Shown here piece by piece: positions 1 to 43,648 of a DNA stretch of 43,648 bases (its first letter is position 1; every line of letters starts with the position of its first letter). A program made the position numbers and the translations under genes. The stretch comes from Oscillospiraceae bacterium (GTDB lineage Bacteria; Bacillota; Clostridia; UMGS1810): positions 1 through 43,648 of the forward strand of contig SVJH01000018.1 in the NCBI GenBank assembly GCA_015069095.1, given 5' to 3'. Below the pieces are notes generated by a model. It made no database searches. It was given only the letters and a program-made list of their open reading frames with translations, and had not been told where the DNA came from.

Positions 1-156
1 TTAAGTTCTTATTTAAGTTTTTTAGCTCATAACTTTTACTAGCTTTAAAGCTTGTATGCTTTTTAAAACTCAATTCTCTTTAACGAGAACCTCTCTTTGC
101 TGTTCAATTTTCAAAGACCAATTTGCTTGTTGCCTTCATTTGCGGCAACTTTGTAT
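1..156 (-). other. rRNA operon leader (16S gene outside the window)
   Basis: Read on the minus strand, this stretch follows two strong tandem promoters. It contains the GGTCTTTGAAAATTGAACAG-type sequence (99-119) that is typical of Firmicute rrn leaders just ahead of 16S rRNA, and a GTTGCC/GGCAAC hairpin (about 130-149). No coding sequence is apparent. The 16S gene itself should begin just left of base 1 and is not visible. The identification rests on the leader and promoter pattern only. Confidence 0.75.
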
Positions 157-185
157 ATTTTACCACACCGAGACGGGTTTGTCAA
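157..185 (-). promoter_or_regulatory. rrn promoter P2 (proximal)
   Basis: On the minus strand: TTGACA (180-185), a 17-bp spacer and TAAAAT (157-162), reading into the rRNA leader. It lies downstream of a second promoter of the same architecture, as usual for rrn operons. Confidence 0.8.
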
Positions 186-253
186 CACTTTTTTAAACTT
201 TTTTCAAAGTTTTTTTGGTGTTTTTTTACTTCCCTCTCAAAAGGTGCTTTATT

Positions 254-282
254 ACTATATCACATACGTCCTCTGTTGTCAA
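254..282 (-). promoter_or_regulatory. rrn promoter P1 (distal)
   Basis: On the minus strand: TTGACA (277-282), a 17-bp spacer and TATAGT (254-259). It is a strong sigma-A match in tandem with the promoter about 100 bp downstream. Confidence 0.8.
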
Positions 283-320
283 CACTTTTTTAGAAATCTA
301 ACTCATACTATTTTATACAT

Positions 321-968
321 TTACTTTATTGGAAGTGCATAAAACAGTATAAAGAAATAATGGAATGTGCTTCCTCCTATTACAAAAAGATGCCACAATG
401 GGTGCATATACCTTATTTTTAATTTATAGAATATTACGCCGACAGTGTAAAACACACCGCCAAGTATTAAAAATAACATTCCATTTATGCCAACTGCATC
501 AAATATAGGTTTTAGAATGAAAATTGCCATCCATCCCATCAACAAATAAAGTACTAAAGACGCTTTTTCCCATTTTTTAAGATTTATTGAATTAAATACT
601 ACGCCAAGTATTGTTAGCGTTAAAAGCACACCGAAAACTGTCCATCCAAGCCATCCACGAATAAGCGAAAGTGCGATTGGTGTGTATGTTCCAAATATTA
701 AAAGGAAAATAGAACAATGATCGAATATTCTGAAAACACGTTTTGCCTTGTTGTTTTTTAGAGAATGATATATTGTTGAATTCACATACATAACAATTAG
801 CGTAAATCCGTATATTGCTGAACTTACAATGCCCAATGCATCACTCACAAAGCAAGAATATACTATTGCTACTGCTGTTGCTGCTATTGCAAGTAATGCT
901 CCAAGACCATGTGTTATGGCATTTGCAATTTCTTCTCCTAATGTTTGATTATTTGTTTTATCTGTCAT
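321..968 (-). CDS. trhA: TrhA/hemolysin III family (PAQR) membrane protein
   Basis: A 215-aa integral membrane protein with about seven hydrophobic segments. It shows the conserved family residues: an early His (AITHGLGALLA), the DHCSIFLLIFGTYTP segment near residue 80, and the late HPLWHLFVIGGSTFHYF region, which together form the presumed metal site of the HlyIII/PAQR superfamily. The family is thought to act in membrane homeostasis; the name hemolysin is historical. The start ATG follows an AGGTG ribosome site. The gene reads toward the rRNA promoters and no strong terminator is seen between them. Length is normal for the family. Confidence 0.9.
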   Translation of the reverse strand: MTDKTNNQTLGEEIANAITHGLGALLAIAATAVAIVYSCFVSDALGIVSSAIYGFTLIVMYVNSTIYHSLKNNKAKRVFRIFDHCSIFLLIFGTYTPIALSLIRGWLGWTVFGVLLTLTILGVVFNSINLKKWEKASLVLYLLMGWMAIFILKPIFDAVGINGMLFLILGGVFYTVGVIFYKLKIRYMHPLWHLFVIGGSTFHYFFILFYALPIK

Positions 969-1093
969 TATATTTCACCTGCCGTAAAAATTATTGTCAT
1001 TATTTTTAAGTTTCATTCATGTTTTTAGTAATTTCTACATTTTTTTGGAAAATCCTTTTTTGAATTTATAAAATTTGAATTGTTAATCAAATT

Positions 1094-1122
1094 AAAAAAG
1101 CGATTTTCAACATGAAAACCGC
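1094..1122 (-). terminator. Intrinsic terminator after the DUF1874-like gene
   Basis: On the minus strand a 9-bp stem (GCGGTTTTC/GAAAATCGC with one G-U pair, 1100-1108 and 1114-1122) is followed by six T (1094-1099). It lies just after the stop of the 127-aa gene. Confidence 0.75.
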
Positions 1123-1133
1123 TTCAACTTTAC

Positions 1134-1517
1134 TTATGATAATCTAATTAAATGCTGGCAATAAACATACACATTTTGAATTTTCTTTGCCTGTGCTCCT
1201 TCTTCTGTAACAAGTTCAGGTTGTGTTTCAGAAGGAGTAACATAAAGTTTAAATACAATGGCATCCTGATTTGGTCTCATATTACGAATATGTTTGTATG
1301 TAAAATTCTTTTTAGTAATACCAAGATAATCAAACATTATAGTTTCTATATCAGCATTATTAAAACAACGCAATATATCCTCTTCATTATGTATTTCAAG
1401 AATATGTCTCGCCTCTTCAAATGTTATGTTATAACATTTATACTCTCCTTCATTTAAAACAGACATCATACTACTGTTATCAAGCAACAATAATGGCAAG
1501 TTTTTAAAATCACTCAT
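1134..1517 (-). CDS. Divergent DUF1874 (STIV B116 / AcrIII-1-like fold) protein
   Basis: A 127-aa protein. The pattern LLLLDNSSM, then EGEYKCYNITFEEAR, a helix ending DYLGI, and DAIVFKLYVTP matches the order of elements in DUF1874. Members of that family include YddF-like proteins and the viral AcrIII-1 ring nucleases that cleave cyclic tetra-adenylate. The catalytic signature, a His in a GH(E/D)xT motif, is replaced here by NNADIE at residues 53-58, and the usual R-x-EEG motif is also lost, so ring-nuclease activity is doubtful. The ATG at 1517 follows AGGGAGG. A longer frame opening at 1610 is excluded because the promoter lies inside it. The gene is monocistronic, with its own promoter and terminator. 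Family assignment is from pattern reading and moderately sure. Confidence 0.55.
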   Translation of the reverse strand: MSDFKNLPLLLLDNSSMMSVLNEGEYKCYNITFEEARHILEIHNEEDILRCFNNADIETIMFDYLGITKKNFTYKHIRNMRPNQDAIVFKLYVTPSETQPELVTEEGAQAKKIQNVYVYCQHLIRLS

Positions 1518-1547
1518 GAAATATACCTCCCTGTATTTGTAAAATGC

Positions 1548-1572
1548 ATATAATATATAAGTGATATTATAT
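1548..1572. promoter_or_regulatory. Inverted repeat in the 5' leader, possible operator
   Basis: ATATAATAT (1548-1556) and ATATTATAT (1564-1572) form a perfect 9-bp inverted repeat with a 7-bp gap, immediately downstream of the -10 of the DUF1874-like gene. It could be a repressor site. A/T-only sequence makes chance occurrence more likely. Confidence 0.4.
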
Positions 1573-1578
1573 ATATTC

Positions 1579-1607
1579 AGTATACAATATGCAAAAAAGT
1601 TTGTCAA
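1579..1607 (-). promoter_or_regulatory. Promoter of the DUF1874-like gene
   Basis: On the minus strand: TTGACA (1602-1607), a 17-bp spacer and TATACT (1579-1584). It places the transcription start near 1572 and supports the ATG at 1517. Confidence 0.8.
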
Positions 1608-1613
1608 CAAAAA

Positions 1614-3065
1614 TTATTCAATTACACCTATTTTTATATCATCAATATACATTTCGCTAACTACGTTAGAACCTGCAACTTGTTCTATACCTACCATTGT
1701 TACAAGTTCTTCTTTGTGTTCGGTGATAAATGCTACTTGCGTCCATTCATCTTTAGGTATTGGAAATTCTTTAAAGTCTGATGCAGTATATGCAAACGCA
1801 GTTCCTACAACACCAAATGTTGATACTTTAATTTTAGAACTTTTTTGAGGAATATAAACCCACATCGAAATTACATATTTTTTTCCTATATTTTCAGGCG
1901 AAAAAGCATTTGCAACTTTTATTCTGTGATCAGGTTTACTTCTTGCTCCAAATAGCAATGACCTACCATTATCATCCACATCGTAAATATCCGATACAGC
2001 AAGACCATTTAAGTTATAGTTTGCTCCGCCTGCAATCATTGATTTTGGTATACTTTCGATATCGTTAAACGAATAGTCAATAGTAAGATTAGCATTTTCA
2101 AGTGCAGAAATTATTTCCTGAGAAATTATTTCTTTTTGAGGTAAAGCCTCGTTTGTATCGGAAGTGGTTTTTGTACAAACAACTTCTATATCGTCTGTAT
2201 ACAAAACAGGAGAAATGACTAAATTGCTTTTATCCTGATAAATTCCAAGCATTGTAGCAATTTTAGATGCCGATACATTTTCAAAAACTATTTTTGTCCA
2301 CTTTCCCGCTTCGATTTCATATCCCTCTGATACTGTTGGTCTGGTTGCATATGTTGTATTTGTCTCTCCATATGCTCCAACTACTACAAGAGAAGGATAC
2401 TCAGGCGACATAACCCACATTGAAACAGTAAATCTTTCCCCTACATATTCAGGCGGAAAAATGTCATGAATTTTAAATCTGTGGCTTTTTGTTAAAAAAC
2501 CTTCTATCTTTAAATATTGACCTGTTTTTCTGCTATGATCAATTCCCTCTTCTACTGTAACTTTCCCTGGCATACCACCACCAAGAAGATAGTCTTTAAA
2601 TGATGTGATGTTTTCAAAATCAAGTTTTTTTGTATACAATTCTTGGTATGTAATTTCTACTTTTCTTTCTGCGTCATTCCAGTTTACAACTGCACCAAGG
2701 CTTTCAGATACGAATCGCACAGGAACAAGTGTACGTCCGTTTACGATTGTAGCATATGTATCAAGTTTTATACTTTTGTCATTAACTGTAGCATATTTTT
2801 TGCCAATACCTATTTTTATTGTAGTTGAATTCTTTTTAGCCGTAACACTTTTTTCTATGTCATTCCACTCTACTGTTGCACCAAGACTTTCAAAAATTGC
2901 ACGCATAGGAACAAGTGTACGCCCGTTTACAATTATAGGATTCTGGTCGTATACTTCTTCTTTTCCGTTTATAACAACTTTGATATCGCTCCCCTGTGCA
3001 AAAGAGTACGGTATGCTTGACAAAACAAAAGTTAATATAAGTATAATGCAAAATACACGCTTCAT
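1614..3065 (-). CDS. Secreted protein with paired copper-amine-oxidase-N (stalk) repeats and two carbohydrate-binding-like modules
   Basis: A 483-aa exported protein. Residues 1-23 are a signal peptide (MKRVFCIILILTFVLSS, cut near FAQG). Two stalk repeats follow, marked by VNGRTLVPMRAIFESLGA and VNGRTLVPVRFVSESLGA, each ending in W-N-D. The rest is two related halves of about 150 aa with the pattern FxPE-(Y/N)-(V/I)-G-x-x-(F/Y)-x-(V/I)-SMWV and a late YTDDIEV or YIDDIKI, as in jelly-roll carbohydrate-binding modules. No enzymatic domain is visible, so a cell-surface or polysaccharide-binding role is likely; the ligand is unknown. The ribosome site is GGGGAAG before ATG. Confidence 0.75.
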   Translation of the reverse strand: MKRVFCIILILTFVLSSIPYSFAQGSDIKVVINGKEEVYDQNPIIVNGRTLVPMRAIFESLGATVEWNDIEKSVTAKKNSTTIKIGIGKKYATVNDKSIKLDTYATIVNGRTLVPVRFVSESLGAVVNWNDAERKVEITYQELYTKKLDFENITSFKDYLLGGGMPGKVTVEEGIDHSRKTGQYLKIEGFLTKSHRFKIHDIFPPEYVGERFTVSMWVMSPEYPSLVVVGAYGETNTTYATRPTVSEGYEIEAGKWTKIVFENVSASKIATMLGIYQDKSNLVISPVLYTDDIEVVCTKTTSDTNEALPQKEIISQEIISALENANLTIDYSFNDIESIPKSMIAGGANYNLNGLAVSDIYDVDDNGRSLLFGARSKPDHRIKVANAFSPENIGKKYVISMWVYIPQKSSKIKVSTFGVVGTAFAYTASDFKEFPIPKDEWTQVAFITEHKEELVTMVGIEQVAGSNVVSEMYIDDIKIGVIE

Positions 3066-3124
3066 TTTTTCACTTCCCCATTATTTATACAATAATTATA
3101 CATCAATAAACTATTCAAGTCAAT

Positions 3125-3586
3125 TTAATATCTTGCACTTTCCTTCATTCTTCTGTCTATTTCTCTATTTGCATCTTTTTTTGCTATATCATCACGTTTA
3201 TCGTATAATTTTTTACCGCGTGCAAGTGCAAGTTCAAGTTTAACTTTTGAATTCTTAAAATATAAGCTAAGCGGAATTAAAGAATAACCTTTTTCTTTGA
3301 TTTTACCTATCAGTTTTAATATTTCTCTTTTGTGAAGAAGAAGTTTTCTTTCTCTTAAAGGGTCTTTGTTAAAAATATTTCCTTTTTCGTAAGGACTTAT
3401 ATGCATATTTTTAACAAATACTTCGCCGTCAGTTATTGAAGCGTAAGAATCTTTTAAGTTAACCTTGCCTTCTCGAAGAGATTTTACCTCTGTTCCAACA
3501 AGTTCTATTCCACATTCGTATGTTTCTTCAATAAAATAATCATGACGAGCTTTTTTGTTTTGTGCTATATTTTTAATACTGTCCAT
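3125..3586 (-). CDS. smpB: SsrA-binding protein SmpB
   Basis: A 153-aa protein that binds tmRNA and delivers it to stalled ribosomes for trans-translation. It carries the family hallmarks: [20 protein letters not shown] near the N-terminus, [18 protein letters not shown], the YEKGN segment, and the basic tail [19 protein letters not shown]. Length is typical. It starts 3 bp after the rnr stop codon, so the two are translationally coupled. This rnr-smpB order is common in Firmicutes and makes sense because RNase R degrades mRNAs released by tmRNA. The tmRNA gene is not in this window. Confidence 0.97.
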
Positions 3587-3589
3587 ATT

Positions 3590-5692
3590 TTATTCCTCCA
3601 ATTCAAAGTCAATCTCACAAAGCGATATATTTACGTTTTTAACACGCACCTTTACTTTGTCCCCTATTTTGTATGCATTATTTGTTCTCTCGCCTATAAG
3701 TCTGTAATTTTTATCGTCATAGATGTAGTAATCATCTTTTAAATCTACAACTCTTACAAGACCTTCTATGGTGTTTTCAAGTTCGGCAAAAAAACCAAAA
3801 GATGTTACCGATGAAATATAAGCATCATAAACATTACCGATTTTATCGGACATATACTCACATTTTTTAATATCTAAAACATCACGTTCGGCATCTTGTG
3901 CATTTATTTCAGTCTCGCTTGAATTTACAGATGCTTTGTGTACAAAATATTCAAGTTGTTCTGCCCTTTTTTCGTCAATACCAAAATTAAGATACTCTTT
4001 AATAATTCTATGAATTGCAAGGTCGGGATAGCGTCTTATCGGGGATGTAAAATGACAGTAGTAGTCAAATGCAAGTCCGAAATGTCCTTTGTTTTCGGGT
4101 ACGTACTGTGCTTTCATTAAAGAACGGAGCATTACTGTTCCGATTATCTTTTCATAAGGTGTTTCCTTTATTTTTTCAAGCAGTTTGCTATACTGAGAAG
4201 GATGTGGTTTTGATGTGTTTTTTATTGAGTAACCCATACTTTTTATAAAATCACAAAATGCAGTTACCTTTTCGTTTGAAGGCGGTTCATGAACTCTGTA
4301 TATAAAAGGAATTTTCATCCAGAACATTTGTTCGGCTACAGTTTTATTACAAAGAAGCATAAATTCTTCTATTATATGATTTGCGTATGTTGTTTCATAC
4401 TTATATACATTTTTAACTTTTCCGTTTTCAAAAAATTCAACCTTTGCTTCCGGAAGGTCAAAATCGACCGCACCTGCATCCATTCTTTTTTTACGAAGTA
4501 TTTTTGACAACTCATACATATTCCTTAGCATATCAAGAATATGAGCATATTCCTTTTGAAGATTTTTATCCCCCTCAAGAATCTTGTAAACATTATTATA
4601 TGTCATTCTTTCTTTAGAATTTACAACTGATTCTACAATTTTATGGCTTACAAGATTTCCGTCTAAATCAAGTTTCATAATAACTGATAAAGTAAGCCTG
4701 TCTTTATTTGGATTTAAAGAGCAAATTCCGTTTGAAAGTTTTTTTGGAAGCATAGGGATAACTCTGTCTGCAAGATATACACTTGTGCCTCTTTTAAATG
4801 CTTCTTTATCAAGAGGGCTTTTTTCTGTTACATAATGTGATACATCAGCAATATGAACACCTAAAACATAACCATCGTTTTCCTTTTTTAGCGAAATTGC
4901 ATCATCTAAATCTTTTGCATCATCGCCGTCTATTGTAATAATAAGTTCATCTCTTAAATCTTCTCTTGTGTATATTTCATCATTTTTAATTTCATCTTCA
5001 AATCCATCTGCAAAAGATAAAACTTCTTTTGAAAATTCTTCTTTCAAATTATAGCGACGAATTACAGATACAACATCCATTCCAATATCGTTTTCGTTTC
5101 CTAAAACTTCAATAACTTTACCTTCGGGTTTTTTTGTGTTTTCTCCCCAGTTAGTAATCTCAACAACTACTTTATCACCTGTTTTTGCATTTTTAAAGTG
5201 ATTTTTTGATATAAAAACATCCTTTGGTATTCTTTTTTCATCAAGAACAACAAAGCCAAAATTTCTGCTCTTTTCAAATCTACCGACAAATTCTGCTTTT
5301 CCTCTTTCAATAATTTTTTCAATTCTGCCTTCTGATAGTTTGCCGTTTTTAGATTTTTTAAATATACTTACAGTAACCTTATCTCCCGAAAATGCACCGT
5401 TTGTATAGTTTTTTCCAATAAATATATCATCTGCGTCCTCTACACTTACAAATCCATATCCAACAGAAGAACCGCGAAAAATTCCACTTACAAAATTTGG
5501 ATTTTGTGATAAGACGTATCTTTTACGTTTTGTTTTTATTATATATCCTTCGTCTATAAGTTCTTTTAAAAGGCACGAAAACTCATTCTCGTCTTTTTTT
5601 GGAACGCCAAGAACAGTTAAAAGTTCACTATATAAAAGCGGTGTGTATGATTTATCTTTAAAAAATGCTAACAGTCTTTCTTTTCGATTCAT
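3590..5692 (-). CDS. rnr: Ribonuclease R
   Basis: A 700-aa 3'-to-5' exoribonuclease of the RNB family, which degrades structured RNA, including in trans-translation. Order of domains: N-terminal winged helix (about 1-65), two cold-shock/OB segments (about 70-215), the RNB catalytic domain (about 245-575) with the metal-binding Asp cluster DGDDAKDLDDA, and the HFTSPIRRYPDL signature. A C-terminal S1 domain follows (about 625-700). The basic C-terminal tail seen in some family members is absent. It is the first gene of an rnr-smpB operon and is transcribed divergently from the DUF1015 gene. Confidence 0.97.
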   Translation of the reverse strand: MNRKERLLAFFKDKSYTPLLYSELLTVLGVPKKDENEFSCLLKELIDEGYIIKTKRKRYVLSQNPNFVSGIFRGSSVGYGFVSVEDADDIFIGKNYTNGAFSGDKVTVSIFKKSKNGKLSEGRIEKIIERGKAEFVGRFEKSRNFGFVVLDEKRIPKDVFISKNHFKNAKTGDKVVVEITNWGENTKKPEGKVIEVLGNENDIGMDVVSVIRRYNLKEEFSKEVLSFADGFEDEIKNDEIYTREDLRDELIITIDGDDAKDLDDAISLKKENDGYVLGVHIADVSHYVTEKSPLDKEAFKRGTSVYLADRVIPMLPKKLSNGICSLNPNKDRLTLSVIMKLDLDGNLVSHKIVESVVNSKERMTYNNVYKILEGDKNLQKEYAHILDMLRNMYELSKILRKKRMDAGAVDFDLPEAKVEFFENGKVKNVYKYETTYANHIIEEFMLLCNKTVAEQMFWMKIPFIYRVHEPPSNEKVTAFCDFIKSMGYSIKNTSKPHPSQYSKLLEKIKETPYEKIIGTVMLRSLMKAQYVPENKGHFGLAFDYYCHFTSPIRRYPDLAIHRIIKEYLNFGIDEKRAEQLEYFVHKASVNSSETEINAQDAERDVLDIKKCEYMSDKIGNVYDAYISSVTSFGFFAELENTIEGLVRVVDLKDDYYIYDDKNYRLIGERTNNAYKIGDKVKVRVKNVNISLCEIDFELEE

Positions 5693-5779
5693 TTTTTTAC
5701 CTTTCTTTTCATATGCTAACTATTATTATAACATTTTTTTTAAAAAAAGATACTGTTTTTTTAAAATTAAAACAAAAAC

Positions 5780-5808
5780 TTGAAAAAAATACATAAAAGT
5801 ATTACAAT
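5780..5808 (+). promoter_or_regulatory. Promoter of the DUF1015 gene
   Basis: TTGAAA (5780-5785), a 17-bp spacer and TACAAT (5803-5808), ending 28 bp before the ATG. Confidence 0.75.
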
Positions 5809-5836
5809 AGAATAAAAAAACGAAAGGATTTTAAAT

Positions 5837-7084
5837 ATGCCTATTTTTAACAAAGCAAAAATGCTTCTTCCAAATAATATTGATTTTTCAAAGTGGAGTG
5901 TTGTTGCGTGCGACCAGTATACATCAGAGCCAAAATACTGGGAAGACGCAAAATTAGTAGTGGGAAATAATCCTTCTGCTTTAAATATTATTTTCCCAGA
6001 AATATTTTTAAATGACCCTGATAAAAAGGAAAGAGTAAAAAATATTAACCAGGCAATGGATAAATATATTGAGCAGGGAGTTTTAAAAGAAACAGAGCCT
6101 TGTCTTATTTATGTTGAAAGAACTCTTAAAAACAAAACTGTAAGACGTGGTATTATGGGAGTTGTCGACCTTGAAGAATATGACTTTAACAAAGGTTCAA
6201 CATCAAAAATACGCGCAACTGAAGGAACGGTTTTAGAAAGAATTCCACCTCGAGTTGAAATTAGAGAAAATGCATCACTTGAACTTCCACATATTATGCT
6301 TCTTATTGACGACGACAAAAAAGAGATTATCGAGCCACTTTCTGAAATAAAAGAAAGTTTTGAAAAAGTTTATGATTTTGAATTGATGCTTGATTCAGGA
6401 AGTATTAAAGGTTATAAAATCGACGATAAAAAAGCAGATGAAATAATAGAAAAACTTGAAAAATTTGGCGACAAAGAACTATTTAAAAACAAATATAATG
6501 TTGATAAAGAAGTTCTTATGTATGCAGTTGGCGACGGAAATCACTCGCTTGCAACAGCAAAAACATGTTATGAAAACCTAAAGAAAAAAGTAGGAAAAGA
6601 AAATGCAATATGTGCACGATTTGCACTTTTGGAACTTGTAAATCTTCACGATGATTCTTTGGAATTTGAAGCAATTCACAGAGTTGTTTTTGGTGTTGAT
6701 ACAGAAAAAATTATTTCCGAACTAAAAAGCAAATATAACCTTACTGAAGGCGAAAACGACGTTAGTTTTGAAATTGTAACAAAAGATGGTATTAAATCAT
6801 ATATTATTGAAAATCCTGATTTTAATTTAACTGTTGGATGTATTCAGAGTTTTATTGATTCATATCTTTCAAAAAACGAAGGAGAAGTTGACTATATTCA
6901 CGGAGAAGATGTAGTTAAAAATTTAAGTCAAAAAGAAAACAATGTTGGAATAATTCTTAAATCAATGCTTAAAACAGATTTATTTAAAACAGTTATTCTT
7001 GACGGCGCACTTCCAAGAAAAACATTTTCTATGGGAGAAGCATGCGACAAAAGATTCTATCTTGAAGGCAGAAAAATTAAGTAA
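5837..7084 (+). CDS. DUF1015 family protein (SerK-like superfamily)
   Basis: A 415-aa cytoplasmic protein of the DUF1015 family. Hallmarks are the N-terminal WSVVACDQYTSEPKYW, the central IRATEGTVLERIPPRVEIR, and the VGDGNHSLATAK motif near residue 235. Some archaeal relatives phosphorylate free serine (SerK), but the bacterial role is not firmly established and the gene here has no serine-biosynthesis neighbours. It is monocistronic with its own promoter (5780-5808), AAAGGA ribosome site and terminator. Confidence 0.85.
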   Translation: MPIFNKAKMLLPNNIDFSKWSVVACDQYTSEPKYWEDAKLVVGNNPSALNIIFPEIFLNDPDKKERVKNINQAMDKYIEQGVLKETEPCLIYVERTLKNKTVRRGIMGVVDLEEYDFNKGSTSKIRATEGTVLERIPPRVEIRENASLELPHIMLLIDDDKKEIIEPLSEIKESFEKVYDFELMLDSGSIKGYKIDDKKADEIIEKLEKFGDKELFKNKYNVDKEVLMYAVGDGNHSLATAKTCYENLKKKVGKENAICARFALLELVNLHDDSLEFEAIHRVVFGVDTEKIISELKSKYNLTEGENDVSFEIVTKDGIKSYIIENPDFNLTVGCIQSFIDSYLSKNEGEVDYIHGEDVVKNLSQKENNVGIILKSMLKTDLFKTVILDGALPRKTFSMGEACDKRFYLEGRKIK

Positions 7085-7086
7085 CA

Positions 7087-7114
7087 AAAAAGGCGCTTAT
7101 AAGCGCCTTTTTTT
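7087..7114. terminator. Bidirectional terminator between the DUF1015 and MATE genes
   Basis: A perfect palindrome GGCGCTTATAAGCGCC (7092-7107) flanked by A-rich sequence on the left and seven T on the right serves both converging genes. Confidence 0.9.
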
Positions 7115-8444
7115 AATAATATTTATATTTGTTTCGTTTTAACATAATAAACACAACTGACACCACAACTGCCATAAGTTCTGCTACAACTATTGAAATC
7201 CATATTCCGTCTACCTGCCATATCATTGGAAGGAGAATTACCGCAGCAATCTGGAAAACAAGTGTTCTTAAAAACGATATTATTGCACTTGTTACTCCAT
7301 CGTTTAAGGCGGTAAAAAAACCTGATGAGAAAATTGCATATCCCATAAACAAATACGAGAATGAGAATATGTTAAATCCTTTCAGTGTTAAAGAAAAAAG
7401 TTCTTTGTCATACCCTACAAAAAGTTTTGATAACGGATACGCTAAAAGAAGCGACATAACCATCATAATTACAGAAAAAACTCCGATTATCACAACACTT
7501 AGTTTTAAAATATTTTTTAGTTCTTTATCATTTTTTGCTCCGTAGTTATATCCTACAACAGGTGCTGAGCCTATTGAATATCCAATAAATATTGCAGCAA
7601 AAATCATACTCACATACATTAAAACACCATACGCTGCAACTCCGTTTTCCCCTTCGTATTTCATAAGTTGTCCGTTGTAAAGCATTGCGACAAGCGACAT
7701 AGAAATATTACTCATAAGTTCGCTTGAACCGTTAGTACACGTTTTAACAATTGGCTTTAAATCAAATTTTGTTTTTGTAAGTTTCAAAAGAGAATTATTC
7801 TTTCGAGCAAAGTAGATTATCGGCAAAAATCCGCCGACAAACTGACTTATTGCTGTTGCAATTGCTGCACCTTTTATTCCAAACGGAAATACTCCAACAA
7901 GTAAAAAATCAAGCACCATATTGATGATACCGCTAATTAAAGTTACTTTAAGACCTAAGTTTGGTTTTTCTGCAGTAATAAAGAAACTTTGAAATTCCAT
8001 TTGCATCACAAACGCAGGAAGTGCTATAAGAATTATTGTGCCATACTCAACACATCCAATTAAAAGTTCGTTGTCAGCACCAAGCATTTTAGAAACCGGC
8101 TCTATATAAATAATCCCTAAAATTGCAATCAAAAATGACAATGCAAGTGAAACGTAAACAATAAGCGAAAAAATTTCATTTGCCTTTTTTTCCTTACCTT
8201 CGCCAAGTGTTTTTGCAACAAGTGCACTTCCACCTGCACCAAACATAAATCCTATGCACCCGAGTATCATTAAAAACGGCATAATAAGATTTACTGCTGC
8301 AAATGGCATTTTACCTGCGAAGTTAGAGACAAAATATCCATCAACTACGCCATATATTGATGTGAAAATCATCATCAGTATCGGTGGCAAAGTAAAACGC
8401 ATTATTCTTTTATATGTAAAATGATCAGATAGTTTAATATTCAT
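7113..8444 (-). CDS. MATE family multidrug/cation efflux transporter
   Basis: A 443-aa membrane protein with about 12 hydrophobic helices in two related halves. Family features include the N-terminal helix PPILMMIFTSIYGVVDGYFVSNFAG, GAGGSALVAKTLGEG after helix 2, and SAPVVGYNYGAKNDKELK in the second half. MATE proteins export drugs or metabolites using Na+ or H+ gradients; the substrate cannot be read from sequence. The ATG follows GAGGA. It ends at a shared terminator with the DUF1015 gene. Confidence 0.93.
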   Translation of the reverse strand: MNIKLSDHFTYKRIMRFTLPPILMMIFTSIYGVVDGYFVSNFAGKMPFAAVNLIMPFLMILGCIGFMFGAGGSALVAKTLGEGKEKKANEIFSLIVYVSLALSFLIAILGIIYIEPVSKMLGADNELLIGCVEYGTIILIALPAFVMQMEFQSFFITAEKPNLGLKVTLISGIINMVLDFLLVGVFPFGIKGAAIATAISQFVGGFLPIIYFARKNNSLLKLTKTKFDLKPIVKTCTNGSSELMSNISMSLVAMLYNGQLMKYEGENGVAAYGVLMYVSMIFAAIFIGYSIGSAPVVGYNYGAKNDKELKNILKLSVVIIGVFSVIMMVMSLLLAYPLSKLFVGYDKELFSLTLKGFNIFSFSYLFMGYAIFSSGFFTALNDGVTSAIISFLRTLVFQIAAVILLPMIWQVDGIWISIVVAELMAVVVSVVFIMLKRNKYKYY

Positions 8445-8456
8445 AATTATTCCTCA

Positions 8457-8498
8457 TAAAAAAATAGACAAAGTGCCTCTTGCACTATGCCTATTTTA
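8457..8498 (-). terminator. Terminator after the PBP gene
   Basis: On the minus strand, nested stems AAAATAG/CTATTTT (8461-8467, 8491-8497) and AGTGC/GCACT (8472-8476, 8482-8486) are followed by a T-run. It separates the PBP gene from the MATE gene downstream. Confidence 0.7.
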
Positions 8499-8507
8499 TC
8501 AAATTCA

Positions 8508-9956
8508 TCAGTATAAATCAACTATTTTTTCTGCAATATTTTTAAATGATTTTGCAGCATTTTTGGATGACTTTCCATTTTCCATAAATACACACATTGC
8601 ATACTTTGGTTTCTGGGAAGGAAAAAATCCCACAAACCATCCATGAACCATAAGTTCTCCATCTTGTTCCCATCCGGTTTGAGCAGTTCCTGTTTTTCCA
8701 CTGATATTTACTATTTCAGATTTCGCATCTATCCCTGTTCCACTATCTACACATTTTTTCATCATGGATGAAATTTTTTCTGCTGCACTTTTATCAATTA
8801 CTTTATATTCATATTCCTGCTTTAAATAATGAAGCGTGTTTCCTTTTTGGTCGGTTATTCGGTCTGCAACATTAACTTTTTTTCCATTTCCTTTATTTGC
8901 AATTATTGCTGCAATATTTGCCGCCTGAACCGGTGTTACAAGTATATCTCCCTGCCCTATTGATATATTTAAAGCATCGGATGTCGTTTTGTTTTTTTCT
9001 GTTTTTATATTTCCTTCTTCTTCCCACTCAAGACCTATACATTTACTTCCAAGTCCGAATTTTTTTGCCATATCAAGTATTTTATCACTTTTTAATCTTT
9101 TTCCCATTTCATAGTATGCGCAGTTACACGACTGTACAAATGCTTCTTCAAAATTCAAAAACATATGACCATCTTCTTTGTGGCATTTAAACACTGTACC
9201 ATCTTCATTTTTGTAACCGTTACACAAAAATATTTCATCTTGCATATTTTCTTTAAGCGCCGCTGCTGCAGTTATAATTTTAAAAATGCTTCCTGCATTG
9301 TACATTGAAGTCGACCTGTCAACAAGTTCACTTTCTCCGTTTTCTACATATTTTTGAACATTTGTTCTGTCAAAATCAGGTCTTGATGAAATTGCAAGAA
9401 CATCAAACGAATTTACATCAAGCACAACAACACTTCCTCTTTTTACGCTTTTATCCATTTCTTCTTCCACAATTTTCTGAATATGCATATCAAGTGTAAG
9501 TTTTAAATTCATTGCACCATCTTCACTGTTTAAAATACGCGTTCCAAGATTTTTTACATAACTTTTATTGACATCATTTATTCTTGATACTGATATCTTT
9601 TTGTCTGTTTTTAAAAAAGAATCGTACATTTTTTCAAGACCGGAAATGCCACAAAAATCATAGTCTACATACCCTATAAGATGACTTGCACATGAGGTAT
9701 CACTGTATCTTTTTGTTGTTAAAAACTCAACACCATTGTTGTTTACAATTTCGCTATTTGTATCCACAAAAGGTATCATATTTCTGTCTACAATTTTACC
9801 TCGAACTTTTTTTGTATAAATATTTTCCATACGCTGATTTACAGCCATTTCAAAGTATTTATCGCTGTCAATAACAGATATTTTAAATACAATCAGTACA
9901 AGTAAAAAAAGTATTGTTATTGTTACATAAAAAACCAATTTCATTCTTTTTATCAT
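8508..9956 (-). CDS. Class B penicillin-binding protein (short, PbpA/SpoVD-like)
   Basis: A 482-aa D,D-transpeptidase that cross-links peptidoglycan outside the membrane. It has one N-terminal membrane anchor (about 5-28), a short pedestal with KVRGKIVDRN and a GLEKMYD motif, then the transpeptidase domain with all three active-site motifs: SIFK (near 222), SCN, and KTGT (near 419). It is shorter than vegetative FtsI or SpoVD and lacks PASTA domains. I start at the ATG at 9956; the upstream ATG at 9983 has no ribosome site. It lies divergent from yunB, which hints at a sporulation or elongation role, but the exact paralogue is undecided. Confidence 0.88.
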   Translation of the reverse strand: MIKRMKLVFYVTITILFLLVLIVFKISVIDSDKYFEMAVNQRMENIYTKKVRGKIVDRNMIPFVDTNSEIVNNNGVEFLTTKRYSDTSCASHLIGYVDYDFCGISGLEKMYDSFLKTDKKISVSRINDVNKSYVKNLGTRILNSEDGAMNLKLTLDMHIQKIVEEEMDKSVKRGSVVVLDVNSFDVLAISSRPDFDRTNVQKYVENGESELVDRSTSMYNAGSIFKIITAAAALKENMQDEIFLCNGYKNEDGTVFKCHKEDGHMFLNFEEAFVQSCNCAYYEMGKRLKSDKILDMAKKFGLGSKCIGLEWEEEGNIKTEKNKTTSDALNISIGQGDILVTPVQAANIAAIIANKGNGKKVNVADRITDQKGNTLHYLKQEYEYKVIDKSAAEKISSMMKKCVDSGTGIDAKSEIVNISGKTGTAQTGWEQDGELMVHGWFVGFFPSQKPKYAMCVFMENGKSSKNAAKSFKNIAEKIVDLY

Positions 9957-10015
9957 AAATTCACAATCTTTCTTTTTTAACATATAATAAATAAAGTGTA
10001 TATTGGGGTGATAAA

Positions 10016-10681
10016 ATGAAATTTCACAGAAAAAAGCCCACCTTTTTAATAATAATTATTTTTTGTATCGTTATATTTTTAATTACCTTAATTTTTTCAT
10101 ACTTTAAAATAAGACCAGTTGTAAGTACTGTTGCTAAATCAAAACTTGACTATCTTGCTAATAAAATTGTAAATGAATCTGTTGAGAAACACTTTAAGAA
10201 TGTTTCGTACAGCGACATAGTAAATATTGTATTTACAGAAACTAATACAGTAAGTGCTGTAAGTATAAATTTTTCTCATCTTAACACGTTAAAATCCAAA
10301 ATTATGCTCGATATTGCAAATGAACTTGAAAACCTTAAAGAAGCCGATATGAAAATTCCGCTTGGCAACTTTTTAGGAAATGAGTTTTTTATGGGATTAG
10401 GTCCGAAAATTCCATTTAAACTTGTTCCTTACGGCACTGTTTATATTGATTTTCGTGATCAATTTACAAGTATGGGAATTAACCAGACTGTTCACGAAAT
10501 CTATCTTGATGTAAAAACAGGCATAAGTGCCATTATTCCAAGCATAAATACAAATTCATATATTACTACAACTGTTATGGTTGCTCATACTGTAATTGTT
10601 GGCGATGTTCCTGAAAATTATACGGGCGTAAACGAAATTCAAGGCAAGGTTGAAGACTATATATTAGATGTACTCCCATAA
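10016..10681 (+). CDS. yunB: Sporulation protein YunB
   Basis: A 221-aa membrane-anchored protein. A basic N-terminus and one helix (about 9-29) are followed by an exported domain with the family pattern IRPVVSTVAKSKLDYLANKIVNE, then the IPLGNF segment and a C-terminus with HEIYLDVKTGISAIIP. In Bacillus subtilis yunB is controlled by sigma-E and its loss lowers sporulation; the mechanism is not known. The ATG follows GGGGTG. It is divergent from the PBP gene with only about 60 bp between starts. Confidence 0.9.
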   Translation: MKFHRKKPTFLIIIIFCIVIFLITLIFSYFKIRPVVSTVAKSKLDYLANKIVNESVEKHFKNVSYSDIVNIVFTETNTVSAVSINFSHLNTLKSKIMLDIANELENLKEADMKIPLGNFLGNEFFMGLGPKIPFKLVPYGTVYIDFRDQFTSMGINQTVHEIYLDVKTGISAIIPSINTNSYITTTVMVAHTVIVGDVPENYTGVNEIQGKVEDYILDVLP

Positions 10682-10724
10682 AATATTAAAATAACCCCCT
10701 TTATTTTTTAAAAAGGGTGTGATA

Positions 10725-10737
10725 TAATGTATATATA
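10725..10737 (+). promoter_or_regulatory. Extended -10 promoter for the PLP enzyme group
   Basis: TGATATAAT, an extended -10 element, lies about 30 bp before the ATG at 10757. A -35 is weak (TTTATT at 17 bp). The CCCTTT/AAAGGG repeat just upstream could be a weak terminator of yunB. Confidence 0.5.
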
Positions 10738-10756
10738 CTATTTTTAGGAGATAAAA

Positions 10757-12031
10757 ATGAACGAACTTAATTTTTTGAAAAACAACTACAATATTTCTGA
10801 CAAAGTTCTTAAAATATTTAAGGACACTCAAAATGAAATAAAAGATGATCTAAACTACATAGATGAAGTTGCCGCATACAATACACTTAAAGTTTTAAAA
10901 GCATTTCAAAATCACAATGTTAGTGAAACATATTTTGGTGCAACAACAGGCTACGGATATGATGATATCGGAAGAGACACATTAGACGAAGTTTATGCTG
11001 AGGTTTTTGGAGGCGAAAAAGGTCTTGTACGCCACTCTATTGCAAACGGCACACACGCTATCGCCCTTTGTCTTTATGGTGTTCTTCGCCCTGGCGATAC
11101 ACTTGTTGCTGTTACAGGAAAACCTTACGATACTTTAGAAGAAGTAATCGGTATAAGAGGTAATGAAGGAAACGGATCACTTAAAGATTTTGGTATAAAT
11201 TATAAACAGGTCGATTTAATAAACAATTCTTTTGTTGACTACGAAAGCATAAAAAAAACTGTAGATAAAAATACAAAAGCAGCTATTATTCAGCGTTCAA
11301 AAGGTTATGCTTTTAGAGAATCTATGTCAATAGATGAAATTGAAAAAATAATAAAATGTGTAAAAGAAATAAACAAAGATATTATTGTTATTGTTGATAA
11401 TTGCTACGGCGAATTTGTTGAAACACGAGAACCTACAGATGTTGGTGCAGACCTTATTGTCGGATCACTTATTAAAAATCCTGGTGGCGGTATAGCAAGA
11501 AGCGGCGGATACATTGTAGGAACAAAAAAATGTGTTGATCTTGTATCGTATAGACAAACTTGTCCTGGAATTGGGAATGAATGCGGAGCAACTCTTGGCG
11601 AAAACAGATTTATGTATCAGGGATTTTTTATGGCTCCTCATATTGTTGGCGAAGCTGTTAAAAGTGCGGCTCTTTGCGGTGCGATTTTTGAAAATTTAGG
11701 ATATGCTACAACTCCTAAAAAAGGTCAGAGAAGAACTGACATAATTCAGGCAATTATGCTTGGAAGCGAAGAAAAAATGGTTGCTTTCTGTCAGGGAATA
11801 CAAAAAGGCTCTCCTATTGATAGTTTTGTTGTTCCTGTTCCATCTGATATGCCTGGATATGAAAGCAAAGTTATAATGGCAGCAGGGGCATTTACACAAG
11901 GCTCTTCAATTGAAATAAGCGCTGACGGTCCTATTAGAGAACCTTATAACATTTACTATCAGGGCGGTCTTACATATGATAGTGCAAAAGTTTCAATACT
12001 TCTTGCACTAAATAATATTTTGGGGGAATAA
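10757..12031 (+). CDS. Methionine gamma-lyase family PLP enzyme (YnbB / 'aluminium resistance' type)
   Basis: A 424-aa cytosolic PLP enzyme of the Cys/Met metabolism fold. Markers are TYFGATTGYGYDDIGRDTLDEV, the active-site entry VRHSIANGTHAIA, KPYDTLEEV, the Asp in VIVDNCYGEFVE, and SLIKNPGGG with Lys240 as the likely Schiff-base lysine. Members are often labelled aluminium resistance protein from early screens; a sulfur amino-acid lyase activity is more plausible but unproven. It starts after TAGGAG and is followed 2 bp later by a cysteine-rich mini-gene and then rhaA. Confidence 0.9.
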   Translation: MNELNFLKNNYNISDKVLKIFKDTQNEIKDDLNYIDEVAAYNTLKVLKAFQNHNVSETYFGATTGYGYDDIGRDTLDEVYAEVFGGEKGLVRHSIANGTHAIALCLYGVLRPGDTLVAVTGKPYDTLEEVIGIRGNEGNGSLKDFGINYKQVDLINNSFVDYESIKKTVDKNTKAAIIQRSKGYAFRESMSIDEIEKIIKCVKEINKDIIVIVDNCYGEFVETREPTDVGADLIVGSLIKNPGGGIARSGGYIVGTKKCVDLVSYRQTCPGIGNECGATLGENRFMYQGFFMAPHIVGEAVKSAALCGAIFENLGYATTPKKGQRRTDIIQAIMLGSEEKMVAFCQGIQKGSPIDSFVVPVPSDMPGYESKVIMAAGAFTQGSSIEISADGPIREPYNIYYQGGLTYDSAKVSILLALNNILGE

Positions 12032-12033
12032 GT

Positions 12034-12204
12034 ATGACTGGCAATATGTGTGTTCTTGACGAAAACAAAATATGTAATGATTGTGGCGAGTGCGACAGAT
12101 GTGATTTAGACCCATCAAAAATATGCGACAACTGTGGGAAGTGCATAGAAACTACTGATGAATTCATTAAAATAAAAATAGACGAAATAAAAATGGAGGA
12201 TTAA
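12034..12204 (+). CDS. 56-aa cysteine-rich protein
   Basis: A small ORF with eight cysteines in 32 residues (6, 14, 17, 20, 23, 31, 34, 37): a run of four with two-residue spacing (C14-N-D-C-G-E-C-D-R-C) and a second CDNCGKC cluster. The C-terminus is acidic and amphipathic. The pattern suits metal or iron-sulfur binding but does not match the usual ferredoxin spacing. It starts 2 bp after the PLP enzyme stop, with a GGGGGA ribosome site inside that gene's end, and ends 3 bp before the rhaA start, whose own GGAGG lies inside it. Such tight packing argues that it is translated. I do not know a function; sulfur or metal handling for the upstream enzyme is a guess. Confidence 0.75.
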   Translation: MTGNMCVLDENKICNDCGECDRCDLDPSKICDNCGKCIETTDEFIKIKIDEIKMED

Positions 12205-12207
12205 AAA

Positions 12208-13440
12208 ATGTATAAAATTGCAAAAGAAATGTATGCAAAATATGGTGTTGATACCGAAAAAGCTATGGAAAAACTAAAAAACATTCCTATTTCAATGCAC
12301 TGCTGGCAGGGAGATGATGTTACAGGTTTTGAACCATCTGACACAGGACTCACAGGCGGTATTCAGACAACAGGTAACTATCCTGGAAAAGCTACTACTC
12401 CTTCAGAGCTAAGAAGCGATATCGAAAAAGCTATGAGTTACATACCGGGCAAACACAGAATAAGCGTACATGCAAGTTATTCTGAAACAGACGGAAAAAA
12501 AGTAGACAGAAACAACCTTGAACCAAAGCATTTTGAAAACTGGGTTAACTGGGCAAAAGAAAAGGGATACGGACTTGATTTTAACCCTACAATGTTTTCA
12601 CACCCTATGTCAGACACCGGCTTTACACTTTCAAGCCACGATAAAGCAATAAGAGATTTCTGGATTGAACACGCAATCTGTTGCCGTAAAATTGCAGACT
12701 ACATGGGCAGAGAATTAAACTCTACAACTGTTACAAATCACTGGATTCCAGACGGTTTTAAAGATACTCCTGTTGACAGATACGCAACAAGACAAAACCT
12801 TAAAGATTCGCTTGACAAAATCTTCTCATTTGAAACTCCAAACAACTTAGACTCTGTTGAAAGTAAAGTTTTTGGTATCGGTGCTGAAAGTTGTACAATA
12901 GGAAGTGCAGAATTCTACACAGGATACGCAGTTAAAAACAATAAACTTATCACACTTGACACAGGACATTTCCACCCAACAGAATATGTATCTGACAAAA
13001 TTACAGGTATTATTGATTTTGTTCCTGGTATTTTACTTCACGTTAGCCGTCCTGTAAGATGGGACAGCGACCACGTTGTTATTTTAGATGAAGAACTAAA
13101 AGCAATAATGTCTGAAATTATAAGAAACAACTTTACAGATAAAGTTTATATCGGTCTTGATTTCTTTGATGCAAGCATTAACAGAATTGCTGCTTGGGTA
13201 ATCGGAACAAGAAATACTTTAAAAGCACTTTTAATTTCACTTTTAGAGCCAACAGATATGCTTAAAAAACTTGAACACGAAGGCGACTTTACATCACGCC
13301 TTGCATTACTTGAAGAACTTAAATCTATGCCTTGGATGGCAGTATGGAATGAATACTGCGAAAGAAACAACGTATGTGCATCATCAAAATGGCTTGAAGA
13401 AGTTAAAAAATACGAAGCAGACGTACTATTTAAAAGATAA
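12208..13440 (+). CDS. rhaA: L-rhamnose isomerase
   Basis: A 410-aa enzyme converting L-rhamnose to L-rhamnulose in the cytosol using divalent metal ions. The family markers are [14 protein letters not shown] near the N-terminus, [21 protein letters not shown], the metal-site regions [13 protein letters not shown] and [10 protein letters not shown], and [14 protein letters not shown]. Length fits the family. No rhaB, rhaD, transporter or rhamnose regulator is nearby, so either the rest of the pathway is elsewhere or the enzyme works on another 6-deoxy sugar or a rare aldose. It appears to be the third gene of the transcript beginning at 10757. Confidence 0.95.
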
Positions 13441-13509
13441 AAACAAGATACCAAAGAGTGAGTGTTCTTAAGGACGGTAAATAAGAATACGAGCATTGCG
13501 CGGTGAAAA

Positions 13510-13549
13510 AAGAGGAAAACTCAGTAAAATGGGTTTTCCTCTTTTATTT
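13510..13549 (+). terminator. rhaA: Terminator after rhaA
   Basis: An 11-bp perfect stem AAGAGGAAAAC/GTTTTCCTCTT (13510-13520, 13533-13543) is followed by TTATTTTT. Confidence 0.9.
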
Positions 13550-13624
13550 TTCACACATTTGCCAAATTAAGTGCCTAATGAGGGTGTCCTTGACAGACCT
13601 GTGTTTTTGTGCCATATATGAACT

Positions 13625-13659
13625 GAGGTATGAAACCCATAAAATGGATTTCATACCTC
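13625..13659. repeat. Strong intergenic hairpin without T-run
   Basis: GAGGTATGAAA (13625-13635) and TTTCATACCTC (13649-13659) form a perfect 11-bp stem, extendable by CC/GG in the loop. It has no poly-T on either strand, so it is not a normal terminator. It could be part of a small RNA, an mRNA 3'-end stabiliser or a dispersed palindromic repeat. Confidence 0.5.
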
Positions 13660-13745
13660 GAAAATCACTTAAATTATATTTTATCATTTTGGAGTTTACA
13701 CAAAATCTTGGACTCACATTTTTTCATTGATGTGGAATTCCTTAT

Positions 13746-14966
13746 TCAGATGTCTATTATTTCACTTATCTTTACACTTCTTAATTCTTTCATAGAAATG
13801 TTTGCTGCCATACCGATACCTGCAGACATACCTCCTGCCCTTGTATCTGCTATCTGTCCAAGGGGATCTTTTTCAACCCCTTTGATTATATCATTAAGCA
13901 TTTTTGAGTCTGAACCGCCGTGTGAACCGGTCTTTTTTGGAATAATTATCTTCTGCACTTCACCGGACGGATAAAAGATTTCAAGTTCATTGGCAACAGA
14001 ACCACCATACATACCTCCGCCGTGTAACATTTTGAATTCTGCTCTTGCTTTAGTACCGTTAAATACAATTTTTGCTCCCTCGTAAGGAGAATGAGCTGTA
14101 AGAGAATAACTTACAACAGTTCCTTTTTTGTATTTTATACTAACGCTTACAGTATCTTCAATATCTATTTCTTCTGAGAATACACACTTATCTCTTATAT
14201 AGCCTTTGCTGTCTTCACAGTCAAAATAAAGTTTTTTATCCATTTCATTTGCTGTTATATCATAAAAATACTCACAAGTATCCTTTGCCGGACATCCAAA
14301 ACAACGTTCGTTTTTCTTTCTTGATGTATCTCCATAAACACGTTTTGTTCCAAATGCGTTTACAACTTCAGGTTCATCGTCTAAGAACCAGTTTAATAAA
14401 TCAAAATGGTGTGTTGACTTATGTATTAAAAGTGAGCCTGAATTTTTTCTTTCTCTGTGCCATCTTCTGAAATAACTTGCACCATGGTCTCTGTCCAACA
14501 TCCATTCATAGTGAACAGAACAAATATCACCAAGTATACCCGACATTAAAAGTTCTTTAATTCTTTCAAAATGATTCATATATCTGCAGTTAAAAGTAGT
14601 TGTAACCTTATGACCACTATTCTTTTCCGCATTATATATTCTCATAAATTTTTCGGGTGTTGTAGTAAGAGGTTTTTCACTTATTACATTACAGCCAAAC
14701 TCCAGAGCACGAACAATATATTCGTCGTGAGTGCAGTCAATACTTGTAACAAAAACCGCATCAGGTTTTATTTCATTAAGCATTTTATCAAAATCATCAT
14801 AAACAGGAATATCACATCCTGTTATTCCAACTGCTGTCTCTGCTCTTTTTTTGTCTATATCATAAACTCCGCATATTTTTGCACAATCTGAGTATTTACT
14901 GCAGATTGGTTTAAGATATGCATGTATTCCTCTTGAGCCTGTGCCTACAAGCGCAAACTTTATCAT
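13746..14966 (-). CDS. Gfo/Idh/MocA family oxidoreductase (in nag operon)
   Basis: A 406-aa NAD(P)-dependent sugar oxidoreductase. The N-terminal Rossmann fold begins FALVGTGSRGIHAYL, and the EKP motif (ISEKPLTTTP, near 95) and STHHFDLLNW are family signatures. A mid-protein cysteine group (RCFGCPAKDTCEY) resembles those seen in some oxidoreductases acting on complex amino sugars. It overlaps the nagB end by 4 bp, so it belongs to the nagA-nagB operon and probably processes an oxidised or modified hexosamine. The exact substrate is not readable. Confidence 0.88.
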   Translation of the reverse strand: MIKFALVGTGSRGIHAYLKPICSKYSDCAKICGVYDIDKKRAETAVGITGCDIPVYDDFDKMLNEIKPDAVFVTSIDCTHDEYIVRALEFGCNVISEKPLTTTPEKFMRIYNAEKNSGHKVTTTFNCRYMNHFERIKELLMSGILGDICSVHYEWMLDRDHGASYFRRWHRERKNSGSLLIHKSTHHFDLLNWFLDDEPEVVNAFGTKRVYGDTSRKKNERCFGCPAKDTCEYFYDITANEMDKKLYFDCEDSKGYIRDKCVFSEEIDIEDTVSVSIKYKKGTVVSYSLTAHSPYEGAKIVFNGTKARAEFKMLHGGGMYGGSVANELEIFYPSGEVQKIIIPKKTGSHGGSDSKMLNDIIKGVEKDPLGQIADTRAGGMSAGIGMAANISMKELRSVKISEIIDI

Positions 14967-15691
14967 TTTAAAATCTCCTTCGCTGAATCCATATCAACAT
15001 ACAAAATAAAGTTTTTGTGTTCTTTTAATTTTGTTGCAGGAACAAAAGGTGTAGTTTCTTTTGTGTGAATTGTTTTTTCAACAGCAGAAGCTTTTACTGC
15101 ATAAGGAACGCATGAAATAATCCTTTCACAGCTCATAATCTGATGAACTGTCATTGAAACTGCCTGTTTTGGAACATCATCAAATGTTTCAAACCAACCT
15201 TCACCCATCTGCTGTTTTCTGCAGGCTTCGTCAAGGTTTACAACGATATATGATTCTTTGGTATCAAAATCTGCCGGTGGGTCATTAAATGCGATATGAG
15301 TGTTTTCACCAATTCCGATTAAACCTACATCAATAGGAGCACTTGTAATTTCTTCTGTAAGCTTTTTAATGCCTTCAACAGTACCATCTACAAAATGAGC
15401 TTTTTTAAGTGTTGGCACAAAATCAACAAATCTCTCCTGTAAATATTTTCTAAAACTTGCCTTATGTGTGATTGGAAGATCAACATATTCATCAAGGTGG
15501 AACATTTCAACCTTGCTCCAGTCAACATCTTCTTTTACAAGAGCTTTAATTGTATCAAACTGTGACGCTCCTGTAGAGAGTGCAATTCTTGCACATCCTT
15601 TTTCAGCAATACACTTTCTTAAAATTTCTGCAGTTTCTTTAGCTGCACTTTTTCCGAGTTTTTCCGGATTTTCACAAATTCTGATTTCCAT
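14963..15691 (-). CDS. nagB: Glucosamine-6-phosphate deaminase
   Basis: A 242-aa cytosolic enzyme turning glucosamine-6-phosphate into fructose-6-phosphate and ammonia. It shows ALSTGASQF near the N-terminus, FHLDEYVDLP with the catalytic Asp region, and GIGENTHIAFNDPPADF. In the last motif the common NDGHIAFN is ENTHIAFN, a variant I associate with a NagB subgroup rather than with loss of function. I start at ATG 15691, which has an AAAGGA site in the gap after nagA; an upstream in-frame start at 15730 would overlap nagA. Second gene of the nagA-nagB-oxidoreductase operon. Confidence 0.93.
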   Translation of the reverse strand: MEIRICENPEKLGKSAAKETAEILRKCIAEKGCARIALSTGASQFDTIKALVKEDVDWSKVEMFHLDEYVDLPITHKASFRKYLQERFVDFVPTLKKAHFVDGTVEGIKKLTEEITSAPIDVGLIGIGENTHIAFNDPPADFDTKESYIVVNLDEACRKQQMGEGWFETFDDVPKQAVSMTVHQIMSCERIISCVPYAVKASAVEKTIHTKETTPFVPATKLKEHKNFILYVDMDSAKEILK

Positions 15692-15707
15692 TTTTTCAAT
15701 TCCTTTC

Positions 15708-16874
15708 TTAATATAACTCTTTACCTTCAATTATTACTTTTTGTATTTTTATATCCTCATCAAAAAACACAAGGTCTGCAAAATAACCTTCGCAAATCTT
15801 TCCTCTGTCTTTTACATTCATTGCTTTAGCAGGAGTTTCGCACATCATTTTAATTACACTGCAAAGCGGTATGTTTGCCTCTTTATGCATAACTCTTACA
15901 AGGCGATCTGCGGTTGCTACGCTTCCTGCGTATGCTGTCATATCAGGCAAATATGCAATGCCGTCTTTTACTATGCAGTCAACACCGTCGTTTTTAGGGC
16001 CGAGTACCGATTTTCCTTCTCCCTGTGCCGCACCTCTCATTGAGTCTGTAATAAGACAAATCTTATCTTCACCTTTAATTTTATATATAAGTTTTAAAAG
16101 AGGTATCGGTAAATGTATACCGTCTGCAATAACCTCTGCGAAAACATCATCTTCTAAAAAAGTAGTTTCTACGGCACCAAGTTTTCTGCCAAGCCCTCTT
16201 CTTGTAACAGTATTCATCCCTGAATAAAGATGGGTTGCAATTTTACAGCCAGAGTCTATAAGAGGTTTGATTTCTTCATATATTCCGCTTGTATGTGCAA
16301 AAGCAGAAATGATGTTTTTCTCATTAAGGTATTCGCAAAGCTCTATACTGCCATTAAGTTCAGGAGCGTAGCTTATTCTTTTTACAGTACCTTCGCCCAC
16401 TTCCACTACTTTAATATACTCTTCTTTAACAGGTGACTTGACATATATGGGATTTTGTGCGCCACGCTGCTCTTGTGAAAAATAAGGTCCTTCAAGGTGA
16501 GAACCTGCAATATAAGGTTTACCAGAGGCGTTCTCCTTCATAGCTTCTTTTACATTTATTACAAATTTTATTGTGTCCTCAAAAGACATAGATGCCGATG
16601 TTGGAAAAACTGTTGTTGTACCATGCATTGCGTGAGTTTTTGCAACATTTAATATATCTTCAACAGTTCCGTCAGCAAAATCAAAGCCTCCTGCACCATG
16701 GGTGTGTATGTCAATAAACCCCGGTGAAACATAAAGACCTTTTGCATCTATGGAAACATCATAATCAATTGGTTCTTCAGTAAATGCAAGAATTTTGCCG
16801 TCTTCAATATATAAATTTTTATCTGTTTCCAACTTATTTGTAATAAATATACCATTAAAAATTCTGGTAATCAA
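15708..16874 (-). CDS. nagA: N-acetylglucosamine-6-phosphate deacetylase
   Basis: A 388-aa amidohydrolase removing acetate from GlcNAc-6-phosphate, feeding NagB. Metal and substrate motifs: PGFIDIHTHGAGGFDF (near 55), HLEGPYF (near 128), FAHTSG, THLYSGMN and CLITDSMRGA. Length is typical. The start is a TTG codon 7 bases after AGGAGG. It is the first gene of an operon with nagB and an oxidoreductase, transcribed from a promoter at 16901-16929 and divergent from an AraC regulator, presumably its controller. Confidence 0.93.
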   Translation of the reverse strand: MITRIFNGIFITNKLETDKNLYIEDGKILAFTEEPIDYDVSIDAKGLYVSPGFIDIHTHGAGGFDFADGTVEDILNVAKTHAMHGTTTVFPTSASMSFEDTIKFVINVKEAMKENASGKPYIAGSHLEGPYFSQEQRGAQNPIYVKSPVKEEYIKVVEVGEGTVKRISYAPELNGSIELCEYLNEKNIISAFAHTSGIYEEIKPLIDSGCKIATHLYSGMNTVTRRGLGRKLGAVETTFLEDDVFAEVIADGIHLPIPLLKLIYKIKGEDKICLITDSMRGAAQGEGKSVLGPKNDGVDCIVKDGIAYLPDMTAYAGSVATADRLVRVMHKEANIPLCSVIKMMCETPAKAMNVKDRGKICEGYFADLVFFDEDIKIQKVIIEGKELY

Positions 16875-16900
16875 TCTGACACCTCCTTCTTGACATTTTC

Positions 16901-16929
16901 ATTATACTGTGCTATATTCAAAAAGTAAA
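16901..16929 (-). promoter_or_regulatory. nagA: nagA operon promoter
   Basis: On the minus strand: TTTACT (16924-16929), a 17-bp spacer and TATAAT (16901-16906). On the plus strand an extended -10 (TGATATAAT, 16931-16939) overlaps this region and may serve the AraC gene, so the divergent promoters lie nearly back to back. Confidence 0.65.
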
Positions 16930-16979
16930 GTGATATAATTATCTTTCTAAAAACAATATTGCACTTTTGTCTATTTTTA

Positions 16980-17001
16980 AAATCCCTTAAAATAGGGATT
17001 T
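16980..17001. promoter_or_regulatory. Inverted repeat in the nagA/AraC intergenic region
   Basis: AAATCCCT (16980-16987) and AGGGATTT (16994-17001) are a perfect 8-bp inverted repeat with a 6-bp gap, upstream of the AraC gene. It could be an operator or an mRNA hairpin in that gene's leader. Confidence 0.5.
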
Positions 17002-17042
17002 AAATTATTAATAAGGACAATTTTGTTCATAGTAGGATAATT

Positions 17043-17885
17043 TTGGAGGTGTTTTCTATTAACGGATTTTTTCATCTTGATAAACTTACAATTATGCCAA
17101 TTGCTACATTTTTGTATTTACCGCCCATTGTGTGGAAGGGAGATTCTGTGGGGCATATAGGTGAAAATGACTTGTTTTTCTTCGTTCTTGAAGGAGAATG
17201 TTTTTTAAGTATTGACTCTGAAAATTATATTATTAAACCGGGGCAACTTGCCTATCTTCCCAAAGGTAAAAGACGTGCATATACTCACGTTTCAAAGCGT
17301 TTTTCCATGTACGAAATGGCTTTTTCTGCAACCTGTGACGATGAAAATCTTATGCAGCTTTTAGGTCTTACCGAAGAAAATTTTGTTGTAAATATTGCAG
17401 ACACAGAAAAATTAAGCACTTTGTTTGAAAGTTCTCACAGAAAAGAGCTTTATAAAAATCCTTTATATGATATCGGATGGTGCGCAAATATAATCAATAT
17501 TATCCGTATGTATGCTAATGAAAGACAAAAACAAAACAGTCAGGAAAGCAGGTTTTTCAAAACTGTTCTTGACTATATGTCCGCAAACCTTAGCAAAACC
17601 ATAAAAACAGAACAATTAGCAGAACTTGTGCATCTGCAACCAACATATTTTATAAAAAGATTTAAGAAAAATTATGGTATACCGCCTATAGCTTACTTTA
17701 ACAGAATGAAAATGTATAAAGCTATGGGTATGCTTTCCGGCACAGATATGCCAATTGAGCAAATTGGAAAAAAAGTAGGGATAACAGATACATCTTATTT
17801 TGCGCGTGCGTTTAAAAAGTACTGCAACATAACCCCAAGTCAGTATCGCATAGAATTTAAGAAAGAAAACTTTCCTGATTATTAA
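17043..17885 (+). CDS. AraC family regulator beside the nag operon
   Basis: About 280 aa. An N-terminal cupin-like sensor (VLEGECFLSIDSENYIIKPGQLAYLPKGKRR, about 50-85) is joined to a C-terminal pair of helix-turn-helices (about 185-275) with TEQLAELVHLQPTYFIKRFKK and IGKKVGITDTSYFARAFKKYCNITPSQYR. It probably senses an amino sugar and controls the divergent nagA operon. The start is unusual: TTG at 17043 has a modest GTAGGA site, while the strong GGAGG at 17045-17049 points to an in-frame ATT at 17058; no ATG is available. Confidence 0.88.
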   Translation: MEVFSINGFFHLDKLTIMPIATFLYLPPIVWKGDSVGHIGENDLFFFVLEGECFLSIDSENYIIKPGQLAYLPKGKRRAYTHVSKRFSMYEMAFSATCDDENLMQLLGLTEENFVVNIADTEKLSTLFESSHRKELYKNPLYDIGWCANIINIIRMYANERQKQNSQESRFFKTVLDYMSANLSKTIKTEQLAELVHLQPTYFIKRFKKNYGIPPIAYFNRMKMYKAMGMLSGTDMPIEQIGKKVGITDTSYFARAFKKYCNITPSQYRIEFKKENFPDY

Positions 17886-17967
17886 TGTCCTGTGTCTTAT
17901 GAACAGCAAAAGATATTTTTAAATTGGTCTTCCTATTTTAATCAACCCATTTTTTCCAGTATAGCAT

Positions 17968-18007
17968 AAAAAATGATGGCAGACACTTTTTTGTATCTAC
18001 CATCATT
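17968..18007 (-). terminator. Terminator after the 75-aa membrane protein gene
   Basis: On the minus strand AATGATGG/CCATCATT (17972-17979, 18000-18007) with inner pairs forms a long stem followed by TTTTTTA. It probably also stops the convergent AraC transcript. Confidence 0.8.
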
Positions 18008-18038
18008 ATATCACTTAACCCAAAAGTCACCTTGTTTT

Positions 18039-18266
18039 TTAATATCTTACCACCATATATACAATAAATATTGCAAAAATCAGGCATATAATACCTGTAA
18101 AAGACGTCTTTAAATTAGACGGCTTATAATCTATATTACATTCCGTTTTTGAAATAAAATTGGAAATGATATCATCAGCTTCACTAAGGATATCCTTTGG
18201 TGCTTTTTTCCTTTGTTGTTTTGGCCATATTTTAAAGCCTTTACTGTTATTGGATTTTTGCGACAT
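18039..18266 (-). CDS. Small tail-anchored membrane protein downstream of spoIIE
   Basis: A 75-aa protein of unknown function. The N-terminal two thirds are basic and polar (KGFKIWPKQQRKKAPKD) and the C-terminus is one membrane helix (about 54-73). It starts 48 bp after the spoIIE stop on the same strand and ends before a strong terminator, so it is probably co-transcribed with spoIIE and may be a sporulation-stage membrane protein. The ribosome site (GGGCGGGG) is poor, so the start and even the coding status are less certain. Confidence 0.5.
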   Translation of the reverse strand: MSQKSNNSKGFKIWPKQQRKKAPKDILSEADDIISNFISKTECNIDYKPSNLKTSFTGIICLIFAIFIVYMVVRY

Positions 18267-18314
18267 CCTACCCCGCCCTTCTCTTTTTTTATATCATTTC
18301 CTTTTTTGGAATTT

Positions 18315-20594
18315 TTATACATTTAATGATATTTTTGCCGCAATTACCGTCATATCGTCTTTTAATCCATCTTTTTTCTCAATTGCTTTGTTAAGTATCG
18401 AATCTGCTACCTTTTTAACGTCATCAAAATCAAGTTTTTTTATTTCATCTTCTATCCAGTTTTCATCGGATATACTGTAAACTCCATCACTTACCATTAT
18501 GATACATGCTTCATCCTTTATTTTTCTTACACTTACCGATGAATCAATTTTTTCAAAAACCCCTACAGGATGCGATGCGCAGTATATTTTTTCTGCTTTT
18601 ATTCCAGTTTTCAAAAAACTTGCCGAAGCACCCGTTTTACTGAATTTAAGCGTACCATCATTTAAGTCTATATGGCATATATCAAGCGTCGTAAAATTTT
18701 CGCCATTTCTGTTTAGCATATGGGAATTTATAAGGTTAACACTCGTTTCAAGATTGAATCCTGCACCATAAAAACATTTTAATAAGTTGATCGCGCATTT
18801 GCTTTCCTTCTGGGCGTTTACCCCTGTCCCCATTCCATCGCTTATTGCAAGAATGTGCCCTTTTTTTGATGAAACAGAAAGATAACCGTCGCCGCATATT
18901 TCATCTTTGCTTTTCTGACTTATATGTGCTTTTATACTGAATTTATCCTCAGGTAAAATCTTGTACACATTCAACGCACTTTTTACTATTTTAATATCTT
19001 CATCCATCACACTTTTTATTGCATCTTCTATTAAATAAGTTTCTAAAGATTCCTTTGTAGATATTGTTATTTCAAACTTATCATTTGATTTTGAAATAAC
19101 CCAAACATAGTTGTATTTAATTTTTCTTTTATCGAGTTCAGTTTTTATTATATCTTCAAACTTTGTATCAACAAAGATATTTATATCATCAGAAATTTCG
19201 TCAAGTATATCGTTTATTGCTACTATTTGATTTGCTGCGTTTTTTCTGCTTTCAACAAGACGCAAATTCCACATACTGTTTATGTTAATTCTTTCTGTTA
19301 CAAACCCAAACGCAAGTGCAAACGCATCAGTTTTTATGCATTTATTTTTGAAACTTCCGGGCATATTTTGCGACGTTATAGCGCCTTTTTCCTGCGATAT
19401 TTCAAGCATATTATACATTTGTGAATATGTATTTTTGTAATCCTTCTGCCAGCAAATATGTCTTTGAGCACAATCTGTGCAAACTTTGTATGCAACATCA
19501 TTGAACATATTTATAAGTTCGTCTTTTGTATATACTTTATTTTTATCACTTTCAACACATACTTTTGAAAGTTCATTAAACGAATTTTTTGCTTTTTTAA
19601 TTCTTTTTCTTATTATTTCTCCCGATACATCAGACTGACGTTTGAGATTTGTTTCATAATCCATTACTTTTTTACTGTATGAAGTTATATATGTTATAAC
19701 ATTTTCCGGAATAAAAAGAAAAATCAAAGATGCAGTAAAGATATCAAAAACATTTATTAAAATTTCGGTTGATGAGTTTAAAAATACAGTTGATATGCTG
19801 TTTGCTAAAATAAAACCAAGGCATACGCCAAGCCTTCCGTAATTTTTAAAAACCGATGCAACAAGACCGCATAATGAATACGATCCCACCACAGAAACCA
19901 TACTGTAATTGTTTATTCCGTTTATTACTCCTACAATGGCACCTATCATAGCACCTGCACCATGAGAAGATTTATAACACATTATCATAACAAGTGTTAT
20001 AGACAAAACACTTGTTATATTTATTCCAAAAAAACTTGGAACTGACGACAAACACAATATACTAATTGCATAAATTGCCGTTACGCTTACAAATTCTTCT
20101 GATGTAATTATGGTTCTGTTACTTTGTTTTTTTACAAAATCAATTCCGCTTTCAAACACAAAAACAGCAACAAATGCAATAAAACTTTCGCATATTCCAA
20201 GTACAACATCATAAAGTAAAAATCCATTAAATGCCGCACTTACAGTGTTTGTTAAAAACAAAAAACATCCTACTATTCCTGCTTTAATATATGTAGTTTT
20301 AATATCTATAAAAGCATTTGCCGCTGTATATAAAAGAAGAGGAAATAAATACTTTATTCCTCCTCCGAATCCAACAGAAAAAAGTGTTCCGACTACCACC
20401 GATGCAAAATGTACATTCCACTTTGTTTTGTTAAATACGGCTGCATAATATGATAATCCAAACGGCACAAAAGATGAAAATATTTTTGCATTTGCAAATA
20501 TAAATCCAAAAATAAAATCAACTAAAGTTCCTTTTACAAATTCTGTTTCAATATTAAGTTTTTTAATTCGTGCTTTTATATATGGCATTGACAT
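18315..20594 (-). CDS. spoIIE: Stage II sporulation protein E (SpoIIE phosphatase)
   Basis: A 759-aa membrane serine phosphatase that dephosphorylates SpoIIAA and so activates sigma-F in the forespore. The N-terminal half has about ten hydrophobic helices (about 25-310), a central regulatory region with a cysteine cluster (VCTDCAQRHICWQKDY near 385) follows, and the C-terminal PP2C domain (about 560-755) contains AISDGMGTGVNAQKES, GENFTTLDICHIDL and IIMVSDGVY, including the Asp residues for metal binding. Length is normal. GGGGCG precedes the ATG. Its promoter has the long spacer expected of Spo0A control. Confidence 0.96.
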   Translation of the reverse strand: MSMPYIKARIKKLNIETEFVKGTLVDFIFGFIFANAKIFSSFVPFGLSYYAAVFNKTKWNVHFASVVVGTLFSVGFGGGIKYLFPLLLYTAANAFIDIKTTYIKAGIVGCFLFLTNTVSAAFNGFLLYDVVLGICESFIAFVAVFVFESGIDFVKKQSNRTIITSEEFVSVTAIYAISILCLSSVPSFFGINITSVLSITLVMIMCYKSSHGAGAMIGAIVGVINGINNYSMVSVVGSYSLCGLVASVFKNYGRLGVCLGFILANSISTVFLNSSTEILINVFDIFTASLIFLFIPENVITYITSYSKKVMDYETNLKRQSDVSGEIIRKRIKKAKNSFNELSKVCVESDKNKVYTKDELINMFNDVAYKVCTDCAQRHICWQKDYKNTYSQMYNMLEISQEKGAITSQNMPGSFKNKCIKTDAFALAFGFVTERININSMWNLRLVESRKNAANQIVAINDILDEISDDINIFVDTKFEDIIKTELDKRKIKYNYVWVISKSNDKFEITISTKESLETYLIEDAIKSVMDEDIKIVKSALNVYKILPEDKFSIKAHISQKSKDEICGDGYLSVSSKKGHILAISDGMGTGVNAQKESKCAINLLKCFYGAGFNLETSVNLINSHMLNRNGENFTTLDICHIDLNDGTLKFSKTGASASFLKTGIKAEKIYCASHPVGVFEKIDSSVSVRKIKDEACIIMVSDGVYSISDENWIEDEIKKLDFDDVKKVADSILNKAIEKKDGLKDDMTVIAAKISLNV

Positions 20595-20625
20595 TTTTAT
20601 CGCCCCTTATCACTTGTGTTATTTA

Positions 20626-20658
20626 ATTATAACGTGAAGGGGCGTAAAATCTTGTCAA
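20626..20658 (-). promoter_or_regulatory. spoIIE: spoIIE promoter with 21-bp spacer and Spo0A-box-like -35
   Basis: On the minus strand: TTGACA (20653-20658), a 21-bp spacer and TATAAT (20626-20631). The spoIIE and spoIIG promoters of Bacillus are known for over-long spacers (21-22 bp) and activation by Spo0A-P. The -35 sits in TTTGACA, one base from the reverse 0A box TTCGACA. Confidence 0.7.
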
Positions 20659-20713
20659 ATTTTATTATACTATATAAAAAAGTTATCTATTTATTTTTAC
20701 AAATTTTGATATT

Positions 20714-21709
20714 TTATTTACCGCAACATTTAAGAACTGTTTTATAAAGTTCAAGTTCATAATCGTATGACCACGGATTTTCTTTTTCACCAAGCACCAT
20801 CTTAGCAAAAGAAGTCAGCATAGCAGTATAACGATCAAACTGCTCTGTTGTAATTACATCAGAATTTGCATTCCAGTCATCATCTCCAATAACTTCTTTG
20901 TAACTTGTTGTAAGAAGTGGGTATTTTATTGTTGTTTCAAGCGGTTTTACTTCTATCATACCTTTTGTACCTGTTACTACAAGTTGACGTCTTAAAAATC
21001 CACCACGTTCAACAGATGTAGTTTTTGCAAATGATACACCTTTGTCATATTCAAAAACTGCCATTGAATAATCTTCAGATGTAGTTCCGTTTAGTTTTGT
21101 GCATTTGTTAAATGGTATAATATTTTTTGGCATTCCTTGAATCTGCAAAATAAGATCAACAAGATGACATCCTAAAAAGAACATAATACCACCTTCAAAA
21201 CAAGAAAGCCAATTTCTTATTTCATCAGAATGTTTACAACTCATTTGTGCTTCAACACTAATGATATCTCCAAGTTCTCCGTTTTTTATTCTTTCAAGAA
21301 GTTTTGATATGTACGGATTATATCTGTACATATAACCTGTATGGAATACAGTTTTATTCTTTTTAACTGTTTCAATAAGTTTTTCAAAATCTTTTAAGTT
21401 TTGAGAACCTGGTTTTTCCATATGCATATGTTTTTTATGTTCTGCAGCCATAAGAGCATATTTTGTAAGATATATTTCTTCTGTTTCAACAGTTACTGCT
21501 TCAATTTCAGGGTCATTTAAAATTTCTTCAACTGTCATTTCTCTGCACCCTTCAAATACATGCATTTTATTAGGAAATTTTTCTCTTTCATTCTCAGGAA
21601 GCGCATATCCTACTACTTCAAATAAATCCGAATTATTTATGAATTTAAAAATTTCATCTCCATGAGAATTCTGGCTCATACCAATTTGAGCAATTTTTAT
21701 TTTTTTCAT
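20714..21709 (-). CDS. Gfo/Idh/MocA family oxidoreductase
   Basis: A 331-aa NAD(P)-dependent oxidoreductase. The Rossmann start is IKIAQIGMSQNSHG, the EKP motif is MHMEKPGSQN (near 95), and FFLGCHLVDLILQIQG occupies the position of the catalytic region in relatives. The start ATG overlaps the stop of the upstream zinc dehydrogenase (ATGA) and has GGAGAG, so the two are coupled and probably act on the same sugar or polyol. The substrate is unknown. It is not closely similar to the oxidoreductase in the nag operon. Confidence 0.88.
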   Translation of the reverse strand: MKKIKIAQIGMSQNSHGDEIFKFINNSDLFEVVGYALPENEREKFPNKMHVFEGCREMTVEEILNDPEIEAVTVETEEIYLTKYALMAAEHKKHMHMEKPGSQNLKDFEKLIETVKKNKTVFHTGYMYRYNPYISKLLERIKNGELGDIISVEAQMSCKHSDEIRNWLSCFEGGIMFFLGCHLVDLILQIQGMPKNIIPFNKCTKLNGTTSEDYSMAVFEYDKGVSFAKTTSVERGGFLRRQLVVTGTKGMIEVKPLETTIKYPLLTTSYKEVIGDDDWNANSDVITTEQFDRYTAMLTSFAKMVLGEKENPWSYDYELELYKTVLKCCGK

Positions 21710-22728
21710 TTTACTTCTCTCCAATCAAATTGTGATACAACAGGAAAATCTTTCCCTTCAACAAGTCTTAAATACACATCTGTACAATCATATGGACTAA
21801 ATGTTTCGTCTATCATACCTAATAAATCAATTCTTTTATATGCACATAGTTTTTCCATGGCTTTCAAATCATCAAGTTGAGTAAAAAGTCCGGGAGATGA
21901 TTCGAAATTTGGTCTTGCCATAGCATGTGCTCCTATAAGTTCAACACCAACGCCATGCACTTTTCTGTAATAATCTATTGTAAAGTTTTTATCACGCGTA
22001 CATCCTAAAAGAGCAACTCTACCAAATCTTGCCATACAGTCGAGAGCCTGATTAAGACCAACGCCAAGACCTGTTACTTCTATTGCAACTTTTACTCCGC
22101 CATCAGTTATTTCTTTCACTTTTTGTGCAAAATCTTCATCTAAAGGATTAAGTGCATAATCAGCACCAAATTGAAGTGCTTTTTCTCTTCTTTCGGCAAT
22201 CGGGTCAACTGCAATTACAGGAGCAGCACCTGATGCTTTTGCAAGATGAACCCCAAAAAGTCCAAGTATTCCAAGTCCCATTACAAGAAGTGATTCGCCA
22301 ACTTCAAGACGTGTTTTCCTTATTGCAGCAAGAGGGAATGTTGCAATATTAAAAAGTGCCGCTTCACGAAATGAAACATTGTCGCTTAATTTAACAACTT
22401 TTCTTTCATCAATTACGTTTATTTTTTTATGATTAGACCACATAAGTGCAACTCTGTCGCCTTTCTTTAAGCCTGTTACGTTTTTGCCAACCTCTAAAAC
22501 TGTTCCGCTCGAAGAATAACCTGATGCTCTTGGAAATTTTGCTTCTTGTCCTTCTATAGAATTTGGATTTATATTCTGATTTCCGGATACAAGCGCTTTT
22601 TCAGTACCGCAACTTATTGAAGAAAATTCAAGTTCAACCTTAACTTCGTTATCACCTACGTTAGGTACTTCTTTTTCTAATAATTCTGCTTTGTTAAAAT
22701 CAGTAAATACTATTTGTTTTGTAGTCAT
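21706..22728 (-). CDS. Zinc-binding-type medium-chain dehydrogenase
   Basis: A 340-aa protein of the alcohol/sorbitol dehydrogenase superfamily. N-terminal GroES-like fold with SSISCGTEKALVSG, GYSSSGTVLEVGKNVTGLKKGDRVAL, then a Rossmann domain with LLVMGLGILGLFGVHLAKASGA. The set of cysteines that usually bind structural zinc is absent, and the GHE catalytic zinc motif is not evident, so it may be a zinc-free member related to bacteriochlorophyllide/threonine-dehydrogenase-like proteins. The start is the ATG at 22728 after AGGAGG. It is operonic with the following oxidoreductase and divergent from an AraC regulator. Confidence 0.85.
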   Translation of the reverse strand: MTTKQIVFTDFNKAELLEKEVPNVGDNEVKVELEFSSISCGTEKALVSGNQNINPNSIEGQEAKFPRASGYSSSGTVLEVGKNVTGLKKGDRVALMWSNHKKINVIDERKVVKLSDNVSFREAALFNIATFPLAAIRKTRLEVGESLLVMGLGILGLFGVHLAKASGAAPVIAVDPIAERREKALQFGADYALNPLDEDFAQKVKEITDGGVKVAIEVTGLGVGLNQALDCMARFGRVALLGCTRDKNFTIDYYRKVHGVGVELIGAHAMARPNFESSPGLFTQLDDLKAMEKLCAYKRIDLLGMIDETFSPYDCTDVYLRLVEGKDFPVVSQFDWREVK

Positions 22729-22772
22729 AAAATTCGTCCTCCTACTTAAATCTATAAGTTTATTATAATTCA

Positions 22773-22801
22773 TTGACAATAAGAAATAAATACAATATAA
22801 T
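22773..22801 (+). promoter_or_regulatory. Consensus promoter of the second AraC gene, overlapping a divergent promoter
   Basis: TTGACA (22773-22778), a 17-bp spacer and TATAAT (22796-22801). On the minus strand a TATAAT near 22764-22769 with TTGTAT 18 bp upstream serves the dehydrogenase operon and interlocks with it, so the two polymerases should compete. Confidence 0.75.
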
Positions 22802-22843
22802 ATAAAAAAGAGGTAAAATTCTATACTAAATACGGTGAATAAT

Positions 22844-23602
22844 ATGAAAAAGATTTTTTGGTCCAATCATTTTCTTTTTAACGAATATACCCATACAAAA
22901 TACCGATATACCAATAACACAAAAGGCTCTCCTTTACATTATTTGGCATATATGTTAAAAGGAAATGCAAAAATTACAACATCTGACAAAACACTTATAA
23001 TAAATGAAGGCGATGTTTTTTATATTCCTAAAGATTTGTCTTATCAATCTTTCTGGTATGGAGATGATAATGATGTGATAAAATTTTTATCTTTTGGATT
23101 TTTGGATTTAAATATAAAAGAAGCCTCAAAATATGAACTTCAGATTATAGACTGTGATGAAGATTTAAAAGAAAGAGTTAAAAATATTCCTACTTTTAAA
23201 GATAATGCAGATTGTAAATCTTTAAGCATTTTTTACGATGTTATGTCTGATATTATACCATTTCTTACAAGAAATACAAAAAACAGTGAAGGTATACTTC
23301 TTGATAAAATAAAACATGCAATATACAGTAATCCGCATATGTCCTTTTTTGATATCGCTTCTTTATGCAAAATAAGTGAACCTTATTTGTATAAAATATT
23401 TAAAACATCAAATATGACACCAAACGAGTACAGGCAAATAAGACTTTGCGAAATCAGTATTGAACTTTTGTGTACAACAGATAAAAAAATCGAAGAAATA
23501 TGTAATATCCTCCACTTTTCTTCAGCTTCATATTTTAGAAAAATTCTTAAAAAATATACCGGATGTACACCGAGCGAAATACGAAAAAGAGGATCTATTT
23601 AA
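22844..23602 (+). CDS. AraC family regulator beside the dehydrogenase pair
   Basis: A 252-aa regulator with an N-terminal cupin sensor (AYMLKGNAKITTSDKTLIINEGDVFYIPKD, about 30-65) and a C-terminal double helix-turn-helix (about 155-250) with FDIASLCKISEPYLYKIFKTSNMTPNEYR and EICNILHFSSASYFRKILKKYTGCTPSEIRKR. It is divergent from the dehydrogenase-oxidoreductase operon and probably controls it. I choose the ATG at 22844 with GGTGA upstream; a GTG at 22835 is possible. Confidence 0.9.
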   Translation: MKKIFWSNHFLFNEYTHTKYRYTNNTKGSPLHYLAYMLKGNAKITTSDKTLIINEGDVFYIPKDLSYQSFWYGDDNDVIKFLSFGFLDLNIKEASKYELQIIDCDEDLKERVKNIPTFKDNADCKSLSIFYDVMSDIIPFLTRNTKNSEGILLDKIKHAIYSNPHMSFFDIASLCKISEPYLYKIFKTSNMTPNEYRQIRLCEISIELLCTTDKKIEEICNILHFSSASYFRKILKKYTGCTPSEIRKRGSI

Positions 23603-23660
23603 CAAAAAAGCCAACTATAAATAAGTGCGTGTTAGGTGTTTTTTAAAAAGGGCTTACCGT

Positions 23661-23701
23661 TATGATGAAGGCCTTACGGGCGACCGCAGAGAGTCGCTCC
23701 T
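23661..23701. repeat. Palindromic REP-like element
   Basis: GGGCGAC (23678-23684) and GTCGCTCC (23693-23700) form a GC-rich stem within otherwise AT-rich spacer, preceded by GGGCTTACCG and CCTTACGGG arms. It resembles the GC-rich extragenic palindromes common in Clostridia. Only one copy is visible here. Confidence 0.4.
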
Positions 23702-23718
23702 ACAATATCAACAAAAAT

Positions 23719-23755
23719 ACCCAAGTAATTTTAAAATTACTTGGGTTGTTTTTTA
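23719..23755. terminator. Bidirectional terminator between the AraC and trxA genes
   Basis: A perfect 28-bp palindrome (14-bp arms, ACCCAAGTAATTTT and its complement, 23719-23746), followed by TTGTTTTTT on the plus strand and by ATTTTTG on the minus strand. Confidence 0.9.
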
Positions 23756-23785
23756 TCCTTAATACTATCCAACTTAAGCCTGTTT

Positions 23786-24094
23786 TTATTTTGTTATCAT
23801 TTTTATAAGTTCTTCTTTACTTGTTACTCCAAGCGACTGGTCAACAAGTTTTTTATCTTTTACAAGGCAAAGAAGCGGAATAGATGAAATATTAAAAAGC
23901 TCGGCAAGTTCGCCCTCTTCATCCACGTTTACTTTTCCCACAATGATATCAGGAAATTCATTCGATATCTCTTCTACAACAGGTGCCATCATTTTACACG
24001 GACCGCACCAATCGGCATAAAAGTCTATAAGTATTTTTTTATCAGTTTCAACTACATCGTTAAAATTATGTTTTCCTATAACTATTACAGCCAT
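23786..24094 (-). CDS. trxA: Thioredoxin
   Basis: A 102-aa cytosolic thiol-disulfide reductant. The active site is WCGPCK (residues 29-34), with the conserved cis-Pro in NISSIPLLCLV. Length is typical. An additional cysteine follows the cis-Pro (LLCLV). It is the last gene of the mgtE-headed operon and lies 14 bp after a ferredoxin-thioredoxin-reductase-like gene, suggesting that it is reduced through that protein. GGAGGG precedes the ATG. Confidence 0.95.
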   Translation of the reverse strand: MAVIVIGKHNFNDVVETDKKILIDFYADWCGPCKMMAPVVEEISNEFPDIIVGKVNVDEEGELAELFNISSIPLLCLVKDKKLVDQSLGVTSKEELIKMITK

Positions 24095-24108
24095 TTTTAT
24101 CCCTCCGT

Positions 24109-24318
24109 TTATTTTTCTTTATAGTATAAAAGACAATGACAATATCCTTCAAAATCAGGGTCTGCAATCTGGTCTCTGAACTCTTTGCAGATACACTTAT
24201 TATCCTCTGTTTTTTGAATTCGACAAGGGCAATACCCTCCCTTTGCTTTTAGTCCTGCTTTTATATTTGCTACTATTTCTTTATCTTCGTTAAGTCGAAT
24301 TTTTGGCTTTTTATTCAT
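24109..24318 (-). CDS. Ferredoxin-thioredoxin reductase catalytic-subunit-like protein
   Basis: A 69-aa protein with three C-x-C motifs in the order of the catalytic subunit of ferredoxin:thioredoxin reductase: CPC (30-32), CIC (42-44) and CHC (60-62). In that family the cysteines hold a [4Fe-4S] cluster next to a redox-active disulfide and pass ferredoxin electrons to thioredoxin. No variable (alpha) subunit is present, as in other small anaerobe-type versions. The start at 24318 has AGGAG; longer frames overlap the upstream gene. The thioredoxin gene follows by 14 bp, a strong functional hint. Confidence 0.85.
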   Translation of the reverse strand: MNKKPKIRLNEDKEIVANIKAGLKAKGGYCPCRIQKTEDNKCICKEFRDQIADPDFEGYCHCLLYYKEK

Positions 24319-24343
24319 TGTAAATTCTCCTACAAATCTTAAA

Positions 24344-25267
24344 TTACTTTTTCTCAACTTCAAGTGCAACTACTTTTTTTTCATTGTTAAAAATGAATTT
24401 TATATTGTAGTTTTTGTAGTATTTATACACTGCATAAGGTGGATTTTCACTATCTCGAACATTTAGTTTATTTTCTAATTTCGTTTCAAGATACGAAATA
24501 TCCTTTCCAATAAGTTTATCATCCATATATGAAAAAGATGCATTATTAGTATATACTTTTTTTACTTTTTTATTGTTTTTATCCTCTTCTGTATCTTTTT
24601 CAGAATAGTCAAAATACACTTTACATGGACAATCATTAAAAGTTACTAATGTATAATCGTAGGCTTTTTCTTCTTTGTAGCCATTTGAATAAACTTTTTT
24701 CAAATCTTCAATGGTAAGTTGAAAAAAATCTTCAACATTGTATATATTTGAGCGAAGTTTTAAAAGTATATATTCATTTCTGCTACCCATATATTTTAAA
24801 TTGGTGTTTATTATATTCTTTACATCTTTTCTGTCTTCAACACCTCTTACTCCATCAGTAAGTACAGAAAAAAGAATACATGCCTTTCCATCAACTTCAT
24901 ATATTTCGGCATTTTTTACATTATTGTAATGCGCTTTTAAATTTGATTTTTTATACGGTTTTCCTTCGCCTTTAAGTTCTTTGTCTGTATAAAGTTTTCC
25001 TGAAAACTTCGGTGTAACTTCATTTTCTGTTTCAGTTATTGTATACACATTATTTGATAATTTTACATCAAATCCGTAATTTTTAAGTTCATCTATCTCC
25101 ACATAAAACTTATTATCAATCATGTGTGATTTTATAGGATAATAGTTTATTGCAGTTATAACGTTTGTAAGTGTTGTAGTTTTTATATCTTCCTTTTTCA
25201 CACCACAATTAGCAAACGAAATAGAAATTACAATCAGCAAAACAATTGCAGTAAGTTTTTTACTCAT
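24344..25267 (-). CDS. Probable lipoprotein of unknown function
   Basis: A 307-aa exported protein. The N-terminal hydrophobic segment ends FANCG at residue 21, an imperfect lipobox (Asn before Cys). Residues 45-85 (FYVEIDELKNYGFDVKLSNNVYTIT) resemble one stalk/copper-amine-oxidase-N repeat. The remainder is lysine-rich and unassigned. It starts inside the end of the preceding lipoprotein gene (8-bp overlap), so the two are coupled within the mgtE operon. Confidence 0.7.
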   Translation of the reverse strand: MSKKLTAIVLLIVISISFANCGVKKEDIKTTTLTNVITAINYYPIKSHMIDNKFYVEIDELKNYGFDVKLSNNVYTITETENEVTPKFSGKLYTDKELKGEGKPYKKSNLKAHYNNVKNAEIYEVDGKACILFSVLTDGVRGVEDRKDVKNIINTNLKYMGSRNEYILLKLRSNIYNVEDFFQLTIEDLKKVYSNGYKEEKAYDYTLVTFNDCPCKVYFDYSEKDTEEDKNNKKVKKVYTNNASFSYMDDKLIGKDISYLETKLENKLNVRDSENPPYAVYKYYKNYNIKFIFNNEKKVVALEVEKK

Positions 25268-25880
25268 TTATTTTCACCTGTATTCTGTTTAGTTCTTCCT
25301 CAAGTTCATCAAACATTTCATTTACATCTTTATAAAGTAAATTCATAAGCGATTCGCCAAGGTCTATTTTCCATTCACCGTTTACATTTATAACTTTTAT
25401 ATCCACTACTCTTTCGTAATTTGAATATTTTTTATCTTTCATAAGATTGTTAAAATCATCAGTAATAAGTTTACCCGGATCATTGTTTTTTCCATCTCCA
25501 AGCACAGATAAAGAATCTACTGTATGTCTTAACACAATCGGAACAAAATCCGACATAATTTGCTTTATATTTATTGATTTTACATTTACATGAACCATTG
25601 AAGTCTGAGCATCAACACTGTCAACAGATACAATTTTATACTCAATATTTTTAAGAATCGTTTTTATAATTTCGCCTTCCGCACCAAGTTTTTTAAGGCT
25701 GTCTTTATCTATTCCTATATCCTCATTTAAAAGATGTTTCTTTGCTTTGTCAAAGTCGAGTTTCTTAACATTTTTAAACATTTCCTCAACTGCTTTTGAC
25801 GGTGTTTTAGCACCTGAACATCCGCTAAATAAAAGCACCGGTATAATTAAAAGTGCTATTAGTTTTAAAATTTTTTTCAT
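25260..25880 (-). CDS. Lipoprotein, DUF4878-like
   Basis: A 206-aa protein with a signal peptide and lipobox (LLFSGC, Cys near residue 21) followed by TPSKAVEEMFKNVKKLDFDKAKKHL, the pattern of NTF2-like DUF4878 lipoproteins. The function of these is unknown. The start is the ATG at 25880; an upstream start at 25940 would run into the mgtE end. It sits between mgtE and a second lipoprotein gene. Confidence 0.75.
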   Translation of the reverse strand: MKKILKLIALLIIPVLLFSGCSGAKTPSKAVEEMFKNVKKLDFDKAKKHLLNEDIGIDKDSLKKLGAEGEIIKTILKNIEYKIVSVDSVDAQTSMVHVNVKSINIKQIMSDFVPIVLRHTVDSLSVLGDGKNNDPGKLITDDFNNLMKDKKYSNYERVVDIKVINVNGEWKIDLGESLMNLLYKDVNEMFDELEEELNRIQVKINE

Positions 25881-25921
25881 CTTACTTACGCCTTTCTCAT
25901 CGGTTAGATTAAGCGCCAGAT

Positions 25922-27310
25922 TTATTTTATAATCTGACACATAAATACATTTGCTATATTAAAAAATATAAGAACAGAACAAGTATCAAGTATAGTTGTA
26001 ATAATCGGTGCCGCCATAATTGCAGGGTCAAGTTTGCATTTTTTTGCAACAATAGGAAGAATACATCCTATAACTTTTGCAAGTACGACAACAAGTACAA
26101 GTGTAATTCCAAGAACAAGTGCAAGTATATATGCATTTATATCCTGAGATTTGTTATACATAATGATAATTCTTATTGCATTAACAACTGAAAGCAAAAA
26201 ACCTACTACAAGAGCAATTCTAAATTCTTTAAAAATTGCTTTTAGTAAATCTTTTGATTTAATCTCATCAAGAGCAAGACCACGAATTACCATTGTAGAA
26301 GATTGCGAACCGCAGTTTCCGCCTGTACCCATAAGCATTGGTATAAATGATACCAAAATAGGAACAGTCTTAAATGCAGTTTCATATTCCTGAATAATCA
26401 TTCCGGTTACTGTTGCTGAAAGCATAAGGAATAAAAGCCATAAAATTCTGTTTTTTGAATGTGTCCAGACACTTGTTTTAAAGTATGATTCAGTTGTTGG
26501 ATTGATAGCCGCCATTTTTGAAAAGTCTTCTGTACTTTCTTCAATAATGACTTCCATAGCATCGTCAAATGTAACAATACCTACAAGTCTGTCTTCATTA
26601 TCAACAACAGGTATTGCCATAAAATCGTACTTATCAAATTTTATTGCTATTGCTTCTTTATCTTCGAGTGTATTTGCAAAAATAACATTAGTTTCCATAA
26701 TATCTGATATTTTTGCACTGCTGTCTGCCAAAAGAAGCGTTCTTACAGTAACTAACCCTTCAAGTTTCCTGTTTTTATCAACAACATAGCAGGTATAAAT
26801 AGTTTCTTTATCATACCCTGTTTTTCTTATTCTTTCAAACGCGTCGGCAACTGTCATATCTTTTTTCAAATCGACAAACTCAATTGTCATAACACTTCCG
26901 ACACTATCTTTTGGATAGTTTAATATTTCGTTTATTGCCTTTCTTGCATCAGGCTGAGAGTTTTTTAGTATTCTTTTTACCACGTTTGCAGGCATCTCTT
27001 CAATAATGTCAACTGTATCATCGACAAAAAGTTCATCAAGGACTTCTTTAAGTTCTCTGTCAGTAAAAGATTTTATAAGATGCTCTTGTGTATCGGAATC
27101 CATATCGACAAAAACTTCCGATGCAAATTCTTTTGGAAGTATTCTGAAAATATATGCAAGATGTGCCATTTCAATCTGGCTTAAAATACTTGCCACATCC
27201 GTTGGATTTAACTGCGATAAAATTTCTTTAATTTTTGTAAACTGTCTTTTTGAAAGAAGAAGTTCTACTTCTTGAAGTAGTTCTTCTTCATTTAAAATAT
27301 TTTCTTCCAT
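25922..27310 (-). CDS. mgtE: Magnesium transporter MgtE
   Basis: A 462-aa Mg2+ channel of the cell membrane, gated by internal Mg2+. The N-terminal domain (about 1-130) has the helical repeat around LNPTDVASIL; two CBS domains follow (about 140-255, YPKDSVGSVMT, VVDNEDRLVGIVTFDDAMEVI); five membrane helices (about 285-460) include PILVSFIPMLMGTGGNCGSQSSTMVIRGLAL split between helices, the pore region. It is preceded by an M-box riboswitch, a terminator and a leader ORF, and its start codon lies inside a hairpin. First structural gene of a five-gene operon ending with trxA. Confidence 0.96.
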   Translation of the reverse strand: MEENILNEEELLQEVELLLSKRQFTKIKEILSQLNPTDVASILSQIEMAHLAYIFRILPKEFASEVFVDMDSDTQEHLIKSFTDRELKEVLDELFVDDTVDIIEEMPANVVKRILKNSQPDARKAINEILNYPKDSVGSVMTIEFVDLKKDMTVADAFERIRKTGYDKETIYTCYVVDKNRKLEGLVTVRTLLLADSSAKISDIMETNVIFANTLEDKEAIAIKFDKYDFMAIPVVDNEDRLVGIVTFDDAMEVIIEESTEDFSKMAAINPTTESYFKTSVWTHSKNRILWLLFLMLSATVTGMIIQEYETAFKTVPILVSFIPMLMGTGGNCGSQSSTMVIRGLALDEIKSKDLLKAIFKEFRIALVVGFLLSVVNAIRIIIMYNKSQDINAYILALVLGITLVLVVVLAKVIGCILPIVAKKCKLDPAIMAAPIITTILDTCSVLIFFNIANVFMCQIIK

Positions 27311-27350
27311 GTCTTATCCTCCAATTCGCTGTTATATTATGATAAGACAT
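27309..27350 (-). promoter_or_regulatory. mgtE: Hairpin sequestering the mgtE start codon
   Basis: On the minus strand ATGTCTTATC (27341-27350) is perfectly complementary to GATAAGACAT (27309-27318). The latter includes the A and T of the mgtE ATG and the last base of its GGAGG (27318-27322), and the rest of the ribosome site lies in the loop. Forming this 10-bp stem should block mgtE translation. Confidence 0.7.
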
Positions 27351-27362
27351 TAAGCCTAAAAA

Positions 27363-27452
27363 TTATACATTAAAACGGCCGCACATTATGCAGCTTAAAT
27401 GAATGCATAAATTAGGAGGTTTAATGTCATTGCCGGTACTGTCTGCGACCAT
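27363..27452 (-). CDS. Putative mgtE leader peptide, 29 aa
   Basis: A short ORF between the M-box terminator and mgtE, beginning MVADSTGNDIKPPN and carrying three cysteines in its second half. It has a good AAAGGGTG site 8 bases before ATG and ends 52 bp before mgtE. The Lys-Pro-Pro codons are AAA-CCT-CCT; this CCTCCTAATT run (27410-27419) can pair with AATTGGAGG at the mgtE ribosome site with one bulge. Early acidic residues and two prolines recall the Mg2+-sensing MgtL leader of enterobacteria, but there is no sequence homology. Whether it is translated is unknown. Confidence 0.5.
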   Translation of the reverse strand: MVADSTGNDIKPPNLCIHLSCIMCGRFNV

Positions 27453-27473
27453 TTTATTCACCCTTTCTTCTTT

Positions 27474-27500
27474 AAAAAAAGCCTACCGCTTTTGGTAGGC
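27474..27500 (-). terminator. M-box-controlled intrinsic terminator
   Basis: On the minus strand GCCTACC-loop-GGTAGGC (27481-27500) is followed by seven T (27474-27480). The 5' arm CCTACC is complementary to GGTAGG in the aptamer flank (27660-27665), giving a plausible antiterminator. Confidence 0.85.
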
Positions 27501-27512
27501 TTAATAAGCAAT

Positions 27513-27675
27513 AAACTTACTTTTTTAACCGTTACAAGCTTTAGTATCACAGGGCATGAAATTGCATTAGATTATACCTTGATTCGATATGACCTGCTAA
27601 CCTTCTCATAGTGTCTCCACTATTTTGCGGCAGCAACCCGTATCCCTGTGGTAACCTTACCTACCGATTAAGTTT
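27513..27675 (-). promoter_or_regulatory. M-box (ykoK leader) magnesium riboswitch
   Basis: On the minus strand, the aptamer is closed by AAACTTA/TAAGTTT (27669-27675 with 27513-27519). It contains the conserved GGTAGGTAAGG, ATACGGGTTGCTGCC, an ATAGTGGAGACACTAT hairpin and GTGATACTAAAGC, matching the M-box consensus in order. High Mg2+ should stabilise the aptamer, allow the downstream terminator to form and shut off the mgtE operon. Confidence 0.9.
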
Positions 27676-27704
27676 ATTCTATCACATTTTGCAAGGCGTG
27701 TCAA
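27676..27704 (-). promoter_or_regulatory. Promoter of the M-box/mgtE transcript
   Basis: On the minus strand: TTGACA (27699-27704), a 17-bp spacer and TAGAAT (27676-27681). It overlaps the last codons of spmB, and transcription would begin at the base of the aptamer. Confidence 0.85.
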
Positions 27705-28219
27705 TTAAAAAAGTTACGACAAATTAAAATACTTAAAAACAATGCAAAAGCATCCGATAAAAGCGCGCATTTTAGAGTATGTCGTGTGTTTTTTATACCT
27801 ATTGCACCAAAGTAAACTGTAAGAGCATAAAATGTAGTTTCACTTGAGCCCATAATTACACTTGCACATCTTCCGATAAATGAATCTGTCCCATATGTTT
27901 TAAATAAATCTGTTGCCATTGCAAGCGAGCCGCTTCCTGAAATTGGTCTCACTAAAGAAAACGGAAGCAGTTCAGATGGAAATTTTATAAAATTGGCAAC
28001 CGGACTTATAGCTTTTATTAAAATATCAAGAGCACCACTTGCTTTAAACATATTTACTGCAATAAAAATACCAATCATTGGTCCTATAATATTTGCAATT
28101 GTTGCAATTCCATCTTTTGTGCCTTCCAAAAATGCTGAGTATATGTTTACTTTTTTGTATAATCCGTATGAAATTATTAAAAATATCATACTTGGCACAG
28201 CAAAAGAAGATACACTCAT
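27701..28219 (-). CDS. spmB: Spore maturation protein B
   Basis: A 172-aa membrane protein of the nucleoside-recognition (Gate) family with about five helices. Recognisable segments are VNIYSAFLEGTKDGI, MFKASGALDILIKAISPV, PLFSLVRPISGSGSLA-like SLVRPISGSGSLAMATDLF, and GSSETTFYALTVYFGAIGIK. SpmA and SpmB together affect dehydration of the spore core and heat resistance. It overlaps spmA by 4 bp (coupled translation) and ends at the promoter of the M-box transcript. Confidence 0.94.
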   Translation of the reverse strand: MSVSSFAVPSMIFLIISYGLYKKVNIYSAFLEGTKDGIATIANIIGPMIGIFIAVNMFKASGALDILIKAISPVANFIKFPSELLPFSLVRPISGSGSLAMATDLFKTYGTDSFIGRCASVIMGSSETTFYALTVYFGAIGIKNTRHTLKCALLSDAFALFLSILICRNFFN

Positions 28220-28800
28220 ATTCTTCCCCTTTTTTCATAATATTTTGAAATGCATATTGCAAAAATTGCTGTAAATATTGACACAATCCAGATTGGCACA
28301 ATTATTTCGCCGGGATTTATTGAGCCAAGCGATGAACGAATTGCTATAAGAGTTGATGGTATAAGCTGAATTGATGCAGTATTTAACACAACAAAAGTGC
28401 ACATTTCGCCTGTGGCATCTTTGCCGTTTGACATCTTTTTAAGTTCCTCCATCGCTTTAAGACCGAGCGGTGTTGCGGCGTTTGCAAGTCCTAAAAAATT
28501 TGCTACCATATTAAGCGAAATCAGTTTTAATGCTTTTGAATCCTTTTTTAGTTTTGGAAAAATTATTCTTGTAACAGGGCTTATAAGTTTTACAAAAATA
28601 TTTGTAAGTCCGCTTTTTGATGCAATTTGCATCATTCCGCACCACATAATCATTGAGCCTGCAAATGAAAAAAGTGAATTTATTGCATCATTTGCACCAT
28701 TAAAAAGTGCATTGACAGTTAAATCCATTGTATTTGTAAAACAAGATGTAACAAGTGAAATTATTATTAAAAATCCCCAGATATAGTTAATTTGTATCAC
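28216..28800 (-). CDS. spmA: Spore maturation protein A
   Basis: A 194-aa membrane protein of the same family as SpmB. It shows the signature NMVANFLGLANAATPLGLKAMEEL near residue 105 and NTASIQLIPSTLIAIR. It acts with SpmB in spore core dehydration. The start is uncertain: the GTG at 28800 abuts its ribosome site (AGAGG), and the spacing fits better with an ATT at 28791, which would begin I-N-Y-I-W. A CATAAAAT sequence about 25 bp upstream could be a sigma-E -10 element, but this is weak. Confidence 0.94.
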   Translation of the reverse strand: MIQINYIWGFLIIISLVTSCFTNTMDLTVNALFNGANDAINSLFSFAGSMIMWCGMMQIASKSGLTNIFVKLISPVTRIIFPKLKKDSKALKLISLNMVANFLGLANAATPLGLKAMEELKKMSNGKDATGEMCTFVVLNTASIQLIPSTLIAIRSSLGSINPGEIIVPIWIVSIFTAIFAICISKYYEKRGRI

Positions 28801-28872
28801 CCTCTTATACTTTGATTTTATGATGAAAAACTGTAAAATTATTACATTTTAATTAAACTTTGGAATATTCTA

Positions 28873-28901
28873 TTTACAAATGTCTAAAAATAATATAAAA
28901 T
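28873..28901 (+). promoter_or_regulatory. abrB: abrB promoter
   Basis: TTTACA (28873-28878), a 17-bp spacer and TAAAAT (28896-28901), 37 bp before the ATG. Confidence 0.7.
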
Positions 28902-28937
28902 GTCAAAAGTAATCAATAAATTAAGGCGGTGTTATAA

Positions 28938-29186
28938 ATGCTCAAATCAACCGGTATTGTCAGAAAAATTGACGAACTCGGTCGTGTTACACTTCCGAGC
29001 GAACTTAGAAAAACTCTTGATATTGACGTAAAAGACGGTCTTGAAATTTTTATTGAAGGAAATACTATTGTTCTTAAAAAATATGAACCTTCATGCATCT
29101 TTTGCGGTAATGCAAGAAACGTTATTAACTACAAAGAAAAAAACATATGTTTAGAATGTCTTGATGAACTAAAACTTACAAAATAA
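28938..29186 (+). CDS. abrB: AbrB-family transition-state regulator with C-terminal zinc knuckle
   Basis: An 82-aa DNA-binding protein. The N-terminal swapped-hairpin AbrB domain (1-50) carries KSTGIVRKIDELGRVTLPSELRKTLDI. The C-terminal part holds CIFCGNARN and NICLECLDEL, two CxxC pairs that should bind one zinc, the form usual in Clostridia. AbrB proteins repress sporulation and stationary-phase genes during growth. It has its own promoter and terminator and is divergent from spmA-spmB, which it may control. Confidence 0.93.
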   Translation: MLKSTGIVRKIDELGRVTLPSELRKTLDIDVKDGLEIFIEGNTIVLKKYEPSCIFCGNARNVINYKEKNICLECLDELKLTK

Positions 29187-29191
29187 TTTTA

Positions 29192-29233
29192 AGCCGATTG
29201 CTTTTTAAGTAATCGGCTGATATTTTTTTAAAG
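29192..29233 (+). terminator. abrB: Terminator after abrB
   Basis: AGCCGATT/AATCGGCT stem (29192-29199, 29211-29218) followed by GATATTTTTTT. Confidence 0.85.
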
Positions 29234-29247
29234 TATGCATAAAATAC

Positions 29248-29276
29248 TTGAAAACTTAAACATAAAATGGTATAAT
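29248..29276 (+). promoter_or_regulatory. metG: metG-tatD promoter
   Basis: TTGAAA (29248-29253), a 17-bp spacer and TATAAT (29271-29276). No T-box leader fits in the roughly 40 bp left before the start. Confidence 0.8.
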
Positions 29277-29325
29277 TGTGTAAATATGTTGATTATTTTT
29301 CCAAAAACTGAAAGGAATGATAAAT

Positions 29326-31260
29326 ATGGAAAAATTCTATATAACCACGGCTATTGCCTACACTTCAAGAAAACCTCACATCGGAAATACTTATGAAATA
29401 ATTTTAACTGACGCTATCGCACGTTTTAAACGTCAGATTGGTAACGATGTTTTCTTTTTAACAGGTACTGACGAACATGGTCAAAAAATTGAAGAAATTG
29501 CAAAAGAAATCGGTGTTTCTCCAAAACAGTATGTAGATGGTGTTGCCGGCGAAATTAAAACTATCTGGGATTTAATGAATACAAGTTATGATAAATTTAT
29601 CCGTACAACAGATGACTATCACGAAAAAGTTGTTCAGAAAATCTTTAAAAAATTATATGATCAGGGCGATATTTACAAAAGTGAATATGAAGGTCACTAC
29701 TGTGTGCCTTGCGAAACTTTCTTTACTGAAACTCAACTTGTAGACGGAAAATGTCCTGACTGCGGAAGAGAAGTTAAAAAAGCAAAAGAAGAAGCATATT
29801 TCTTTAAAGTAAGTAAATATCAGGATCAACTTATGAAACACATTGAAGAAAACCCTGAATTTATTATGCCCGAATCAAGAAAAAAAGAAATGGTAAATAA
29901 CTTTATTAAACCGGGACTACAAGACCTTTGCGTTTCTCGTTCTTCATTTAAATGGGGTGTTCCTGTAAGTTTCGATGATAAACACGTTATTTACGTTTGG
30001 ATTGATGCACTTTCTAACTACATTACTGCACTTGGCTACGATGTAGACAAAAGTGGAGATTTATACAAAAAATACTGGCCTGCTAATGTCCATATTATCG
30101 GAAAAGATATTCTTCGTTTCCATACAATTTACTGGCCTATTATACTTATGGCGCTTGGCGAACCCCTACCTAAACAGGTATTTGGTCATCCTTGGCTACT
30201 TAACGGCGACAGTAAAATGAGCAAATCATTAGGAAATGTTATTTATGCCGATGATTTAGTACGTCATTTTGGTGTTGATGCTGTAAGATACTATGTTCTT
30301 CGTGAAATGCCTTATGCACAGGACGGAACTATTACTTACGAAACAATTATATCACGTTTCAATGCTGACCTTGCAAACACGCTTGGTAATCTTGTTAACA
30401 GAACAGTTGCTATGAGCAAAAAGTATTTTGATGGTAAAATCGAAAATACATCTGTTTGTGATGAACTTGATAACGATTTAATTAAAACTGCTCTTGAAAC
30501 AAAAGACAATGTCATTTCCAAAATGAATGAATTTAAAGTTGCAGATTCACTTGAAATTATTATAAATCTTGCAAGAAGATTAAATAAGTACATCGACGAA
30601 ACAATGCCTTGGGCACTAGCAAAAGAAGAAACAAGTCTTCCAAGACTTAAAACAGTTTTATATAACCTTATTGAAGGCATAAGATATCTTGGTGTATTAC
30701 TAAAACCTTTTATGCCTGAAACTGCAGATGAAATTCTAAAACAAATCGGTGCTAAATACACAGATATCGCATCACTTAATGAATTTGGCAAAACAGAATC
30801 AAATACTTTTGTTGGGGAAGCAAAACCACTTTTCCAGCGTATAGACGAAGCAAAAAAACTTGAAGAAATTACCAAAGAAGTGGAAGAAGCAAAGAAAAAA
30901 GCACAAAAAGAAGTTAAAAAGGAAGAAGAAAAAGTTAGCGAAATTTCTATTGACGATTTTGCTAAAGTTGAACTTAAAGTCGGCGAAGTTATTGAATCAA
31001 AACCTGTTGAAGGTGCAGATAAACTTTTAGTTTCAAAAATCAAAATCGGAGACGAGGTAAGACAAATCGTTTCAGGAATTGCAAAATACTACAATCCTTC
31101 TGATTTAATAGGTAAGAAAGTTGTTGTTGTAACAAATCTTAAACCTGTAAAACTTCGCGGTGTACTTTCTGAAGGTATGATACTTGCAGCAAGTGATGGA
31201 AAAGATTTATCTCTTATTACACCTGATAAAGATTTTGAAAGCGGAAGCGAAGTGAGATAA
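29326..31260 (+). CDS. metG: Methionyl-tRNA synthetase
   Basis: A 644-aa class I aminoacyl-tRNA synthetase charging tRNA-Met. It shows the HIGH-type KPHIGNTYE (near 15), GTDEHGQKIEE, one zinc knuckle (CVPCETFF...CPDCGRE, near 130-145), KMSKSLGN (near 300), an anticodon-binding helical domain, a lysine/glutamate-rich linker (about 515-535) and a C-terminal tRNA-binding OB domain (VELKVGEVIES...KLRGVLSEGMILAA). I start at ATG 29326: AAAGGA lies 9 bases upstream, whereas it directly abuts the ATG at 29317. Its stop overlaps the tatD start (TAATG). Confidence 0.97.
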   Translation: MEKFYITTAIAYTSRKPHIGNTYEIILTDAIARFKRQIGNDVFFLTGTDEHGQKIEEIAKEIGVSPKQYVDGVAGEIKTIWDLMNTSYDKFIRTTDDYHEKVVQKIFKKLYDQGDIYKSEYEGHYCVPCETFFTETQLVDGKCPDCGREVKKAKEEAYFFKVSKYQDQLMKHIEENPEFIMPESRKKEMVNNFIKPGLQDLCVSRSSFKWGVPVSFDDKHVIYVWIDALSNYITALGYDVDKSGDLYKKYWPANVHIIGKDILRFHTIYWPIILMALGEPLPKQVFGHPWLLNGDSKMSKSLGNVIYADDLVRHFGVDAVRYYVLREMPYAQDGTITYETIISRFNADLANTLGNLVNRTVAMSKKYFDGKIENTSVCDELDNDLIKTALETKDNVISKMNEFKVADSLEIIINLARRLNKYIDETMPWALAKEETSLPRLKTVLYNLIEGIRYLGVLLKPFMPETADEILKQIGAKYTDIASLNEFGKTESNTFVGEAKPLFQRIDEAKKLEEITKEVEEAKKKAQKEVKKEEEKVSEISIDDFAKVELKVGEVIESKPVEGADKLLVSKIKIGDEVRQIVSGIAKYYNPSDLIGKKVVVVTNLKPVKLRGVLSEGMILAASDGKDLSLITPDKDFESGSEVR

Positions 31261-32018
31261 TGTTTTTTGATTCTCATGCTCACTATGATGACGAGCGTTT
31301 TAACGAAGACAGAGAAGAAGTTTTAAAACTTTTAAAAGAAAATAACATTACAAGAGTAGTTAATATCGGCGCCGATATTCCAACTTCAAAAAATGCAATA
31401 AATCTTGCAAACAAATACGATTTTATATATGCTTCTGTTGGTGTTCATCCGCACGAAGCAGAAAGTATGACTGACGACGATATTTTGCTTATAAAAGAAA
31501 TGTCAAAAGAAGAAAAAGTTGTTGCAATAGGCGAAATCGGACTTGATTATTACTACGACAATTCTCCAAGAGATGTACAAAAATATTGGTTTGAAGCACA
31601 ACTTGACCTTGCAAAAGAAATAAATATGCCGGTTGTAATCCATATGCGTGATGCAACCGAAGATACAATAAGCATTTTAAAGAATATAAATCACAAAGAC
31701 TGTGTAATTCACTGTTTTTCAGGAAGCAGGGAAACAGCGAAAATTATGCTTGATTTAGGATATTATATTTCATTTGCAGGGCCTGTTACCTTCAAGAATG
31801 CAAAAGGCATTTTAGATGTTGTATCTTTTGTTCCGGATGACAGGTTTTTTATTGAAACAGACTGTCCGTATCTTACTCCTGAGCCAAATCGTGGCAAAAG
31901 GAATAACTCAATATATATGATTGATACAGCAAAAAAAATTGCCGAAATAAGAAATACCACGCTTGAACATATTGCGAAAATAACATTTGACAACGCATCA
32001 AGCTTTTACAGAATATAA
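31260..32018 (+). CDS. tatD: TatD family metal-dependent hydrolase (DNase)
   Basis: A 252-aa TIM-barrel metal enzyme. Metal-binding motifs are FDSHAHYDD at the start, GEIGLDYYYD (near 93), VIHMRDA, VIHCFSGS, and ETDCPYLTPEP near 205. TatD enzymes are 3'-5' DNA exonucleases with likely repair roles. The start codon overlaps the metG stop (TAATG), so the genes are coupled, a common metG-tatD arrangement in Firmicutes. Confidence 0.95.
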   Translation: MFFDSHAHYDDERFNEDREEVLKLLKENNITRVVNIGADIPTSKNAINLANKYDFIYASVGVHPHEAESMTDDDILLIKEMSKEEKVVAIGEIGLDYYYDNSPRDVQKYWFEAQLDLAKEINMPVVIHMRDATEDTISILKNINHKDCVIHCFSGSRETAKIMLDLGYYISFAGPVTFKNAKGILDVVSFVPDDRFFIETDCPYLTPEPNRGKRNNSIYMIDTAKKIAEIRNTTLEHIAKITFDNASSFYRI

Positions 32019-32020
32019 CA

Positions 32021-32053
32021 AAAAGAGAATGGTTACTTACCATTCTCTTTTTT
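32021..32053. terminator. Bidirectional terminator between tatD and the sulfatase gene
   Basis: A 12-bp stem AAAAGAGAATGG/CCATTCTCTTTT (32021-32032, 32040-32051), ending in T on the plus strand and in TTTTTG on the minus strand; the sulfatase stop codon lies inside it. Confidence 0.85.
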
Positions 32054-33964
32054 GTATTCATTGATATTTTTATATTGTATCATTTCATAATCGTTAAGCA
32101 GTTTTTTTCCTTCTTCCGATAACTGCGAAGTGAATTTTCCATCTTCAAAGTAATATGTAGGAGCAATTACATTTATTTTCTTAGAAACATCATTTAAAAA
32201 CTGATAGAACTTTGGAACAGATGCTCCCATATAATCTACAAGTTTTGCTGACAAGAAGTTTGCTGATATAAGAGGTTGCTCGCCATTTTTTAATTCCATT
32301 CCATTTTCTTTCATATGCTTTTTAGCTGCATCATTTGCACAAATTAAATAAGGTACTTTATACTTTTTAATAAGCGACTCTTCAGTTGAGCATGACACAT
32401 CATAACCTAAATATTCGTTATATATCTGATTGTCAAAATAAGGAAGATGGTCTCCAAAAAATACAAAATATGTCGGTCTGTCAACTGAATTTATGTATTC
32501 CATTATATCGCCGATAAACTCATCTGAATCTTGCATTCCTTCAACGTAGTTATTAACGGAATTATAAAATTCATTACTCATTCCATCAGGACGAACATAT
32601 CTTTTATCTTCATAAGTTTTGTTTGGGTCATAAGGACCGTGGTTTTGTATTGTTACAGTAAACGAAAAATATGGATTTTTGCTGTTCTCAATATGATTTT
32701 TGTAATTGTCTATTATCAGTTTGGATGTAACACTATCTGCTGTATAATAGTTAACTTGCTCTACCGGTTTTTTAATGTCTTCAATTGATATAAAATCATC
32801 AAATCCTAATTTTGCATATGCACTTTCTCTGTTATAAAACCATTTGTTCCCAGGATGAATTGCAAGTGTATCATAACCTTGAGATTTTAAAACCTGCGGA
32901 AGTGAGTAAACACTTTTTTTGATAAATGTGTCATAAGCGTTTGGCAGACTGCCATCAATAAGAGACAAATTTGTACCGGTTAAAAATTCAAACTCAGTAG
33001 CAACTGTTCCGCCCCCAAATCCCGCAACAATCATATCGCCCCACATAGCTTCTTCTTTAAGTTTTTTAAAGTTGTCAAATGGCTCCATTCCAGGATAAAA
33101 TTCTATTTTTTCGCACTGTTCAATATCGAAAAATGATTCGCTCATTACAGCAATAATATCAGGCTTATAATCAGAGGAAACATCTTCATATTTACTCATA
33201 ATATTCTTTTGTTTTTCCTCTGTATAACCTTCGGGTTTTTTATACTCTATTCTTTTGATTCCTGTTAGAAACGAATATATAAACCCTTTATGCGACATTA
33301 TTTCAACTTCATTAAAATCTCCTGCCAATATAGGAATAGAGTCATAAAATTGTTTGTTTAGATATATCCCCAAAAACGAAGTTACCATAAGAACTATTGA
33401 AAGTGTAAATGCAATAAATCTTTTTAGATACTCACCTTTTTTATTTTTAACGATAAGTATAGTCATTACCAAAGCGACAATACCTATTAACGCAACAAGA
33501 AGCATTTTAAAACTCAAACTAAAGGAATAATTCTGTGTTATATTAAGTGCTTCTTGCACTAAAATTATGTCGGTAAACTTAAATGTTTCTGAGCGCAAAA
33601 CTACTTTGTAATGATTTACGAATAATGCGATTGTCAAAATCAAATCTGTTATTAAAAATGATATCCACACTCTGTTGAAAATTGCATATAAGAAAAGCAT
33701 CACAAGGAAATACGGAATAAAATTCAAAACAAGTAAAATTGGTGATCTTATAATTGGTGACAAATAACCAAGAATATTTATACCGTTTTGTGCAATCATC
33801 TGCATAACAATACATACAAGTGATAAGATTGCTATAACCCCTACAGACTTTTTAAAATCACTTTCAAACTTCTTTTTATTTGAAAATTCTTGTATAGAAG
33901 TAATTGATTTTTTAATGAATTCTCTAAATTTTTGCCATATATTTTTAAAACAGATTTTGGCCAT
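32033..33964 (-). CDS. LTA synthase family sulfatase (polyglycerol-phosphate synthase-like)
   Basis: A 643-aa membrane enzyme. About five helices fill residues 40-215, followed by an extracellular sulfatase-fold domain (about 260-600). The catalytic Thr lies in FGGGTVATEFEFLTG (near 320), and further metal/active-site motifs are DIIAVMSESFFD (near 280), TIQNHGPYD and YFVFFGDHLPYF. Relatives build the lipoteichoic acid chain from phosphatidylglycerol or modify teichoic acids. The ATG at 33964 has GGAGTGG upstream and is preferred over the ATG at 34003, which lies in the promoter region. Monocistronic. Confidence 0.92.
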   Translation of the reverse strand: MAKICFKNIWQKFREFIKKSITSIQEFSNKKKFESDFKKSVGVIAILSLVCIVMQMIAQNGINILGYLSPIIRSPILLVLNFIPYFLVMLFLYAIFNRVWISFLITDLILTIALFVNHYKVVLRSETFKFTDIILVQEALNITQNYSFSLSFKMLLVALIGIVALVMTILIVKNKKGEYLKRFIAFTLSIVLMVTSFLGIYLNKQFYDSIPILAGDFNEVEIMSHKGFIYSFLTGIKRIEYKKPEGYTEEKQKNIMSKYEDVSSDYKPDIIAVMSESFFDIEQCEKIEFYPGMEPFDNFKKLKEEAMWGDMIVAGFGGGTVATEFEFLTGTNLSLIDGSLPNAYDTFIKKSVYSLPQVLKSQGYDTLAIHPGNKWFYNRESAYAKLGFDDFISIEDIKKPVEQVNYYTADSVTSKLIIDNYKNHIENSKNPYFSFTVTIQNHGPYDPNKTYEDKRYVRPDGMSNEFYNSVNNYVEGMQDSDEFIGDIMEYINSVDRPTYFVFFGDHLPYFDNQIYNEYLGYDVSCSTEESLIKKYKVPYLICANDAAKKHMKENGMELKNGEQPLISANFLSAKLVDYMGASVPKFYQFLNDVSKKINVIAPTYYFEDGKFTSQLSEEGKKLLNDYEMIQYKNINEYKKENGK

Positions 33965-33993
33965 TTTATCCACTCCAAAAAAATGATATAGAC

Positions 33994-34022
33994 ATTTTAC
34001 CACTTTTGTATTTATTTGTCAA
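33994..34022 (-). promoter_or_regulatory. Promoter of the LTA-synthase-like gene
   Basis: On the minus strand: TTGACA (34017-34022), a 17-bp spacer and TAAAAT (33994-33999). A near-palindrome built on AAGAAATTTCTT (34041-34052) lies upstream, between this and the divergent gat promoter. Confidence 0.85.
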
Positions 34023-34084
34023 AATAAAAATGAACCCAGTAAGAAATTTCTTGCCAGTTTTTTATATATAGCGCAATAATAAAA

Positions 34085-34113
34085 TTGACAAATGGCGGTG
34101 TTTATGGTAAAAT
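34085..34113 (+). promoter_or_regulatory. gatC: gatCAB promoter
   Basis: TTGACA (34085-34090), a 17-bp spacer and TAAAAT (34108-34113). Confidence 0.85.
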
Positions 34114-34132
34114 ATTTTGTATTAGTAATTGT

Positions 34133-34179
34133 GCCGTCTTTATATTAAAAAACGTATACAGACGGCTTTTTGACGGAGG
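34133..34179 (+). promoter_or_regulatory. gatCAB leader terminator/attenuator
   Basis: GCCGTCT (34133-34139) pairs with AGACGGC (34160-34166), followed by TTTTT, forming an intrinsic terminator between promoter and gatC. CCGTC can also pair with GACGG at 34172-34176, next to the ribosome site GGAGG (34175-34179). The leader is far too short for a T-box. Confidence 0.6.
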
Positions 34180-34185
34180 TGCACT

Positions 34186-34473
34186 ATGGAAATAACAAAA
34201 GAATTAGTTGAATATGTTGCAACACTTTCTAAAATTAAAGTTGATGATGCTTTCAGTGAAAAAATGCAAAAAGAACTTGGCGCAGTTATCAACTACATGG
34301 AAATTTTAAATCAGGTAGATACAAAAGATGTTGAGCCTTTATCACACGTTTTTTCTATTAACAATGTACTTAGAGAAGACGAAGTTATGCCTTCACACAA
34401 TCGCGCAGAACTTATTAAAAACGCTCCACAGCACGGCGAAACAACATTCATTGTGCCAAAGGCTGTAGAATAA
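34186..34473 (+). CDS. gatC: Asp-tRNA(Asn)/Glu-tRNA(Gln) amidotransferase subunit C
   Basis: A 95-aa subunit that wraps and stabilises GatA in the GatCAB complex. It shows VEYVATLSKIKVDD at the start, the NQVDTKDVEPLSHVF segment, VLREDEV, and PQHGETTFIVPKAVE at the end. It is the first of three contiguous genes gatC-gatA-gatB, which amidate misacylated Glu-tRNA(Gln) (and Asp-tRNA(Asn)). Confidence 0.96.
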   Translation: MEITKELVEYVATLSKIKVDDAFSEKMQKELGAVINYMEILNQVDTKDVEPLSHVFSINNVLREDEVMPSHNRAELIKNAPQHGETTFIVPKAVE

Positions 34474-34486
34474 AAGGAGAACAAAA

Positions 34487-35953
34487 ATGGATATTGCAAA
34501 AATGACTGCCTTAGAACTCGGAAAGGCTATAAAAAATAAAGAAATCAGCGTTAAAGATGCAGTTTTATCTGTTTTTGACGCAATAGAAAAGAAAGATAAA
34601 GATATAAATGCTTACGTTTCTTTATGCAAAGAAGAAGCAATAAAAAAAGCAGATGAAATTCAGAAAAAAATCGATGATGGCTCTTTGTCATCCCCTATTG
34701 CTGGTGTTCCTGTTTCTATAAAAGATAACATCTGCACAAAAGGAATTAAAACAACTTGTTCATCAAAAATTCTTGGAGATTTTAAACCTCCTTACAATGC
34801 AACTGTTATTGAAAAACTTGAAAATGCAGGTGCAATTGTTATCGGCAAACTTAATATGGACGAATTTGCTATGGGATCAACAAGTGAAACATCTTACTAC
34901 GGTCCTACAAAAAATCCATGGGATTTAAATAAAGTTCCTGGCGGCTCATCAGGCGGTGCAGCAGCGGCTGTCGCAGCAGATGAAGCTATCTTCTCACTTG
35001 GCTCCGACACAGGCGGAAGTATTCGTCAGCCTGCTTCATACTGCGGTGTTACAGGATTTAAACCTACTTACGGCACAGTATCAAGATATGGTCTTATTGC
35101 ATATGCGTCTTCGCTTGACCAGATTGGTCCTATTGCAAAAGATGTTAAAGACTGTGCTGCAATTATGGATATAATTTCAGGAAAAGATAAATTTGACGGA
35201 ACATCACTTGATAATGATTTCAACTCGCTTTTAGATTCATTAAACGGCGATGTTAAAGGAATGAAAATCGGTCTTCCTAAAGAATGTTTTGAAACTGAAG
35301 GACTTGATGCATCTGTTAAAGAAAGTGTTTTAAACGTTGCCGATAAACTTAAAGAACTTGGTGCAACTGTTGAAGAAATTTCACTTCCGTTTATTGACTA
35401 TGTTATTCCTGCATACTACATTATTGCATCTGCAGAAGCAAGTTCAAACCTTTCAAGATTTGACGGCGTTAAATATGGTTTCCGAGCAGAAAACATTGAA
35501 GGAATAAACGACCTTTACTGCGCTACAAGAAGCGAAGGTTTTGGAAGCGAAGTAAAAAAACGTATTCTTCTTGGTACATTTGTTTTATCATCAGGATATT
35601 ACGATGCTTATTATCAAAAAGCACTTAAAGTAAAAGCTATAATTAAAAAACACTTCGACGAAGTTTTTGAAAAATACGATTTAATCATATGCCCTACTGC
35701 ACCTACAACTGCACCTGAGATTGGAAAATCTCTTTCTGATCCTTTAAAAATGTATCTTTCAGATATATTTACCGTTTCAGTTAACATTGCAGGTCTTCCT
35801 GGACTTAATGTTCCTTGCGGATTTGACAAAAACAATATGCCAATCGGTGCGCAGATTATAGGTCAAAGACTTTCCGAAAAGAAAGTTTTAAATGCCGGCT
35901 ACGCTTATCAGCAAAATACAGACTATCACAAAATGAAAGCAGAGGTGAAATAA
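34487..35953 (+). CDS. gatA: Amidotransferase subunit A (glutamine amidase)
   Basis: A 488-aa amidase-signature enzyme that frees ammonia from glutamine for GatB. The Ser-cisSer-Lys triad is visible: Lys79 in VSIKDNI, Ser154 in GGSSGG and the nucleophile Ser178 in SDTGGSIRQPAS, the positions known from GatA of other Firmicutes. The start follows AAGGAG 13 bp after gatC, and gatB begins 1 bp after the stop. Confidence 0.97.
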   Translation: MDIAKMTALELGKAIKNKEISVKDAVLSVFDAIEKKDKDINAYVSLCKEEAIKKADEIQKKIDDGSLSSPIAGVPVSIKDNICTKGIKTTCSSKILGDFKPPYNATVIEKLENAGAIVIGKLNMDEFAMGSTSETSYYGPTKNPWDLNKVPGGSSGGAAAAVAADEAIFSLGSDTGGSIRQPASYCGVTGFKPTYGTVSRYGLIAYASSLDQIGPIAKDVKDCAAIMDIISGKDKFDGTSLDNDFNSLLDSLNGDVKGMKIGLPKECFETEGLDASVKESVLNVADKLKELGATVEEISLPFIDYVIPAYYIIASAEASSNLSRFDGVKYGFRAENIEGINDLYCATRSEGFGSEVKKRILLGTFVLSSGYYDAYYQKALKVKAIIKKHFDEVFEKYDLIICPTAPTTAPEIGKSLSDPLKMYLSDIFTVSVNIAGLPGLNVPCGFDKNNMPIGAQIIGQRLSEKKVLNAGYAYQQNTDYHKMKAEVK

Positions 35954-35954
35954 T

Positions 35955-37397
35955 ATGAGTTGGGAAATTATTATGGGAATTGAAGTTCACGTTGAACTTT
36001 CTACAAAAACAAAAGCGTTTTGCTCTTGTACAACACAGTTTGGCGGAGATGCTAACACACATTGTTGCCCTATATGCACAGGTATGCCGGGAACGCTTCC
36101 TGTACTTAACAAAAAAGTGCTCGAATATGCAATTAAATCAGGTCTTGCACTAAACTGTTCAATTACACAATACAACAAATTTGACAGAAAAAACTATTTT
36201 TATCCCGATCTTCCTAAAGCATATCAGATTTCACAGTTATATTTGCCTTTTGCACAAAATGGCAGCATAGATATCACAACAAAAAATGGCGATAAAAAAA
36301 CAATAAGAATACACGAAATCCATATGGAAGAAGATGCAGGTAAACTTACTCATATTGCAGAAAAAGGCATCTCTTATGCAGATTATAACAGGTGCGGTGT
36401 TCCGCTGCTTGAAATCGTTTCAGAGCCGGATTTTAGAAGCAGTGATGAAGTTATTGCGTATCTTGAAAAACTTAAATCTACATTTGAATATCTTGAAATT
36501 TCAGATTGCAAAATGCAAGAAGGCTCAATGCGTGCCGACGTTAACTTATCTGTAAGAAAAGTTGGAGAAACAGAATTTGGCACAAGAACTGAAATGAAAA
36601 ATATCGGCTCTTTCAAAGCAATTGAAAAAGCTATTGAATATGAATCAAAACGTCAGATTGAAGCAATTGAAAACGGAGAAGAAATCATTCAGGAAACAAG
36701 AAGATGGGACGAGGCACTTGGCAAAAGTATTTCCATGCGTTCAAAAGAAAATGCACAGGATTACAGATACTTCCCGGAACCTGACATCCCTCCTATTTAC
36801 ATCAGCGATGAAATGATAAACGAAATAAAAAGCACACTTCCTGAAATGGCTGAAACTAAAAAGGAAAAATACATTAACCATTACGGTCTTAGTGAATACG
36901 ATGCAAATATTATTACATCAAACAAAACTTTGGCTAAACTTTTTGAGGAAACAAATTCATACTGCAACGAGCCAAAAGAAGTTGCAAACTGGATTTTAGG
37001 TCAGGTATTGTATCTTGCAGGTAATAAAAATTTAGAATACGAAGAAATTAAAATTTCTCCTAAAGTTTTTGCAGATTTTGTTACTGTTATTGCAAAAGGT
37101 ACAGTAAATAGAAAAACAGGAAGAGACATTTTTGAAATTGTATTTGATGCAGATGAAACTTTTGATGTAAACAAATATATTGCCGACAACAATCTTGCAA
37201 TGGTAAATGATGACGGTGCTGCAAAGGAAATAGTAAAACAGGTTATTGAGCAAAATCCTCAGTCTGTTGAAGATTTTAAAGCAGGTAAAACAAGAGTTGT
37301 AGGATTTTTAATCGGACAGTGTATGAAAGCACTAAAAGGAAAAGGAAATCCAGAAACACTTAGTAAACTTGTAAACGAAGAACTTAGCAAACTATAA
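35955..37397 (+). CDS. gatB: Amidotransferase subunit B (tRNA-binding kinase/amidase)
   Basis: A 480-aa subunit that phosphorylates the misacylated tRNA and transfers ammonia. Hallmarks are IMGIEVHVELSTKTKAFC, the zinc cysteines CSC and CCPICTGMPGTLP, FYPDLPKAYQISQ, EEDAGKL, and the C-terminal YqeY-like tail (about 330-480). The last gene of gatCAB; it ends at a terminator shared with the convergent regulator gene. Confidence 0.97.
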   Translation: MSWEIIMGIEVHVELSTKTKAFCSCTTQFGGDANTHCCPICTGMPGTLPVLNKKVLEYAIKSGLALNCSITQYNKFDRKNYFYPDLPKAYQISQLYLPFAQNGSIDITTKNGDKKTIRIHEIHMEEDAGKLTHIAEKGISYADYNRCGVPLLEIVSEPDFRSSDEVIAYLEKLKSTFEYLEISDCKMQEGSMRADVNLSVRKVGETEFGTRTEMKNIGSFKAIEKAIEYESKRQIEAIENGEEIIQETRRWDEALGKSISMRSKENAQDYRYFPEPDIPPIYISDEMINEIKSTLPEMAETKKEKYINHYGLSEYDANIITSNKTLAKLFEETNSYCNEPKEVANWILGQVLYLAGNKNLEYEEIKISPKVFADFVTVIAKGTVNRKTGRDIFEIVFDADETFDVNKYIADNNLAMVNDDGAAKEIVKQVIEQNPQSVEDFKAGKTRVVGFLIGQCMKALKGKGNPETLSKLVNEELSKL

Positions 37398-37403
37398 AAT
37401 AAA

Positions 37404-37436
37404 ATCCCCGAAACGTATTATTGTTTCGGGGATTCA
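37404..37436. terminator. Bidirectional terminator between gatB and the XRE regulator
   Basis: An 11-bp stem ATCCCCGAAAC/GTTTCGGGGAT (37404-37414, 37423-37433) with T-rich flanks on both strands, especially TTTTATTTT on the minus side. Confidence 0.85.
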
Positions 37437-37437
37437 T

Positions 37438-38076
37438 TTAATTTACGTTATTTATTACTTTTCTTACCTTACCAAGTATTGTTACTTCTTTTTTATCAAC
37501 CTGGATAGGAAGATACGTTCTATCATGGCTGTCAGGAATTATAGTAATTTTGTCATCGCAAATATGTACTCTGCAAACGTATATCTTTCCGTCATATGCT
37601 ACGACAGAAACTTTTCCGTTAAATATATCCTCACCTTTTATAGCAATTATATATGAGCCTACATCTATTCCTGCCATTGTCATAAAACCATCTGTAACTT
37701 TAATAGAAAATGTTTGCTTTAAATCATCGTCTACATCACTAAATTTTGGTATGTCAATTACACCAATCATTTTTGATTCGTTACTGTTTACAATAGAATC
37801 AATATCATTTTCTTCATAAATCGGCACTTTCATACCAATAACATAATTTATGAATCTGTCGCGCAGTTTAGTCTTTCCAAGAAGAAAATCCATATTAACA
37901 TCAAAGTATTCGGAAAGTTTTATAAGATTTGCTCTTGACGGGATATTATATCCTGATTCATAATTTGAAATACAACTTTTTGAAACTCCAATTATTTCGC
38001 CAAGTTCGTACATTTTCAATCTTTTTTCGCGTCTTAATTCTTTTATTATGTTTCCAGTAGTATTATTGCCTTCCAT
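37438..38076 (-). CDS. XRE-family regulator with a degenerate S24 (LexA-like) domain
   Basis: A 212-aa protein. Residues 8-68 are a helix-turn-helix of the XRE type (IKELRREKRLKMYELGEIIGVSKSCISNYESG). Residues about 85-210 have the shape of the LexA/CI S24 domain, but the catalytic Ser position reads D-G-F131-M rather than D-S-M, and the Lys position reads V-C168-R. Self-cleavage therefore looks impossible, and the domain may serve as a dimerisation or ligand module. It starts 3 bp after the citrate synthase stop, so it is co-transcribed and may control that gene. Confidence 0.85.
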   Translation of the reverse strand: MEGNNTTGNIIKELRREKRLKMYELGEIIGVSKSCISNYESGYNIPSRANLIKLSEYFDVNMDFLLGKTKLRDRFINYVIGMKVPIYEENDIDSIVNSNESKMIGVIDIPKFSDVDDDLKQTFSIKVTDGFMTMAGIDVGSYIIAIKGEDIFNGKVSVVAYDGKIYVCRVHICDDKITIIPDSHDRTYLPIQVDKKEVTILGKVRKVINNVN

Positions 38077-38079
38077 TTT

Positions 38080-39426
38080 TTATCTCTCGCCTATTCTTTT
38101 TATTTCATTCTCATATCCGCAAACACTTTTGTATGCAGGTCTTAATATTCTTCCGCCAGAAACAAGTTCTTCAAGACGATGAGCGCACCATCCAGAAACT
38201 CTTGCTATTGCAAACAGCGGTGTAAATAGTTCTTTTGGAATACCAAGCATTGAATAAACAAAGCCTGAATAAAAATCAACATTTGCCGAAACAGTTTTAT
38301 CAGTTCCTTTTACATTATAAAATGCCTGAGGAGCAAGTTTTTCCACCATTTCATAAAGTGCAAATTCTTCAGCTTTTCCTCTTTCTTCTGCTAAGATTTT
38401 TGCTTTTTCTTTTAGTATTTTTGTTCTTGGGTCTGATAATGTATAAACTGCGTGCCCAATTCCATATATAAGACCTGATTTATCGTTAGTTTGCTTATTT
38501 AAAGTTTTAACTAAGTAATCATAAACTTCATCTTCATCTGTCCAGTCAGAAATGTTTGCTTTAAAGTCATCAAACATCTGAATTACTTTTGCATTTGCAC
38601 CACCATGTTTAGGACCTTTAAGTGCATTTATGGCACCTGATATCGCAGAATATGTATCAGTACCTGATGATGTTAAAACTCTACACGTAAAAGCTGAGTT
38701 GTTACCACCGCCATGCTCTGCATGAAGCATAAGTGCAATGTCAAGAATTTGTGCTTCTTCAGGTGTGAATTTATTGTCATCTCTTATCATATGAAGTATA
38801 TTCTCTGCTATTGAATACTCTTTTTTTGGCTGATGAAGTATTAAACTTTTACCATCAAAATAATGAGTTTTTGCTCTGTAACCGTAAGATGCTAATATTG
38901 GCAGTTTTGCAATTAAACTTACAGACTGACGAAGAACATTCTCAACAGATGTATCATCTGCATTTTCATCATATGAATAAAGTGTAAGTACACTTCTTGC
39001 AAGTTTGTTCATAATATCACGGCTTGGTGATTTTAAAATCATATCTTCTGCAAAATTATGAGGAAGATATGCTTCGCTTGTAAGGTATTTTTTAAACCCC
39101 TCAAATTCTTTAATATTAGGAAGATGCCCCATCAAAAGTAAAAACGAAACTTCTTCGTAAGAAAATCTTCCGTCTTCTCCACAAACGGAAACAAGGTCAT
39201 TTATATTATATCCTCTTAACGAAAGTTTTCCTTCATCAGGAATTTTTTCGCCTTCGCTAACTACATATCCATGAATTTCACACACTTTAGTAAGCCCTGC
39301 AAGAACGCCCGAACCGTCAATATTTCTAAGGCCTCTTTTAACGTCGATTTTCGAGTAATTTTTATAATCTATGCTATAGGCATCCAAATTATTTAATTTA
39401 AATTTTTCGCTGTTGTTGATATCCAT
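38080..39426 (-). CDS. gltA: Citrate synthase
   Basis: A 448-aa enzyme joining oxaloacetate and acetyl-CoA. Markers are RNIDGSGVLAGLTKVCEIHG, KLSLRGYNINDLV, the catalytic region HAEHGGGNNSAFTCRV, GPKHGGANAKV, and GIGHAVYTLSDPRTKIL. This longer form with extra N-terminal sequence is common in Clostridia. I start at ATG 39426 after GGTGGGG; the upstream ATG at 39465 lies at the -10. Its promoter has a 10-bp inverted repeat immediately upstream. Probably serves glutamate synthesis through a partial TCA cycle. Confidence 0.95.
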   Translation of the reverse strand: MDINNSEKFKLNNLDAYSIDYKNYSKIDVKRGLRNIDGSGVLAGLTKVCEIHGYVVSEGEKIPDEGKLSLRGYNINDLVSVCGEDGRFSYEEVSFLLLMGHLPNIKEFEGFKKYLTSEAYLPHNFAEDMILKSPSRDIMNKLARSVLTLYSYDENADDTSVENVLRQSVSLIAKLPILASYGYRAKTHYFDGKSLILHQPKKEYSIAENILHMIRDDNKFTPEEAQILDIALMLHAEHGGGNNSAFTCRVLTSSGTDTYSAISGAINALKGPKHGGANAKVIQMFDDFKANISDWTDEDEVYDYLVKTLNKQTNDKSGLIYGIGHAVYTLSDPRTKILKEKAKILAEERGKAEEFALYEMVEKLAPQAFYNVKGTDKTVSANVDFYSGFVYSMLGIPKELFTPLFAIARVSGWCAHRLEELVSGGRILRPAYKSVCGYENEIKRIGER

Positions 39427-39455
39427 ATGTCTTCCCCACCTTTCATTTAGACTAT

Positions 39456-39484
39456 ATTTTACCACAAAACTTTATCAAAAGCAA
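39456..39484 (-). promoter_or_regulatory. gltA: Citrate synthase promoter
   Basis: On the minus strand: TTGCTT (39479-39484), a 17-bp spacer and TAAAAT (39456-39461). Confidence 0.6.
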
Positions 39485-39486
39485 GC

Positions 39487-39520
39487 ATTTTGCAATATTT
39501 TTTGTTAAAAATTGCAAAAT
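39487..39520. promoter_or_regulatory. 10-bp inverted repeat upstream of citrate synthase, likely operator
   Basis: ATTTTGCAAT (39487-39496) and ATTGCAAAAT (39511-39520) form a perfect inverted repeat with a 14-bp gap, just upstream of the -35. Half-site centres lie about two helical turns apart, which suits two dimers or a tetrameric regulator. The downstream XRE regulator is a candidate binder. Confidence 0.6.
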
Positions 39521-39632
39521 ATATTATATTTCGTCAAAATTATCAAACTATTTTATCTTTTTTGACTAAGATTTTGCATTTTTCATTCATTTTTTTGATT
39601 TTATTACATATAAATTGAACAGGTGAGCATTT

Positions 39633-40577
39633 ATGATAATCCCATTTTTAAAAAAAATTGCCTTATGGATAATTGTTATCGTCATTGTGATAGTTATAAT
39701 TCCATTTTTTATGGTAGGAAAAAAGAAAATCTCACACACTGTAAGCGTTTACATAAGTGATATGGATAAGGTAGTCAATATGGATTTTGAAAAATATATT
39801 GAAGGCGTTGTAAGAGCAGAAATGCCTGCATCATTTCATATTGAAGCGTTAAAAGCACAATCGGTTGCAACACGAAGTTATACTATAAAAAAAATTAACA
39901 GCAATCAAAATAACAAAGAAATTCATAAAGGAGCGTCTGTTTGTACATTGCCTGAGCATTGTCAGGCATACAAAAGTGAAGAAGATATGAAAAAAACTTG
40001 GGGCAAAAATGCAAAACAATACAATAAAAAGATAAAAGATGCAGTAAACAGTACTTCTAATAAAATAATTGTTTATGAAGACGAAGTTATAAATGCAGTT
40101 TTTCATGCATCAAATGGCGGAAAAACCGAAAATTCTCATGAAGTTTGGGGCGGAAATGTTGCGTATCTTAAAAGTACACAAAGTTTTGGCGAAGAGGAAG
40201 CGCCAAAATTTAAAACGAGTGCATCATACCACATAGATGAGTTTAAAAATATAATTTTGCAAAATGCACCTGACACCGTTTTTGAAAACATCATAGGAGA
40301 AAAAACTTTAACAGAAGGCGGTAGTGTAAAAACAATAAATATAGGAAATAAAACTTTTTCGGGAACTGATATAAGAAAAATGTTTAAACTAAACTCTGCA
40401 AATTTCGATATTATAGAACAAGAAAACAAAATAACATTTAATGTTACAGGATATGGCCATGGCGTCGGTATGAGTCAATACGGTGCAAATAAAATGGCAA
40501 AAATGGGTAAAAGTTATGAGGAAATTATAAAAAATTATTACCATAACGTAGAAATTTCTGAGTATATTAAACCATAA
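39633..40577 (+). CDS. spoIID: Stage II sporulation protein D (lytic transglycosylase)
   Basis: A 314-aa membrane-anchored peptidoglycan lytic enzyme that, with SpoIIP and SpoIIM, drives engulfment of the forespore. One N-terminal helix (about 8-27) precedes the SpoIID domain with EGVVRAEMPASFHIEALKAQSVATRSYT, in which the Glu is the catalytic residue, and the C-terminal YGHGVGMSQYGANKMA. The start has AGGTGA. A CATATAAA element about 20 bp upstream resembles a sigma-E -10, as expected for this gene, but the -35 is weak. Coupled with the downstream M23 gene. Confidence 0.95.
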   Translation: MIIPFLKKIALWIIVIVIVIVIIPFFMVGKKKISHTVSVYISDMDKVVNMDFEKYIEGVVRAEMPASFHIEALKAQSVATRSYTIKKINSNQNNKEIHKGASVCTLPEHCQAYKSEEDMKKTWGKNAKQYNKKIKDAVNSTSNKIIVYEDEVINAVFHASNGGKTENSHEVWGGNVAYLKSTQSFGEEEAPKFKTSASYHIDEFKNIILQNAPDTVFENIIGEKTLTEGGSVKTINIGNKTFSGTDIRKMFKLNSANFDIIEQENKITFNVTGYGHGVGMSQYGANKMAKMGKSYEEIIKNYYHNVEISEYIKP

Positions 40578-40621
40578 ATTGTAAATAATATTTTTCACAA
40601 GATACTTTTGAGGTGAAAAAT

Positions 40622-41311
40622 ATGAAAAAAATAAACTTTATAAACAAATCTGACAAGAAAAAAATGCCAGCGGAAAAAAAGTTTTTTTACACTGTTATAG
40701 TTATTTGTATTTTAGTTATGGCTATTTCAGGTTACATTTCAACATACAATGACACCATAGAAAAGCCAAAATCACCAACAGCAAAAGAAGTTGTAAAACC
40801 TACCCCATCAAATGACGAGATAAAAGCTATTTACGAAGAAAAGACACCAGTTAAAGAAGAAACCGAAGTAAAACCGAAGGAAATAATCGTTCCTGAAGTT
40901 AACGAAATCGAAAGTCCGTCTATGCCTGTAAATGGAGATATAATAAAACCTCATTCTGTAAATAAACCTGTTTATTCCAAAACTTTAAATGACTGGCGAA
41001 TTCACGAGGGTATTGACATTTTATGTAATATCGGCGACGAGGTCTTAGCGTCTGCCAGTGGCAAGGTAGTTGACATTTACGAAGATAGCGCACTTGGATA
41101 TACAGTAGTTATTGAGCACAACGGCTATGCAACTAAGTATTGTAATTTATCGTCTGTAGAGGGGCTTAGTGTCGGTTCTAAAGTGAAAAAAGGCGTAAAA
41201 GTTGGTGTTGTAGGCGACAGTGCAAAATTTGAAATATCAGATGATCCTCATCTTCATTTTGAAATACTAAAAGATGGAAAAAGTGTTGACCCGTTTTCAT
41301 ATATAAAATAA
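40622..41311 (+). CDS. spoIIQ: SpoIIQ-like M23 metallopeptidase
   Basis: A 229-aa protein with one N-terminal membrane helix (about 20-42), a Pro/Glu/Lys-rich linker and a LytM/M23 domain (about 125-225). The metal ligands are present: HEGID and HLHFEI. Bacillus SpoIIQ lacks one of them, whereas clostridial versions keep them and act as active endopeptidases during engulfment. Position right after spoIID is the usual clostridial order. The ATG at 40622 follows GAGGTGA; a GTG at 40613 overlaps that site. Confidence 0.88.
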   Translation: MKKINFINKSDKKKMPAEKKFFYTVIVICILVMAISGYISTYNDTIEKPKSPTAKEVVKPTPSNDEIKAIYEEKTPVKEETEVKPKEIIVPEVNEIESPSMPVNGDIIKPHSVNKPVYSKTLNDWRIHEGIDILCNIGDEVLASASGKVVDIYEDSALGYTVVIEHNGYATKYCNLSSVEGLSVGSKVKKGVKVGVVGDSAKFEISDDPHLHFEILKDGKSVDPFSYIK

Positions 41312-41335
41312 AATGAAAATTTTTCAAAAAAAGTG

Positions 41336-41364
41336 TTGACAAATAAAACCTACTGTGGTATTAT
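41336..41364 (+). promoter_or_regulatory. tRNA operon promoter
   Basis: TTGACA (41336-41341), a 17-bp spacer and TATTAT (41359-41364), 19 bp before tRNA-Leu. Confidence 0.75.
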
Positions 41365-41383
41365 AATTAAGCACGATTAATTC

Positions 41384-41472
41384 GCCGGAGTGGCGGAACT
41401 GGCAGACGCCCAGGACTTAAAATCCTGTGGGATTAATTTCCCGTACCGGTTCGATTCCGGTCTCCGGCACCA
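41384..41472 (+). tRNA. tRNA-Leu (UAA)
   Basis: A class II tRNA of 89 bases with encoded CCA. The acceptor arm GCCGGAG pairs with CTCCGGC, the anticodon stem CAGGA/TCCTG holds the loop CTTAAAA with anticodon TAA, and a long variable arm (GGGATTAATTTCCC) follows. The T arm has GGTTCGATTCC. Confidence 0.95.
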
Positions 41473-41489
41473 ATTATTTGTGCTCATAT

Positions 41490-41567
<78 letters not shown>

Positions 41568-41575
41568 AATTATTT

Positions 41576-41606
41576 CCCAGTAAACAAGCCGTTTACTGGG
41601 ATTTTT
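41576..41606 (+). terminator. tRNA operon terminator
   Basis: A 10-bp stem CCCAGTAAAC/GTTTACTGGG (41576-41585, 41591-41600) followed by ATTTTT. Confidence 0.9.
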
Positions 41607-41621
41607 CTATTTTCATAAAAA

Positions 41622-41677
41622 TATAAAATCTTGGTGTGTACCGCAATTAATACCGCAACCAAGATTTTATACCGCAA
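41622..41677. repeat. Palindrome with three TACCGCAA direct repeats, possible recombinase arm sites
   Basis: TATAAAATCTTGG (41622-41634) and its exact complement (41659-41671) form a 13-bp inverted repeat. TACCGCAA occurs three times (41639-41646, 41651-41658, 41670-41677), two within the loop. The layout, next to a tRNA 3' end, resembles integrase/excisionase arm sites of an integrative element. Confidence 0.55.
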
Positions 41678-41686
41678 AGGCAGCTC

Positions 41687-42541
41687 TTATTCAGGGCTGC
41701 CTTGTTTCATTTTATCTCTCCTATTTTTTATAAATCTTTTTTGTTTTGCTATTTCTTTACATGACTTACCGCCATAATTCCCAAGCTGACAATACACATT
41801 ATCTTCTCTTGTCGGTATAAAGGTTCGTCCACATTCAAGACATATCCGAGGCATTAAATGACCCGAAAACTTTTCAACAAGTTCAATATACATAGACTGT
41901 AACAATGTCTCGGTATTCCATCTGGAGTCGAGCCTGCCATCACCGACCCACGAAACATCAAATGCAATGTTTTGCATTGCGACATTTATATTTTTTACCG
42001 CAGCATCACATTCATCTTCTATACTACATATTTCCTCAAGTTTGATTGAAACATTTTCTTCTTTTTCCAATTGAGCTCGCATATCCCGGTACCTTTGAAA
42101 TGCAACAACAATGTTTTTAATTTTATCAATTTCCTTTTCTATATCTTCAATTGACTCCTTATAATCAGTTAAAACAAACTCTTCTATCGGATTTAAAAGA
42201 CCTTCAAGCCTCAAAGTCCGAGAAATGATATTGTGCATACTGGGAAGATTAAGACCTAAAAATCCATATTTTGCTATAAATTCTATAATCTCATCAACAC
42301 TTTTTAGGTTTGAAAAAATCAAAAAAAGTTCTCTCGGCTTTTCTTTGTAATTACTTCTTGAAAAATTTATACCACCAAGTGTATTATAAAAGTCTTTTCG
42401 AGATGAGCAGGTAGTCCATTTTTCCTTTAGGTTTTTAACTGTGATGCCATCTTTTATCTCGTGATTATCAGAGAGTGCGATAAATCCATTTTTTACAACG
42501 ACATTTATATCGGGCGTGTAATATTTTATATATGTTCTCAC
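41687..42541 (-). CDS. Unknown protein with C-terminal zinc-binding motif (element cargo)
   Basis: A 284-aa protein not assigned to a named family. The middle (about 110-180) is helical and charged, probably coiled coil (DIEKEIDKIKNIVVAFQRYRDMRAQLEKEE). The C-terminus has CLECGRTFIPTREDNVYC followed by SC and a basic tail (KQKRFIKNRRDKMK), like the zinc ribbons of some phage- or element-encoded DNA-binding proteins. The start is GTG after GGAGG, preceded by an operator-like cluster of GTTA repeats. It lies between the tRNA and the excisionase-like gene, which suggests accessory cargo. Confidence 0.7.
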   Translation of the reverse strand: MRTYIKYYTPDINVVVKNGFIALSDNHEIKDGITVKNLKEKWTTCSSRKDFYNTLGGINFSRSNYKEKPRELFLIFSNLKSVDEIIEFIAKYGFLGLNLPSMHNIISRTLRLEGLLNPIEEFVLTDYKESIEDIEKEIDKIKNIVVAFQRYRDMRAQLEKEENVSIKLEEICSIEDECDAAVKNINVAMQNIAFDVSWVGDGRLDSRWNTETLLQSMYIELVEKFSGHLMPRICLECGRTFIPTREDNVYCQLGNYGGKSCKEIAKQKRFIKNRRDKMKQGSPE

Positions 42542-42560
42542 TATAATACCTCCTTCGTGA

Positions 42561-42599
42561 TGTTACCCAATTATAGACCTTTTGTGTAACATTATAACA
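42561..42599. promoter_or_regulatory. Intergenic promoter/operator cluster of the element
   Basis: On the minus strand TATAAT (42570-42575) lies about 30 bp before the GTG start. TGTTAC (42561-42566) and GTAACA (42586-42591) flank it as an inverted repeat, and a further TAACAT copy follows (42594-42599). Repressor binding is likely. Confidence 0.5.
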
Positions 42600-42676
42600 T
42601 GATATACTTAATTTGTAAAGATTAAATTCAATTATATTTAATTTATTACAATTATGTTTTGAAAGGAGGCAAAGCC

Positions 42677-42877
42677 ATGAAAGCGACATTAGAAGAAAAA
42701 ATGATACTCACAAGAAAAGAATTTGTATCACTTATGCGAATTAGCGAACCCAAGGCACAGGAAATATTAAACTCCAAGGACTTTTATCCAGCCTTCAGGA
42801 TCGGTCGCAGGGTGATGATAAACGCACAGCTTCTCCAAAAATGGCTGAACGAACAGTGCGGACAAACATCTGAATAA
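42677..42877 (+). CDS. Excisionase/MerR-like helix-turn-helix protein
   Basis: A 66-aa protein of the small winged-helix type seen in excisionases and transposon Xis proteins: MILTRKEFVSLMRISEPKAQEIL for the helix-turn-helix, then FYPAFRIGRRVMINAQLLQKWLNEQ for the wing and final helix. The ATG follows AAAGGAGG. It probably directs excision or controls element genes. It is the first gene of a plus-strand series continuing to a primase. Confidence 0.85.
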   Translation: MKATLEEKMILTRKEFVSLMRISEPKAQEILNSKDFYPAFRIGRRVMINAQLLQKWLNEQCGQTSE

Positions 42878-42910
42878 AATTAAAATCACACAGACAAAGG
42901 AGGTCTTGCT

Positions 42911-43093
42911 ATGAGCAAGAAATACAGTCGGTATGGAAGCACCACCTTCAGCCGAAACAAAACAAAGAAAAACGACAAGCATCCTTATAATCCGAACCGG
43001 AGAAAAGGGAGGTTTGCATATTTTTCAAAACAGCAGCCATCATGCAAAGCATCGCTTGAACACAAAAAGGTTACAGATGCCGAGCTGGTATAG
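42911..43093 (+). CDS. Small basic protein, unknown function
   Basis: A 60-aa lysine/arginine-rich protein (KKYSRYGSTTFSRNKTKKNDKHPYNPNRRKGR) with one cysteine. It has AAAGGAGG before its ATG, lies between the excisionase-like gene and the primase on the same strand and is probably translated. It could bind nucleic acid; no family recognised. The reading frame at 42933 is a shadow. Confidence 0.6.
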   Translation: MSKKYSRYGSTTFSRNKTKKNDKHPYNPNRRKGRFAYFSKQQPSCKASLEHKKVTDAELV

Positions 43094-43123
43094 GAAGGTT
43101 CAGAGGAAAGGTGGTGAGAACAA

Positions 43124-43648
43124 ATGGAACAAATAAATATCGACAGCCGAATAAACTGGGTCGACTTTTACACCCCGTACCTTAAAAATCCGAAGCCGTG
43201 CGGAAAAGACAAAATGCACGCTTGTTGCCCTTTTCATCAGGAACGGCATCCCAGCTTTTGGTTCAACACGAAGAACGGATGCTTCAAGTGCGAAGGATGT
43301 GGAGAGAGCGGAAATGCCACGGTTTTTCTTTCCAAGATAAAAGGCATCGACAATGCCGAAGCCTACAAGGAACTTCTCGAACTCGCAGGCATAGACACCT
43401 CGGTCGAGCAGAAAAAACAAAGCACAAAGCCTCCCTCGCTCCCCGATTACGGAGTGGAGCAATACGCAACCGAAAAGCACTTCATGGCAGAATGGCTCAA
43501 AGACGAATGCGGTGTAACCGCAGGGACCGACCAAAGTGGTAAGCACATCAAGATACCGTACAAAGACCAAGACGGAAAGGTTCAGGCAACCCGAAAGCGA
43601 TACAACCCAGCGAACCCAAACGGCAAGTTCAAATGGCAAAAAGGCTCA
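43124..43648 (+). CDS. CHC2 zinc-finger primase (partial, cut by the window edge)
   Basis: An open frame of 175 codons running off the right edge. The N-terminal CHC2 zinc finger of DnaG-type primases is clear: CCPFHQERHPSFWFNTKNG then CFKCEGCGESGNATVF (about 29-65). A later segment KIPYKDQDGKVQATRKRYN may lead into the Toprim-side domain. GGTGGTGAG precedes the ATG. Sequence is clearly richer in G+C than the neighbouring chromosome, supporting foreign origin. It probably initiates replication of the integrated element. Confidence 0.9.
   Translation, partial: MEQINIDSRINWVDFYTPYLKNPKPCGKDKMHACCPFHQERHPSFWFNTKNGCFKCEGCGESGNATVFLSKIKGIDNAEAYKELLELAGIDTSVEQKKQSTKPPSLPDYGVEQYATEKHFMAEWLKDECGVTAGTDQSGKHIKIPYKDQDGKVQATRKRYNPANPNGKFKWQKGS

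Follow-up and report, generated by a model that had tools for sequence, protein, structure and literature searches.

A short leader ORF with alternative RNA pairings probably gates mgtE behind an M-box riboswitch, and related leaders precede mgtE across Clostridia

The gene for the Mg2+ importer MgtE and its control region lie on the minus strand of a 43,648-nucleotide stretch of Oscillospiraceae DNA (SVJH01000018.1), which as a whole is called the window here. Two genes with Gate domains (Pfam) stand upstream of an array that consists of a promoter-like site, an M-box riboswitch, a leader ORF, and mgtE itself. Read in the direction of transcription, the parts of this array are:

27676-27704, minus strand: promoter-like site of the sigma-70 type (TTGACA-17-TAGAAT), scoring 11/12 in a consensus scan in which such sites were no more numerous than expected by chance; directly 5' of the M-box
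27521-27675, minus strand: M-box Mg2+ riboswitch aptamer (RF00380; 101.2 bits, E 1.7e-21, gathering score 44)
27474-27502, minus strand: intrinsic terminator of the M-box, a 9-bp stem (27502-27479) and a U run
27452 (ATG) to 27363 (TAA), minus strand: leader ORF of 29 codons, MVADSTGNDIKPPNLCIHLSCIMCGRFNV, with homologous ORFs in the relatives G003 and G008 and in a class-wide family of leader ORFs
27445-27456, minus strand: segment 0, the leader-ORF start UAAAAUGGUCGC, 5' arm of stem P1 (partner 27371-27382)
27403-27428, minus strand: segment E within the leader ORF, GACAUUAAACCUCCUAAUUUAUGCAU, forming 21 pairs with D and predicted to free the mgtE start
27371-27382, minus strand: segment L, the 3' part of the leader ORF, GCGGCCGUUUUA, 3' arm of P1 (partner 27445-27456)
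27346-27370, minus strand: segment D, AUGUAUAAUUUUUAGGCUUAAUGUC, which overlaps the anti-start arm in its 3' part
27341-27350, minus strand: anti-start arm of the start-codon stem, AUGUCUUAUC, a perfect 10 bp with 27309-27318
27318-27322, minus strand: Shine-Dalgarno (SD) sequence of mgtE, GGAGG
27309-27318, minus strand: start arm GAUAAGACAU over the SD spacer and AUG of mgtE, a perfect 10 bp with 27341-27350
25922-27310, minus strand: mgtE, 462 aa, with MgtE_N, two CBS, and MgtE domains (PF03448, PF00571, PF01769)

The first-pass annotation had placed the leader behind an M-box and its terminator, and the Rfam match and the terminator stem with its U run confirm this context. The M-box is the sole copy in the source genome and ends 5' of the leader ORF. 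Over the leader-ORF part, no Rfam family scored above its gathering score in the window and about 60 relatives; the only Rfam match other than an M-box was a TPP riboswitch on the opposite strand, upstream of the mgtE leader of L117 (405-296, minus strand) and off the element. The 29-codon ORF itself is present as first read, with a modest SD (AAAGGGTG), and its peptide gave no match in Pfam. This peptide is atypical, as it begins MVADSTGND rather than MD and has its first Pro at codon 12. The ORF also contains a short, weak terminator-like GC hairpin followed by CGTTTT (27394-27378, minus strand); G003 and G008 seem to have comparable hairpins with T-rich tails where their ORFs end.

Three pairings define the region between the M-box terminator and mgtE. 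The start-codon stem is a perfect 10-bp helix of ATGTCTTATC (27350-27341) with GATAAGACAT (27318-27309, minus strand), just as the first-pass annotation described it. It covers the AT of the mgtE ATG (27310-27308) and the SD spacer, leaves the SD GGAG in a 22-nt loop, and has a predicted energy of -10.3 kcal/mol; none of 1000 dinucleotide shuffles reached 10 bp against the mgtE start region. The alternative pairing noted at the outset, GACATTAA (27428-27421) with TTAATGTC (27353-27346), is likewise present, as 8 bp plus CC/GG. Taken alone it is weak, with 25 of 1000 shuffles reaching 8 bp and GACATTAA occurring five times in the window against three expected. It is the tip of an imperfect 21-pair helix, E:D (27428-27403 with 27370-27346), of -14.7 kcal/mol and a z-score of -4.0 relative to shuffled sequence. 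The third pairing, which had been overlooked, is P1, a 12-bp stem between the start of the leader ORF (27456-27445) and its 3' part (27382-27371). With D:S denoting the pairing of the anti-start region with the ribosome site of mgtE, the window z-scores against shuffled controls are -3.3 for P1, -4.0 for leader:D, and -2.3 for D:S. A second copy of the pairing segment, GTTTTAATGT (27376-27367), had been proposed as a competitor; it does exist in the sequence, but neither of the two nearest relatives, G003 and G008, has one, and we dropped it. CCTCC in the leader was also considered as an anti-SD for GGAGG and rejected, because CCCCC in G008 breaks that pairing.

The family of the source genome is represented by 16 genomes, which are also the entire order in our genome set. 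Two of them have an M-box and nine a full mgtE, and each of those nine mgtE genes is preceded by a short SD-led ORF. Three of these leaders are of the window type, beginning MVADSTGNDIKPPNLC.. here, MNAGSSGDIKPPNLC.. in G003 (an Oscillospiraceae MAG, SVJU01000001.1), and MNASGSGDIKPPNLC.. in G008 (JALEIO010000149.1). All three keep an E:D helix of about 20 bp despite base differences, including a compensated exchange from GACAUUAA:UUAAUGUC here to GACAUAAAAC:GUUUUAUGUC in G003, with G-U in G008; in each of them, the mgtE start region is a second partner of D. As a plain MAFFT alignment of these leaders misaligns segment D, the comparison relied on energies, shuffles, and partner swaps. When leaders were swapped among 61, the native leader:D pairing fell in the top 1-2%. 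In the corresponding test of D:S among the three nearest leaders, swapped D segments paired with the window start region more strongly than its own D. G008 carries the window-type switch with no M-box, indicating that the leader switch is independent of the riboswitch. These relatives retain the leader ORF, the start-codon stem, and the alternative pairing, with compensatory change. This was the conservation that the first-pass annotation had named as the test of its proposal, and it supports the architecture proposed there, a leader-ORF-coupled translational attenuation stacked on the M-box.

For the window type, only the three leaders named above could be compared. A DNA search with the leader alone recovered one true homolog, G003; a match in G029 (L003) lies inside a helicase-like gene and was set aside as a chance match. 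The peptide pattern IKPPN.C, searched in 391 genomes, occurred in the three window-type leaders and in three unrelated matches only. The sequence GACATWAAACCYCCTAATTTATGC (27428-27403) is nearly identical in nucleotides across two genera although it is coding (leaders of G000, the window, and of G003 and G008), which is consistent with a double constraint on peptide and RNA. The other six family members have leaders beginning MDAGG(S/N).., in which E (AGGAGGTA), D (TACTTCCTACCTAAA), and the SD (TTTAGGAGG) could be read by eye; their leader:D z-scores are mostly weak.

A survey of the class covered the upstream regions of 140 further mgtE genes and 79 named loci, a leader being defined as an SD-led ORF of 12-50 codons starting with Met-Asp. 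Such ORFs occur in 79 of 149 class mgtE upstream regions, compared with a mean of 1.2 and a maximum of 4 in shuffles; as a control on real sequence, 457 kb of other sequence from the relatives held 6 and the window none. Besides the named set, carriers fall in 30 numbered families. Two flavors can be recognized: MDxxP, mostly MDxxPLP (36 distinct leaders), and MDxG(S/G)S (most of 65), with the leader of L037 reading MDAGSSIGIESGGR. The most conserved residues class-wide are those at positions 2-7; D2 and P5, which served in part to select the set, carry no weight as evidence here. Synonymous variation at two residues outside the selection, P7 (CCT 13, CCC 7, CCG 2, CCA 1) and G4 (GGA 28, GGC 10, GGT 8), supports translation of these codons. 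Ten leaders follow an M-box: those of the window (G000) and G003, together with L084, L090, L091, L095, L097, L106, L130, and L131, the last eight all being MDxxP. Most other leaders that were checked have the ORF without an M-box.

Some further features of these loci may be recorded here. In leaders of several families (L079, L085, L056, L069, and L081), a hairpin covers the mgtE SD and runs straight into 7-8 U ahead of the start codon, an arrangement in which a single hairpin could serve both to mask the SD and to end transcription. Tandem duplicates of mgtE are seen in G118, G065, and G031 (f17) and in G316 and G350 (f78); in f78 an MDAGSS leader ORF precedes the first copy only, and the f17 copies have no such leader. 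One in-frame stop lies inside or at the edge of the mgtE match in L019 (G007; TAA) and L072 (G035; TAG), which could be a start-site or sequencing matter.

With the pairing regions fixed in advance, 101 distinct leaders in two groups were compared with shuffled controls. Three pairings recur, namely that of the leader start with the leader 3' part, that of the leader with the anti-start segment, and that of the anti-start segment with the mgtE ribosome site. The most constant of the three, P1, has mean z-scores of -3.35 (66 leaders) and -2.69 in the two groups (Fisher 9e-53 and 7e-22); the values are -1.84 and -2.41 for leader:D (2e-23 and 2e-21) and -1.43 and -0.87 for D:S (2e-17 and 1.5e-5), all of these treating related leaders as independent, with controls that handle kinship only in part. 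L015-L018, L020, L081, and L178 show little leader:D signal. In an alignment of 23 MDxxP leaders, in which kinship is likewise controlled for only in part, pairing reaches 84.9% for P1 and D:S together and 83.6% for leader:D, and both bases have changed in 12 pairs of the former and in 7 of the latter; neither covariation score was reached in any of 500 shuffles, and slid-partner controls on the same alignment gave about 33-51% paired.

These data bear on two readings in which the act of translating the leader plays no regulatory part. One holds that the ORF encodes a small functional protein that sits beside mgtE through operon structure, with the pairings incidental. Cys residues do recur in the C-terminal half of several leaders, and the lack of a Pfam match would allow such a role, yet the C-terminal halves otherwise diverge and vary in length, three helices covary, and the ORF adjoins mgtE in all flavors, which makes this reading scarcely credible. 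The other is a purely RNA switch, in which P1 and E:D would combine into a pseudoknot that senses Mg2+ or another ligand while the ORF stays passive. P1 and E:D use separate bases in the window, where L ends at 27371 and D starts at 27370, so that the two could coexist in this way, and the constancy of P1 also fits such a switch. However, the SD, the start codon, and a Met-Asp-x-(Gly/Pro) peptide are conserved amid synonymous variation, and the +1 and +2 frames are open in just 29 and 9 of the 101 leaders (frame 0 is open in all, by selection of the set). Moreover, P1 and leader:D draw on common bases in the MDxxP leaders, where only one of the two can form at a time. We consider an RNA-only switch unlikely.

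The effect of ribosome position was predicted by blocking a ribosome footprint codon by codon, refolding the RNA, and computing the fraction in which the mgtE site is open. With codons 1 to about 5 occupied, this predicted fraction rises in L091 (0.32 to 0.67), L092, L093, and L014 (0.06 to 0.51), and the site closes again with the ribosome on later codons. In L013 the open fraction is lowest (about 0.26) at codons 8-18 and about 0.4-0.5 when the leader is free or occupied at codons 1-3. Several MDxxP leaders (L092, L100, and L128) also open with the ribosome on the last codons, and in these complete translation might also provide coupling. The window itself shows no switch in equilibrium folding, its open fraction staying at 0.35-0.40 at every ribosome position; D:S with part of E:D is favored over full E:D by about 5 kcal/mol. 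When the window transcript is folded as it grows, every length short of the start region contains E:D; once that region appears, the start stem displaces the inner 8 bp of the helix. A real switch at this locus would therefore have to be kinetic. The sign of the earlier proposal, in which a translated leader leaves mgtE shut, fits the footprint folding of the relatives, but the equilibrium folding of the window is unchanged by the ribosome.

An SD-led ORF upstream, a stem over the main start, and an exclusive pairing that involves the leader, three of the features by which attenuators of the ermC/cat kind are recognized, are all found here. In the ermC scheme, where the ribosome sits on the leader ORF determines which of the alternative stems form, and one of these sequesters the SD and start codon of the following gene. 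P1, leader:D, and D:S share strands and thereby follow the same four-segment logic, the MDxxP leaders showing the 1:2, 2:3, 3:4 pattern. Our preferred reading, which we regard as probable, is that the short leader ORF gates mgtE as an ermC-like translational attenuator placed behind the M-box and working like the enterobacterial MgtL. D:S would shut mgtE and leader:D would open it, the partner of D in the leader being E at this locus and L in the MDxxP relatives. A ribosome held at or lost in the first codons would leave P1 open and the D-pairing segment free to capture D, allowing mgtE to be translated; one moving through the body of the leader would cover that segment, and D would close the mgtE start. 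In the window, the nascent RNA would form the opening helix E:D first, with the closing stem displacing its inner 8 bp once the start region is made. The leader would act as a second check on transcripts that have passed the M-box. We infer the Mg2+-sensing step by analogy with MgtL: early acidic, Gly/Ser, or Pro codons would be poorly translated at low Mg2+, and the importer would be made when needed.

The first-pass annotation had instead assigned the control of mgtE expression to ribosome stalling at the Lys-Pro-Pro codons. IKPPNLC is indeed conserved in the three nearest leaders, with KPP kept at the nucleotide level too, and other leaders have Pro near codons 11-13. Yet the KPP codons are also half of the E:D helix, and a ribosome stalled on them would cover E and let D close the start. 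That would be repression, the opposite of what an importer required at low Mg2+ calls for. The strongest class-wide conservation also lies elsewhere, at codons 2-7, and we find the stall highly doubtful. It is also quite improbable that the switch works by transcription attenuation, with the leader ORF governing an intrinsic or Rho-dependent terminator instead of translation. Leaders in f10, f18, f5, and part of f51 (e.g., L079 and L085) do have an SD hairpin followed by 7-8 U, which suggests that the hairpin there is also a terminator, and the weak hairpin in the window ORF (27394-27378) points the same way. In most relatives, however, no U run follows the hairpin, which stops at the start codon, and the start stem of the window has a 22-nt loop and likewise lacks a U run.

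Gating of mgtE translation by a leader ORF invites comparison with several known systems. Compared with ermC, no antibiotic is involved here, the presumed stall or drop-off occurs at the first codons, and the window type uses an early-leader segment for its opening helix. The closest functional likeness is to MgtL, where translation of early acidic and alternating Pro codons breaks down at low Mg2+ (PMC11282234, PMC6460261, PMC11552253); the MgtL of Salmonella mgtA has Pro at positions 3, 5, 7, and 9 (PMC6460261), and that of E. coli mgtA an EPDP drop-off motif (PMC11282234). Both systems place a short leader ORF before an Mg2+ importer gene, with two exclusive RNA folds and, by prediction in the clostridial case, efficient leader translation shutting the gene, and the clostridial MDxxPLP leaders have Pro at positions 5 and 7, some also at 3. 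An acidic residue together with a Pro within the first ~9 codons, the mark of MgtL, is found in the 36 MDxxP leaders and is lacking in the window peptide, which has no acidic-Pro start. Moreover, the transporter here is MgtE rather than a P-type ATPase, the phylum is another, and control is predicted to act at the ribosome site of mgtE, not at a Rho terminator. As the window peptide and gene differ in these ways, membership in the MgtL class is not claimed.

Translation of corL, the leader of enterobacterial corA, inhibits an Mg2+ channel gene in an Mg2+-dependent manner (PMC11552253). Our case is likewise a leader ORF whose translation is predicted to shut an Mg2+ transport gene, but corL is Rho-linked and proteobacterial, with a different peptide and transporter. 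The M-box of Mycobacterium tuberculosis (pe20 leader) is likewise followed by short ORFs, with SD, anti-SD, and anti-anti-SD pairing (PMC12810186). There, the M-box gates translation of the small ORF and Rho termination; here, it has its own intrinsic terminator and is followed by a separate leader-ORF switch, most clostridial copies of which have no M-box. Finally, the ‘mgtE motif’ of Thioalkalivibrio (SRC-65-1) is a structured RNA that, like ours, covers the SD and AUG of mgtE; it is a riboswitch candidate restricted to a single proteobacterial genus and, in the parts of its description available to us, presented without a leader ORF (PMC11109978).

Taken together, a tiny ORF and alternative foldings probably let the ribosome help to decide on synthesis of the importer at this locus. 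Related switches precede mgtE across many families of gut Clostridia and are apparently undescribed; a literature search, with subscription journals largely outside it, found no clostridial mgtE leader peptide. More tentatively, and as a possibility that we rate somewhat short of an even chance, the mgtE leader peptides of Clostridia (MDxxPLP and MDxG(S/G)S) sense Mg2+ through failed early translation, having evolved independently of MgtL and become wired to translation of the importer. They would often be the only visible regulator and would sometimes stand behind an M-box, with Mg2+ read twice, by RNA and by ribosome. To our knowledge, ribosome-based Mg2+ sensing is known mainly from the enterobacterial mgtA, mgtCBR, and corA. 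If the proposal is true, gut Clostridia would widely use a leader-peptide switch on a transporter unrelated to these, which would mean that this solution arose more than once. It would also add natural early-codon motifs for studying how low Mg2+ destabilizes translation and would provide a natural case of a riboswitch and a translated leader reading the same ion in series. The question why some lineages have retained both layers, and others the leader ORF alone, also becomes testable.
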